A program made the position numbers and the translations under genes. The notes below the pieces were generated by a model. The model had not been told where the DNA came from. It saw only the letters and a program-made list of their open reading frames with translations, and did not search any database. This document shows, one piece after another, positions 1 to 44,918 of a DNA stretch of 44,918 nt; positions within the stretch are counted from its first letter, which is position 1, and the number at the start of each line of letters is the position of its first letter. Source of the stretch: a virus; the IMG/VR virus record IMGVR_UViG_3300046507_000745, positions 1 to 44,918 of that record. One strand, 5' to 3'.

Positions 1-112
1 CAGGCCCCGCTGCCAAAGCGCGATCGCTGTCTCGATGCGATCCGGATCGAACTCGACCAGCGTCCCGTCCAATAGGTCGAGGTCCAGCAGCAGCTCGTCT
101 TCCCGGTCAACG
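1..112. repeat. Terminal direct repeat, left copy
   Basis: These 112 bases are identical to 44773-44884, and each copy is followed by a run of C (14 here, 17 at the right end). After the run the left copy continues into the methyltransferase gene, while the right copy ends in low-complexity sequence. The simplest reading is that the contig is a circle, or a circularly permuted phage genome, that the assembler broke at the C tract. A true 112-bp terminal repeat is possible but less likely, because the break falls inside a small gene. Confidence 0.9.
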
Positions 113-130
113 CCCCCCCCCCCCCCGCAT
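1..130 (-). CDS. 5' part of small gene split by the contig ends (unknown)
   Basis: On the minus strand the stop of the methyltransferase overlaps an ATG at 130-128 (ATGA). The gene then runs through the G tract and off the left end, continuing at 44772 and ending at 44683. As written, the 14-base tract puts a TGA in frame after seven codons. With 13 or 16 G the frame runs on without interruption to a stop that overlaps the primase start. The restored product would be about 72 residues with many acidic residues near its start. I do not recognise it. Overlaps at both ends suggest translational coupling within the early leftward operon. Confidence 0.5.
113..126. repeat. Poly-C tract (14 C)
   Basis: An uninterrupted run of 14 C (poly-G on the coding strand) sits just after the start codon of the small gene that spans the contig ends. 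The right-hand copy has 17 C. Both lengths leave the downstream frame closed after seven codons; a length of 13 or 16 would open it. It may be a sequencing or assembly artefact, or a slippage tract. Confidence 0.6.
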
Positions 131-861
131 CATTCGACCCCGTCGAACAGCGGCATCGGGGCCGCCGGCGCGAACCGGCGGACGTCATCGGATTTCCAGA
201 GGCGGGCCTTCGTCCCCGGCGGAATGAGGGTGCTGAACCAGCCGCCGGCGCGACGCGCGGCGAGGATCGCCTCGGCCAGCGGTGAGGCCGCCTCGGCCTC
301 GGGATGCATCCAGACGAACCACGAATAGGCGGTCGCGAAACTGCCGGCCGGATCCCACCGGCCGAGGCGCATCGAGACGCGCTCCGAAAAGGTTTCCTGC
401 ACCGATAGACGCTGCATCAGACCATAGCGGCCCTCGCTCTCCAGGGCGGTCGTCCGCAGCAGCAAAGCCACGCCATGGGTGGCCACCTCGAGTCCGCGCT
501 CGACGAAGGCGTCCAGGTCTTTGAACGGCGGATTGGTCCCTACCCAGCGCGGCCGGATCCGGGTGGCGCGCGCCTGGCGATCGAGGAAGTCCTCCACGCC
601 GCCAAAGCCGTGTGGATGGATGTCGGTCGCGCGAACGCGGAAGTACTCGCCGAAGGGTACGGCCATGTGACCTTCGCCACAGGCCGGCTCATCGACGGCG
701 TCGGCGCCGGGATCGGCGCGCAGGATCACTTCGGCGCCCACGCGACCCGCCCAGGGCGGGGTCGGGAAATAGTCGAGAGCCCGATAGAGGCGGGTTTGCG
801 GATCGTCCTTCTCGACCTCGCCCGGGGCGTGGGCCTCCATGACAGCGCGGGAGGGCTTCAT
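130..861 (-). CDS. Class I SAM-dependent DNA methyltransferase (probably N6-adenine)
   Basis: The 243-residue product has a glycine-rich SAM-binding motif, EPACGEG, at about residues 58-64, an acidic D-I-H after strand 2 near 80, and NPPF at 110-113, the catalytic signature of amino-methyltransferases. The N-terminal DYFPTPPW segment is typical of small phage and prophage methyltransferases. No target-recognition domain or cognate endonuclease is visible, so it is an orphan enzyme, probably for protection from restriction or for regulation. Its ATG overlaps the stop of the upstream HTH gene (ATGA), and its own stop overlaps the start of the split small gene, placing it in the early leftward operon with the primase and helicase. 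Adenine rather than cytosine specificity is inferred from NPPF. Confidence 0.82.
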   Translation of the reverse strand: MKPSRAVMEAHAPGEVEKDDPQTRLYRALDYFPTPPWAGRVGAEVILRADPGADAVDEPACGEGHMAVPFGEYFRVRATDIHPHGFGGVEDFLDRQARATRIRPRWVGTNPPFKDLDAFVERGLEVATHGVALLLRTTALESEGRYGLMQRLSVQETFSERVSMRLGRWDPAGSFATAYSWFVWMHPEAEAASPLAEAILAARRAGGWFSTLIPPGTKARLWKSDDVRRFAPAAPMPLFDGVE

Positions 862-1538
862 GCCGCCACTCCGCAGGCCCAGGCTAGGTCGTCTTCGGCG
901 ACGCCGAAAAGGTCGGCCACTTCCTGCAGTGGCCATCGGGCCCGCAGGAAGTGGCCCGCCCACCGCGCGATCCGGTCCGTGACCGGCTTCAGGCGCAGCC
1001 CGCCGCTCTTACACGCGGACGGACGCACAGCGGTGGACGCCGTCGCCGACGCCCGAGGCTTCGACGTGACGACGGAAGGGATGACGTCTGCAGCCGGGAT
1101 CATTGCGGCTGCTAGTTGGGTGTCAGTGAGCATGCATGGCGCGATGTCGGTGCGCAGGGCCTCGACGACGCGTCCGGCGTCCACCACTGAAAAGCCAGCG
1201 CCGATCCCCCAGCCGACCACCTCGTAACGCAGAGTGTCGCCGGCGACGTCCACGCTCGCTGTCAGGACCGGCGGCGTTGGCGCAGGGACCTTCGTCGGAG
1301 GTGGTGAGGGTTTAGCCTTCCCCGCTTTAGCGCCCGCCGGCGCGCTCGCGGCCGTCCGAGCCTCATCGTCGAGGCGCAGGCGATCCAGCGCCTGGCCAAC
1401 GCTATTCACCTCAAGGCGGGTAAGGCGGTTGTAGATCGCCGCCTCGCTTCCGCCGGCGATAGAGGAGATCGACGAGGTCGACATGCGGGCGGCGTACAGG
1501 CGCAGGACCTCTCGGTCCTTGGTAGTCAGGAGGGTCAT
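858..1538 (-). CDS. HTH-domain protein, probable regulator
   Basis: The product has 226 residues. Residues 1-55 (TKDREVLRLYAAR, then SSISSIAGGSEAAIYNRL) resemble a LuxR/sigma-region-4 type helix-turn-helix. An Ala/Pro-rich linker follows at about 70-90, then a middle domain, and a second helix-turn-helix-like segment near the C-terminus (EVADLFGVAEDDLAW). The start at 1538 is supported by GGAG seven to eight bases upstream and by an ATGA overlap with the preceding gene. It lies in the early leftward operon ahead of the methyltransferase. A DNA-binding regulatory role is inferred; the family is not recognised. Confidence 0.7.
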   Translation of the reverse strand: MTLLTTKDREVLRLYAARMSTSSISSIAGGSEAAIYNRLTRLEVNSVGQALDRLRLDDEARTAASAPAGAKAGKAKPSPPPTKVPAPTPPVLTASVDVAGDTLRYEVVGWGIGAGFSVVDAGRVVEALRTDIAPCMLTDTQLAAAMIPAADVIPSVVTSKPRASATASTAVRPSACKSGGLRLKPVTDRIARWAGHFLRARWPLQEVADLFGVAEDDLAWACGVAA

Positions 1539-1915
1539 CGCAGGATCTCCAAGAACAGGTCCTCGACCAGCTGGCCGGCGGCGATCAGAGACGGCGCGAA
1601 CGCGCGACGGCGGGCGGGACCAACCGAGGCGAAGGCCCGGCCGGCGTGAGCCAGCATGGCCAGGGCCAGGCGGCCCTCGGCGTGGTCCAGCAGCGGCGGC
1701 GCCGCGCCCGCTTGGGCCAGCTCGGCCGCGAACGTGATGGCGCTCCAACGCGCGGATCCTGACGGATCGGGCCGCGCACCACGCTGTTCGCCCAAGGCCG
1801 CGGCGCCCAGCTGCAGGGCCTGAAGCGCGAGCCGACGCCACCGAACATGCGGCGTCATCTGCTCCTGGCGGCGGACACGCTCGACGGCGAAGGGACGAGG
1901 GCGCATCTCAGCCAT
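1535..1915 (-). CDS. Unknown early protein
   Basis: The product has 126 residues, a basic N-terminus (RPRPFAVERVRRQ) and an Ala/Leu-rich helical body, with no membrane segment or recognised motif. I chose ATG 1915, which overlaps the stop of the upstream gene by eight bases; an in-frame ATG at 1906 is an alternative. The stop overlaps the start of the HTH gene (ATGA), so the genes are probably translationally coupled. Its position second in the early operon fits a takeover or replication accessory role, but nothing in the sequence shows a function. Confidence 0.65.
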   Translation of the reverse strand: MAEMRPRPFAVERVRRQEQMTPHVRWRRLALQALQLGAAALGEQRGARPDPSGSARWSAITFAAELAQAGAAPPLLDHAEGRLALAMLAHAGRAFASVGPARRRAFAPSLIAAGQLVEDLFLEILR

Positions 1916-2243
1916 CCACGTCCGCGCGGGTGCGGCTGGCCGGGTTCTCGTCCAGGGCGGCGGCGACCGCGTCGGCCAGGCCGGCCAGCTCGGGCGCGCG
2001 CCGGATCCGTTGATCACGATCGAGACCGGCCCAGACCTTGCCAAGGTCGACCAGGCGCACGAAGACGCCGCCGCGCACGAAGTGGCGGGGCGGGATCACG
2101 GCCCGGCCGGCGGTCTTGGCGCGCTTGCCCAGGTCGCCGGCGAAGGTCAGCGGCGCGGCGGCCTGTTTGCGGGCGGCCCCGATCAGGGTTCGCCACTTGC
2201 GCAGGTCGTCGCTGGACGGTTCGGGAAGGCCGCGCCGGGTCAT
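1908..2243 (-). CDS. Unknown early protein, first gene of leftward early operon
   Basis: This 111-residue basic protein is the first gene downstream of the operator-bearing promoter at 2292-2363. The N-terminal half (DDLRKWRTLIGAARKQ) looks helical, and the middle (RHFVRGGVFVRLVDLGKVW) could form a small beta domain. No catalytic motif is visible. The ribosome-binding site is weak (AGGGTCACTCC before the ATG). The gene begins a tightly overlapped set of early genes. I do not recognise the family. Confidence 0.65.
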   Translation of the reverse strand: MTRRGLPEPSSDDLRKWRTLIGAARKQAAAPLTFAGDLGKRAKTAGRAVIPPRHFVRGGVFVRLVDLGKVWAGLDRDQRIRRAPELAGLADAVAAALDENPASRTRADVDG

Positions 2244-2291
2244 GGAGTGACCCTGAAAGGCGAGATTTTCGCCCGATGCGCGAATTGCGGC

Positions 2292-2320
2292 TTATGACTC
2301 CGGGCGCAACTAGAAGTCAA
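2292..2320 (-). promoter_or_regulatory. Candidate promoter of the leftward early operon
   Basis: On the minus strand TTGACT (2320-2315) is followed after 17 bases by TCATAA (2297-2292), a good -35 and a poor -10. It lies about 50 bases upstream of the first early gene. A GCAACTAGAA element (2306-2315) lies between the hexamers, so a protein bound there would block polymerase. Confidence 0.45.
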
Positions 2321-2363
2321 TTGAGTCGTCTTGTCGCAACTAGAAACAGGTATTTCTAGTTGC
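2306..2363. promoter_or_regulatory. Phased GCAACTAGAA operators with inverted repeat
   Basis: GCAACTAGAA occurs at 2306 and again at 2336, exactly 30 bases apart, the same helical face. The second copy is one arm of a perfect inverted repeat, GCAACTAGAAA (2336-2346) and TTTCTAGTTGC (2353-2363), with a 6-base spacer. The region is AT-rich against its surroundings and sits between divergently oriented genes (2243 leftward, 2427 rightward). It looks like an operator for an as yet unassigned regulator; it differs from the CTGACA operators near the repressor. Confidence 0.6.
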
Positions 2364-2426
2364 TGAAAGCTTAACCGTCGGGATTGAATACCCGTTAGAC
2401 GAGTGTGATTTTGGAGCGTGAAGTTG

Positions 2427-2651
2427 ATGTTGAGTGCAGATGAGCGTGAGGCCGCCGTTGACCGGGTGTTGGGCGAGTTGCGGACACTGCTGGTTCGCGC
2501 ACCGGACAGAGAGCGATATGGCGTAGGCGCTTCAAAGCAGACGGACCGACGAGCTGTTGCTAGGGCCCGAATGCACCTGGACACGGCGGCTGAGCAGCTC
2601 GACCGCGCGATTGAATACGTCAGCCTTTTGGAAGATCGGCTGGAGACCTGA
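2427..2651 (+). CDS. Small helical protein, unknown
   Basis: The product has 74 residues, highly charged and probably all alpha-helical (ADEREAAVDRVLGELRTLL, then a second helix ending EYVSLLEDRLET), with no cysteines or membrane segment. ATG 2427 has GGAG ten bases upstream; a GTG at 2418 is too close to that site. It is transcribed rightward from the 2.3-kb operator region and converges on the Cro-like gene. Small proteins at this position are often regulators or anti-repressors, but this is only positional inference. Confidence 0.6.
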   Translation: MLSADEREAAVDRVLGELRTLLVRAPDRERYGVGASKQTDRRAVARARMHLDTAAEQLDRAIEYVSLLEDRLET

Positions 2652-2655
2652 TGGG

Positions 2656-2919
2656 TCATCCGACCAGACCTCTCAGGTCGGGCCAGAAAAGGCCGATGTC
2701 AAAGTCGATGCCCTCTGCGCGAGCAGCCTTGATAATCGTCGCCGCATAAGACGCTGGAATGGCTACGGCGCCATCGCCTCGGCTCAGCCATTGGTACGGC
2801 GCGTGAACGCTTACGTCGCACCAAGCGGCAAGGCGCTTTACGCCGATGACCCGGAGAACCACGTCGCGGGCAGTCAACTCCCCCTCACTGGCCGGGGGGT
2901 GACAGGTTGTCGCACCCAT
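2656..2919 (-). CDS. Cro-like HTH regulator
   Basis: The product has 87 residues and a helix-turn-helix resembling Cro/YdaS proteins: LTARDVVLRVIGVKRLAAW, then DVSVHAPYQWLSRGDG. Start 2919 is chosen because the upstream extension reads into the control region. It is divergent from the repressor at 3016, and the 97-base gap carries two CTGACA-type operators, the classic layout of a lysis-lysogeny switch. Its predicted role is to oppose the repressor and favour lytic development. It converges with the small gene 2427-2651. Confidence 0.78.
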   Translation of the reverse strand: MGATTCHPPASEGELTARDVVLRVIGVKRLAAWCDVSVHAPYQWLSRGDGAVAIPASYAATIIKAARAEGIDFDIGLFWPDLRGLVG

Positions 2920-2930
2920 GACATAAGCTC

Positions 2931-2945
2931 CTGACGAAATGTCAG
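2931..2945. promoter_or_regulatory. Operator O1, CTGACGAAATGTCAG
   Basis: An inverted repeat with CTGAC and GTCAG arms lies 12 bases upstream of the Cro-like start. Its reverse complement, CTGACATTTCGTCAG, differs by one base from the copy at 2990. A weaker relative, GTGACAGGTTGTCGC, lies just inside the Cro-like gene at 2899-2913. Confidence 0.65.
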
Positions 2946-2989
2946 GACGAGGGGTGAAGTGATCCGCGCGAGTCGTCAACGACTGCGTT

Positions 2990-3004
2990 CTGACATTTGG
3001 TCAG
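2990..3004. promoter_or_regulatory. Operator O2, CTGACATTTGGTCAG
   Basis: The same inverted repeat lies 11 bases upstream of the repressor start, centred 59 bases from O1. A separate perfect inverted repeat, AGTCGT-CA-ACGACT, lies between them at 2971-2984. Autoregulation by the repressor is the likely function. Confidence 0.65.
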
Positions 3005-3015
3005 AGTCCGTATCC

Positions 3016-3609
3016 ATGATGGATCCGGAAATCGCCGCAATCGACAGCGCAATGAGCGCGCAGGGCAAGAGCAAGGCCGACCTCGGTCGACTGCTGGGGC
3101 TCGACAGCGCGTCTGTGAGCCGCATTTTTTCAGGTAAGCGAAGGCTTCAGCTCCACGAGGCCCGCGAAATCCAAGCCTGGCTTGGAGGCGACCAGCGGGC
3201 GATCGACGCCGGCGGCAAAGTCATGCCGATGCCCGGGCTGGTGCCTCTTTATGGTTGGATCGTTGAGGCCGGAAAGGCGCGGTTGGCGCTGACCGAAGAG
3301 GCGCTAAGGGGCTATGTCCCGATGCATCCAAATCAGCAACACGTCCGGGACGCCTTTGCGCTGGAGGTGTCCGACATAACAATGATCCCGAGGTATGAAC
3401 CCGGTGAGATCATATATGTCGCGCCCAGTCGATGGCCGTCTCGCGGCCAAGACTGCGTTCTTCTGACCGAGGGCGGAGAAGGCGTCCTTGCTCGTTTCGT
3501 GAGGCGCGAGGCTGAGCAATTAGTGCTGCACCAGCTCGCTCCGGATCTCGACCTAGAATTTCCCATGACAGCTGTCGCGGCAATCCACAGCGTAGTGGGC
3601 CGAAGCTAG
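3016..3609 (+). CDS. CI-like repressor with degenerate S24 domain
   Basis: The product has 197 residues. Residues 5-57 form an XRE helix-turn-helix (KADLGRLLGLDSASVSRIFSG). Residues 75-195 follow the S24/LexA C-terminal fold, including the usual cleavage-site context (WIVEAGK, Ala85-Gly86) and PRYEPGEIIYV. The position of the nucleophilic Ser in the common SGDSM motif reads SDITM (Thr122), and the catalytic Lys position in the vKRf segment reads LARF (Ala159). A cleavage-dead domain used for dimerisation is inferred, so induction would not run through RecA-driven self-cleavage. The start at 3016, just after operator O2, is preferred over upstream starts that run through the operator. The gene is divergent from the Cro-like gene. 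Confidence 0.83.
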   Translation: MMDPEIAAIDSAMSAQGKSKADLGRLLGLDSASVSRIFSGKRRLQLHEAREIQAWLGGDQRAIDAGGKVMPMPGLVPLYGWIVEAGKARLALTEEALRGYVPMHPNQQHVRDAFALEVSDITMIPRYEPGEIIYVAPSRWPSRGQDCVLLTEGGEGVLARFVRREAEQLVLHQLAPDLDLEFPMTAVAAIHSVVGRS

Positions 3610-4088
3610 TAGCGGTCGAGAAAGCTGAGCTTCTCCCAGTCTTTAGCGCGCCAGGCCGCGCAGAATTCCTCGTCAAGGATGATGGTCTCGGCACTGCTGG
3701 CGCCGCAACTCTTCGACCAAAGAGACTTGAAGGCGCAGCCGTCTTCCATCTTGGCGTAGGCCTCTTGGCCGTCGGGACTCTTGGGGGCGCTTGACCAGAC
3801 CCGATAGTCGGAGACCGACGGCGTACCGTCAAAGACAACGGGCCGGTCCCCATCGGTCAGCAGGAATGGCTGCGCGCCGACGTAGCCTCCAAGACGGTTC
3901 TTGCCGTTGACCGTGCCGCACAAGGCCGACGGCGAGGCATGCAGGACCGAGATCTTCGCGGCGGCAGGATCGTACAGATAGCCGCTTAGAGCCGACCGGG
4001 CCCTGGCCTGGGGCGTTCCCGGTACATAGTCGCAGCCAGCGACGGCAACGAACGCCGCGCCCATCAATGTCATCGCCCGAAAGTTCAT
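3606..4088 (-). CDS. Lipoprotein in the immunity region, possible superinfection exclusion
   Basis: The product has 160 residues. The N-terminus MNFRAMTLMGAAFVAVAGC is a lipoprotein signal peptide with the lipobox VAGC, cleaved before Cys19. The mature part has several further cysteines and no recognised domain. The gene converges on the repressor (stops overlap by three bases) and its start lies about 50 bases from the operators at 4140-4167, so it may be expressed in the lysogen. Phage lipoproteins expressed from prophages often block superinfection or alter the host envelope; that role here is inference from position and signal peptide only. Confidence 0.72.
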   Translation of the reverse strand: MNFRAMTLMGAAFVAVAGCDYVPGTPQARARSALSGYLYDPAAAKISVLHASPSALCGTVNGKNRLGGYVGAQPFLLTDGDRPVVFDGTPSVSDYRVWSSAPKSPDGQEAYAKMEDGCAFKSLWSKSCGASSAETIILDEEFCAAWRAKDWEKLSFLDRY

Positions 4089-4139
4089 GGTCGCCCCCAT
4101 CGCAACCGGAAGGATGAAGGTCGCGGACTCCATGGGCCA

Positions 4140-4167
4140 CTGACAACATGTCTTGACAGTTTGTCAG
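4140..4167. promoter_or_regulatory. Tandem operators and rightward promoter
   Basis: CTGACAACATGTCTT (4140-4154) and TTGACAGTTTGTCAG (4153-4167) abut and match the operator family at 2931 and 2990. TTGACA at 4153-4158 is a perfect -35; 17-18 bases on, CTGATA/TGATAT is a weak -10. Repressor bound here would shut off the rightward operon beginning at 4300. A further short repeat, GTGAC with GTCAC, lies in the leader near 4206. Confidence 0.6.
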
Positions 4168-4299
4168 AATAGCCGCTGATATTTCCTCAACCTCGCGCCG
4201 ACTCGTGACAGTCCCTCTCGTCACCTCGGCAGCCCTTCGAGCGGTCCGCTTCCCCTGCGGACGACTGGAGCCGGCGCGAGGCCATCGGGGAGATGATCC

Positions 4300-4728
4300 A
4301 TGGCTTTCGACAACCCTTCCAACGGCCGCACGCCGGATCCGATCGACGTCCACGTCGGCCGGCAACTTCGGATGGCGCGCAAGAACCGCGGACTCAGCCA
4401 AGAAGCCCTGGCCGCCGCGCTGGGCATCACGTTCCAGCAGGTCCAGAAGTACGAACGCGGCGACAACCGCCTCAGCGCCAGCAAGATGTACGCGGCCGCC
4501 CGCTTCCTGCAGGCCCCGATCGACCTGTTCTTCGCGGGCCTTCCCAGCCCCGCCACCGGCGACAAGACGGCGATCACCGTGCCGGCCGCCGGCTATGCTC
4601 TGATCGACCAGCGTCACGGCCGCGAACTGCATGACGCGTTCCTGCACATGCCGGATCCTGACCGGGCCCTGTTGGTCAACCTGGCTCAGCGAATGGCCGC
4701 CACCGACGCTGGCGCGGGGCAGGGCTGA
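4300..4728 (+). CDS. XRE-family transcriptional regulator
   Basis: The product has 142 residues. Residues 19-75 are a textbook XRE helix-turn-helix of the alphaproteobacterial type (LRMARKNRGLSQEALAAALG, then TFQQVQKYERGDNRLSA, then LDLFF-like IDLFF). The C-terminal half is short and probably helical (DAFLHMPDPDRALLVNLAQRM). It begins the rightward operon behind the TTGACA promoter with tandem operators, and its stop overlaps the next start (TGATG). It could bind the GCAACTAGAA sites at 2.3 kb or regulate its own operon. Which site it binds cannot be read from the sequence. Confidence 0.85.
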   Translation: MAFDNPSNGRTPDPIDVHVGRQLRMARKNRGLSQEALAAALGITFQQVQKYERGDNRLSASKMYAAARFLQAPIDLFFAGLPSPATGDKTAITVPAAGYALIDQRHGRELHDAFLHMPDPDRALLVNLAQRMAATDAGAGQG

Positions 4729-5060
4729 TGGGCACGCCCGCCTATGACGCCCAGATCGACCGCGTCGCCACGGTGCTGGCCGCGCTCGAGGCGACGCCGG
4801 TCAAGGCCCACGCCCACCCCTTGTGCGTGATCTCGCGCGACGCCGCGCCCCGGACCGTGGTCGCCGTCTATGCCGCCGACCGGCGCTTCGTCCTCGGCGC
4901 CGAGGACGTGGAACTGACGGCGCGGATCCTGACCGACGCCAAGCCCTTCACGGGGGCCGGGCTGCTGGCCGGCGGCCTGCTCGCCAACCTGGCGGTGGCC
5001 GAGTTGCTGGCCTTGCGTGCGAACGTCGTTCGCATGTGCTCGCCCATGGGACGCGGCTGA
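4728..5060 (+). CDS. Unknown small protein
   Basis: The product has 110 residues: a beta-rich first half (HPLCVISRDAAPRTVVAVYAADRRFVLG) and an Ala/Leu-rich C-terminal helix. The ATG shares a base with the TGA of the XRE gene, indicating translational coupling. The 17-bp dispersed palindrome lies near its 3' end (5018-5034) and encodes its last 15 residues in part. I do not recognise a family. Confidence 0.65.
   Translation: MGTPAYDAQIDRVATVLAALEATPVKAHAHPLCVISRDAAPRTVVAVYAADRRFVLGAEDVELTARILTDAKPFTGAGLLAGGLLANLAVAELLALRANVVRMCSPMGRG
5018..5034. repeat. Dispersed palindrome copy 1 (TGCGAACGTCGTTCGCA)
   Basis: Perfect 8-bp arms around a central T. It lies at the 3' end of the gene 4728-5060, 28 bases before the next start. 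Confidence 0.85.
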
Positions 5061-5061
5061 T

Positions 5062-5601
5062 ATGGGCGACGTCGTCTCGATCGCGGCGGCCGCCCAGAAG
5101 CTCGCCCCCCTGGGCGTCGAGGTCGTCGGTATCGCCGGCCCGCCCGAGGCGTTCGACGGCTCGACGATGCACGGCCTGGCGTTCCGCGCCGGCGACGACG
5201 TCCAGGTTCGCTACCGCGCCTACGAGGGCCGGGCCGACACGGTCGGGGTCATGTTCGGCCCGACCGGGATCGAGGTCGTCCAGGCGCTTTGCCGCCGCCT
5301 GGCCCGATCGCCCGAACGCCTAATCGCCACGCCGGGGCCGAAGTTCGAGCAGGCGTGGATCCACGACGCCACCGGCCATCGTGGCCTTGTCGCCGGCGAG
5401 CGCCTGGCCCTGGTCAAGGGCCTGGGGTGGGCAACGATCAACGTCATCCTGAAGAAGCCGCCCGTCGCGCCAGCCCCGACCCCGCCCAAGGATCCGTCGC
5501 CTGCGAAGTCGCCGTTCGGCCCGGGCATGGGCGCGAGCCTCTTCGACGGCACGCCCTATCCCGAATTTTCCACCGACCCCCTTTCCGGAGACGACGAATG
5601 A
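5062..5601 (+). CDS. Unknown protein of the rightward operon
   Basis: The product has 179 residues. The N-terminal 120 residues look globular, alternating strands and helices (VVSIAAAAQKLAPLGVEVVGI, then DDVQVRYRAYEGRADTVGVMFG). A Pro/Ala/Lys-rich linker follows (APAPTPPKDPSPAK), then a short tail. The start at 5062 sits one base after the stop of the upstream gene. The stop overlaps the ParB-like start (ATGA), so it is coupled to that gene and may work with it. The family is not recognised. Confidence 0.65.
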   Translation: MGDVVSIAAAAQKLAPLGVEVVGIAGPPEAFDGSTMHGLAFRAGDDVQVRYRAYEGRADTVGVMFGPTGIEVVQALCRRLARSPERLIATPGPKFEQAWIHDATGHRGLVAGERLALVKGLGWATINVILKKPPVAPAPTPPKDPSPAKSPFGPGMGASLFDGTPYPEFSTDPLSGDDE

Positions 5602-7526
5602 CGTCGCTGATCACGCACCAGGTCCTCGACGCCGAGGAGATGCTTCGGCTGATCAAGGCCGAAGGCCAGCCCATGACCGCTGACCAGGTCGCCAAGGCGA
5701 TTGGTCGAGACGCCTCGAACACCCGCAAGTCCCTGCAGGCTTGGGACAAGGCCGGCCTGCTCAAGGCCGAGACCGTCGGCCGCTCGACAGTCTATGGGAT
5801 GACCGCCGCCGGCGAGGCCGCCCTAGCGGCCCTGGATGGCCAAGCCGGCGTCGCCGGCATGCCGCTATGGCCGCTGGCCCAGATCGAGTTCAACCCGGAC
5901 AACCCGCGCAAGGCGGTCGCCCAAGAGCCGCTCGAAGGCCTGGCCGACACGATCGCCGAGGCCGAGGGACTGCTGCAACCGATCGTCCTCTATCCCGCCG
6001 GCGCAAACGGCGTTCGCATGCTGCACGCCGGCGAACGCCGGGTTCGCGCCTGCCGGCTGCTGCAGTCGGAGGGGCGCTTGCCGCCGGCGCTGGCGGAGGG
6101 TCTTCCGTTTATCGAGCGGGCCGCGACCAAGGCGGAGGCCCTGTTCATCGGCCTGGTCGAGAACAGCCAGCGCGAGAACCTGACGCCCTTCGAGGACGCG
6201 CTAGCGCTGAAGGCTTTTCAGAAAGAAACCGGCTTATCGGCTAGAGCGATCGCCTTCAAACTTGGCCGCGCTCGCGAGGGCTTCGAGGTGGGCGTTCGTG
6301 ACGTCCAGGAGAAGATCCGAGTCGTCACTAAGACCAGCGCCGAGAACCAGGCGCGCGTCGCAGCGGGCAAGGAGTCATTCGACTGGCTGAAGGCGACGAC
6401 CCGCAAACCGGCCGAGGAGATTGCCGGTCAACTGCGGGCGATCGATCTGATGGTCCTCGGCGAGGTGATGCATAAGGGCAAGGCCAAGCCTAAGAACCGC
6501 CACTGGGGTTCCGAAACCGAGGTCAGTTACAAGGCCGGCGCCGACCCCCTGGTGAAGGGTCTCATTTCCCAGGGCTTGCTCACATTTACCGAGAAGGACT
6601 ACAGCGACCACAAGGCGTACATCGACATCGGGCAAGCGGCCCGAGAGCTGTCCAACTCCGAAGAGCTTTCGCCGACCCGCCGTCAGGACCGTGAGGGCGA
6701 AGCGGCGCTACACCGCCTCCGGGTGGCTGCAGTCGGCGAGGAGGCCGCCAAGCGTGCGGCGGCCAACGGCGCCTACGTGACGGCCTGGCTCAACGGACCG
6801 TTCGAATATTCGAAGACCGCCGAGGCAGCGATCGCGGCCGCCAAGCTCACTAAGTCCGAGCTGCGCACGGCCACAAAGGCCAAGCGCGACGCTGACGACA
6901 AGCGCTTCCAAGAAGTGATGGCGCTGCGCGAAATCGTCGAAGCGGCCGCGTGGAACGGCATGTCCGGATCCAAGAGGTCCGACGCGGTCGATCGTATGCT
7001 CTCCGAGTTCAAACGGGCCAAGTTGAACTTCCCGGTCCGCGTGTCAGGCCGTCACATCGTCGACGACAACGGCGTCACCGTTTTCATGAACATCGGCTGG
7101 CAGTTCGCCAGCGACGAAGCGGTCATCCTCCAACTCATTTGCATGGCGCTGAATTTCGCGTGCGCGCCGCCGACAACCTACGAGGACCTCGGCAAGAAAG
7201 CCGCGCCGAAGGAAGTCACCCCACTTGAGGACGCGATCGCCCGGGTCGCAGCCGACAGCCGCGAAGACTTTGTCGGCCTGATCGGCGTTGCTCTCGTCCG
7301 CGACCACCAATGGCCAGCAGCCACCGCGTCCGCTGCGGCCGAGGAAGCCCTGGCGGCCGACCTCGAAAGTAACGCGATGGAGTACGGCGATCCGGCCCAG
7401 CACTGGGACGAGAAGGTCGCCGATATCATCGCCGACAACTGGGCCTTCCTGCGCGACCCGCCCGAAGCCCAGCCCGCCAGCCTCACCGTCAATCAAAGCC
7501 AGGGGGAAGACCATGCCGCCGCTTAA
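5598..7526 (+). CDS. wHTH-ParB-like DNA-binding protein
   Basis: The product has 642 residues. Residues 10-75 form a winged helix-turn-helix (MTADQVAKAIGRDASNTRKS, then a wing ending RSTVYGMTAAG). Residues 90-200 match the ParB/Srx N-terminal fold, with FNPDNPRK, the box GERRVRA at 145-151 and VENSQRENLTPFEDA at 187-201; a further helix-turn-helix follows at about 205-245. The C-terminal 390 residues are unrecognised. ParB relatives use CTP and spread from palindromic parS sites, but in phages they can also be nucleases or regulators. A palindrome copy lies within its own ParB domain (6002-6018). It is the best candidate reader of the dispersed palindrome, by inference. No ParA partner is visible in the window. 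Confidence 0.78.
   Translation: MTSLITHQVLDAEEMLRLIKAEGQPMTADQVAKAIGRDASNTRKSLQAWDKAGLLKAETVGRSTVYGMTAAGEAALAALDGQAGVAGMPLWPLAQIEFNPDNPRKAVAQEPLEGLADTIAEAEGLLQPIVLYPAGANGVRMLHAGERRVRACRLLQSEGRLPPALAEGLPFIERAATKAEALFIGLVENSQRENLTPFEDALALKAFQKETGLSARAIAFKLGRAREGFEVGVRDVQEKIRVVTKTSAENQARVAAGKESFDWLKATTRKPAEEIAGQLRAIDLMVLGEVMHKGKAKPKNRHWGSETEVSYKAGADPLVKGLISQGLLTFTEKDYSDHKAYIDIGQAARELSNSEELSPTRRQDREGEAALHRLRVAAVGEEAAKRAAANGAYVTAWLNGPFEYSKTAEAAIAAAKLTKSELRTATKAKRDADDKRFQEVMALREIVEAAAWNGMSGSKRSDAVDRMLSEFKRAKLNFPVRVSGRHIVDDNGVTVFMNIGWQFASDEAVILQLICMALNFACAPPTTYEDLGKKAAPKEVTPLEDAIARVAADSREDFVGLIGVALVRDHQWPAATASAAAEEALAADLESNAMEYGDPAQHWDEKVADIIADNWAFLRDPPEAQPASLTVNQSQGEDHAAA
6002..6018. repeat. Dispersed palindrome copy 2 (degenerate, CGCAAACGGCGTTCGCA)
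   Basis: Two mismatches to the consensus, both in the left arm. It lies inside the ParB-like gene and encodes ANGVRM, as do copies in two other genes. A looser relative with a 5-base spacer follows at about 6031-6047. Confidence 0.5.
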
Positions 7527-7902
7527 CGCGTCGCTGGAGCAGCTGCTCGACTATCTGAAGGAGAAGGCCCTCCGCTACGGCGAGGTCGCCAAGCGCAACG
7601 CCGAACTGGCCGAGATCTGGAAGCGCGGCACCGACCAGCGTCCACCCAACCTGGTCCACGCCGACCGCTACGAGGCGGCCGCCAAGGTCGCCCTGCAGCT
7701 GGCCCAGAACTACGCCGGCTATGCCCTCTGGATGGCGCGCCTGCGCCCGCTGGAGCAGCTGCAGCCGGGCGAGCCAACGCTGATCGCGGCCACCTTCGTG
7801 CGCCGCGCCTCGGCCGAGGACTTCCCGGGCGAGGCGTTCATCCGCCTCCCGGGCGTCGCCGAGCCCATCCGCCTTCCCATGCAATCGGCCGCCCAGGCCT
7901 GA
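7513..7902 (+). CDS. Unknown small protein
   Basis: The product has 129 residues. The first half is a long charged helix (LEQLLDYLKEKALRYGEVAKR), and the second half may include a small beta domain (LIAATFVRRASAEDFPGEAF). The ATG lies within the last codons of the ParB-like gene and has AGGGGGAAG upstream, a strong ribosome-binding site. The gene is co-transcribed in the rightward operon. No function can be assigned. Confidence 0.68.
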   Translation: MPPLNASLEQLLDYLKEKALRYGEVAKRNAELAEIWKRGTDQRPPNLVHADRYEAAAKVALQLAQNYAGYALWMARLRPLEQLQPGEPTLIAATFVRRASAEDFPGEAFIRLPGVAEPIRLPMQSAAQA

Positions 7903-7913
7903 GAGGAGCACCC

Positions 7914-8390
7914 ATGCACCCGACCAACACCGCGCCCTTGGCGCGATCGACCACGATCCGCGTGTCCAACCCGCTGAAGGCCTGGCGAGAAACCCAGCGC
8001 CTCCGCGCTTTCATGGCCGCCAATCAGGCGCGGATCGGCACCGGCGCCGAGGCCGTCGCTTTCGCGATCGATAAGGTCGACGACCATTTCGACCGCCTGC
8101 AGTTCCTGAAGGACTGGCAGACCGGCGACCTGGCCGAGTGGCCCGAGTATCACCCGGCCGCGCTCCTGCCGCCCCAGCTGACCGCGTGGGGCCTGCTGCT
8201 CCGCTGCGCGGCCGTCGTGGCCGGCCTGCTGTCGGGCCTTCTGCTCCTGGGCAACCTGCTCGACTACGCCACACGCGGGCCCGGCGACCCGCTGCAGGTC
8301 CTGATCACCACCACCTGGGGCGTCGCGATCCTGGTCAGCACCGTCGGCGCCTGGCGCGGGGCTTTGCGGCCGGCCGGCGGGGAGGGCTGA
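7914..8390 (+). CDS. Two-helix membrane protein, unknown
   Basis: The product has 158 residues. The first 90 are soluble and charged, with a helix-rich segment DKVDDHFDRLQFLKDWQTGD. Two predicted membrane helices follow, at about 101-120 (LLLRCAAVVAGLLSGLLLLG) and 131-148 (VLITTTWGVAILVSTVGA). GAGAGGAGCA precedes the ATG. The soluble N-terminus and short hairpin suggest an inner-membrane anchor rather than a holin. Its place among early accessory genes would suit superinfection immunity or host-takeover functions, but this is speculative. Confidence 0.66.
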   Translation: MHPTNTAPLARSTTIRVSNPLKAWRETQRLRAFMAANQARIGTGAEAVAFAIDKVDDHFDRLQFLKDWQTGDLAEWPEYHPAALLPPQLTAWGLLLRCAAVVAGLLSGLLLLGNLLDYATRGPGDPLQVLITTTWGVAILVSTVGAWRGALRPAGGEG

Positions 8391-8393
8391 GCG

Positions 8394-8708
8394 ATGGCCC
8401 AGACCACAGCCCTTCTGATCGCCCCTCCCGCGTGGGGCAAGACCCAGATCCTGAACCAGCTGATCGAGAACGGCCCGCGCCAGCCTCGGACAACCACGCC
8501 CGCTGTCGAGGATTCGATCACCGTCGGCTCGGTTGTGCACCTCAAGTCCGGCGGCCTGCGCATGACGGTCCTGGCCGTCCAGGCGCAGGAAATCGAGGTG
8601 ATCTGGAGCAGTTACAGCGGTCTCGACGAACGCATCATTCCGCGTTCGGCCGTGAAGCTGTGCACCGCGCCCGACCAGAACCCCACCGACGAAGAGATCC
8701 CGTTCTAG
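8394..8708 (+). CDS. DUF2158/YodC-like small protein
   Basis: The product has 104 residues. Residues 44-92 (VVHLKSGGLRMTVLAV, then IEVIWSSYSGLDERIIP) match the DUF2158 pattern of an SH3-like barrel seen in small bacterial proteins. The first 25 residues include APPAWGKT, which fits the bare Walker A pattern, but the protein is far too short for a P-loop NTPase. The start lies three bases after the preceding stop, so the two genes are in one operon. The function of the family is not established. Confidence 0.65.
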   Translation: MAQTTALLIAPPAWGKTQILNQLIENGPRQPRTTTPAVEDSITVGSVVHLKSGGLRMTVLAVQAQEIEVIWSSYSGLDERIIPRSAVKLCTAPDQNPTDEEIPF

Positions 8709-8710
8709 CC

Positions 8711-9478
8711 ATGACCGAGGAAACGATCACCGTCGACGGCCGGGTATACCGTCGCTTCATCCCATATCCAGAACCCGTCGAAGATGGCACCTCCCGGTGT
8801 ATCGCCTGCGGCCAGATCGACGAGCCCCAGGTTCACGACAACGAACTGTGCGGCCTGACCGCTAGCCCCAGCGCCGACGGCGTCGATTTCCTCGGGGTCG
8901 AGATCTTCGACGGAGATCTGGAGACCAGCGACAAGCCGGCCGGCCCCGTGAGCCGCGCGACCGATCGTGGCAAATCGGTGTGGAACCACGAACTCAAGAC
9001 CCACCCGCCGCACTTCGAAGCCGTAGCCAACGGATCCAAGACGTTTGAGCTGCGCTTGAACGACCGCGGATTTGAGGTCGGCCATCTGCTTCGGCTCCGC
9101 GAGTATGTGCCCGGGGGGAAGAACGCCGAGGGCGCCTATTCCGGCCGAGCAGTGACCCGCAGGATCATCCACATGTTGGATAGCGGCTTTCCCGCGCTTC
9201 GCCCGGGCTACGTCATCATGGGGCTGGAGCCCGTCGATGACTTCGCCGGTTTGCCCGTGGCCTTGGCCGAGATCCAAACCCAGCTGCCCGGCGCGTTCTG
9301 GATGCTGGCCTACGGCCGATCGCGGGCCGACGAGCCGCCGTATGGCGCGAGGATCCTGTTTAGCAGCGACGAGGTCCTGGGCGAGGGAGACGGCGAAACG
9401 CCGGCGAGCGCGGTGCAAGCGGCCCTCGCAGACGCCCGCTCAATTTCGACGCCCATGGTGAAGGCAGCAAAAGCCTAG
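8711..9478 (+). CDS. DUF3850/ASCH-type domain protein
   Basis: The product has 255 residues. The N-terminus carries a CxxC pair (Cys30, Cys33). Residues 93-175 contain HELKTHPPHFEAVANGSKTFE, with RLNDRGFEVGHLL and GYVIMGLEP, the DUF3850/ASCH (PUA-like) signature; such folds are thought to bind RNA or modified bases. The C-terminal 80 residues are a separate segment rich in Ala and acidic residues, possibly a second domain. The ATG follows the previous stop by two bases. A role in reading or protecting nucleic acid is family-level inference. Confidence 0.72.
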   Translation: MTEETITVDGRVYRRFIPYPEPVEDGTSRCIACGQIDEPQVHDNELCGLTASPSADGVDFLGVEIFDGDLETSDKPAGPVSRATDRGKSVWNHELKTHPPHFEAVANGSKTFELRLNDRGFEVGHLLRLREYVPGGKNAEGAYSGRAVTRRIIHMLDSGFPALRPGYVIMGLEPVDDFAGLPVALAEIQTQLPGAFWMLAYGRSRADEPPYGARILFSSDEVLGEGDGETPASAVQAALADARSISTPMVKAAKA

Positions 9479-9480
9479 CC

Positions 9481-9627
9481 ATGGCCGCCCGCCGCTCGAC
9501 ATCACCCGATGCGAACGCCGCTCGCAGACCGGAGCCGCTGAGCCCGGCCGAGCTGGCGTTCGCCCAGGCGCTTGCCCGGGTGATCGTCGAGCGGCAGAGT
9601 GCCCCCGCACTCGACTCCAGGGGGTAA
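9481..9627 (+). CDS. Small ORF before the integrase (48 aa)
   Basis: ATG 9481 to TAA 9627 encodes 48 residues, a basic N-terminus and a single helix (ELAFAQALARVIVERQ). It begins two bases after the stop of the preceding gene and ends three bases before the integrase GTG. It carries palindrome copy 3. It could be a recombination directionality factor, which is often small and next to a serine integrase, or only a leader peptide. Evidence is spacing and frame only. Confidence 0.45.
   Translation: MAARRSTSPDANAARRPEPLSPAELAFAQALARVIVERQSAPALDSRG
9510..9526. repeat. Dispersed palindrome copy 3 (TGCGAACGCCGCTCGCA)
   Basis: One mismatch in the right arm. It lies within the 48-codon ORF, about 105 bases before the integrase start. 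Confidence 0.7.
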
Positions 9628-9630
9628 GGC

Positions 9631-11250
9631 GTGCGCGCCGCGATCTACGCCCGATATTCCGACCCGCGACAGAACCCGGACTCGATCCGCGACCAGGTCG
9701 CGGTCTGTCGGGCCTTGATCGCGCACGAGGGTTATCTCGAGGTCGCGGTGTACTCGGACGCGGCGATCTCGGCCGCCGCTCCCGGCAACCGGCCGGGCTA
9801 CCTGCAGATGCTGGCAGATGCGCGAACGGGCGCGTTCGACGTCGTGGTGGGCGAGGCGCTGGATCGCCTGTCGCGGGGCCAGGCCGACGTCACCAACACC
9901 TATGAGGATCTTCAGGCGCTCGGCGTCGAGATCCACACCCTGGCCGAAGGCCGGATCACGGAACTGCACATCGGCCTCAAGGGCACGATGAACGCGCTGG
10001 CGCTGAAGGATCTCGGCGCGAAGACCCATCGGGGCATGGCCGGGGTGCTACGCGAGGGCCGGGCGATCAGCACTCCCTACGGCTATCGCGTCGTTCGCAA
10101 GCTGGACGCCGCCGGCGAGCTGGTCGTCGGCCTACGCGAGATCGACGAATTCGAGCGCGCGATCGTGCTGCGAATCTTCGACGAGTACGCCTCCGGCAAG
10201 TCGCCGCGCATGATCTGCTCCGGCCTGAACGCCGAGGCCATCCCGTCGCCCACGGGCAAGGCATGGGCCGCCAATCGCCTGACCGGCCGACGTTATGGCC
10301 TTCTCACCAACGAGGCCTATCGCGGCGTGCTCGTCTGGGGAAAGTCGCGAGGCGTCAAGGACCGCAGCACCGGCCGGAAGCGCCAAGTCGTTTCGGCGCC
10401 CGAGGCCGTCATTCGGATCGAGCGCCCCGATCTCCGGATAGTCGACGACCTGCTCTGGGCCCGGGTTCAAGCCCGCCTCGCCGCCAACGCCGCCGCATCG
10501 CCGGCGGACGCCCAGGCACGCCGCCGCCCGAAGCGCCTCCTGTCAGGCGTCATCGCCTGCGGCTGCTGCGGATCGGCCATGACGGCGTCGCACAATGCCA
10601 AGGCCGCGCGCTACCGCTGCAACGGTCGGGTCAACAAGGGTCCGGCCTTTTGCACGAACGGCGGGACCGTGCCGGCGGCCGACGCGGAACGCCGGGTCCT
10701 GGCGGCCGTGCGCGATCGCCTGCTGCGCCCCGAAATGATCGAGGCCGTTGTCCGCGAAGTCCATCGCCTGTCGGCCGAGCGGGCGCGGACCTCGGGAGCC
10801 GACCGAGGCCGCCTGGAGCGCGAGCTGGGCGAGGTGCGGCGTAAGGCTGAGCGCCTGGTCGACCAGGTCGCTGAAGGCGTGTTGGCCGGGTCCACCGTGG
10901 CCGGCAAGATCCGGGAGCTGGAAGCGCGCGCGACGATCCTGGAGCGCGAGATCCAAGACACGAACGCCGCCAGCAACGTCGTCGCCATGCACCCGGCCGC
11001 CGGCGACCACTACCGCCGACTGGTCGATGACCTGTCGGCCGCCCTGGACAGCGAGGTCCCGGCCGAGGTCTCGGCCCGAGAGGCCTTCCGGGCGCTGATC
11101 GGCAAGGTGCGGATGATCCCGGGCAACAAGCGCGGCGTCTACGATCTTGAGATCGCGACACCGATGCAAAGGCTGATGACCTTCATCGCCGGCGACCGCG
11201 CGTTCCCGGCCGCCGGCGACATCATGCCGGACCTGCGGATCCTCGCTTAG
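9631..11250 (+). CDS. Large serine recombinase (phage integrase)
   Basis: The product has 539 residues and starts at GTG behind AGGGGG. The N-terminal resolvase domain (1-140) has the catalytic Ser10 in YARYSDPRQ and the conserved DRLSRGQ around Arg79/Arg82. A recombinase domain follows (about 165-270: TPYGYRVVR, GLNAEAIPSP). A zinc ribbon at about 308-345 has CGCCGSAM, YRCNGR and FCTNGG. A coiled coil covers about 365-450. This is the usual architecture and length of phage large serine integrases, which recombine attP with attB without host factors. The attP-like, repeat-rich gap lies immediately downstream. No separate directionality factor is certain, though the 48-codon ORF upstream is a candidate. 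Confidence 0.95.
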   Translation: MRAAIYARYSDPRQNPDSIRDQVAVCRALIAHEGYLEVAVYSDAAISAAAPGNRPGYLQMLADARTGAFDVVVGEALDRLSRGQADVTNTYEDLQALGVEIHTLAEGRITELHIGLKGTMNALALKDLGAKTHRGMAGVLREGRAISTPYGYRVVRKLDAAGELVVGLREIDEFERAIVLRIFDEYASGKSPRMICSGLNAEAIPSPTGKAWAANRLTGRRYGLLTNEAYRGVLVWGKSRGVKDRSTGRKRQVVSAPEAVIRIERPDLRIVDDLLWARVQARLAANAAASPADAQARRRPKRLLSGVIACGCCGSAMTASHNAKAARYRCNGRVNKGPAFCTNGGTVPAADAERRVLAAVRDRLLRPEMIEAVVREVHRLSAERARTSGADRGRLERELGEVRRKAERLVDQVAEGVLAGSTVAGKIRELEARATILEREIQDTNAASNVVAMHPAAGDHYRRLVDDLSAALDSEVPAEVSAREAFRALIGKVRMIPGNKRGVYDLEIATPMQRLMTFIAGDRAFPAAGDIMPDLRILA

Positions 11251-11437
11251 ACCCTCGCATCCCACGACCCGGCGCGGCGGGATCCCGCCCGCTGAACCGG
11301 CTTGTTCGTGAGTTGTGTTAACGCGAAAAGCGGGTGCCCCTTTATCGCGTTAAAACAAATCGCGGAACCCCCTTGAGGGCAGTGCAGCAAGGCCGCGCGC
11401 AAACGCTTGCGAGGTAAGGATTTGCGCGCGAGCCCCG
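11251..11437. other. Non-coding gap beside the integrase, candidate attP
   Basis: No gene is visible. Two perfect inverted repeats occur: TTAACGCGA (11318-11326) with TCGCGTTAA (11345-11353), and CGCGCGCAAA (11394-11403) with TTTGCGCGCG (11421-11430). Serine integrase attP sites normally abut the integrase gene and carry imperfect dyads of roughly this size. The repeats could instead terminate the convergent integrase and Dam-type transcripts. The crossover dinucleotide cannot be identified from the window. Confidence 0.45.
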
Positions 11438-12301
11438 CTAGAACAGCCGGCTCTGCGGCTCCGCGAGCCCCAGCGGCACGCCCTTGCCGATCAGCAGCTC
11501 GGACGCCGGCGCGGCATGCTCGCCGCCGGCGATCGAGTACGTCGTCTGCACGGCCTCGATGTCGGCCCATGCGAACGCCGCGCGCATTTCCGGGACGTCG
11601 TTGATCGACAGCAGGAAGCGCCCCTTGATCCCGGCCAGAACCTCGGCGAGCTGGGCGAAGTCGGCGCGGGAGAAGATCTCGCGACCGTAGTCGTCCTCGG
11701 AGCCGTAGTACGGCGGGTCGAGGTAGAAGAGCGCGCCGGCGTGGTCGTACTGGGGAATGAAGTCCGCCCAGTCCAGCTGCTCGATGACGACGTCGGCCAG
11801 GCGATCGTGCAGCCGGCGCAGGCGCGGCTCCAGCCAGCGAACATCGAAGTTGTGCGGCTTGGTACGGTCGGTCCCCCAGCTGCGGCCGCGCACCTTTCCA
11901 CCGAACGCCAGGCGCTGCAGGTAGAGGAAGCGAGCCGCGCGCTCGATGTCGGTGAGATCGTAGGCGGCCATGGTCTTCAGCCGGTCGAACTCGGCCCGCA
12001 TCGCCGGCCGCCAGCGGAGCTCGCCCAGGAGCGCGTCCGGATGCGCCCGAAGGACGCGGAACAGGTTGGTGACGTCGCCGGAGATATCGTTGACGACCTC
12101 GTGGCCCGGGCGGATCGCGCGGCGGAGGAACACCCCGCCCATGCCCAGGAAGACCTCGCAGTAGGAGGTGTGCGGCGTGCTGGCCAGGACCTGGCAGATC
12201 CGCTTGGCCAGATGGCGCTTGCCGCCGATCCACGGGGCCGGAGGATCCGCCGGCGAGACGGACAGCGAGGGGAACGGCACCCCTTCAGGGTTGTGCGACA
12301 T
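11438..12301 (-). CDS. Dam-type (D12 class) DNA N6-adenine methyltransferase
   Basis: The product has 287 residues. It has the D12 N-terminal SAM motif PWIGGKRHLAKRI (24-36), CEVFLGMGGVF near 48-58, and the catalytic DPPYYGSEDDYG with DPPY at 195-198. This matches the Dam/M.MboIIA-like group, which methylate adenine in short sites such as GATC; the exact target is unknown. It is an orphan, on the opposite strand to its neighbours and convergent with the integrase, which suggests separate acquisition. Possible roles are evasion of restriction or interference with host methylation-dependent regulation. A palindrome copy lies in its 3' part. Confidence 0.88.
   Translation of the reverse strand: MSHNPEGVPFPSLSVSPADPPAPWIGGKRHLAKRICQVLASTPHTSYCEVFLGMGGVFLRRAIRPGHEVVNDISGDVTNLFRVLRAHPDALLGELRWRPAMRAEFDRLKTMAAYDLTDIERAARFLYLQRLAFGGKVRGRSWGTDRTKPHNFDVRWLEPRLRRLHDRLADVVIEQLDWADFIPQYDHAGALFYLDPPYYGSEDDYGREIFSRADFAQLAEVLAGIKGRFLLSINDVPEMRAAFAWADIEAVQTTYSIAGGEHAAPASELLIGKGVPLGLAEPQSRLF
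11570..11586. repeat. Dispersed palindrome copy 4 (degenerate, TGCGAACGCCGCGCGCA)
   Basis: Two mismatches in the right arm. It lies in the C-terminal part of the Dam-type gene. Confidence 0.5.
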
Positions 12302-12575
12302 TGAAGCTTACTCCTGTGAGCGATTAGGAGTCCGCCGCCTCCGGAGGCTGGGGCGGACGCGCCGTCGGCGATCGACGGCGTCGCGTGGCGAGGGAGTTAC
12401 TCGCCGAGAGGCGCGCTGGAACGCGCCGATCCCGCCCTGTCCGGACGAGCGGAAACCCGAATTGACCGACTCGAGCCTTGACTCTCCATCGGGTCGGAAT
12501 GAGAACATTCGCGGAACATCGGAGACATCGCCATGCCGGCACAACGCGCAGACCAGCGCGCGCGGACGCACGTCC
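12302..12575. other. Divergent control region, Dam-type gene and SOS-type operon
   Basis: No convincing gene is present. The gap separates the leftward methyltransferase from the rightward operon at 12576. It holds several GC-rich dyads, for example CGCCGTC with GACGGCG near 12360-12386. Its right end holds a TTGACT -35 (12478-12483) and the LexA box. A 16-codon ATG ORF (12533-12583) overlaps the next start and may be a leader. Confidence 0.5.
12503..12517 (+). promoter_or_regulatory. Alphaproteobacterial LexA (SOS) box
   Basis: GAACATTCGCGGAAC is an exact GAAC-N7-GAAC, the reverse complement of the GTTC-N7-GTTC box bound by LexA in alphaproteobacteria. It lies about 20 bases downstream of a TTGACT hexamer, over the expected -10, and about 60 bases before the first gene of an operon that ends in an SRAP peptidase. 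Repression by host LexA, with induction on DNA damage, is the natural inference. Confidence 0.75.
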
Positions 12576-12860
12576 GTGGCTGAGAAATTCGAGCCTGGCG
12601 TCCCGCTCGCGCACTACAGGGCGCACGGGGCTGACGTGCAGCTCCACTGCGGGAACTGCTCGCTGACGACGGTCCTGGAGCTGGAGCGCGTGATCGCTGG
12701 TCTGGCGGCGCGGGGCATGGGCGGAGACCAGACCGGCATCCGAGAGGTGGGCCCAATTCTACGCCGGCCATGTCGGCGATGTGGCGCGGCCCGCTGGGAG
12801 ACTCGCCCTGCGTTTCCCGAGATGAAGAACAAAGGCATCCCTGACCGGAGCCGGTCCTAA
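12576..12860 (+). CDS. Small Cys-pair (probable zinc-binding) protein
   Basis: The product has 94 residues and begins with GTG at 12576 (no closer ATG exists in frame and the ribosome-binding site is weak). It has two CxxC pairs, HCGNCS (Cys25, Cys28) and PCRRCG (Cys66, Cys69), consistent with one zinc ribbon, with a helix between them. It is first in the LexA-box operon, and its stop overlaps the next ATG (TAATG). Nucleic-acid binding is plausible but not shown. Confidence 0.62.
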   Translation: MAEKFEPGVPLAHYRAHGADVQLHCGNCSLTTVLELERVIAGLAARGMGGDQTGIREVGPILRRPCRRCGAARWETRPAFPEMKNKGIPDRSRS

Positions 12861-13255
12861 TGGGCAAGAACCCAGGATATCTGCCCGCCGCCGCGTACAC
12901 GGTTGGCGGCCTGATCGACGCGCAGATCTATGTGAAATGGAGCTGCCTGACGTGCAGCGCGGATGGCGTCGCCGATCTGCTGGCGATCCAGCAATCCAAG
13001 GGCCCTGGATATTCGCTTGTCGATCGCAAACTGCCTTGTCGAGAACCGGGCTGCTCCGGCCCCGTCCACTTCCTCTATTCCGGAGGGCCCGGAACGCCGA
13101 TGCGTCCGCTCCGCGACGATCGCCGCCGGGCCGACGCCGTCAGGGTGACGGCCGCCCGCCGTCAACTGGAGCAGGTACGGCAGGCGTATAACCGCGTCGC
13201 TCCGGACGCCGGCGCGCCGCCAATCCCGCCCGAGCCTTGGCGCCTGCGACCATGA
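12860..13255 (+). CDS. Cys-pair protein of the SOS-type operon
   Basis: The product has 131 residues. Cys29-x2-Cys32 (SCLTCS) and Cys60-x4-Cys65 (CREPGC) form a likely zinc site in the N-terminal half, preceded by aromatic residues and IYVKW. The C-terminal third is an Arg-rich helix (RRADAVRVTAARRQLEQVRQ) and a Pro-rich tail. The ATG overlaps the stop of the previous gene, giving translational coupling. Two consecutive Cys-pair proteins in a damage-type operon suggest DNA-binding accessory factors; the family is not recognised. Confidence 0.68.
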   Translation: MGKNPGYLPAAAYTVGGLIDAQIYVKWSCLTCSADGVADLLAIQQSKGPGYSLVDRKLPCREPGCSGPVHFLYSGGPGTPMRPLRDDRRRADAVRVTAARRQLEQVRQAYNRVAPDAGAPPIPPEPWRLRP

Positions 13256-13284
13256 CCGATAGCTTCCGGCCGGAGGAGACAGAG

Positions 13285-13680
13285 ATGACCGAGACGACCT
13301 GGGCGTGGCGCATCATCGACGCCGAGACAAATGAAACCCGCCGGTTCTACCGCGACGGCGCCGCGCTCGCCGCCGTCGGCAAGCCGCACCCGAAGGCGTT
13401 CTGGGATCGCCATCCTCTGGTCGACCGCGTCGAGAACCGTTGGGTAGGACCGGGCGACGAGATCGAGGTCAAGGTGTGGCTGAACGGCAAGGCCGCTCCG
13501 GACGCGCCCGACACGACCAGACCAGGCCGGCCGGCCGACCTGAGCTTCTCTGGCGTGTGGCGGACCGACGTCGAGTTCTGGGCCGCCCAGCCAGACGTCG
13601 AGCATGCCGAGCTGCGCCAGCACACCGGCGATCAGCCGGACGAAGACGCCTGGGCCGTCGACCTCTGGCTGAAGGCCTGA
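13285..13680 (+). CDS. Unknown protein of the SOS-type operon
   Basis: The product has 131 residues, Trp-rich and acidic, and probably mostly beta ([19 protein letters not shown], then [10 protein letters not shown], then [11 protein letters not shown]). ATG 13285 follows a strong GGAGGAG by six bases. An alternative ATG at 13252 overlaps the previous stop (ATGA) and would add 11 residues. It ends four bases before the SRAP gene. No motif indicates a function. Confidence 0.68.
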
Positions 13681-13684
13681 CCCG

Positions 13685-14446
13685 ATGTGCAATCTCTACA
13701 GCCAGCGCCGTGGGCAGGCCGAGATCCTGGCGGCCGTTAAGGCCATGGACGGGGTGGGCAACATGCCAGACCTTCCCGGGATCTTCCCGGACATGACCGC
13801 ACCGATCGTCCGCCACGTCGCGGGCGCCGAGGGCGACGAATTGGTCATGGCCCGCTGGGGACTTCCCTCCCAGTTTTGGGCGATCGAGAAAGCCGCAAAG
13901 GAACGGGCGGACAAGCTGCGCGCCAAGGGCCACGTCATCGATGACGAGCGCTGGGAACAGATGCTGAAGGAAGAGCCCGACAGCGGCACGACCAACCTGC
14001 GGCAGATGAAATACTGGACCAAGTGGCTCGGGCCCGAGCATCGCTGCCTGGTGCCCCTGACCTCGTTCGCCGAGCCCAACCAGGCCGGCGGCAAGCCGGG
14101 CGAGAACGTCTGGTTCGCTCTGGGCGAGGATCGCCCCTTGGCGTTCTTCGCCGGCGTCGAGATCCGCGACTGGACGTGCGTCCGGAAGATCAAGACCGGC
14201 TTCGAGACTTGCGATCTCTTCGCCTTCCTGACGACCGACGCGAACGAGGTCGTGAAGCCGTTTCACCCGAAGGCCAGCCCGGTCATCCTCCGGACCGCCG
14301 AAGAGCGCGACGTCTGGATGCGCGCGCCCTGGGACGAGGCGCAGGCCCTGCAACGCCCTTTGCCGGCCGACGCGCTGATCGTCGTCAGCCGAGGCATGGG
14401 CCAGAAACAGGACCCGCCCAAGGCCGCTCAGGAGGTACTGCTATGA
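13685..14446 (+). CDS. SRAP (HMCES/YedK-like) abasic-site peptidase family protein
   Basis: The product has 253 residues. It starts MCNLYS, so Cys2 becomes the N-terminal residue that in the family forms a thiazolidine crosslink with abasic sites in single-stranded DNA. Family landmarks follow: [15 protein letters not shown], a [13 protein letters not shown] block and LAFFAGVEI. The usual SFSE/WFEW acidic context reads TSFAEP, so the glutamate is kept. Length fits the prokaryotic family. It is last in a four-gene operon behind an exact LexA box, which agrees with SRAP's link to the SOS response. It would shield abasic sites in replicating phage or host DNA. Confidence 0.93.
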
Positions 14447-14495
14447 TCACGCGCGGCGGATCGGCAACGCACTAAGCCACGCTGTAGGGGGACCG

Positions 14496-15146
14496 ATGAC
14501 CAAGCCGCTCACCGTATGGTTCTGGAACCATGAGGGCATCTTGCCTTGGTTCGAGGCGAACCAGGGCTTGTTGTCGGTGCTCGCTCTCGCGACGGCGTTC
14601 GCAGCCCTCTACTGGGAATTTCGGCAAGCAGAAAAGGCCAGGGTCGAGGCCAGGGTCGCGAAGGCCGACGCCGAGGCCCGTGACCGGCGAGCGAGCCTGA
14701 TGGCCGCGCGAAAGGAAAGGGAAGACCGGGTCAAGGCCGAGCGCAATGAGATCGGCTCGTTCTGCTTCGCGTTGGAGCAGATCTATCAGGGCATCGGCAA
14801 CTCAGCGCGGTTGGAAATCGAACGCTTGCGAAAGCTGCCTGTGGACAGGCCTCCTGAACCGAGTGGCTTCTTGACCGAAGGACGACGCGCCCAGCGCGCC
14901 ATTCAAGCCATCCTCCTGCGGCCGCCAACCGACCAAGACGCCGTGCTGGCCGCCTGTCGCGGCCTGGACGCGTTCGAGCAATGGAACAACATCGAGCTTA
15001 TCCCCGCCGGGGGCCGGGCCGATGAAATCGAGCGCAGGCGCGCAATCTTCAAGGACGCCGCGACCCAGCTCGAAGAGGCGAGAAATTGGGCCGGCGACCG
15101 CGCGTTCCAATGGCTTGAAGAGATCGCTGTCGACGCCGAGGCCTAG
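14496..15146 (+). CDS. Membrane-anchored coiled-coil protein, unknown
   Basis: The product has 216 residues. One membrane helix is predicted at about 25-42 (LLSVLALATAFAALYWEF), followed by a charged Ala/Arg/Glu coiled coil at 45-85 (AEKARVEARVAKADAEARD). The C-terminal 120 residues look globular and helical. A GGGG run eight bases before the ATG is the likely ribosome-binding site. It follows the SRAP gene by 49 bases and ends at a terminator shared with the lysis genes. It resembles cytoplasm-facing anchored proteins; the function is unknown. Confidence 0.65.
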   Translation: MTKPLTVWFWNHEGILPWFEANQGLLSVLALATAFAALYWEFRQAEKARVEARVAKADAEARDRRASLMAARKEREDRVKAERNEIGSFCFALEQIYQGIGNSARLEIERLRKLPVDRPPEPSGFLTEGRRAQRAIQAILLRPPTDQDAVLAACRGLDAFEQWNNIELIPAGGRADEIERRRAIFKDAATQLEEARNWAGDRAFQWLEEIAVDAEA

Positions 15147-15156
15147 AACGACGAAA

Positions 15157-15182
15157 GCCCCGCCAGCGGACGCCGGCGGGGC
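15157..15182. terminator. Hairpin between convergent transcripts
   Basis: GCCCCGCC (15157-15164) pairs with GGCGGGGC (15175-15182) across a 10-base loop. AAA precedes it and CTCGTT follows, so the uridine tract is short in either direction. It sits between the rightward gene ending at 15146 and the leftward Rz1-like gene ending at 15250, as expected for a bidirectional terminator. Confidence 0.6.
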
Positions 15183-15249
15183 TCGTTGTGGGCGCTCAAG
15201 CCCGGGGGGGCGAGCACCTGGTGCTGTAGGCGGCCCGGCCGACGCCGGG

Positions 15250-15594
15250 CTAGGGTCGTTTTCGATCGCCGGGCGGCGGCGTGCATTGCGCCTGGCCCTG
15301 CTCGAGTCGCCGCCAGCCACGCCGGGCCCAGGCGGGCCAGTCGCTCTCGCGCCATTGCAGGAACTTGACCGCTACCTGGTCGCCCAGCGCCGCCACGATC
15401 GCCGCGTAGAGCAGATCCTGGTCGACGCCGGCCGGAGGCAGGGGTTCAGCCTCCAGGGGCGCGCACACCGCCGCCGGCGGGGGATCCGGAGGCGGTGGGC
15501 TTGAAGGCGGAAGCTTCCCAGACCTCCCGATAGTCGAGCAGGCCGCCAGGGCCAGGCTGAGGGCCAGGAGCGGCAGGAGACGAGCTTTTGGCAT
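15250..15594 (-). CDS. Rz1-like outer-membrane spanin lipoprotein
   Basis: The product has 114 residues. The N-terminus is a lipoprotein signal (LLPLLALSLALAACS, lipobox LAAC), followed by a Pro-rich stretch (PPSSPPPPDPPPA), both hallmarks of Rz1-type o-spanins. It is longer than lambda Rz1 and has an added globular part (DQDLLYAAIVAALGDQ). It starts inside the Rz-like gene in another frame and extends past its end, a known arrangement. With the i-spanin it would fuse inner and outer membranes at lysis. Confidence 0.82.
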   Translation of the reverse strand: MPKARLLPLLALSLALAACSTIGRSGKLPPSSPPPPDPPPAAVCAPLEAEPLPPAGVDQDLLYAAIVAALGDQVAVKFLQWRESDWPAWARRGWRRLEQGQAQCTPPPGDRKRP

Positions 15595-15877
15595 GGGTCA
15601 TCACGCGGCCCACGGCCACGCCCTTCTGGAAGCTGCTGGAGATCTCGGTGGCGCAGGACCGATCCGCCTCGCCCCGATCGGCGGCCTCGCCGATGGCGCG
15701 GTCCCCGATCCGGCGATCGCGATCGGCGACGTCGCGGTGCAGGTTGAACTCGACGGCCTGCTGGTCCTTGTCCTTCAGCCGCCAAGTGACCAGCTGGTCG
15801 TGCTGGTGAAGGGCCAGGAGCCCGAGGACGCCGGCGAGGATCCACGGCCCGAAGCGGGAGGCGAGCGCGGAAATCAC
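15446..15877 (-). CDS. Rz-like inner-membrane spanin
   Basis: The product has 143 residues. It starts at GTG 15877, overlapping the endolysin stop (GTGA). An N-terminal membrane helix (FGPWILAGVLGLLALHQHD) is followed by a charged, probably coiled periplasmic region (RLKDKDQQAVEFNLHRDVAD), as in Rz proteins. The Rz1-like gene begins within it at 15594 in another frame. The last 40 residues are Pro/Gly-rich, reflecting the overlap constraint. It is the partner of the o-spanin in outer-membrane disruption. Confidence 0.78.
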   Translation of the reverse strand: MISALASRFGPWILAGVLGLLALHQHDQLVTWRLKDKDQQAVEFNLHRDVADRDRRIGDRAIGEAADRGEADRSCATEISSSFQKGVAVGRVMTHAKSSSPAAPGPQPGPGGLLDYREVWEASAFKPTASGSPAGGGVRAPGG

Positions 15878-16320
15878 GACCGCGCCTCGTGCAAGCCCGT
15901 TCGGGTGCCGGCCGCGTCGATCGTCAGCAGCTCGCCTCGCCGGCGGGGATCGAAGCTGATGTGGACCCACACGCCGTGTTCGTGGATCACCTGGTCGAAG
16001 CTGATCGCGGATCGGGCCAGGCGCTCGGCGATCTGCAGGGGAGTGCCGAAGGCCGGACACTGGAAGTCGACGGCCCAGCCCAGGGTATGGGCCGAGTTCT
16101 TGGCGCTACCCGGCGTCGCGGCGTTCAAGGCCGGTGAGCGATAGCAGCTGGTGATCGTGATGGCGTGTCCGCCCAGCAGCTCGCGCACACGTTCCATCTG
16201 GGCCGCGACGACCTTCAGGCGCGGGACGATGTCGGGCCCGGGCACGTTGTCGATCCCCTGGCGTTTGGCCCGGGCGCTGACCGTCATTTCGTCCAGCGTG
16301 AAGTGCGCGCTCATCTGCAT
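15874..16320 (-). CDS. Endolysin, peptidase M15A (D,D-carboxypeptidase-like)
   Basis: The product has 148 residues. The M15 zinc ligands are all present: SAHTLGWAVD with His78 and Asp85, and HEHGVWVHI with His120, plus the upstream CYRSPALN segment typical of M15_3. The domain fills the whole protein and there is no signal peptide, so a holin is needed for export. ATG 16320 is preceded by AGGAGA. It lies third in the lysis cassette after two membrane proteins. It cleaves peptide crosslinks of peptidoglycan. Confidence 0.9.
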   Translation of the reverse strand: MQMSAHFTLDEMTVSARAKRQGIDNVPGPDIVPRLKVVAAQMERVRELLGGHAITITSCYRSPALNAATPGSAKNSAHTLGWAVDFQCPAFGTPLQIAERLARSAISFDQVIHEHGVWVHISFDPRRRGELLTIDAAGTRTGLHEARS

Positions 16321-16350
16321 GGCGCGGTCTCCTCTTGTGATGAAAGGGGA

Positions 16351-16367
16351 TGCGAACGGCGTTCGCA
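16351..16367. repeat. Dispersed palindrome copy 5 (TGCGAACGGCGTTCGCA)
   Basis: Perfect copy in the non-coding leader 31 bases upstream of the endolysin start. Confidence 0.9.
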
Positions 16368-16551
16368 GGGGTGCGCTTACTGATCGGCGCAGCGGGTATC
16401 GCTTGGTGATCGGTGGCAACAAACGGCGAAACGACCCTGCGCCGATGAGGGCGCGGCGGCAGGATCATGGGGTCGGCCGCGCCCGCCTGAGGCGGGTCGG
16501 CGCGGCGACACAATGGTCCAGGCGGCGATTCGCCGGCGAACGGAGAACGAG
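16368..16551. other. Non-coding leader upstream of the endolysin
   Basis: Including the palindrome, 16321-16677 has no leftward gene. The region holds a GC-rich hairpin, CCCGCC-TGA-GGCGGG, near 16484-16498, and no further motif that I can support. A rightward small ORF begins at 16552. Confidence 0.4.
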
Positions 16552-16842
16552 ATGAACGTCGAACCCACCGTCCACTTTAAGGTGCTGGGCCTTGTGTCCC
16601 TGGAGGCGTCCGGACAACAGGCGATCGCCGCCGCCGTCGTCATGCTGCTCTTGGTGCTTTGTTGGTCCCTGGCCCGATCAACGTGGGCGGCCAAGGCGCC
16701 CGTCGATCTGACCGTCCAATCCGTCGACGTGCGCCAGGATCTTCGGCGCGTAGGTCGCCCCGAAGTACAGGGCCAGGCCGGCGAGCATGGTGAAGTCGCC
16801 CCAGCTGGGCGGCAGACCCATGAACCGCGGAATCGCCGCTAA
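16552..16842 (+). CDS. Possible small membrane protein, antisense to a holin-like gene
   Basis: ATG 16552 has GGAG eight bases upstream and encodes 96 residues. The first 50 look natural: a short N-terminus and one membrane helix (AIAAAVVMLLLVLCWSLA). The rest is antisense to the holin-like gene 16678-16977 and is Arg/Gln-rich, less protein-like. It is the only rightward candidate within the leftward late region. It might be an antiholin or a chance ORF in an otherwise empty stretch. Confidence 0.35.
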   Translation: MNVEPTVHFKVLGLVSLEASGQQAIAAAVVMLLLVLCWSLARSTWAAKAPVDLTVQSVDVRQDLRRVGRPEVQGQAGEHGEVAPAGRQTHEPRNRR

Positions 16843-16977
16843 GACCATGCCGGCCACGAACAGGGCCAGGCCGAGGCGCTGCAGGCGGGTGAGCAATCCA
16901 CCCCAGCCCAGCAGCAGCAGGCAGACGATGGCGCCCAGCGTGGCGGCCGCCGCGAGAGAGAGGACCTGCGCGACCAT
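16678..16977 (-). CDS. Holin-like small membrane protein
   Basis: The product has 99 residues with predicted membrane helices at about 7-25 (LAAAATLGAIVCLLLLGWG) and 36-50 (LALFVAGMVLAAIP), and a weaker one near 61-75. The C-terminus is charged. It begins three bases after the stop of another membrane protein gene and precedes the endolysin, the typical holin or antiholin position. The sequence matches no named holin family that I can recall. Confidence 0.68.
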   Translation of the reverse strand: MVAQVLSLAAAATLGAIVCLLLLGWGGLLTRLQRLGLALFVAGMVLAAIPRFMGLPPSWGDFTMLAGLALYFGATYAPKILAHVDGLDGQIDGRLGRPR

Positions 16978-16980
16978 GGC

Positions 16981-17358
16981 TTATGCCTCCCCGCCGCCGA
17001 TCCGAAGACCGCCGACCTCGAACTTGATCAGCTTGAGCGGGTCGCCGGCGTACTTGGCGACCGCCTGGGCCAGCCCCGCCAAGGCGATCATGCCCAGGAG
17101 GCCGGTCAGGAACGCGAAGGCGTTGACGAACTCGCCCGGCAGCTTGCCCCAGGGCCACAGCGCGCCCACCCCGGCCACCAGCGCCGGCGCGAGCCACAGG
17201 GCGCAGAAGAAGCCGCCCAGGACGCTGAGCGCCTTGCCCCGGACCGTCAGTTTCTCGCCGAACGCCAGCGACAACACCGCGCCGGCGACGCCCGGCATGT
17301 AGGGCGTCAACTTGCCCAACGCCGCCAGCAGATGCGGATCCCCCGAATTGTCGGCCAT
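16981..17358 (-). CDS. Holin-like membrane protein
   Basis: The product has 125 residues with three hydrophobic segments, at about 18-30, 40-62 (LGGFFCALWLAPALVAGVGAL) and 73-95 (FVNAFAFLTGLLGMIALAGLAQAV), and a soluble C-terminus. ATG 17358 has GGAGGG upstream. It is the first gene after the tail terminator and heads the lysis cassette. Together with the next gene it probably forms a holin pair that times lysis and releases the endolysin. Confidence 0.72.
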   Translation of the reverse strand: MADNSGDPHLLAALGKLTPYMPGVAGAVLSLAFGEKLTVRGKALSVLGGFFCALWLAPALVAGVGALWPWGKLPGEFVNAFAFLTGLLGMIALAGLAQAVAKYAGDPLKLIKFEVGGLRIGGGEA

Positions 17359-17488
17359 CGGCCGCCCTCCATGTCTTGATGCGAACTCATATTGGCGCTG
17401 CGACATCGTCAGCCTTTGACGCCGGCGCGCTCTTCTGGGAAACACCCCCGGCCTGGCCAGGCCCGCCCCGTGCAAAAGGGCGGTAGGG

Positions 17489-17520
17489 CCCAGGGGCGTT
17501 CGTTGCATGCCGCCCCTGGG
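17489..17520 (-). terminator. Terminator after the tail genes
   Basis: CCCAGGGGCG (17489-17498) and CGCCCCTGGG (17511-17520) form a perfect 10-bp stem with a 12-base loop, just beyond the stop of the last tail gene. No U-tract follows directly; CTTTTG occurs about 10 bases on. A partial terminator separating tail and lysis expression is likely. Confidence 0.55.
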
Positions 17521-17525
17521 TCCGC

Positions 17526-18287
17526 TTAGACGCCGTGGCGCGCGTGGTTGTCGGCCCAGTCCTTGGCAACGAAGGCAGCGGCGGTGCGGCCGGCGAGGGA
17601 GAGGTTCTCGAATAGATTGCGGGAAACTTTGCCCGGCCAGTTCGCGTAGCCGCCGAGGGCGGCGCCGAGATAGGCCTTGGAATTTGGCGATGCCGCCGGA
17701 GCAGTCGCGCCCGTCACCGTGCCAACGACGACGCCGTTTCGGTAGATCGTCTTGACGCTGCCCTCCATCGCGACGGCGTACTGGTACATGACGTCCGCCG
17801 TCGGCGTGAACGCGAAGCCGGCTTCCTGCCCCTTGACCATGGGAGTGATCACCCGACTGGTCTGGAGCTGGAGGCCATAGATCGCCTCCTGGCCGTTTTG
17901 GTAGACCTTGCCCATGCCTGAGAGCGACGTGACCGTTGCGGGAACCGTGGCCCAGCAAATCCAAGCCCAGTTGGTCAGGCCCATGGCGCCCGGGTCGAAG
18001 TCAGTGGCAAGATTTGTCGGACTGAGCTGAACTGCGAGGTTCCCCGCCGAACACCCCGTCGGAGAGCTGGAGAAGGAAGCGGCCGTGGTGACCAAGCCGT
18101 TCAGCCCGCCCCCCGGCTTGAGATTGGTCACGGTCTCGGCAACGGCGAAGCTCGTGCCATCCCAGCACTTTGCGTTGTTGAGATCGTAGAGGAACTGGGT
18201 GCCGGCCGACACCATCGTGTCGTAGCCCAGGATCTCCATGGAATTGTCGCCGAAGTCGACGGCCGGGAAGCGAATTACGAGGGTCAT
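17526..18287 (-). CDS. Tail fibre-associated protein, LamG/concanavalin-like
   Basis: The product has 253 residues rich in beta-strand patterns, with a LamG-like repeat logic (WAWICWATVPATVT, then YQYAVAMEGSVKTIYRNGVVVG, then YLGAALGGYANWPGKVSRN). The segment RNGVVVGTVTG is typical of concanavalin-like folds. The acidic C-terminus (VAKDWADNHAR) also recurs in tail adhesins. It lies directly downstream of the long fibre gene (4-base gap) and is probably a host-recognition or fibre-tip component. The assignment is from fold-like patterns and position. Confidence 0.62.
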   Translation of the reverse strand: MTLVIRFPAVDFGDNSMEILGYDTMVSAGTQFLYDLNNAKCWDGTSFAVAETVTNLKPGGGLNGLVTTAASFSSSPTGCSAGNLAVQLSPTNLATDFDPGAMGLTNWAWICWATVPATVTSLSGMGKVYQNGQEAIYGLQLQTSRVITPMVKGQEAGFAFTPTADVMYQYAVAMEGSVKTIYRNGVVVGTVTGATAPAASPNSKAYLGAALGGYANWPGKVSRNLFENLSLAGRTAAAFVAKDWADNHARHGV

Positions 18288-18291
18288 GGCA

Positions 18292-21200
18292 TTACCAGCC
18301 TTTCGCGTCGAAGACGGCCTTCAAGGCGGAGCCCAGGGCGGTCTTGATGGTGGAAGAGAAGAAGTGGGTCTTGTCGAAAGTCAGCTCGGTCCAGACGCCC
18401 GCGATGTTGGCGATTACGTTGCCCACGGCGTTCGTCGAGTTCTCGCCGTTGGCCGCCAAGCCGCCCGAGCGAAGGAAGTAGTCATTGGCGGTTCCGCCCG
18501 AAGGCAGGCCATCGGCGGACCGATAGCCTTGAAAGCTCATGGAGGCCGGCACGATGCCGGCCGCTGAGTAGTCTAGCCAGGCGGAAAGCGGTGGGGCCCC
18601 GTAGGTCGACGCCACCTGCGCCTCGGTGAAGCCAGGAAATTGCAGGTCGGGGGTGGACCCGGCCTGAGCAAGAAGGGTCAGCCGCGTGTCGAACCACTGG
18701 TCCGGAATGTTGCGCTTGTAGAACTCGCGCACTCGAACGATTGGGTTCGTCAGTACGTCATTCTTCTGGTCCTCGAATTGGCCGAAAACCAAGCGACCGC
18801 TCGCAAACGTCGGGATCCGCTGGCCGAGCACCGTCATGAACAGGAACCGAGGGTCCCGAGCGCCCAGCAACGCGATCAACCGGAGGGCTTGCTCTTCGGT
18901 CTGAACAAAGTCCGACTGAGCGTTCTGGCCAGCATAGGCGATTGTCGGCTTGCCCTTGTGGGGATCGCCGAGTTCTCGAATGTTGCGCTGGACCATCGAC
19001 AGGCAGTCGGTGAACGAACCGCCGCCATAGCTCTCGGTCGTCACGGAGCGCGTGCCGAAGGCTGTGGAGAGCGCGGAGCCGATCAGGCCGATCATCGAGT
19101 CACCGACCCCATAGACCCCGTCGGACGTCGTCCGTTGAGCGGTCTGGGTCATCGCCTTGAGGCTGATGCCCACGCGGCTCGCTGACTTGTCCGTCCGCCG
19201 GAACTCCCACTCACTCGAGTCGGTGCGGCAGGTCATGAACCCGTAGGATCCAGCCGCGACGGCGTAGATCGGTTCGCCCGCCACCACGCCCCATACGCCG
19301 TCATCTCGCACCAGATAGTCGTCAACGCTGAACGTGATACCGCCCTGGGTTCCCGCGCCGCTCACCTGGTAGAGATCGCCATTCACGGGCGAGGACGGCA
19401 GCGCGCCAGCGGCGCTCCATTCGCCCCGTAAGAAGAACTCGCCCTGATCGGGCGCGCCTTTGCCCCAGTCGTAGTAGGCAGGGCCACCCTGCGCGCGAAT
19501 GCCGTGCAGGAACAGGAAGTCGCCGGCCGCGAGTGAGTTGCCCTTCCACCAGCCCGTGCTCGTGACAGACCACCAGTCGCCCACCATGCCTGAAGCCGAC
19601 GGCGGCTTGGCCTGACGGGCCCAGGCCGAGCCGGTGTAGACCGCCAAGTCGCCCCGCGCGTAGGTGTCCGATCCAATGGTCCGTGTCGCCGCGTCGCCGT
19701 ACTCGTAGTAATCGCCAGCAACGAAGGTCCCGGCCGGCGGCCAGGAGGTGGCGGTGACGAAGACCCCTTTTGACACCTGACTGGCGGGGCCCGAGGCCGC
19801 CGGATCGAACGCGCCGATATAGCGCCGCCCCCGGATCAGCAGCTGGGAACGCCGGCGAAACTGCAAAGCGGTCGCCGTGTCGTTGATGCCCTGCATGGCC
19901 CGGGTTAGCACGCGGGGGAACGGCGACCATCCGAACCCGCTGAGCTCGGTCCGGTTGGCCACCCGGCCCTGCTTGCCGCGATAGTCGTCCGGAAGCACCG
20001 CGACCACGTCGGTGACCTTCGGAACTGCCTTACGCGCAAGGTCCGGCTGCAGCTTCGTCTCGCTGACCGCCTGGTCGGCCAGCTGGGCGTTGCCAACCGC
20101 GCCGGCCGGGATGGAGGAGCCGGTCAAGAACTTGCCGATGGGGTCGCCGTTGCCGCGCAGGCCGACGCCGATCCGATAGCCGCCGTCCACGATTGCGAAG
20201 GTCGCGTTCGCGAAGGCCGCGTCCTCGAAGATCTCGATCTGACCGGTCCCGACCAGAAGCTTCAGGACTTGGAAAACCGTCTGGACGCCAAGAGGCGCAT
20301 TGAGTGCAGCCGCCGTCAGGGTTCGCACGTCCAGCTTTTCGATCCGCACCGTTCCGTCCGCACGGAGGCCGGCGGCGACGCGATTCAACAAGTCGAGCGC
20401 CGCCACCAGGTAGCTGCCTCCGAGCGGTGAGTAGAGCGTCTCGGTTTTGGTGTTGGAGATGCCCTGCGTCAGGCTGTCGATTGTTGCCGCCGTCGCGCTC
20501 AGATTGGCGATCGCCGCCGTGGCCAGATTAAGCGCGGACGAGGTCAGCGCCCGCACGTCGAGCTTGTCGATGTGGATCACGCCATCGGTGCGAAGGCCCA
20601 TCGCAATGCGATCGACCATGTCGAGGATCACCCCGACGTAGGGGGATATCGCGGCCGTGTCGCTTTGCGCCACCGCGTTTCCCACGGTGATCTTGGGGGC
20701 AGTCAGGGCCGTGGCCAGCAAGGACGCGAACGTGGCGCTATTCACCTGCAGCGCGTTGATGATCGCCTTGGAAATCGCCACGCTGCCATCGCCCTTGATC
20801 CCAAGGCTCAGGCGCATGAACCCGTCGACCATCGTCAGGGCCCAGGACGCGAAGTCGTCCGAACTGAACACCGTGGCGAAAAGCGTCTCGACGGCCGTGC
20901 GATCAGTATGGACGACGCCGGCCGCCGTCAGGATCTGCGAACCTGCGGTTACGACCTCTTGCGCGGCCGCCGTGGCCAGCTCGGTCGCCGCCTTGGCGTC
21001 GAGGGTGTCCTGTTTGACCTGAGCGGTCTGACTGCGCACCTGGTCGGTGGCGACGCGGACCTCGTCAGTCGCTTCCTTGACCGCCAGCGTGTCGGTCCGA
21101 ACTTGGTCGGTAGCCGCCCGCACCTGATCGGTCGCCTCGCGGGAGTCGTCGGCCAGCTGGGCGGCGACAATCGGTCGGGCGGCATACTCCTGCGCCGTAC

Positions 21201-21699
21201 CGACGAACGAGCCATCTTTGATCGCCTGTTGGTAAGCGCTGATCCCGACAGCGCCGCCGGCGCGGACGACCTCGACCGCACCCGACCGGGTGACGATCAC
21301 GCCACCCTCCGCCGCGATCCCGTCACCCACCGTCGGCGCAGCCGGCGCGGCGGCCGTCAGCAGTTGCGAGAGGCCCTTCACCAGGCGCAGGTTGAACACG
21401 GCCGCGTCGTCGGTGGCCGGGCCGTGGACCGAGCGCACTTGGACGCTCCAGACGCCTGGGCGACGCGCCGCCCAGTCGGTCGCCGGGATCCGCAACGCCA
21501 CGGCCAGTTCGGACGTGGGCGTGTCGATACCGTCGCCCACCGTCGCCTCGAACGCTTCGGCCGGCGTGCCCTGGCGCGCGAAGGTCACGGACACCGCTCG
21601 GCCGGTCCAGTCCTCGTCCGAGAACACGAGATCGAACGCCCAATCAGCGTCGGTGCGAGCGATCGGGACAAGCAGGTCCGGGATCTTGGCGGCGGCCAT
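18292..21699 (-). CDS. Long tail fibre with C-terminal SGNH-type hydrolase domain
   Basis: The product has about 1135 residues. Residues 1-100 form a beta-rich attachment domain. Residues 160-240 are a repetitive heptad-like coiled coil (ATDQVR repeats). Three or four repeats of roughly 75-100 residues follow (GLRTDGVIHIDKLDVRALTS and its variants). A knob region with YEYGDAATRTIG and YTGSAW motifs follows. The last 270 residues read as an SGNH hydrolase: GDSM with Ser868, YAGQNAQSD (GxN block) and DKTH with Asp1109 and His1112. Such fibres often deacetylate or de-esterify surface polysaccharide. The start at 21699 is preferred (AGCC near the ATG; the upstream ATG at 21717 is weak). Confidence 0.82.
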   Translation of the reverse strand: MAAAKIPDLLVPIARTDADWAFDLVFSDEDWTGRAVSVTFARQGTPAEAFEATVGDGIDTPTSELAVALRIPATDWAARRPGVWSVQVRSVHGPATDDAAVFNLRLVKGLSQLLTAAAPAAPTVGDGIAAEGGVIVTRSGAVEVVRAGGAVGISAYQQAIKDGSFVGTAQEYAARPIVAAQLADDSREATDQVRAATDQVRTDTLAVKEATDEVRVATDQVRSQTAQVKQDTLDAKAATELATAAAQEVVTAGSQILTAAGVVHTDRTAVETLFATVFSSDDFASWALTMVDGFMRLSLGIKGDGSVAISKAIINALQVNSATFASLLATALTAPKITVGNAVAQSDTAAISPYVGVILDMVDRIAMGLRTDGVIHIDKLDVRALTSSALNLATAAIANLSATAATIDSLTQGISNTKTETLYSPLGGSYLVAALDLLNRVAAGLRADGTVRIEKLDVRTLTAAALNAPLGVQTVFQVLKLLVGTGQIEIFEDAAFANATFAIVDGGYRIGVGLRGNGDPIGKFLTGSSIPAGAVGNAQLADQAVSETKLQPDLARKAVPKVTDVVAVLPDDYRGKQGRVANRTELSGFGWSPFPRVLTRAMQGINDTATALQFRRRSQLLIRGRRYIGAFDPAASGPASQVSKGVFVTATSWPPAGTFVAGDYYEYGDAATRTIGSDTYARGDLAVYTGSAWARQAKPPSASGMVGDWWSVTSTGWWKGNSLAAGDFLFLHGIRAQGGPAYYDWGKGAPDQGEFFLRGEWSAAGALPSSPVNGDLYQVSGAGTQGGITFSVDDYLVRDDGVWGVVAGEPIYAVAAGSYGFMTCRTDSSEWEFRRTDKSASRVGISLKAMTQTAQRTTSDGVYGVGDSMIGLIGSALSTAFGTRSVTTESYGGGSFTDCLSMVQRNIRELGDPHKGKPTIAYAGQNAQSDFVQTEEQALRLIALLGARDPRFLFMTVLGQRIPTFASGRLVFGQFEDQKNDVLTNPIVRVREFYKRNIPDQWFDTRLTLLAQAGSTPDLQFPGFTEAQVASTYGAPPLSAWLDYSAAGIVPASMSFQGYRSADGLPSGGTANDYFLRSGGLAANGENSTNAVGNVIANIAGVWTELTFDKTHFFSSTIKTALGSALKAVFDAKGW

Positions 21700-21754
21700 G
21701 CAAGCGGCTCCAGGCAAGGGGGATCGCGCGAGCGCCGGGAGGCGTCGCGGGGGA

Positions 21755-21771
21755 TGCGAACGGCGTTCGCA
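21755..21771. repeat. Dispersed palindrome copy 6 (TGCGAACGGCGTTCGCA)
   Basis: Perfect copy in the 82-base gap between the tail protein gene ending at 21782 and the fibre start at 21699. Confidence 0.9.
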
Positions 21772-21781
21772 CCGGGTCAGG

Positions 21782-22318
21782 TCAGGGGCGGAGGGCCTCG
21801 GCGGCGAACATGCCGAACATCTGACCCACGACTTCGGCCTCGACGTTCGGGATCGCAGCCAGAGCCGGCATGTCCGGCCGCAAGGCGAAGCGACGCGGAC
21901 CGGTCTCGGCCTCCGCCACCATTGGCAAATCGTTCCATTCCGACCGCCAGGCGAGCCGCGTGAAGCCGTCGGGCTGCTGCAGGTTGATCAAGTCGGCGCG
22001 GCCGTCCTGGACCCCGACAAACCGACCTTCCGCGTTGAAAACAGCGACCTTGAGCGGCCGGGTCGCGTGCGTCTCGACCTGCCAGCGCCAGGCGCGCTCG
22101 ATCGCGACGGTGAGACCATCGAGGCTGTCGGCGATCCTGGCGGTCACCTCCTCCTCGATAGCGACGGCGAACGCCACGGCGTCGACCAGCCGCGATAGGG
22201 CCAGGTCGATCGTCGCGTTCGCGGAAGCCGCCTCTGCGTCCGCTTGGATTTTCGAGACGACCTGGGCGGCCAGCGCGGCGACCAGGGCCTGAACGTCGGG
22301 ATCGGCGGCGTCGATCAT
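21782..22318 (-). CDS. Tail-tip protein, unknown family
   Basis: The product has 178 residues. An N-terminal helical third (DPDVQALVAALAAQVVSKIQ, then a long Ala-rich coiled segment) is followed by a beta-rich domain (RPLKVAVFNAEGRFVGVQDG). It starts three bases after the J-like stop and precedes the fibre gene. A role linking the tip to the fibre, or in fibre assembly, is inferred from position. Confidence 0.6.
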   Translation of the reverse strand: MIDAADPDVQALVAALAAQVVSKIQADAEAASANATIDLALSRLVDAVAFAVAIEEEVTARIADSLDGLTVAIERAWRWQVETHATRPLKVAVFNAEGRFVGVQDGRADLINLQQPDGFTRLAWRSEWNDLPMVAEAETGPRRFALRPDMPALAAIPNVEAEVVGQMFGMFAAEALRP

Positions 22319-22321
22319 GGA

Positions 22322-25153
22322 CTAGCTCTTGTAAATGGCGCTGGGCCGAAGCTTCACGCGCGTGGCGTAGAGCTGTGAAGAACCGCCGGTGAGGTTCGCC
22401 CAGGCGCCGACCACGATCAGGATGTTGCCCGTCGCATTGGTGCGGATCTGGAAGGGGATCGGCAGAACGCCTGGATTGCCGGGCTCGACCAGAAGCGACG
22501 CCCCCGTGAGTGTCGTCGAAACGGCGCCCGACAGGACCAGGTCCACCCAAAGGCCGACTTGGTTGACCGGGTCGTCGTTGCTGCACTGCACCCAGACGTC
22601 AAGATCGACGGTCGTGTAGCTGCCGTCCGTGCTCTGGACGGCCACGTAGAGCCCGCCACTGGAAATGTTCGTATAGGGCGAGGTGCCGATGAGGGTGGAT
22701 CCTGTGATGTCCAGGAAGCCCGCGTTCGCGAGGGCGTTGTTCTTGAGATACTGGGTGTCAATCTCGTTGAAGACGCCCTTGTCGGCGGTGAGGGTATGGG
22801 CCGTGACCTTGCTGGCAACCACGACGTTGGTCTTCAGCAGGGGCGTCGAGATTGAATCGTCGGCGATACGGGTTTCGGTGATCATCGGCAGGTAGGCCGT
22901 GGTCGCGGCCAAGACCGACGAGAACGACGACGCGTTGCCCGACTTGTCGATCGCCCGAAGCCAGTAGTACCGCGTCACGCCCTCGCCGAGGCCACTACGC
23001 GAAGTGCTGTTCCGTCCGCCCGGGCGCGCGGCGACGGTCTTGAGCTTGGTTGCCGAACCGAAGCTGTTGACGGTCGCCTCCCAGATCTCGACCTTGTCCA
23101 GATCGCCGTCCGACGGATCGGTCCAGGACAGGAAAATCGTCTGAAAAGCGGCGTCGTAGGTCACGCTGGACGGCGCGCTGGGCGGCGTGGTGTCCGTTCC
23201 ACCTGGTGGGCTGACGAATGACCCCGAGAGCAGCGTGATCCACGAGCTGGGCGTGATCGCGCGACCGGGAACGCCGAGGGGAACCAGGCGCACCTGGATG
23301 AAGCCCGCCGACGGCACGCCGGCGGTAATATTCAGCAGTCCCGCATTGACGTCCGACGTACTGGTCGGCGTCACCGCAGTCCCGCCGTTCGGACGAACCT
23401 CGGCGCGGATCGACGTGATCGCCGAGTCGACGGGCGTGGTCCAGGTGATCCGGACCGCTGGCAGGGCGCTCCCGTCGGTCCCGCTCAACACGATCGCCGT
23501 GGCGGTCACGCCGGCCAAGGCCAGGGCGCCGACCGGCGACATGACCGGCACGATCGGCGGAACCACTTCCGGCCCGCCGAAGCCGTAGACGGAATAGGCC
23601 GTTTCCTCCAGCGCCAGCGTGTTGCGCCAAGCCTGGTCGACTCCGTACTTGGTCACCCGCACGGTGACAGGCTCGCCGCCGGTGCGGCGCTCCGAAGTGT
23701 AGGTCCCCCAGTCGCCCTCCTCGATGCCCGCCCACTCCGGCGGCAGGGTCAGAACGCCCCGGCGCTCCAGCCGGGCGCCGCGACGGCGGATCTCACCGAT
23801 ACGCAGCGCCTGGCTCCGGTGACGCACCAGGACCAAACCCAGCTGCAACTCCTTGGGTCCGCCGTCCTGGGCGATGTCGGTCTCGTCGCGCAGGACCCCG
23901 GCCGTCGTCATCGACCATTTCTGGTCCGGCTCAACATAGCTGACGACCACGCTGTTGATGCGATCGGCGTCCGACAGCTCGTTGGACCATTGCACCGCGG
24001 ATCCTACCACCAGGTCGTCATCGGTGATCTCGAACACCGGCGACTTGGCCTGGCCCGGGTCCACGGCCACGCCGCCTTCGGGCTGGATGACCTGACCGGC
24101 CATGGCGTCGGCGAACCACTGCTCGACCGTGTCGAAGGTCTGGTCCGCGCTGATCACGCCGCCGACGCGATAGCGCGGCTCGGTGAAGGTCGAGCCCGTC
24201 GTGGCGTCGGTGACGGTGACCAGCTCGTCGCAGAGGTTCGCCGGGGCGAAAACCCGCTCGGGCGGCGCCTCGTATACCGACAGGCCACGCCCCAGCATCA
24301 GGCTGGTCGGCTGATCGACCTGCTCAAGGTAGTAGGACCCCCGGCTGTAGTTGTAGCGGCAGATCTCGGCGTTGTCGGACCACTCGCGGGTGCTCGGATC
24401 ATCCCAGCGATGCGACCCCGAGCCGCCAGAAACCGTGCTGTCCTTGCGGGGGTCGTAGCACAGCAGGCCCTTGACGACCCAGACGAACGACGGCCGGCCG
24501 GTCGTCCAGATCGGCGACTGCGCGTCGGGGGCGTCGGCCTTGTATGCGACGATGACCCGGGCGACGCCCTTGAGCGCCCCGGTGGCGGTCGCCGGGCCCA
24601 GGCCCGAGAGATCGCCCGGAAGGGCCGCGTCAGAGCCCGTGCCAGCCCGCCAGTAGACCCGCAACTGGTTGTTGTAGCCAGGAACAAAGCCGTCGCCGGT
24701 ATAGGCGACATACGTATCGTTGACCTGAAAGCCAGTGAGGCTGTGGCAACGGTGATCTGCCACGGCGATGACCAGGACGTTCCAGTCGGTGTTGTTGGAT
24801 CCGCCGAACCAGAAGACGTCGACCAGCGACCCGCCGGTCCCGGCCTCGCCCAGCAGCATCTCGCGCGGGACCTCGCCCACCGTCATGGCGGCGACCGAGG
24901 CTTGACGATCGCGAGCGGCGGCCGCCTTGGAGCCACTGGTCTTGGACAGCGCCCAGCTGGCGGCGGACGTGTAGATCACCGAACCGAACGCGACCAGGAA
25001 GTTGCCGACGGCGGCCGCGACGCCAGCGCCGACCAGCACGTTGACGACGGCGACGATCGCCGTCGTGATCGGATCCGCATGGGCGATCGACGGCGTCAGC
25101 AGGCCGACCGCGAAGGCAACGCCGATCAGTCGGCCGCGCAGGACGCGCGCCAT
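22322..25153 (-). CDS. J-like tail tip / host-specificity protein
   Basis: The product has 943 residues. The N-terminal 70 residues are hydrophobic (RLIGVAFAVGLLTPSIAHADP, then AIVAVVNVLVGAGVAAAVG) and even mimic a Sec signal peptide; hydrophobic N-termini recur in J/I proteins of lambda-type tails. A central phage-tail domain (about 80-530) follows, with FWFGGSNNTDWNVLVIAV and SLMLGRGLSVYEAPP. Fibronectin III-like repeats cover about 560-760 (PPSAPSSVTYDAAF, then YYWLRAIDKSGN), and the C-terminus ends in a fibre-binding region. ATG 25153 overlaps the upstream stop (ATGA). This is the largest tip protein and probably forms the central fibre or baseplate hub. Confidence 0.82.
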   Translation of the reverse strand: MARVLRGRLIGVAFAVGLLTPSIAHADPITTAIVAVVNVLVGAGVAAAVGNFLVAFGSVIYTSAASWALSKTSGSKAAAARDRQASVAAMTVGEVPREMLLGEAGTGGSLVDVFWFGGSNNTDWNVLVIAVADHRCHSLTGFQVNDTYVAYTGDGFVPGYNNQLRVYWRAGTGSDAALPGDLSGLGPATATGALKGVARVIVAYKADAPDAQSPIWTTGRPSFVWVVKGLLCYDPRKDSTVSGGSGSHRWDDPSTREWSDNAEICRYNYSRGSYYLEQVDQPTSLMLGRGLSVYEAPPERVFAPANLCDELVTVTDATTGSTFTEPRYRVGGVISADQTFDTVEQWFADAMAGQVIQPEGGVAVDPGQAKSPVFEITDDDLVVGSAVQWSNELSDADRINSVVVSYVEPDQKWSMTTAGVLRDETDIAQDGGPKELQLGLVLVRHRSQALRIGEIRRRGARLERRGVLTLPPEWAGIEEGDWGTYTSERRTGGEPVTVRVTKYGVDQAWRNTLALEETAYSVYGFGGPEVVPPIVPVMSPVGALALAGVTATAIVLSGTDGSALPAVRITWTTPVDSAITSIRAEVRPNGGTAVTPTSTSDVNAGLLNITAGVPSAGFIQVRLVPLGVPGRAITPSSWITLLSGSFVSPPGGTDTTPPSAPSSVTYDAAFQTIFLSWTDPSDGDLDKVEIWEATVNSFGSATKLKTVAARPGGRNSTSRSGLGEGVTRYYWLRAIDKSGNASSFSSVLAATTAYLPMITETRIADDSISTPLLKTNVVVASKVTAHTLTADKGVFNEIDTQYLKNNALANAGFLDITGSTLIGTSPYTNISSGGLYVAVQSTDGSYTTVDLDVWVQCSNDDPVNQVGLWVDLVLSGAVSTTLTGASLLVEPGNPGVLPIPFQIRTNATGNILIVVGAWANLTGGSSQLYATRVKLRPSAIYKS

Positions 25154-25548
25154 CAAACCGCGCTCCAGGCGCAAACCATCGCGGCGCGCGGCAAGCGCAT
25201 CTGGCAATGTTCACCTGGCCCGACGAGCGTTTCGCCCTCGATGATGGCCAGTTGCACGCGTCCGTGCTGATCGCGCCAGCCGGCCACGTCGCCGCGCTGG
25301 GCCATGGCCGGCGAGACCGGCGTTAGGACGGTGCTGACGGCGGCTTCCATGCCGCCCAGGCGCGTCAGGAGACGCGCCGCGCCTCGGGCGGTCTTCCAGC
25401 GTCCGCGATAGGCGGCCAGCTTGTCGACGCCCGTTTGGGCCAGGACGGCGTCGGCCGCGTGGATGACGCAGCAGTGGCCATCCCATGCGAACGGCGTGCG
25501 CATGTGCGACGCCACATAGCGATGCAGCGCCTCGTAGTCGCGGACCAT
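25153..25548 (-). CDS. DUF6950-like tail assembly protein (NlpC/P60-like)
   Basis: The product has 131 residues. The sequence MRTPFAWDGHCCVIHAADAV around Cys27-Cys28, with GHCCVIHAAD as a core, fits the DUF6950/NlpC-P60-like small tail proteins that precede the tip protein in siphophages. A conserved Cys and a later His/Asp region (GDVAGWRDQHGRVQLA) are compatible with a cysteine peptidase fold. Palindrome copy 7 lies inside its N-terminal coding region. Its stop overlaps the J-like start. It probably processes or assembles the tail tip, or cuts peptidoglycan at entry. Confidence 0.72.
   Translation of the reverse strand: MVRDYEALHRYVASHMRTPFAWDGHCCVIHAADAVLAQTGVDKLAAYRGRWKTARGAARLLTRLGGMEAAVSTVLTPVSPAMAQRGDVAGWRDQHGRVQLAIIEGETLVGPGEHCQMRLPRAAMVCAWSAV
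25486..25502. repeat. Dispersed palindrome copy 7 (TGCGAACGGCGTGCGCA)
   Basis: One mismatch. It is in the 5' part of the DUF6950-like gene and encodes MRTPFA. Confidence 0.75.
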
Positions 25549-25559
25549 GTGGGTGAACC

Positions 25560-26186
25560 TCAGCCGTAATATTTTTCGTAGTAGCCGCCGCCGGCGACGG
25601 CGCTGTAGGTCGTGCCGGTGACTGTCGCGGGGATCTTGCCGCCCCAATAGGTTGTCTTGGTCCCGGCGTAGGTGACCGCCTTGAACCCGTTGTCCGACGG
25701 GTCGTTCAGCTTCTGGTCGGCGTCGCTCCGCATACGCCCCCGGAAGCGACCCAGCCCCTTGGCCGCGCCTTCGATCAAGGCGCTCAAGGTCGCCTCGCCC
25801 CCGACGGTTTCGTTGCTGACCAGCTGGTCCAGCCGGCCCCGAGTGAACACCTTGGCGTCCAGCAGGGTCTGCTGATTGCGATCGAAGATCAGCCGCCAGA
25901 TGATCGTCGGCGCGTTTCGCACCGCGCTGGTGTCCAGCAGCGGCAAGATCTCCGGATCAACCCCGCTCAAGGTCAGCGTCGTCTCCTGAGCTGCGCCGCC
26001 CAGGGCGCCCGCCGAGACCTGGGCGATCCCGCGATCGCCCAGCCCCTTGAACACCAGGTCGTCGATCGTCAGCAGGCCAAAACCGCCCCAGACCTGGATT
26101 GGCGTGGACGCGGCGATCAGGACCGCGCCCGACACGACCGCGCCGTCCTTCAGCGCGGCCAGGGCGGCCGGGGAAAACACCTTCAT
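25560..26186 (-). CDS. Tail protein, unknown family
   Basis: The product has 208 residues, mainly beta-like in the first part (VVSGAVLIAASTPIQVWGGFGLLTIDD) with a Gly/Tyr-rich C-terminus (TYSAVAGGGYYEKYYG). It is coupled to the upstream gene by an ATGA overlap (26183-26186) and precedes the DUF6950-like gene. The order tape measure, two beta-rich proteins, NlpC-like protein, J is the usual lambda-like tip order, so this is a distal tail or tip protein. I cannot name the family with confidence. Confidence 0.7.
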   Translation of the reverse strand: MKVFSPAALAALKDGAVVSGAVLIAASTPIQVWGGFGLLTIDDLVFKGLGDRGIAQVSAGALGGAAQETTLTLSGVDPEILPLLDTSAVRNAPTIIWRLIFDRNQQTLLDAKVFTRGRLDQLVSNETVGGEATLSALIEGAAKGLGRFRGRMRSDADQKLNDPSDNGFKAVTYAGTKTTYWGGKIPATVTGTTYSAVAGGGYYEKYYG

Positions 26187-26866
26187 GGCTGCAGGTCCTG
26201 CAGGCCGGCGACGACGCCCGAGAGCGAGCCCCGGGTGTTGACGTCGCCGATCTCGGTCTCGCCCGGGATCAATTTCATCAGGCAGGCCGGCTTGTCGAAG
26301 TGGGCGACGGCGTCGACGGGCACCAGCGTGTGGATCGCCGGCCGGATCGTCAGGGTCACGCCGCCGCCGGCCGAAGCCTGGGTAGCGACGGCGATGCGAA
26401 CCAGGGCGCGGCGCGCCTCGCCGCCCGTCGTCCATTTGAAACCGACATAGTCGCGCTCGCTGAGCACCATGTTCGCCGGCAGGCCCGTCAGGACGAGCTG
26501 CGGCTCGCCCTCCGCGCTCGTGGCCCGTGCCCAGGTGCTGGCCGAGCCATCGAAGGCTCCGCCGCCGGCCCGGGACAGGCCCGCCAACTCAGTGTTGATG
26601 TAGGCCAGCGGATAGGGGCGGCGGTAGTCGCGGCCCAGGAAGTAGCGGCCAGGACCGTCCAGGCGATCGACGAAGGCCGACCAGATGGCCGACCGCGCCG
26701 GGCCCAGGGACTCGCCCAGGGTGAAGCGGCCGTACCAGAGCGGAACCCCCGCCGAGACCCCGTTCAGCCGGCCGCCAGCGTTCGGCGACAGGAAGTCGAC
26801 GCGCTTCAGCTCGAACGTCATCGCACCAGGCCCGGCGTCGGGCATGGCCAGGGGGAAGTCGGTCAT
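26183..26866 (-). CDS. Minor tail protein (distal tail type)
   Basis: The product has 227 residues. The N-terminal half (MTFELKRVDFLSPNAGGRL, then PLWYGRFTLGESLG) and LDGPGRYFLGRDYRRPYP resemble distal-tail or gpM/L-like minor tail proteins of siphophages. The C-terminus is helical and includes HTLVPVDAVAHFDKPACLMK. It follows the tape-measure gene in transcription with a 12-base gap and overlaps the next gene. It is predicted to connect tube and tip. Confidence 0.68.
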   Translation of the reverse strand: MTDFPLAMPDAGPGAMTFELKRVDFLSPNAGGRLNGVSAGVPLWYGRFTLGESLGPARSAIWSAFVDRLDGPGRYFLGRDYRRPYPLAYINTELAGLSRAGGGAFDGSASTWARATSAEGEPQLVLTGLPANMVLSERDYVGFKWTTGGEARRALVRIAVATQASAGGGVTLTIRPAIHTLVPVDAVAHFDKPACLMKLIPGETEIGDVNTRGSLSGVVAGLQDLQP

Positions 26867-26878
26867 CGGGCGCCCTTG

Positions 26879-29278
26879 CTAGATCTGGCGACGGGCCTTG
26901 GCGTCCGCATAGGCCTGGACGGCATTGGCCTTGAAGCTCTTGCGGTCGCGGTCGATCTCCCCGCGAAGCGCGCGGATCTCATCGGCCGTGCCCTGCAGGT
27001 GGAAGGTCGGGCTGTAGTGGAAGTTCACGACCTCGCCGGCGCTGACGTTGGCCGCCCGGGTTGCCATCCCTTGGACCATGGCCTGGGTCGCGGCGGCGGT
27101 GTGAACCTTGGAGCCGCGCGGCAGATCGACCACCTCGGGCCCGTACTCGCCGACGATCGAAAGGCCGCCCGGCGCGAAATTGGTCCCGCCGGCGAACTTC
27201 GGGACGAATTTGAGCGCCTTCTGGATCAGTCCAACCGTTCCGCTTCCATCACGCGAGCCAAACAGGCCCGACGTCAGGCTGTCAGCCAGGCCAGATGCGG
27301 CCGCGTAGCGGAGGCGGTCCTTGAAGACGTCGAAGAAGCTGCCGCTGGTCATGCCGGCCATCAGGCCGTCGTGGAAGGCGTCGCCGGTTGTGACGCGCAG
27401 CTGCTCACCGTATTCCCGCAGTTGGCTGTACGGCTGGATCTTGACCCCCGCCATGGCCTTGGCCAGGGCGTCCTGCGACGACACGAAGCCCTCCGGATTG
27501 GAGCGCTCCTTGCGTAGGCGATCCGACTCCGCTTGCATCTCGGCCGACATCTGGGCCCGAGCGTTGACCCGGGCCTGCTCCAGCGACAGGCCCTCGCGGA
27601 CCCAGCGGTTGATGTCTTCCTGCAGGCGGCCCTGGCGCTCCAGGTAGTCGAGCGCATCCTGGTTGCCCATGGCCTGCGCCAGGCGGCGCGCATTGTCGTT
27701 GGCGTGGTCGGCGCGCTGGCCTTCCAGCCGGATCTGCTCCTCAAGGTCGCGCTTATCCTTGCGCGCCTCGGTCGCCCGCTCGCGGCTGGCCTTCTGGCCG
27801 GCCCGCACCGCCTTGTCGTGGGCCTGTTGTAGCTTGGCGGCCTGGTCTGCGGCCGAGGTATAGCCGGCCTTGAGGGCGGAGATCTCGGCGTCGATCTTTC
27901 TGATGGTGTCGTCGCCGTCCTTGCCCCCCAGCGACAGATAATTTTTGCGCTCGTTTTGCTTGTCGGTCAGCGCCTGGATCTTGGGATCGCGGTACCGCTT
28001 GACGATCGCGTCCCGATTGACGTCGCGCTCGTTATTCGCAGCGTCGAGTTGCCGCTTGGCGTCGTTCGCGATCCTCGTTCGAGTCGCATCGATCTCGGTT
28101 TTCAGATCGGCCGCCTGCGCGTCTAGGCCGCGCGCGAGCAAGTTATTGCGGCGCTCGATCAGCGCGGTCAGTTGCTCGCCGTCGGTTCCGCCATCCATGG
28201 CTATGGCGATCGCGTGACCGATTTTGCGCCACACGTTCGACGCCGTCGTGCCGAGCCTGTCGAGAACGGCGTCCCAGTCCGACGTCGCTGTTTTAGCGTC
28301 GATCAACGAGCCGTTCAGATGATCCACCGCGGCCTTTTGAGCCTCGGCGCCACGGCCGGATTCGTAGAGGTTCTTGATGTGCTCGAGCTCGGCCGCGCTC
28401 AGGAAATGAAGCTTGTCGTTCAGCTCCTCGACGCCCTTCGAGCCGGTTGAGAAATGCTTCGCCAGGTCCTGGGTCGCGGCGCCGACGTCTTGCCCTGTCG
28501 TCAAGGCGTACCGCTTGGTCAGCCCGATCAAATCGCCGAGCACGTTGCCGCCGATCTTGCCGGTGCTGACGTAGGCGATCCCCATGTCGGTAGCCGCCTT
28601 GACGCTGACTTCGCCAACGTCGGCCCCAACGCGGGCATATCTATCGAACTCCTCCGCCGTCACCCGAAGTGTCCGACCCAAGCCCTGGGTCGCCGCGTCG
28701 ACGCGGTTCTGCTGCGCCTCGTACTGCATGCCGGCGACCGTCAGCGCGATGACGCCGCCGGCCAGGACGGTGACCGCCCCGCCCAGAGCGAGCATCGCCG
28801 GCGTCGCGCGGATCCCGGACTGCGCCAGGGCGTCCAGGATCTGCGGACCCTGCTGGATCGCGATCATGCCCGGGTCCATGCCCATGGAGGCGGTCGTGAA
28901 GATATCCGCGCCCTGCCTGGCCAGGTTCAGCCGTCCGGCGCGCTGGCCACGGGAAAGGCCACCCGGAGCCCCGTCGCCGCCGATGATGTCCGAGGGCCGC
29001 CAGTTGCGCCCGCCGCCCACGCCCAAAGTGCCGTTGATCCGCGCCTGGGCTTCCTCGGCGAGCTCAGCCTCCCGCGCGGCCTGGGCCAACTTCCGGTAGC
29101 CGGCGATCTGGCGATCGGTCAGCTCGCCGGTGTTCTGAAGGACGCGGTTGGTCCGGCCGAATGCGGCCTCGCCACGGTTGCCGGCGTCCTCCAGCGCCTG
29201 GCCGACCGCCGCCGCATCGCGCTGCAGCTCGGCCTTGCCGTCCGTCTTCAGGCGATACGAGATCTGGCGCGTGGTCAT
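26879..29278 (-). CDS. Tape-measure protein
   Basis: The product has 799 residues. An N-terminal segment is followed by a TMP_2/gpH-like core (GADIFTTASMGMDPGMIAIQ, with QGPQILDALAQSG) containing a hydrophobic stretch at about 175-200. Long helical coiled coils (about 380-640) follow, and a C-terminal PGGLSIVGEYGPEVVDLP motif typical of tape measures. By the rule of about 0.15 nm per residue the tail would be near 120 nm. It is preceded by the frameshifted chaperone pair, the normal siphophage order. It sets tail length and is ejected with DNA. Confidence 0.95.
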   Translation of the reverse strand: MTTRQISYRLKTDGKAELQRDAAAVGQALEDAGNRGEAAFGRTNRVLQNTGELTDRQIAGYRKLAQAAREAELAEEAQARINGTLGVGGGRNWRPSDIIGGDGAPGGLSRGQRAGRLNLARQGADIFTTASMGMDPGMIAIQQGPQILDALAQSGIRATPAMLALGGAVTVLAGGVIALTVAGMQYEAQQNRVDAATQGLGRTLRVTAEEFDRYARVGADVGEVSVKAATDMGIAYVSTGKIGGNVLGDLIGLTKRYALTTGQDVGAATQDLAKHFSTGSKGVEELNDKLHFLSAAELEHIKNLYESGRGAEAQKAAVDHLNGSLIDAKTATSDWDAVLDRLGTTASNVWRKIGHAIAIAMDGGTDGEQLTALIERRNNLLARGLDAQAADLKTEIDATRTRIANDAKRQLDAANNERDVNRDAIVKRYRDPKIQALTDKQNERKNYLSLGGKDGDDTIRKIDAEISALKAGYTSAADQAAKLQQAHDKAVRAGQKASRERATEARKDKRDLEEQIRLEGQRADHANDNARRLAQAMGNQDALDYLERQGRLQEDINRWVREGLSLEQARVNARAQMSAEMQAESDRLRKERSNPEGFVSSQDALAKAMAGVKIQPYSQLREYGEQLRVTTGDAFHDGLMAGMTSGSFFDVFKDRLRYAAASGLADSLTSGLFGSRDGSGTVGLIQKALKFVPKFAGGTNFAPGGLSIVGEYGPEVVDLPRGSKVHTAAATQAMVQGMATRAANVSAGEVVNFHYSPTFHLQGTADEIRALRGEIDRDRKSFKANAVQAYADAKARRQI

Positions 29279-30035
29279 TTCGGCACCGGGCTCCAGGCGA
29301 AGATGATGAAGGCTTCAGCCCGGGGCAGCACATCCGCGAGCAACAGCGGATCCGCGCCGCGCGCCTGGGCCAGGGTGAAGGCGGCGGTGAAGTCCAGGCC
29401 CACGACGCCGCCCATCGGGGCGAGGCGGACCTGGTGGGCGCAATCCAGGATCACGCCCCAGACGTCCTCGGCCGCTGGGCTCAGCGGCGCGGGCGTGGCG
29501 ATCAGCTTGCCGGCTTCGGACCGGTGGATCCGGTTCGTGAGCGGGCATTCTTCGCAGGGCGTTTCGCAGACGGCGCAGAAGTCGCGGCCGCCCCAACGCT
29601 CGACGAGCGGTTCGCTGCCCTCTTCGCTTCCGCCGGCGAACCACCAGCGTGCGGAAGCGATGATCCGTTTTTTTCCGACTCCCGGGCCAAGGCCGGGGCG
29701 ACGTACTGCGCGTGGATGGCGCTGTAGACCTCGAAGTTCTCGACCATCAGCAGCTCGATCGCGTCGAGCAGTTCGGGCGAGAACTCGGCGGCCTGGTCGG
29801 GCGCGGCGTCAGTGTCGAAGCCCTCCCAGCCGGCCAGGCCCGCGCGGACCGCGCCGATCGCATAGCCGACGTCGCCGATGGACTGATCGTTGGTGGCATT
29901 GACCGAGGACCAGTAGGACCGGATCGCGCCCAGCCGGACGCCGGAGCCCCAGGGGCGGAGGAACAGCTTCGCGCCCTCGGGCAGATGGACGGTCACCAGC
30001 TCGGGCGCCGTCGGGATGGTTTTCAAGGTGAGCAT
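29275..30035 (-). CDS. Tail assembly chaperone fusion GT (programmed -1 frameshift)
   Basis: The G frame reads from ATG 30035 to codon AAC at 29669-29667, slips back one base on A-AAA-AAC, then reads a -1 frame of 130 more codons to TGA at 29275-29277, giving about 253 residues. The T part (RWGGRDFCAVCETPCEECP, then ATPAPLSPAAEDVWGVILDC, then FTAAFTLAQARGADPL) is far more protein-like than the zero-frame C-terminus, has four cysteines and ends by ATGA overlap with the tape-measure start. Lambda G/GT and many siphophages make tail chaperones this way; the longer product bridges tape measure and tube protein. Confidence 0.85.
29502..30035 (-). CDS. Tail assembly chaperone G (zero-frame product)
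   Basis: The zero-frame product has 177 residues. The N-terminal 110 residues (LTLKTIPTAPELVTVHLPE, then SVNATNDQSIGDVGYAIGAV) match G-type tail chaperones following the tail tube gene. After the slippery codons the zero frame encodes a Ser/Ala/Arg/Lys-rich tail (KRPAKNARSRTGSTGPK) of low complexity, typical of a terminating G C-terminus. ATG 30035 is preferred over an upstream ATG at 30074 that would start inside the palindrome with no ribosome-binding site. Confidence 0.85.
   Translation of the reverse strand: MLTLKTIPTAPELVTVHLPEGAKLFLRPWGSGVRLGAIRSYWSSVNATNDQSIGDVGYAIGAVRAGLAGWEGFDTDAAPDQAAEFSPELLDAIELLMVENFEVYSAIHAQYVAPALARESEKNGSSLPHAGGSPAEAKRAANRSSSVGAAATSAPSAKRPAKNARSRTGSTGPKPAS
29667..29673 (-). 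promoter_or_regulatory. Slippery heptamer A-AAA-AAC (-1 frameshift site)
   Basis: On the coding (minus) strand the frame GAA AAA AAC places the canonical X-XXY-YYZ heptamer AAAAAAC exactly in register. The slip opens the 130-codon T frame. A downstream stimulatory structure was not identified by eye. Confidence 0.85.
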
Positions 30036-30056
30036 GGGGGTGTCCGGGGCGGCCCA

Positions 30057-30073
30057 TGCGAACGGCGTTCGCA
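30057..30073. repeat. Dispersed palindrome copy 8 (TGCGAACGGCGTTCGCA)
   Basis: Perfect copy in the 51-base gap between the tail tube gene stop (30087) and the G start (30035), flanked by CA and TG so that the dyad extends further. Confidence 0.9.
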
Positions 30074-30086
30074 TGGGCGCGCGGGG

Positions 30087-31376
30087 TTAGGCGTAGCTAG
30101 GGACGTCGTTGACCAGCGTGATGATCAGGCTCTTGCCCAGGGTCGGGTGTTTGTAGGCCTGGCCCTCGTAGGTCATTTGCACGCCACCGGGGGCGCTGAC
30201 CGGTTTGCTGACCCGCGACGGGGTCCGCAGGGCCGGGTAGCGGATCGCCAGGCTGTGGGGCCCGCGCGTCCAGGTGAAGGCCAGGTCGAGGTCCTGCCGG
30301 GCCTGGGCGAGGTTGTAATAGGTCATGTCCCGGAAGCGTAGGACGACCCGCGCCGTGGCCTTGAACATCCCCGGATCCGCGCCGTCGATCCGGCCGTCGG
30401 GGCGGATGTTCTCGGCCAGGTCGAGGTTGTTGTTCCAGGCCGCCTCGCCCGAGACCAGCTCGGCCAGGGGAACTCCCCGGTCCAGCACGTCGCCGGCGGC
30501 CTGGGCGAAACGCTCGATGACGCCGCCGTTGAACACCGTCGGCGTCCCGGCCGAGGTCGTCGTGGTCGCCGGCTTCTCGCCCTGGGCGATCACGCCTTGC
30601 ACCAGGTTGACCAGGCCGGACCGCTGCATGGGGATCGAGCCGGTATTGCACATCACCCCATAGTTCATGTGGAACGACGGGACCTCGGGATGGCCGATCT
30701 CGATCGCACCGTCCGGCAAGGCCATGGCCCCCGACGTGAACACGTGGTTGTACGGGCCCGTGGCCGAGCCACCGCTCAGGGTCGCGCCGCTGGGCGTCGC
30801 GGCCGAGGCGGCGATCGCGAAGCTGTTGCCGGACGTGCCCAGGGTCTTGTGCTTGACGTAGAGCTTCACGCCGTCGCGGTCGGTGTAGTAGGTGGCCGGG
30901 GTGACGCCGGCGACGACGCTCGCGTTGAGGACCCAGACCGCGTTGCGGATCGACTCGGCCAGGGTCGCGCCGATCAGGATCTGGTTGGCCGCCGGCGCGG
31001 CGGACTTGAAGGTGAACGCCTGTCCGCCCGCCGTGATCGTGTCGTTGTTGGCCGGGTTGGCCGGGAAGGTGAACGAGCCGGTCGCGGCCACGCCCTGGGT
31101 CGTGGTCGGCGCACCGAAGTGCAGCTTCAGCCACAGGCCCAGCAGCCGCGCATCGACGGGGACCGTCATGTTCGTGCTGTTGGTGATCACGTCATCGGTC
31201 GGCTGGTTGGGCTCCCGGCCCGCGCCCAGCAGATCGTCGTCGATCAAACCTTGCTTGTCGCCGAGGTCGCCGAGGTCGGCCCCCTCGATCGAGAAAAAGC
31301 CCGAGACCGGAACGGCCCCATAGGACGAGGCGAAGGCGAGCGCCGCCTGGACGTTCGCACCGCGAGCGCGAGCCAT
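30087..31376 (-). CDS. Major tail tube protein with inserted domain
   Basis: The product has 429 residues, long for a tube protein. The N- and C-terminal portions (ARARGANVQAALAFASSYGA, then VNLVQGVIAQGEKPATTTT, then QMTYEGQAYKHPTLGKSLI) form the tube fold. Residues about 95-215 (FTFPANPANNDTITAGGQAF, then ANQILIGATLAESIRNAVW, then HKTLGTSGNSFAIAAS) match a domain that recurs inserted in diverse phage structural proteins. Start 31376 has GGAG seven bases upstream. Position between tail terminator and chaperones supports the call. Confidence 0.86.
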   Translation of the reverse strand: MARARGANVQAALAFASSYGAVPVSGFFSIEGADLGDLGDKQGLIDDDLLGAGREPNQPTDDVITNSTNMTVPVDARLLGLWLKLHFGAPTTTQGVAATGSFTFPANPANNDTITAGGQAFTFKSAAPAANQILIGATLAESIRNAVWVLNASVVAGVTPATYYTDRDGVKLYVKHKTLGTSGNSFAIAASAATPSGATLSGGSATGPYNHVFTSGAMALPDGAIEIGHPEVPSFHMNYGVMCNTGSIPMQRSGLVNLVQGVIAQGEKPATTTTSAGTPTVFNGGVIERFAQAAGDVLDRGVPLAELVSGEAAWNNNLDLAENIRPDGRIDGADPGMFKATARVVLRFRDMTYYNLAQARQDLDLAFTWTRGPHSLAIRYPALRTPSRVSKPVSAPGGVQMTYEGQAYKHPTLGKSLIITLVNDVPSYA

Positions 31377-31391
31377 GTCAGATCTCCGTGG

Positions 31392-31808
31392 TTAGAGGGT
31401 GTACTCGGCGATCAGGCTCGCCGTGCCGGTGAAAAGGGCCTCGGTTTCGCTGACGGGCATCAGCGCGCCGGCCAGCTCGGTAAGGTCCAGGAAGTCGACG
31501 AGCCCGCCCAGGAAGCGATTGCCCAGGACGGCCGTCCGGATCCGCCCGTGCAGGGCGTGCAGGTTGCCCGGGGCCTCGACTGACGGGCCAGTGATCTCCA
31601 GGGCGATCTCGTGGCGGTAGGACTTGTGCCGCCCGCCCAGCAGGATCTCGGTTGGTTCGCCCGGATCGCCGTCGATCATATGGATCCGCTGGGCGGCCTC
31701 GGGATCGGCCAGGGTGAAGTCGTTGCGCACGACCTCGACGTCGGCCAGGGCGGTCTTGAGCAGCGTTTCGACCGCGTCGAGCACGCGCAGCTGGGTGACC
31801 TCGGCCAT
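31392..31808 (-). CDS. Tail terminator-like protein (gpU type)
   Basis: The product has 138 residues, a mixed alpha/beta protein (VLDAVETLLKTALADVEVVRN, then HEIALEITG, then a helix and final strand TASLIAEYTL). It lies directly before the tube gene, the position and size of gpU/tail-terminator proteins. Sequence similarity is not diagnostic by eye. Confidence 0.68.
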   Translation of the reverse strand: MAEVTQLRVLDAVETLLKTALADVEVVRNDFTLADPEAAQRIHMIDGDPGEPTEILLGGRHKSYRHEIALEITGPSVEAPGNLHALHGRIRTAVLGNRFLGGLVDFLDLTELAGALMPVSETEALFTGTASLIAEYTL

Positions 31809-31812
31809 GGGC

Positions 31813-32523
31813 CTATCTCCAGTGTTTGGTCAAAAGGCTTTGCCAGCGCTGCTCGGCCCGCAGCACCGGGCCCTGCAGGTCCAGGCGCTTGGGCAGGCGG
31901 ACCTGCCGCAGCAGCACGAACACCACGATGGTGCGGCCGGACGGGCCGTAGAGCTTGGATCCGCGCCCCTTGGGACGGTAGACCGAGGCTCGGCCGCTCT
32001 TGCGCTCGCGCTGGGCGCCGTCGACCACCAGCAGCGCCTTGCCGGGTCCCTTTGGGACGAACCGCAGCTTCAGGCCTGTGCGCCGCTCGAAACCCTCTGG
32101 CGTCACGCGAGCCTGTTGGGATCCGCGTCCCCGAAGTGCATTGCCGGGCAGAGGCGCGCGCTTTCCGGCCGCGTCGGTCGGGATCGCCAGCCAGCCGCCG
32201 CGACGAGCCGTGATCGCCACGCCCTTTTCGAAAGCGTCGATCAGGACGGCGGCGGCCGTGCCCGAGGACACCGACCCGGGCCGAGGCCCCCGGATCCAGA
32301 CCCAGCCGGCCGGATCGAGGCTGTCGGTCATGGTCGGATAGATCTTCATCCGCCACGCCCGGCTGAGGCGAAAGCTGGTCAGGCCGGCGATCGTCTCCGC
32401 GCGCAGATCGTCGCGGAACAACATCGTGTTCTCGCGCACCGCCGCCGTCTGGATCCGCGCCAGGTCCTCTTCAAGACCACGGGCGATGTCGCGGCCGCGC
32501 GGGCCGGTGACGCCGTAGGCCAC
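31813..32523 (-). CDS. DUF6441-like neck protein
   Basis: The product has 236 residues and starts at GTG 32523, sharing a base with the upstream TAG. The pattern RLSRAWRMKIYPTMTDSLDP, with VLIDAFEKGVAITARRGGWL and later FVPKGPGKALLVVDG, resembles the DUF6441 proteins found between head-tail connector and tail terminator in alphaproteobacterial siphophages. The Arg/Lys-rich C-terminus may contact DNA or the portal ring. Role: neck or head-tail joining, by position. Confidence 0.72.
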   Translation of the reverse strand: MAYGVTGPRGRDIARGLEEDLARIQTAAVRENTMLFRDDLRAETIAGLTSFRLSRAWRMKIYPTMTDSLDPAGWVWIRGPRPGSVSSGTAAAVLIDAFEKGVAITARRGGWLAIPTDAAGKRAPLPGNALRGRGSQQARVTPEGFERRTGLKLRFVPKGPGKALLVVDGAQRERKSGRASVYRPKGRGSKLYGPSGRTIVVFVLLRQVRLPKRLDLQGPVLRAEQRWQSLLTKHWR

Positions 32524-32867
32524 TACTCGACCGCCTTAACCTCGACCTTCCATTCCAGCCCGAAGCGGACCTTCAGCGGACGGTCGGTGACCAGGTAGGC
32601 GCCGATGACCTCGCCATCGTCGAGGATCTCGACGCGGTCGCCCTTGGCGGGCCCAGGCGCTTCAGCGACCCGGACCCGCAGGACGATACGTTCGACCACG
32701 GCGCGGCTGGACGCCCCGAACTCGACCGGGATGTCCTCCTCGGCCGTGCGGCGGACCGAGAGGCCGTAGATCGGCTCCCCGACCGCCGACAGCCAGTTCG
32801 CCGGCTCGCCGAAGGTGCGGTAGATCGACTCGAGCAACCGCGCCCGTCGGTTCGCCGGCGCGCTCAC
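32523..32867 (-). CDS. Head-tail joining protein (gpFII-like position)
   Basis: The product has 114 residues and starts at GTG. It is beta-rich (AVVERIVLRVRVAEAPGPAKG, then DRVEILDDGEVIGAYLVT), with the GDxVEILDDGE turn typical of small head-tail stoppers. It is three bases downstream of the coiled-coil gene and overlaps DUF6441 by one base. The stopper role is inferred from fold-like pattern and order. Confidence 0.68.
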   Translation of the reverse strand: MSAPANRRARLLESIYRTFGEPANWLSAVGEPIYGLSVRRTAEEDIPVEFGASSRAVVERIVLRVRVAEAPGPAKGDRVEILDDGEVIGAYLVTDRPLKVRFGLEWKVEVKAVE

Positions 32868-32870
32868 GGA

Positions 32871-33500
32871 CTAGAGGCCCGACAGTTCGGGAACGTCGCC
32901 GGCGGCCTCGACCTCTGCGTCCGAGGCGAAGCGGCAGCGGCCGCGACCGCGCAGAGCCTCGGCCTCGGCGGCCGGGACGCTGACGATCATGCCGATCGCC
33001 AGGACCTCGCTGCCCGGGGCCGCCCAGACGATGGCCTGGCGGGGGGCCGCCTCGACGGGTTCCGGCTCCTCGGTGACCGGCGGCGGCGCGGCCTGGGCGG
33101 CGGCCAGCTGGTCCTGCGCGCGTTGCAGGTCCTCCAGCGCGGCGTCGACGGCGGCCCTTTCGGTCTTGGCCTTGTCCTTGGCCTTGGCCGCCGCCTTGAT
33201 CTCGGCCTCGGCCGCCGCCTTCTCGCCGGCCGCCTGGGTCTTGGCGGCCTCGGCGGCCTTGATGACCTCGGCGGCGTTCAGCTTGCGCTCCTCGGCGAGC
33301 TTGATGGCCTCGTCGGCCGCAGCGATCGCCGTGGCGGTCTCTTCGTTGACCTTGGCCAGGTTCTGGACGGCCGCGTCGCGGGCCGCCTCGGCCGCCTGCA
33401 GCTCTTCGGGCGTGGGCGCGGCCGGATTAGCGCCCGAACCGGTTTCAGCGGCCATCAAGGCGAGCGCCGAGACGGCCGCCAGGGAAGCATACGAGCGCAT
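32871..33500 (-). CDS. Ala/Glu/Lys-rich coiled-coil protein of the head module
   Basis: The product has 209 residues. A hydrophobic N-terminus (LAAVSALALMAAETGSG) is followed by a very long, low-complexity Ala/Glu/Lys coiled coil (about 35-145). A Pro-rich hinge (APPPVTEEPEP) and a small C-terminal beta domain (IGMIVSVPAAEAEALRGRG) follow. The C-terminal domain alone resembles small proteins found between the decoration protein and the connector in related phages. The coiled coil looks like an addition. A scaffold-like or connector-lattice role is possible, but unproven. Confidence 0.65.
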   Translation of the reverse strand: MRSYASLAAVSALALMAAETGSGANPAAPTPEELQAAEAARDAAVQNLAKVNEETATAIAAADEAIKLAEERKLNAAEVIKAAEAAKTQAAGEKAAAEAEIKAAAKAKDKAKTERAAVDAALEDLQRAQDQLAAAQAAPPPVTEEPEPVEAAPRQAIVWAAPGSEVLAIGMIVSVPAAEAEALRGRGRCRFASDAEVEAAGDVPELSGL

Positions 33501-33545
33501 GGACGCTCTCCTTGATCAGTTTGAGGGAAGGGCGGCGCTGGCCGG

Positions 33546-33887
33546 CTAGATCGTCGGCACCAGGCGCACGCGGCCCACGGTGGCGGTCGTGGTCGCCACG
33601 TCGACGGCGTAGCCGATCTTGGTGTTGCTGGTGGAGGTGACCGTCACGCGCTTGGCGGTGTTGTCCCAGTACAGCAGCAGGCCGACCGTCCAGGCCTGGC
33701 CCGAGCCCGCGCCCTCCTTGACCAGGTCCAGGACGCCCTCGGTAACGAGGACGTTCGGGTCGCCTTGGACGGTCGTATTCTTGGCGACGCCGAACATCGA
33801 GCCGACCAGATAGCCGAGGCCCGAGGTCATGCCGCCCGACGGCGTGGTCAGGTCGATGTCGCGACCGTTCATCACATAGTTCTTCAT
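33546..33887 (-). CDS. DUF2190-like capsid decoration/stabilisation protein
   Basis: The product has 113 residues: MKNYVMNGRDIDLTTPSGGM at the start, then LVGSMFGVAKNTTVQGD, then a terminal beta region (IGYAVDVATTTATVGRVRLVP). The GxLVGxxFGVA pattern and TKIGYAVDVA are typical of DUF2190, which lies beside the major capsid gene in many phages and corresponds to decoration or fibre-like proteins. AGGA precedes ATG 33887. Confidence 0.82.
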   Translation of the reverse strand: MKNYVMNGRDIDLTTPSGGMTSGLGYLVGSMFGVAKNTTVQGDPNVLVTEGVLDLVKEGAGSGQAWTVGLLLYWDNTAKRVTVTSTSNTKIGYAVDVATTTATVGRVRLVPTI

Positions 33888-33977
33888 GGGACTGGTCCTT
33901 CGATGGAGGCCGGACGATCCGGCGAAGACGTCGAAGGCCGCGCGCGCGGCCGTGGTGGTCTGCGCGGGCCTGAAAAG

Positions 33978-34009
33978 GCGAAGGGCCGCCACAGCGGGCG
34001 GCCCTTCGC
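33978..34009 (-). terminator. Strong intrinsic terminator after the capsid gene
   Basis: GCGAAGGGCCGCC (33978-33990) and GGCGGCCCTTCGC (33997-34009) form a perfect 13-bp stem with a 6-base loop. In the transcription direction (minus) CTTTTC follows directly. It lies between the capsid stop (34041) and the DUF2190-like start (33887), so it probably lowers expression of downstream genes relative to capsid. Confidence 0.85.
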
Positions 34010-34040
34010 AGGCTTCGGGAGGATAGGTTGGAGGAAGTGA

Positions 34041-36068
34041 CTACGCCGGCGCGACGCCCGGGTTCATGTACAGACCGCGCCAGTCGATCGCCTTGACGGC
34101 GAAGTCGGTGCGGGCCTTGAACTGGATCCCGTCGACGTCGAAGCCCTGCTTTTCTTCCAGGTAAACGCCGTTGTCGCCTTCGAGATAGCAATACTCGACG
34201 GTATCGACTTGGGCGTTGTCGGCGGCCGCGAACCACGGCGTCGCGCTCGCGCCGCGACCCAGGCGGGCCTCGACGATGACGTTGAACGCGTTCTCGTAGA
34301 CGTTCGTCGTGCCCGGCGTGGCGCCCGCAGCTTGGGACACCTGCGAACCGCGGAGCTTCATGGCCGGCACGCGGTCTTTGGTCGCCACCAGCATGTGGGC
34401 GGGCAGGACGTTGATCGGCCGACCTTCGATCCCGGTCTGCACACCGAAGGCAGTTTCAGCCGCCTGCCAGCTCGCCTCGCCGGGCAGCGCGCCCGACGTG
34501 GCCAGGTTGCCGTGGTTGGCGTGGAACAGGGCCACACCGTCGCCCATGTTCGGGTTCGCGATGAGCGGGGCATAGGCCGCGTCGCTTTCGAAGTCCGCGC
34601 AGGCCCGCCCGAACATGGTCGGGATCCGCGTGAAGGCGTCGGTGTCATCGTTGATCAGGACCTGGCGGGTGATCATGAAGATCCGGCCGTAGGTCGCCAG
34701 GGCGTAGACTTCCTTGCCCTCGCCGATCGTCCCCATCTTGAACTGGCCGCCTTCCGGGACCAGCAGGAACGACGGTGCGCCGCCCAGCTGCAGACGGGTG
34801 ATCTGCTTGAAGTCCGGCGCCGTGGCCCGACGTTGCCAGGCGCGGAAGGTCTGCGGCGCGGCGTCGTAGCCGTTCCGCAGGGTCTTGCCGGCCACGTTGC
34901 TGAGAATGGCCGGGAAGTCGCTGGTGGTGTGCTGGCGCTCGAACACGTGGTTGGCCAGCTGGCGCTTGTTCATGCCGCGAACACTGCGGTCGCCGTTGCG
35001 CTCGAAGTTGGCGCGCGCCATTTCGAGCAGGCTCATGCCGATCCATTCGCGCGCGGCTCCTTTGGGCTCATTCTGGGCCGGATCGAAGCGATGCATGAGC
35101 GCGCCCTCGATCGCAGAGCGCATGGTATCGCGCTCGTCGATCGTGACCCGCGCGGCCGACATCGCCGGCGTCAGCGGCGCGTCGGTTTGCTGACGTTCAG
35201 ACGCGGCGGCCAGCAGAGCGCTGCGAGCCGCGTCGGGGGTCAGGGTCGTGGCCCAGGTGCGGGCTTGGGTGGCGTCGATACCGAAGGCGCGCGCCTGGTC
35301 GGCGAAGTCCAGGGCCTGGCCCGCTTCCATGCGAACGCCGTTCGCACCGTTGGGCGCCGCCGGCGTGGCGATCACGACCGGGGCCGCCGGCGCGGCCCGG
35401 GTCTCGCCGGTCGGCGCGGGCGACGGCGTGCGGGTTTCGCCCGTCGTAGCCGGGTCACCGGCCGGGTTTTCGTCTTCCGGATCCATGTCTCGGGTCTCCA
35501 TGTCGATGATGCAGGGGTGGACGTCTTCCGCCGATCTCACCCCTGAGACGGGATCAGCGGGAACGGGGCAGAGGGAGACTTCGGTGAGCTCCCAGCGAGT
35601 GACCAGGAAGACGGGAACGCCGCCCTCCTCGCCGGTGCGGACCATCCGCAGCGGGTTGTAGCCGATGCTCGTGCCACGAATTTCGAGCTTGGCGGCGCGG
35701 GCCTCGGCGTCCTTGCATCGCTGGGTGACCTGGCCGAACTCGGCCGTCGTCACCAGGCCTTCCGCGTCGAACCGGTGGGCGATGATGCGGCCGACCTGGT
35801 CGTCGATGGTCCAGCGATTGTGCGTGTCGAGCAGCGGGACCTGGTCCGCATCGAGGCGGCGGGTGTCCAGCGCGTCGGCCGACATCTCCAGCTCTTCCCA
35901 GTAGGGACCGAAGTCCCAGCTGTAGCGAAGAACCCGGGTCGACGTGGCCGCCGTCAGATCGATGGTGTGGGCGTCGGCGTTGTAGGTGCTGGCTGCAGCC
36001 GAGCGTCGCTGCGTGGGCAGCTGCGTCTGCTTGCGCACCTTGCCTTTGCCTTTGGCGGGCAATGCCAT
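34041..36068 (-). CDS. Prohead protease / major capsid protein fusion
   Basis: The product has 675 residues. Residues 35-190 are an HK97-type prohead protease: the histidine in LLDTHNRW (His83) and serine in RGTSIGYNP (Ser134) are the expected catalytic pair, with EVSLCPVPADP later. A Pro/Thr/Ala-rich linker lies at about 200-245. Residues 260-675 are the major capsid part (FPAILSNVAGKTLRNGYD, then FGRACADFESDAAYAP, then FHANHGNLATSG, ending GLYMNPGVAPA). Fused protease-capsid proteins are known in Mu-like and alphaproteobacterial phages and must self-cleave. Palindrome copy 9 lies in the linker. An in-frame ATG (Met247) right at the palindrome could give a separate capsid-only product, though no ribosome-binding site is clear. 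Confidence 0.9.
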   Translation of the reverse strand: MALPAKGKGKVRKQTQLPTQRRSAAASTYNADAHTIDLTAATSTRVLRYSWDFGPYWEELEMSADALDTRRLDADQVPLLDTHNRWTIDDQVGRIIAHRFDAEGLVTTAEFGQVTQRCKDAEARAAKLEIRGTSIGYNPLRMVRTGEEGGVPVFLVTRWELTEVSLCPVPADPVSGVRSAEDVHPCIIDMETRDMDPEDENPAGDPATTGETRTPSPAPTGETRAAPAAPVVIATPAAPNGANGVRMEAGQALDFADQARAFGIDATQARTWATTLTPDAARSALLAAASERQQTDAPLTPAMSAARVTIDERDTMRSAIEGALMHRFDPAQNEPKGAAREWIGMSLLEMARANFERNGDRSVRGMNKRQLANHVFERQHTTSDFPAILSNVAGKTLRNGYDAAPQTFRAWQRRATAPDFKQITRLQLGGAPSFLLVPEGGQFKMGTIGEGKEVYALATYGRIFMITRQVLINDDTDAFTRIPTMFGRACADFESDAAYAPLIANPNMGDGVALFHANHGNLATSGALPGEASWQAAETAFGVQTGIEGRPINVLPAHMLVATKDRVPAMKLRGSQVSQAAGATPGTTNVYENAFNVIVEARLGRGASATPWFAAADNAQVDTVEYCYLEGDNGVYLEEKQGFDVDGIQFKARTDFAVKAIDWRGLYMNPGVAPA
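35330..35346. repeat. Dispersed palindrome copy 9 (TGCGAACGCCGTTCGCA)
   Basis: Perfect arms around a central C. It is in the linker between the protease and capsid domains and encodes ANGVRM. Confidence 0.9.
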
Positions 36069-36083
36069 GGCGGCCTCCTAGGG

Positions 36084-37610
36084 CTAGTTGTCGGGATTGC
36101 CGGCGAGGTAGCCGACGGCGGGCTGCAGGCCGCCCGAGCCGTCGACCCGGCGCGCGTCCGTGTCGAAGACGACTTTCTTGTCGTCGGCGTAGGCCAGGAA
36201 CTCGGACACCTGGTTGATGTGGTCCTGCCAAAAGATCCCGCGCTCGCTGAGCGCCTGGGGTTGGCTCTTGAGGCCGGCCCGGATCTCCAGCTTCTCAGCC
36301 AGACCGTCCTTCAGCGGATCGGTGAACCGCCGGGGCGGGGGAGCCCAGGCCGCCTTCACCTGCAGGAAGCGCGTGTCGCCCGTTTCCGCCGCGAGCCGCG
36401 CCATTCGACGCTGGAAGGCCGGGTTGCAGACGAACGGGATCATCATGTTCTGCTGCCAATCGTCGAGATTGGCCCAGAAGCCGAGCGAGACGGCGCGCAG
36501 GCTCGAATAGTTCGCCTGGCTCGGGTCGCCGCTAATCAGGTGGTAGGGCGCGAAGTTGGCCGCCACGCCCATGATCTGCTGACGGATGAAGGCGAGGCTG
36601 TCGCCGCCGGCCGGCGGCTGGACGACGGTGGCGGTTTCCCCCGGCCGTGCTCTCATGATCGTGCCCGGGCGGATCGTCTCGGGCTCGCGCCGGGCCTGGG
36701 CGCCCCCGCCGTTTCCTCCGGCCGCGCCTTGCTCGCCCTCGAACGGATTGGTCGGGCCGCTGCCTTCGCCCGGCGTGAGGACGAGGGCCAGGCACGCGGC
36801 GACCTTCAGCTGCATCAACCGGGCGTCGTTCGCATCAGCGATGTCGCGAAGGTCCATCGCGACCGGGGCGAACCACGAAATCCCGCGCGCCTGGTTGGCC
36901 CGCAGCGGCTCGAACACGTGGTCGACGTGCCGCGCCAGGAAGCGGCGAGAACGCCCCCAGATCACACCGGAGTCGCCAGGGTGCTCCGGGTGTAGCCAGT
37001 ACGCTGACCGATGATTTCGCGCGTCGTACTCGACGCCCTGGACGATGCGCGCGGTCCCGGCGCGATCGTCGTTCAGATTGTCGTCGAGGAAGTCGCCCTC
37101 CAGGACCCGGACGAAGCCGTCAGGGCCGTTGTCGTCCGGCTCCCAGGCCTGGAGCATGTCGCCGCGCTCGGCGGTGCCCCGGAAGAGCATCTTCTGGCAG
37201 CCGTACCAATCCTGGAAGCCGTCGACCTTACTTTCAGCCCAGCGATCGAACGCGTCTTGCGCCTTCTGTCGAACGACTGGGTCCGGATGCACGGCTCGCG
37301 CCGCGATGCCATCGCCAACCGCGTTGGATGTCATCGTCCGCAAGGCAGCGGCCGCGACCTTGTTGTTGCGGACCAGCTCGCTCGCCGCATTGCGCGCGCC
37401 GCGAAGGCCCTGGCGGATCTCGCGATCGGCGCTCCCATTCGTGCGCTTCCAGCCCTGAGTCCGTCGGCCCTGGGCGGCGACGTCGTACTGACGCTGCAGA
37501 TCCAATGCCATCCGCTCGGCCTGGCGACGACGCGCCAGGCGCGGCGAGAACGGCTCGATCGCCCGGTCGATCATCTCGCCGAACTTCGAGGACAGGTCGT
37601 CCCGCTTCAT
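36084..37610 (-). CDS. Portal protein (lambda family)
   Basis: The product has 508 residues. Family landmarks include RGARNAASELVRNNKVAAAA, the NxVGDGIAAR turn, DAFDRWAESKVDGFQDWYG, and the wing/stem region with VDHVFEPLRANQARGIS. C-terminal YSSLRAVSLGFW precedes the crown. Length agrees with lambda gpB-type portals. A Gly/Ala-rich loop (EGEQGAAGGNGGGAQARRE) is an unusual insertion. It lies between gpW-like and capsid genes, the expected head order. Twelve copies form the DNA entry channel. Confidence 0.92.
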   Translation of the reverse strand: MKRDDLSSKFGEMIDRAIEPFSPRLARRRQAERMALDLQRQYDVAAQGRRTQGWKRTNGSADREIRQGLRGARNAASELVRNNKVAAAALRTMTSNAVGDGIAARAVHPDPVVRQKAQDAFDRWAESKVDGFQDWYGCQKMLFRGTAERGDMLQAWEPDDNGPDGFVRVLEGDFLDDNLNDDRAGTARIVQGVEYDARNHRSAYWLHPEHPGDSGVIWGRSRRFLARHVDHVFEPLRANQARGISWFAPVAMDLRDIADANDARLMQLKVAACLALVLTPGEGSGPTNPFEGEQGAAGGNGGGAQARREPETIRPGTIMRARPGETATVVQPPAGGDSLAFIRQQIMGVAANFAPYHLISGDPSQANYSSLRAVSLGFWANLDDWQQNMMIPFVCNPAFQRRMARLAAETGDTRFLQVKAAWAPPPRRFTDPLKDGLAEKLEIRAGLKSQPQALSERGIFWQDHINQVSEFLAYADDKKVVFDTDARRVDGSGGLQPAVGYLAGNPDN

Positions 37611-37613
37611 GGC

Positions 37614-37820
37614 TCAGCCCTTCTCGTAGGCGACAGCCGAGAAGCCAAACGACGAGCCGCCACCGCCCGAGGCCAGGCCCTCGAAATAGCGGATCCGCTT
37701 CTCGATCTGGTCGAAGGACTGGTAGGTGACCCGCTCACCGTTGGTTTCGATCGTCAGCTCGGTGTTGCGGAGGCCGTCCCGCAGAGCGGCGATCTCAACG
37801 GCGTAGTCGGGTGCCGGCAT
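37614..37820 (-). CDS. gpW-like head completion protein
   Basis: The product has 68 residues with the gpW layout: an N-terminal helix (YAVEIAALRDGLRN), a beta hairpin (LTIETNGERVTYQSF) and a second helix (DQIEKRIRYFEGLASG). The start overlaps the terminase stop (ATGA), and the stop lies four bases before the portal start. gpW adds to the portal after packaging and makes the platform for the tail. Confidence 0.85.
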   Translation of the reverse strand: MPAPDYAVEIAALRDGLRNTELTIETNGERVTYQSFDQIEKRIRYFEGLASGGGGSSFGFSAVAYEKG

Positions 37821-40030
37821 CAGAAGCTCCAATCGCTGCTGTCGATCCATTCCTCGGCGGGCGGATCGTTGTCAGGTTCCTCTGCCGCACCGCGGATCTC
37901 GGGCGCGGCAGAGGGCTCCGGAGCCGTCGGGGAAACGACGGGTGGCGACTCCGAATGGGGGCGGTTCATCAGGCTGACCAGATCGCCTTGGTTCGGGTCG
38001 GCGTTGGCGTAGCGAAGGCCCTGGCCGGCCAGCCAATCGGCCTCGGACAGGTTGTCCAGCGCCAAGGCCTCGGCGGCGGCGCGGTTGTAGACCCGGCAGT
38101 CAAGCCAGTGGTTTTGTCGGCCGGCGTCGACCTTCCAGACGCGGCGCGTCTCGGTGCCAACGCCGCTGCTCTTGCCGCTCTTGCCGCCTTTGCTGCCGCC
38201 GATCGTTTCGGTGACCACGCTCTCCGAGGTGAGCATGTCGAAGTAGTCGGGCGTCGCGTCGCGGCCGAAGTGAACCAGGCCACGCGGCGGAGGACCTTCG
38301 CCACCGTTCTTCGCGTGCTCGATCGAGACCCGAAGCGCGCCATAGAACGACAGCTTGGCTCCGAACGTGCCGACCAGGTGGGCGTCGTCGCCCGCCTTTT
38401 TCTTGGCCTTGCGGCGATGGTTCTTCCCGACCTCGAAGGCGATCGCCTGGCCGCGACCGAGGATTGGCATGGTCCACCCAGGCCGGCCGTAGACCGCGAG
38501 CCGCTTGGGGCTGCGCTTGCAGAACGCCTTGGCGGACTCGGTGTTGTAGCCTGCGTCCACGCAGATCTGGTCGAAGCCGTAGGCCTTGCCGCCCGGCAGG
38601 ACGAAGGTCCGCTTTGCGAGCGTCTCCAGGATGGCCCAGGCCCCTTCGCCTGGGACGTCGGTCGGGCCCGGGAGAAAGCCGTGGTCCAGGCCCCAGCTTT
38701 CCAGGCCGTGGCCCCAGCCGACAGCCTCGAAGTAGAGGCCATCGCCCTGGACGTCGACGCCGAGGGTGAAGACAGACGGCCCATGTGGGACGCGATCGCG
38801 GCCCCAGTCCTGTTCGCGCAAGAGCGCCAGCTCCTCGGCCGGCGGCGCGTCGCCCTTGACCTCGAACTCGTCCCCCATGTCGAGGTTCGTCCAGGTCTTG
38901 AGCCTGTTGACGTCGCCCTGGGCATCAACGAACCCGACGGCCAGTTGGGCCCAGGTCATGAACGAGCTGATCAGGCCCGTGATGTGGTAGCCGACACGAC
39001 GCCCTTGGGTGTCCCGCAGCCGCCAGGCCTGGAACGCTTCCTCGGTCATGATGCGCGGCGCGGTCTCGACCACGCCGTCCGCATCGACGGTCTCCGCCGT
39101 TGGGCACCATCCGTCCTGCAGGGACATAGTGGCCTTCTGCCAGTGATCGACTGGCTTGAGGCAACAGGGCGTATGGAGGCGAACCAGATCGGGGCGCGCA
39201 TCAGGCCATTTCAGATCGGCGAAGATCGGATCGAAGCGCGAACCGCAATGCGGGCACTTCAGATAGTAGCGTCGGCGGTCGCTTTTCCTGTAGCGCGCCC
39301 CGATCTTCGAGCTGCCCTTGATCGTCGGCGTCGAGATCCCGAGGCGCTTGGAGAGCCCCTGGCGCGCGTAGGTCCGCAAGCGGGCCGTGATCATGCCCTC
39401 GGGCGAACCCTGGTTGTCCAGGTTGTCCGGGAACTGATCGAGATCGTCCTCGATCACATAGCGGATCGAGTGCTGGCGCAGCGAGGCGGCGGAGTTCGCG
39501 CCGGCGACCAGCATCCAGCCGCCCCGACGGAAGCGCACCCGCAGGCTAGTCGAACCCTCGCCCTTGCGAGCGCCCTTGGGCATCACCGTGCCGCCCTTGT
39601 CGGGGTTCAGGCGGCGGGTGGCCTCGACCATGGGCCAGAACTTTTCGGCGAGCCAATCCTTGGCCGCCGTGATCGTCGCCTGGACGTACATCAGCGGGCC
39701 CGGCGCCACGTCACTGACATAGCCGATGAAGTTTTCGCCCGTCGCGGAGCCGCCCGACTGGGCGCACTTCATGATGTCGACTTCGGGCGCGGGGTCGTGC
39801 GGCGTGATCTTCCGCATCGGCTCGACGAGGTACGGCGCGTTGTCGTGCGACCAGTCGCCGGGGAGCGCCGAGTCTTCGGGGAACTCGCGATACTCGACCG
39901 CCCAGTCATCGACCCAGGTCTGGGCCGGTGGGCGAAGGCCGGCGGCGAACGACCGCGTGATGCGAACGGCGTTCGCACTCAGAACCTCCGCCGCGTAGGG
40001 CGACGGCATGAGGAAGGTCGGTGCGTTCAT
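37820..40030 (-). CDS. Terminase large subunit (GpA family)
   Basis: The product has 736 residues. The ATPase domain shows the GpA-type P-loop region KCAQSGGSATGENF (88-101) and the Walker B-like IRYVIEDDLDQFPDN. Later LPGDWSHDNAP-type and KCPHCGSRFD (zinc-like, CxxC) segments are family features. The nuclease half has the acidic core TLGVDVQGDGLYFEAVGWG and CVDAGYNT. Palindrome copy 10 lies in its N-terminal coding region. GGAGGG precedes ATG 40030. With the small subunit it packages DNA; GpA terminases usually cut cohesive ends. Confidence 0.93.
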   Translation of the reverse strand: MNAPTFLMPSPYAAEVLSANAVRITRSFAAGLRPPAQTWVDDWAVEYREFPEDSALPGDWSHDNAPYLVEPMRKITPHDPAPEVDIMKCAQSGGSATGENFIGYVSDVAPGPLMYVQATITAAKDWLAEKFWPMVEATRRLNPDKGGTVMPKGARKGEGSTSLRVRFRRGGWMLVAGANSAASLRQHSIRYVIEDDLDQFPDNLDNQGSPEGMITARLRTYARQGLSKRLGISTPTIKGSSKIGARYRKSDRRRYYLKCPHCGSRFDPIFADLKWPDARPDLVRLHTPCCLKPVDHWQKATMSLQDGWCPTAETVDADGVVETAPRIMTEEAFQAWRLRDTQGRRVGYHITGLISSFMTWAQLAVGFVDAQGDVNRLKTWTNLDMGDEFEVKGDAPPAEELALLREQDWGRDRVPHGPSVFTLGVDVQGDGLYFEAVGWGHGLESWGLDHGFLPGPTDVPGEGAWAILETLAKRTFVLPGGKAYGFDQICVDAGYNTESAKAFCKRSPKRLAVYGRPGWTMPILGRGQAIAFEVGKNHRRKAKKKAGDDAHLVGTFGAKLSFYGALRVSIEHAKNGGEGPPPRGLVHFGRDATPDYFDMLTSESVVTETIGGSKGGKSGKSSGVGTETRRVWKVDAGRQNHWLDCRVYNRAAAEALALDNLSEADWLAGQGLRYANADPNQGDLVSLMNRPHSESPPVVSPTAPEPSAAPEIRGAAEEPDNDPPAEEWIDSSDWSF
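39961..39977. repeat. Dispersed palindrome copy 10 (TGCGAACGGCGTTCGCA)
   Basis: Perfect copy in the 5' end of the large terminase gene, encoding NAVRI around residue 20. Confidence 0.9.
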
Positions 40031-40038
40031 CGGCCCTC

Positions 40039-40680
40039 CTAGGTCGGTGCTAGTTCGCCCTCCTCGATCTCAGCCTCGACAGCCGCCAAGGCGCGGTCCG
40101 CCACCATCTCCTCCGCCGCGTCCGCCTCCAGCTCGGAGGCGATCTTGTCGAACAGCTTGTCGAACTCGCCATGCAGGAGGGCCGCGACGACGCGAGGTTC
40201 AGTCTCGGCGGCCAGGCGCTCGGCGTGTTGGCGGATCAGGCCGTGGCTGCGCTCGCGGATCTTCCGGCCCATCTCGCCGGCGCGGCGATCGTACTCGCTC
40301 AACGCCACCAGCTGGCGCAGCTCTTTGGCGTTGTCGATCCGCCGGCGCGTGATCCGCTCGCGCACCTCTTCCAGGCGGGCCTGCTCCGTCTCACTCAGAA
40401 CAGGTTTTGGCAGAGCCCCTCCCAGCGCCGGCGGCTTGATCGGATTTTGCGGATCCTGCGACGCCTCGGCGGCGGTTCGGTCGGAAGTCTTGGGGCGGCC
40501 TCGCGTCTGGTCGATCGTGGCGTTGACCAGGATCCTGGACTTGTCGCCGTCGACCAGCTCTTTGCCCGGGCGCGTCGGATCGGGGCCCATGACGATCAGG
40601 CCGCGCTTGGCCCAGTTCGAGACCGCCGAGGGTCCAACATTCATGGACGCGGCGAACTCTGACTTGCTCATCATAGCCAT
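40039..40680 (-). CDS. Terminase small subunit (Nu1-like)
   Basis: The product has 213 residues. The N-terminal 60 residues are a Nu1-type winged helix (SKSEFAASMNVGPSAVSNWA, then KRGLIVMG). A basic linker follows, then a long helical region (EEVRERITRRRIDNAKELRQ, then ERSHGLIRQHAERLAA) and an acidic C-terminus that would bind the large subunit. The start at 40680 sits on the first TGAATTCA palindrome and has a weak ribosome-binding site; Met at 40674 or 40671 is possible. It recognises the packaging site, which probably lies nearby. Confidence 0.88.
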   Translation of the reverse strand: MAMMSKSEFAASMNVGPSAVSNWAKRGLIVMGPDPTRPGKELVDGDKSRILVNATIDQTRGRPKTSDRTAAEASQDPQNPIKPPALGGALPKPVLSETEQARLEEVRERITRRRIDNAKELRQLVALSEYDRRAGEMGRKIRERSHGLIRQHAERLAAETEPRVVAALLHGEFDKLFDKIASELEADAAEEMVADRALAAVEAEIEEGELAPT

Positions 40681-40725
40681 GAATTCACGACTTTCATAAT
40701 GAATTCAGCGATTTAACTAACGCGA
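40680..40725 (-). promoter_or_regulatory. AT-rich control patch with twin TGAATTCA palindromes
   Basis: The palindrome TGAATTCA occurs at 40680-40687 and 40700-40707, exactly 20 bases apart (two helical turns), immediately before and over the small terminase start. The patch is AT-rich in a GC-rich genome and contains TTAACTAA. It may be a late promoter with an activator site, or part of a packaging (cos) region. Confidence 0.45.
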
Positions 40726-40921
40726 GATCGCGCTCAGCCCCACCGCATACACCCGGGGTACCCTGGGGAGGACCCGAGGGGATGGCCGAGGCTAGGCTAA
40801 GGGCCTGATTTGATTGAGGTTTCGGGCATGGAAAAGCCCGCCGCGGCTGGCCGGGCGGGCTTGGGTCATACCTCTGAAGGTGACCAACCTATGCAGTAAG
40901 TTGCCCCCGATTCGCAAGCCC
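40726..40921. other. Non-coding gap before the terminase genes
   Basis: No gene is visible. The gap contains a GC-rich stretch with GGTACC and GGGTACCCTGGGG, and the terminator listed separately at 40834-40862. A cos site could lie here, because terminase small subunit genes of GpA-type phages lie next to it, but no diagnostic motif is readable. Confidence 0.4.
40834..40862 (-). terminator. Terminator after the putative late regulator
   Basis: AAGCCCGCC (40834-40842) pairs with GGCGGGCTT (40854-40862) across 11 bases. In the minus direction CTTTTCC follows directly, so it is an intrinsic terminator for the gene ending at 40922. Confidence 0.8.
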
Positions 40922-41632
40922 TCACTTCACGACAAGAGCGGACTTCACGGCGTGAAGCTGGAGGGCCACGTGGTCGAGCGCCAGGGCGAGCGCCTTGGTC
41001 CGCTGCTCCCGGCCCTTGCCGCCCTTGCCCAGGCTATTGATCGTCCGACCCTCGCCGGCCACCGCGCGGAGCACGGACAGCTGGCGACCCGTGCGATCGA
41101 CCAGCATGACCGCGCGCTCGATCCGGGTGAGGTGGACACCGACATAGGCTCGATAGAGGCCAGCGGCCACGATGCTGTGAGAGGTCGAGCGCTTGGCCCT
41201 GGGCTTGTCGTCCAGCTGTGAGCCCAGGCCTGCGCCCCTCCCCGCTTGCTCATAGAGGAAGCGATAGGTGCGAGCCGCCGTCAGCTGGGTGGCGGTGAGG
41301 CCGCCGGACTTGGCCAAGGTCAGCAGGCCATCCCTACCCACGGCCAGGATCGCGCCCGGCTCGTCGCCCTGGTCGTCCTGGTAGATCTCGGCCTGGTCGT
41401 CGGCCCGGACCTGGCGGTGGAGCGTGGGCCGCTGAACGTCGTTCAGCTGGGCCCGGATGACGGCCACCCGCCGGGCGGCCTCGGCGGCCGCGCCAGGGCG
41501 ACCGGAGACCGCCATGCGCATGACGTCCCGCAGCTGGGCCACCTGGAGGGCCGACATGTCGATGACGCCTTCGAGGCGCAGCAGGCCAGCGGCCTCGTCC
41601 TCTGGACTCTGAATTTCTTGATCTTGGATCAT
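40922..41632 (-). CDS. Putative late regulator (DUF6456-like C-terminus)
   Basis: The product has 236 residues. The middle (TAARTYRFLYEQAGRGAGLGS) and C-terminus (IERAVMLVDRTGRQLSVLRAV, then AGEGRTINSLGKGGKGREQ) resemble the DUF6456 pattern seen in alphaproteobacterial regulators. The N-terminus is acidic and then Arg-rich. It is separated from the helicase by a repeat-rich gap and from the terminase by a terminator. In many phages the gene in this place controls late transcription; this role is inferred from position and C-terminal pattern, not shown. Confidence 0.66.
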   Translation of the reverse strand: MIQDQEIQSPEDEAAGLLRLEGVIDMSALQVAQLRDVMRMAVSGRPGAAAEAARRVAVIRAQLNDVQRPTLHRQVRADDQAEIYQDDQGDEPGAILAVGRDGLLTLAKSGGLTATQLTAARTYRFLYEQAGRGAGLGSQLDDKPRAKRSTSHSIVAAGLYRAYVGVHLTRIERAVMLVDRTGRQLSVLRAVAGEGRTINSLGKGGKGREQRTKALALALDHVALQLHAVKSALVVK

Positions 41633-41891
41633 TGGAAGGATCTCAAAGAGAGAGACGAACAGACGGACAGACAAAGGTCGTGAGATCGCACATGGCACCC
41701 GCCCCGGCCTCCACCGGGGATGAATGTCCGTACTGTCCGGACTGTCCGTTTTCGTCGGCGGGTCAGTGGCTTAGGTGACGGACCTTGGAGGCCCGCCGAA
41801 CACTCCAAAGGTCGGCGCTGGGCCCGCGCCCTTGGGGACCGCCGACCTCGATTGTCCGTCTGTCCGTCACTGTCCGTCATGGCGCGGAGGG
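41633..41891. repeat. Non-coding gap with TGTCCG direct repeats
   Basis: No gene is visible. TGTCCG occurs at 41725, 41734 and 41743 (9-base spacing) and at 41853, 41861 and 41871 (8- and 10-base spacing); a reverse-strand copy lies at 41664-41669. The gap lies just downstream of the primase-helicase operon and before the putative late regulator. Tight clusters of short direct repeats beside replication genes resemble iterons, but a regulator site is equally possible. Confidence 0.5.
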
Positions 41892-43493
41892 TCATTCGCG
41901 GCCCTCCCAGTCGGGTTTGTCGAAGGCGTCCAGGGCCTCGGCCGCCGCCACTTCGCGCGCATCCACGATCGGGCCGCCGGCGCTAGCCACGGCCAAATCG
42001 GCTTCGAGCTCCGACGTGGTTTTGACGCGGATCGGGGCCCGCAACTTCTGGCCCAGCCGGTTCTTGCCCGCGAGCAGGATCTGGCGCTGCTGCAAGGCGT
42101 CGCCGAACGCCCGGATCGACATGGGCTTGTCGATCCCCTGGGCCTCCGCCCAGGTCTTGTAGTCGTTGAACAGCTCGCTCGACATGGTCCGGACGCCCTC
42201 GGCCGCCTTGCCCCAGACGCACCGCTCGTTCAGCCAGTCGCCGAACGGGCTGGACTGCTTGCGGTAGTCGTCGCGAACCTTGGTGACGCCCTCGGGCGGG
42301 GCCAGGCCGGACTCGAGCCAGGCGGCGATCCCCTCGATCAACCAGTTCAAGATCCCGGCCCGCTCGGGCTCCAGCTTCTTGGGCAGCAGGCGGTCGACCT
42401 TGTCCGGCGCGACCTGGTTGGGGAACAGGATCGGGAACATCCGACGCCAGATCCCGTCGTCGTCGCCCCGGGCCACGGGGAAGGCGTTGCACTCGACCCA
42501 CAGCTTGCCGGTCGGCCGGAAGTCGAAGGGCTTCTCGCGCAGCTCGCGGGCCGTGATCGGCGATCCGGAGGTCCAGGCCTTCAGCAGGCCCTCGTTCCAC
42601 TTCGCCCCCCTGGGCGGCTCTGAGAGCACGACCATGCGGGCGTCGCCGGCCAGCTTGACGATGTCGGGCGCGGCCTGGCCGCCGCCCTGCAGGCCCGTAT
42701 CCAGGAAGGTCGCTACGGATCCGACCGCCCCATAGGTGCCCAGCGTCTCGCGGATCGCGTCGAGGATCGTCGACTTGCCGTCCCGGCCGAGGCCCTGGCA
42801 GAGGAAGATGGCCTGCTCATGGATCGCGGCCGTCGCCGAGTAGCCCTGGGCCCGGTGGAAGAACGCCCGCATCGTCTCGTCCGAGATCGAGGTCTCGACG
42901 GTCTTGCGGAACAGCGGGGCCTCGGCCTTGGGATCGTAGTCGACGTCGATGAACCGGGTCAGGCGATCCCCAGGGTCGTGGGAACGCAACTCGGCCTCGA
43001 ATTTCACCCCCTCGGCCGCCGGCGCCTGGCGAAGCCATACCGTTCCGTTGCGACAGTTCATGGCCATGGGATGACGGTCGAACGCGTCGATCTCGACCGT
43101 CAGGTACGGCTCGGCCAGGGCCAGCATGGCCGACTGGGTCGAGCGGTTGCCCAGGCCATCCAGGTACTTGAACAGCTCTTTTTCGGTCGCGCCGCTATGG
43201 GCGGGCTTCAGGTCGGCCCAGAGGCCGCGCATCTTGGTCGCCACGCGGTGGCCCATCTTACGCGCCAGCTGGTCGCCCAACTTGCGGTCCCAGAACTGCC
43301 CGTTGTAGCCGACCCAGCCCTGGCCCAGCTGGTGGAGCAAGGTGCAGCGCGTGGTGACCACGTCGCCATCGCCATCGATCACGCCGCCAATCAGCCGGAT
43401 GAATCGTCGGCTGTTACCGAAGTCGTTCAGGTCGAATTTCGCCAGTTCCTCGGCCGTCGGCGCGTCGGAAAATCCATACTCATCGGCGCTCAC
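41892..43493 (-). CDS. SF3 (D5/P4-type) replicative helicase
   Basis: The product has 533 residues and starts at GTG 43493, overlapping the primase stop (GTGA). The N-terminal 190 residues include a D5_N-like region (NCRNGTVWLRQAP, RSHDPGDRLTRFIDVDYDP). The helicase core has Walker A GLGRDGKST (224-232) and an SF3 B-box (MVVLSEPPRGAKWNEGLLKA, then GSPITARELREKPFDFRPTG, then DDDGIWRRMFPILFP). This is the usual P4/D5-type helicase. The C-terminal 80 residues form a separate acidic tail. With the primase it forms the phage replisome; no separate DNA polymerase gene is visible in the window. Confidence 0.9.
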   Translation of the reverse strand: MSADEYGFSDAPTAEELAKFDLNDFGNSRRFIRLIGGVIDGDGDVVTTRCTLLHQLGQGWVGYNGQFWDRKLGDQLARKMGHRVATKMRGLWADLKPAHSGATEKELFKYLDGLGNRSTQSAMLALAEPYLTVEIDAFDRHPMAMNCRNGTVWLRQAPAAEGVKFEAELRSHDPGDRLTRFIDVDYDPKAEAPLFRKTVETSISDETMRAFFHRAQGYSATAAIHEQAIFLCQGLGRDGKSTILDAIRETLGTYGAVGSVATFLDTGLQGGGQAAPDIVKLAGDARMVVLSEPPRGAKWNEGLLKAWTSGSPITARELREKPFDFRPTGKLWVECNAFPVARGDDDGIWRRMFPILFPNQVAPDKVDRLLPKKLEPERAGILNWLIEGIAAWLESGLAPPEGVTKVRDDYRKQSSPFGDWLNERCVWGKAAEGVRTMSSELFNDYKTWAEAQGIDKPMSIRAFGDALQQRQILLAGKNRLGQKLRAPIRVKTTSELEADLAVASAGGPIVDAREVAAAEALDAFDKPDWEGRE

Positions 43494-44686
43494 TGAAGGC
43501 CTCCCCCAACGCCCTGGCGGGCGCGTAGTTCGTCGTTGAAATCCATGCCCGGCCGCGCCGCGATCGCGCGCACCGGGGCGGTCGTCGTTCGCCGCCAGGC
43601 GGCGCAGGCCAGGCCGGCGCAGATCTTGGCGCGGTCCTCGGGGCCCAGCTGGCGCTCCATGGTGCCGCCGCCGGCCTTGCGCACCTTGACGCCCACCGGC
43701 TTCATGTCGCGGTCGACGGCGATCAGCACCTCGCCCCACGGCCGATCGGTCGGCTCGGGCCAGGTGAACGCCGGCGACGCCGGATCCGGCCTCAGCACGT
43801 CGGGGTCGATCCGGCCCCACTTGTCGGGCAGCACGCCGCCCTGGACCGCGCGGAGCGACAGCGCCGCGACAACCCGCCGGGGCCCGCCCTGCAGGATGGC
43901 CGCCGACACGGCCGACTCGATCCCCTCGGCCTCGACCAGGCCGCCCTCGGCCATGGGGTTCGTGAGCCACACGCAGCCGGGGATCCGGACGCCGTCGATC
44001 TCGACCGACTGCGGGCCCCACATGCGTTTCGCGGGGCTGATTGAGGCCTTTCCGGAGCCGTCTGGGGCCAGATAGGTGACATGGACGCCGCCCGTCGGTC
44101 CCGCCGGCGTGCGGACCAGGCCGACCATGGCGGGGAACTTCACGGGCTTGCTCCTGGACCCGCTGTGATAGGCGCTGCGGCGGAACCGCAACTGGCGCAG
44201 CGCGGCCTCCAGGATCGGGCCATGCATCCCCCGGGCCCGCAGATAGGTCTCGACCAGTGTGCCGGTCGCCGGCCTGGCCTTGGTCCACATCTCGACCGCG
44301 AACTTGCGCTTCCAGGTGTCCTCGTCCTCGGCCGTGCGCACCGGACGCCGGCGATCGGGCTCGGGCGGTCGGGGGCGCTTGGGCAGCGGCCGCCCGACCA
44401 TCGTTTCGGCCGCTTCCTTCAGGCTCATGCCCGCCAGGAACGCGTACAGGTCGACGGCGTCGCCCCCGCGCGAGCAGGCCGCCGCGCCGCCGTTGAAGCA
44501 GCCCCACTTCCGGCCGGCGTCATCGACCCAGAACCGGGTCGAGGTGCGGCTCTTGCCGTCGCCACAGACCGGGCAAGCGCCCCGGAACCGCCGGCCGGAC
44601 CGGAAGACCTTGTGCTCGGGGCCCAGCACGTCGAACACCGTCGAGATCTGGTTCGCCTCGCGGATCAGGTCGGTCAGCTCACTCAT
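43490..44686 (-). CDS. Primase with CHC2 zinc finger and Toprim domain
   Basis: The product has 398 residues. The N-terminal zinc ribbon has CPVC (Cys38, Cys41), WGCFN (Cys63) and Cys71, as in DnaG-type primases. The catalytic Toprim core shows GGLVEAEGIESAV (Glu252 and Glu254) and VDRD (Asp325, Asp327). The Toprim region matches primase/DnaG-like replication proteins of phages (DUF7146/Toprim_3). ATG 44686 has GGAGGG upstream and overlaps the stop of the split small gene. It makes primers for phage DNA synthesis and is coupled to the helicase. Confidence 0.9.
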   Translation of the reverse strand: MSELTDLIREANQISTVFDVLGPEHKVFRSGRRFRGACPVCGDGKSRTSTRFWVDDAGRKWGCFNGGAAACSRGGDAVDLYAFLAGMSLKEAAETMVGRPLPKRPRPPEPDRRRPVRTAEDEDTWKRKFAVEMWTKARPATGTLVETYLRARGMHGPILEAALRQLRFRRSAYHSGSRSKPVKFPAMVGLVRTPAGPTGGVHVTYLAPDGSGKASISPAKRMWGPQSVEIDGVRIPGCVWLTNPMAEGGLVEAEGIESAVSAAILQGGPRRVVAALSLRAVQGGVLPDKWGRIDPDVLRPDPASPAFTWPEPTDRPWGEVLIAVDRDMKPVGVKVRKAGGGTMERQLGPEDRAKICAGLACAAWRRTTTAPVRAIAARPGMDFNDELRARQGVGGGLQ

Positions 44687-44884
44687 ACGAGCCCTCCGAT
44701 GCGAACGCCGTTCGCATGCCGGATCCGCACGTAGATGACGCTTGCGGTGCCACGCACGAACTCGACGGCGACCAGGCCCCGCTGCCAAAGCGCGATCGCT
44801 GTCTCGATGCGATCCGGATCGAACTCGACCAGCGTCCCGTCCAATAGGTCGAGGTCCAGCAGCAGCTCGTCTTCCCGGTCAACG
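44683..44884 (-). CDS. 3' part of the small gene split by the contig ends (unknown)
   Basis: Reading leftward, a frame that begins with codons for VDREDELLLDLDLLDG and ends RHANGVRIGGLV at TGA 44683-44685 gives about 67 residues, acidic then beta-like (AVEFVRGTASVIYVRIRH). It overlaps the primase start by four bases. The start codon is at 130 in the left copy, across the poly-C tract. The product is not recognised. Palindrome copy 11 lies in it. Confidence in a real gene rests on the overlaps at both ends and the intact frame. Confidence 0.6.
44700..44716. repeat. Dispersed palindrome copy 11 (TGCGAACGCCGTTCGCA)
   Basis: Perfect arms around a central C. It lies in the 3' end of the small split gene and encodes ANGVRI, 14 bases before the primase start. 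Confidence 0.9.
44773..44884. repeat. Terminal direct repeat, right copy
   Basis: Identical to 1-112. It shows that the contig overlaps itself and that the unit length is about 44,772 bases. Confidence 0.9.
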
Positions 44885-44918
44885 CCCCCCCCCCCCCCCC
44901 CGCCGGGCCCCCCCGCGC
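44885..44918. other. Poly-C and low-complexity right end
   Basis: Seventeen C followed by GCCGGG, more C and GCGC. The final bases match nothing at the left end and look like assembly noise at a homopolymer. Confidence 0.6.

Follow-up and report, generated by a model that had tools for sequence, protein, structure and literature searches.

A candidate LexA-controlled operon ending in an SRAP gene, carried by a temperate phage of a probable Caulobacteraceae host

Four closely spaced genes (P0001–P0004, Table 1), headed by a GAAC-N7-GAAC box and ending in an SRAP-domain gene, are found in the IMG/VR record IMGVR_UViG_3300046507_000745, the whole of which (positions 1–44,918; 44,918 bp) was analysed and is referred to below as the window. 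The window has a G+C content of 68% and a direct terminal repeat (nt 1–147 / 44772–44918), at least the first 100 bases of which are exact at nt 44772; because the terminal bases recur there, the assembly, about 44.8 kb long, is probably circular and complete. The phage is temperate, and a ParB-like protein, terminase, portal and primase are encoded in addition to the integrase, Dam-type methyltransferase and repressor-like protein listed in Table 1. Much of the window is akin to a provirus, G006 (methyltransferases 78–80% identical, integrase 39%, and many more genes), and since the same operon as in G006 is held by a Caulobacteraceae genome, G115, the host is probably a member of this family.

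Table 1. Features of the SRAP operon and of its surroundings in the window
Feature	Position (nt)	Strand	Remarks
Repressor-like HTH protein	4300–4728		
Integrase	9631–11250		Matches integrase and DNA-invertase families
Dam-type methyltransferase	11438–12301	-	
-35 hexamer TTGACT	12478–12483	+	Present upstream of the box
LexA box GAACA-TTCGCG-GAACAT	12503–12519	+	Overlaps the expected -10 region
16-codon leader ORF with GGAG ribosome site	12533–12583	+	Predicted; overlaps the P0001 start
P0001, 94 aa, two CxxC, predicted zinc ribbon type 1	12576–12860	+	GTG start
P0002, 131 aa, Cys-pair protein, predicted zinc ribbon type 2, long C-terminal helix	12860–13255	+	
P0003, about 131 aa, unknown fold	13285–13680	+	ORF opens further upstream, at 13252 or 13237
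P0004, SRAP-domain protein, Cys2	13685–14446	+	Pfam SRAP 3.7e-15
Possible fifth operon gene, 216 aa	14496–15146	+	Starts 49 bp past SRAP
G+C-rich hairpin, possible terminator, short U-run	about 15157–15183	+	z = -4.5 for 15140–15200

Two further observations concern the regulatory sequences of the phage. Over 116 bp, part of the repressor-like gene (nt 4408–4523) is about 84% identical in DNA sequence to a gene for a regulator in Caulobacter phages whose genomes measure 223 kb. Seven near-identical 19-bp palindromes of the type RTGCGAACG-N-CGTTCGCA are dispersed over the window (at nt 5017, 16350, 21754, 30056, 35329, 39960 and 44699; 0.06 expected for the 15-base half pattern). They may serve as operators for the phage repressor or as sites for the ParB-like protein, and none was found in the related prophage G006 or in G007.

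The ORF layout bears out the initial annotation of an operon in which two tightly coupled Cys-pair genes precede a third gene and one for an SRAP protein with Cys2. The first two genes overlap at TAATG, P0002 runs into the P0003 ORF at ATGA, and P0003 ends 4 bp before SRAP. The start of P0003 is probably at nt 13285 (GGAGGAGACAGAGATG), behind GGAGGAGACAGAG, rather than at nt 13252, because its orthologues begin there. The possible fifth gene has no family match and no counterpart in G006 or G007, and is not conserved with the cassette. Pfam, PHROGs, NCBIfam and PADLOC gave no assignment for P0001, P0002 or P0003, and none of the four proteins P0001–P0004 matched an anti-phage defence model in PADLOC.

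The exact GAAC-N7-GAAC box over a TTGACT promoter that had been described for this locus is present (GAACATTCGCGGAAC, nt 12503–12517), and it is the sole exact copy in the window. The 8-base core was rejected as evidence by itself, as 1.3 matches are expected per window by chance. The experimentally defined LexA consensus of Caulobacter, (T/A)TGTTC-N6-TGTTC, is quoted in PMC13384398, and the GTTC-N7-GTTC core of the alphaproteobacterial LexA box is also given in PMC12700426. All 11 defined bases of this consensus (GAACA-N6-GAACAW), which is that of Caulobacter, the phage host being probably one of the Caulobacteraceae, are matched perfectly at nt 12503–12519, with 0.01 such matches expected per window. 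As in genes of the alphaproteobacterial LexA regulon, the extended box is exact, lies over a promoter and is kept in relatives. A promoter scanner found no sigma-70-like site because the -10 is not TATAAT-like. The sequence TTGACTCT occurs at constant spacing to the box in three relatives (L111, L121, L128), and TTGACTC in three others (G044, G143, G212). Four relatives with otherwise different surroundings show almost no change in TTGACTCT, in its spacing from the box, in ATGAGAACATT or in GCGGAAC, and keep the promoter footprint TTGACTCT...ATGAGAACATTnGCGGAAC. A leader ORF of equal length is found in L111, short leaders lie behind the box in other relatives too, and in G212, where the first gene is a different one, the leader seems to be joined to it in frame.

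Conservation of the box was assessed at 188 loci, collected by scanning viral contigs and GTDB genomes with SRAP as the seed, and from phage records. Among the 95 SRAP clusters formed at 90% SRAP identity and having at least 2 kb of upstream sequence, the N7 box occurs within 2 kb upstream in 65, and the exact box is absent from the scanned 2 kb in the other 30. The same scan with spacings of 5, 6, 8 and 9 gave 11, 4, 4 and 3 clusters, respectively, and downstream of SRAP the N7 box was found in 8 of 87. Four named phage records have the box upstream of SRAP. For comparison, N7 boxes are present at 30 of 30 lexA and 23 of 30 recA loci of Caulobacteraceae. It had been stated beforehand that loss of the box from close relatives keeping the operon would speak against LexA control; the relatives do not show this pattern, and control by the host LexA, as proposed in the initial annotation, appears well supported by the conserved box, the spacing-specific enrichment and the match to lexA and recA promoters. 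Binding of LexA and induction of the operon by DNA damage would be expected from this arrangement. Of 42 proviruses attributed to isolate genomes on the strength of their contig names, 26 have their SRAP gene no more than 10% away from an end (8.4 expected), which is the behaviour of exchangeable accessory cargo.

P0001 carries the Cys pairs C25xxC28 and C66xxC69, and P0002 the pairs C29xxC32 and C60x4C65. An orthologue of P0001 occurs in L111, G115 and G044, the Cys residues of its family (A6) being near-invariant, and in the P0002 family (A5) C29, C60 and C65 are invariant and C32 is lost in some members. The AlphaFold2 models (pLDDT 83.5 for P0001 and 86.4 for P0002) both have a helix, a strand with the first Cys pair, a strand, a helix, the second Cys pair and a strand. 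The two proteins fit a pattern of two conserved Cys pairs flanked by beta strands, some relatives of P0002 being without the second Cys, and in a profile comparison their first halves align (E = 2.7e-4, probability 42%). Neither has a Pfam match above the cut-off or, in a fold search, a PDB match at E <= 0.001; the weak fold matches include HypA, MCM and sirtuin/USP chains, and several are zinc-binding domains. That P0001 and P0002 are zinc ribbons, as they are called here, is predicted from their Cys pattern and from the models.

Small genes with two Cys pairs are concentrated between box and SRAP, where they make up 36 of 112 genes (32%) vs 17 of 641 (2.7%) elsewhere on the same contigs, the genes of relatives having been called with a simple scoring script and not a standard annotator (Fisher p = 3e-20, with related genes counted as independent; 2.9 expected after composition shuffling). 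Single-sequence viral scans found no match for P0001 or P0003 and one partial match for P0002, and a search of phage proteins with P0002 gave no matches; profiles and whole genomes were used because these scans yielded almost nothing. As a test of the box independent of SRAP, 348 Caulobacteraceae genomes were searched with the P0002 profile and 299 with the P0001 profile, SRAP and box being ignored. An N7 box was found not more than 600 bp upstream in 44 of the 60 Cys-pair loci examined (other spacings, 0–2) and in 34 of 48 clusters at 70% identity. SRAP, in the roughly 3 kb fetched around each locus, accompanies only a minority, and the wider neighbourhoods, inspected by eye, include both prophage-like and ordinary chromosomal settings. 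Because most of the box-headed loci are without SRAP, the predicted zinc-ribbon families appear to be linked to LexA boxes independently of SRAP. For a bradyrhizobial zinc-ribbon type (A7) the link is weaker, with a box within 1 kb in 12 of 30 loci and about half near SRAP.

P0003 behaves differently from the Cys-pair proteins. A profile search of 249 Caulobacteraceae genomes gave five good relatives (E < 1e-24), all with a box 0.4–0.8 kb upstream; in four of the five SRAP follows within about 12 bp (twice as a distant SRAP subfamily), and the fifth is cut by the contig end. Eight weaker matches (E 1e-3 to 1e-8), without box and without SRAP, may not be true relatives. P0003 looks like a dedicated companion of SRAP, judging from this gene order. 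The suggestion that all three small proteins could be new partners of SRAP thus appears to hold for P0003 but not for the Cys-pair proteins, which lie mostly behind a box without SRAP and are better described as SOS-box-linked, at times sharing an operon with SRAP.

In several P0003-type operons the head (TTGACTC, box, GGAG site, start codon and short leader) is kept and the genes that follow differ, a pattern in which promoter, box and leader appear fixed and the middle genes swapped. The cassette is common to G006, a phage related overall, and to G007, which has almost nothing else in common with the window and yet carries the box, P0002, P0003 and SRAP. Two more small-protein families were seen repeatedly downstream of LexA boxes; the first has a GSRSRPW-like motif, the second the motif DLTSADGRAGIGxLLxEIER (loci L262, L271, L037, L112; L265, L266, L269).

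P0004 matches Pfam SRAP (PF02586) with 56.5 bits against a gathering cut-off of 27.1 (E = 3.7e-15). Its N-terminus is MCNLYS, and Cys2, behind Met1, is invariant together with N104, R106, E130 and H194 across 14 diverse aligned relatives (A1 alignment). N104, E130 and H194 align with the TNxR, FYEW and IHHRMP segments of HMCES, so that, like Escherichia coli YedK and human HMCES, P0004 keeps Cys2 and the Asn, Glu and His positions of the crosslinking mechanism, which are described for YedK in PMC9436759. The predicted active site is intact, and a role in abasic-site crosslinking is suggested by these residues and by the chemistry of the SRAP family. Unlike YedK and HMCES, P0004 is of an alphaproteobacterial subfamily whose long form contains an additional insert, as in the closest solved structure, Agrobacterium tumefaciens AGR_pAT_140 (PDB 2AEG; E = 2.8e-69 over residues 1–237), which was deposited as a hypothetical protein. 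A defence-system reading of SRAP was considered and is unsupported by the analysis. The same applies to counter-defence against Brig1; deletion of yedK in E. coli left Brig1 immunity unaffected (PMC11078745).

SOS-linked SRAP operons with zinc-ribbon neighbours have been known since 2013, when SRAP (DUF159) was named for its SOS neighbourhoods by Aravind et al. (PMC3765255). These authors described SOS-associated SRAP operons that also contain LexA, ImuAB-DnaE2, DinB, Ku/ligase and two domains predicted to be Zn ribbons, and they noted neighbours resembling zinc ribbons where Ku is present, as well as SRAP in temperate phages. The operon of the window is similar in that its SRAP stands in an SOS context with predicted zinc-ribbon proteins beside it. 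It differs in having a host-type alphaproteobacterial LexA box at its head, other small genes and exchangeable middle genes; no polymerase, Ku or LexA gene was seen in it. A further difference is that zinc ribbons of the P0001 and P0002 types occur mostly without SRAP, the comparison with the 2013 domains being by description only. Neither stand-alone zinc-ribbon families linked to LexA boxes nor P0003 as a constant neighbour of SRAP were found in the open-licence literature searched. In Sinorhizobium phage phi2LM21 (MF614627) and Agrobacterium phage Rivra (PV764937), as in the window, a GAAC-N7-GAAC box heads a series of small genes that leads up to a related SRAP, but the small genes are different ones. 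The paper on phi2LM21 (PMC5537653) does not mention LexA. In phi2LM21 (L030), annotated ATP-dependent DNA ligase genes lie on both sides of the box-headed SRAP region, and recall the SRAP-Ku-ligase neighbourhoods.

Taken together, we consider it likely that the cassette is a lysogeny-borne, LexA-controlled SOS cassette for abasic-site protection by SRAP. In the lysogen, host LexA would sit on GAACA-N6-GAACAT over the -10 region and keep the operon off; upon DNA damage, activated RecA would lead to self-cleavage of LexA, and coupled translation of a single transcript would yield both zinc-ribbon proteins, P0003 and SRAP. SRAP would then cap abasic sites in single-stranded DNA through Cys2, as a thiazolidine crosslink, and protect the damaged prophage, the host chromosome or replicating phage DNA. 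P0003 would work directly with SRAP, and the zinc ribbons may be general SOS effectors or adaptors. Such cassettes would be assembled in a modular way from a fixed head of promoter, box and leader, interchangeable small genes, and SRAP as the common tail. SRAP could also have another role than the capping of abasic sites.

A rival reading shares LexA control but gives the operon a different main task, the steering of the phage or host cell cycle during the SOS response (e.g. antirepression, timing of induction or delay of division); the zinc ribbons would be its effectors, and SRAP would be an accessory or sense the damage. Aravind et al. (PMC3765255) suggested that phage SRAP senses damage and acts as a switch for lysis, and the many zinc-ribbon homologues behind a LexA box without SRAP imply that these proteins are not simply SRAP helpers. 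This reading nevertheless appears unlikely, as the operon lies beyond the integrase and away from the repressor region, SRAP sits near provirus ends in the manner of accessory cargo, and the chromosomal copies in non-phage settings, noted by eye, argue against a purely phage role.

That the site is bound by a phage repressor and not by host LexA would agree with the phage having an HTH regulator of its own, and with the palindromes with GAACG/CGTTC half-sites elsewhere in the window; these are, however, a different motif and are missing from G006, whereas the spacing and flanks of the box match Caulobacteraceae lexA and recA promoters, are kept in otherwise unrelated phages, and the same box heads chromosomal zinc-ribbon genes. 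Binding by a phage repressor is accordingly very improbable. Even less credit can be given to a chance match in a GC-rich phage with ordinary accessory genes behind it: the number of 8-base cores expected per window would allow it, but the expectation for the extended consensus and the spacing-specific enrichment in independent relatives do not, and it is contradicted by the counts for SRAP clusters, Cys-pair loci and the consensus alike.

Beyond the preferred LexA-controlled SRAP cassette, we lean slightly towards the view that small zinc-ribbon proteins with two Cys pairs make up an as yet unnamed class of SOS effectors, widespread in Alphaproteobacteria and placed under LexA boxes in chromosomes and prophages, and that the phage cassette is a modular platform joining them to SRAP via the dedicated companion P0003. 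Many damage-induced genes in alphaproteobacterial SOS regulons are still of unknown function, and families found recurrently and directly behind LexA boxes, for which sequence models and neighbouring genes are available, are testable candidates in a genetically tractable group (Caulobacter). To our knowledge, the bacterial partners of SRAP/HMCES are largely unknown, and the constant P0003–SRAP pair offers a route to asking what works with these proteins. The cassette shows phages plugging cargo into the host damage switch through a fixed promoter head and swappable genes, and the recurrence of switch and gene types in many prophages and chromosomes points to little-known families of the damage response.

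Two phages with recorded cyanobacterial hosts, PP438429 (L027) and MZ436628, look like alphaproteobacterial phages. The former has SRAP with LexA boxes of the alphaproteobacterial type, the latter a similar Dam methylase gene, and the host assignment may deserve a check.
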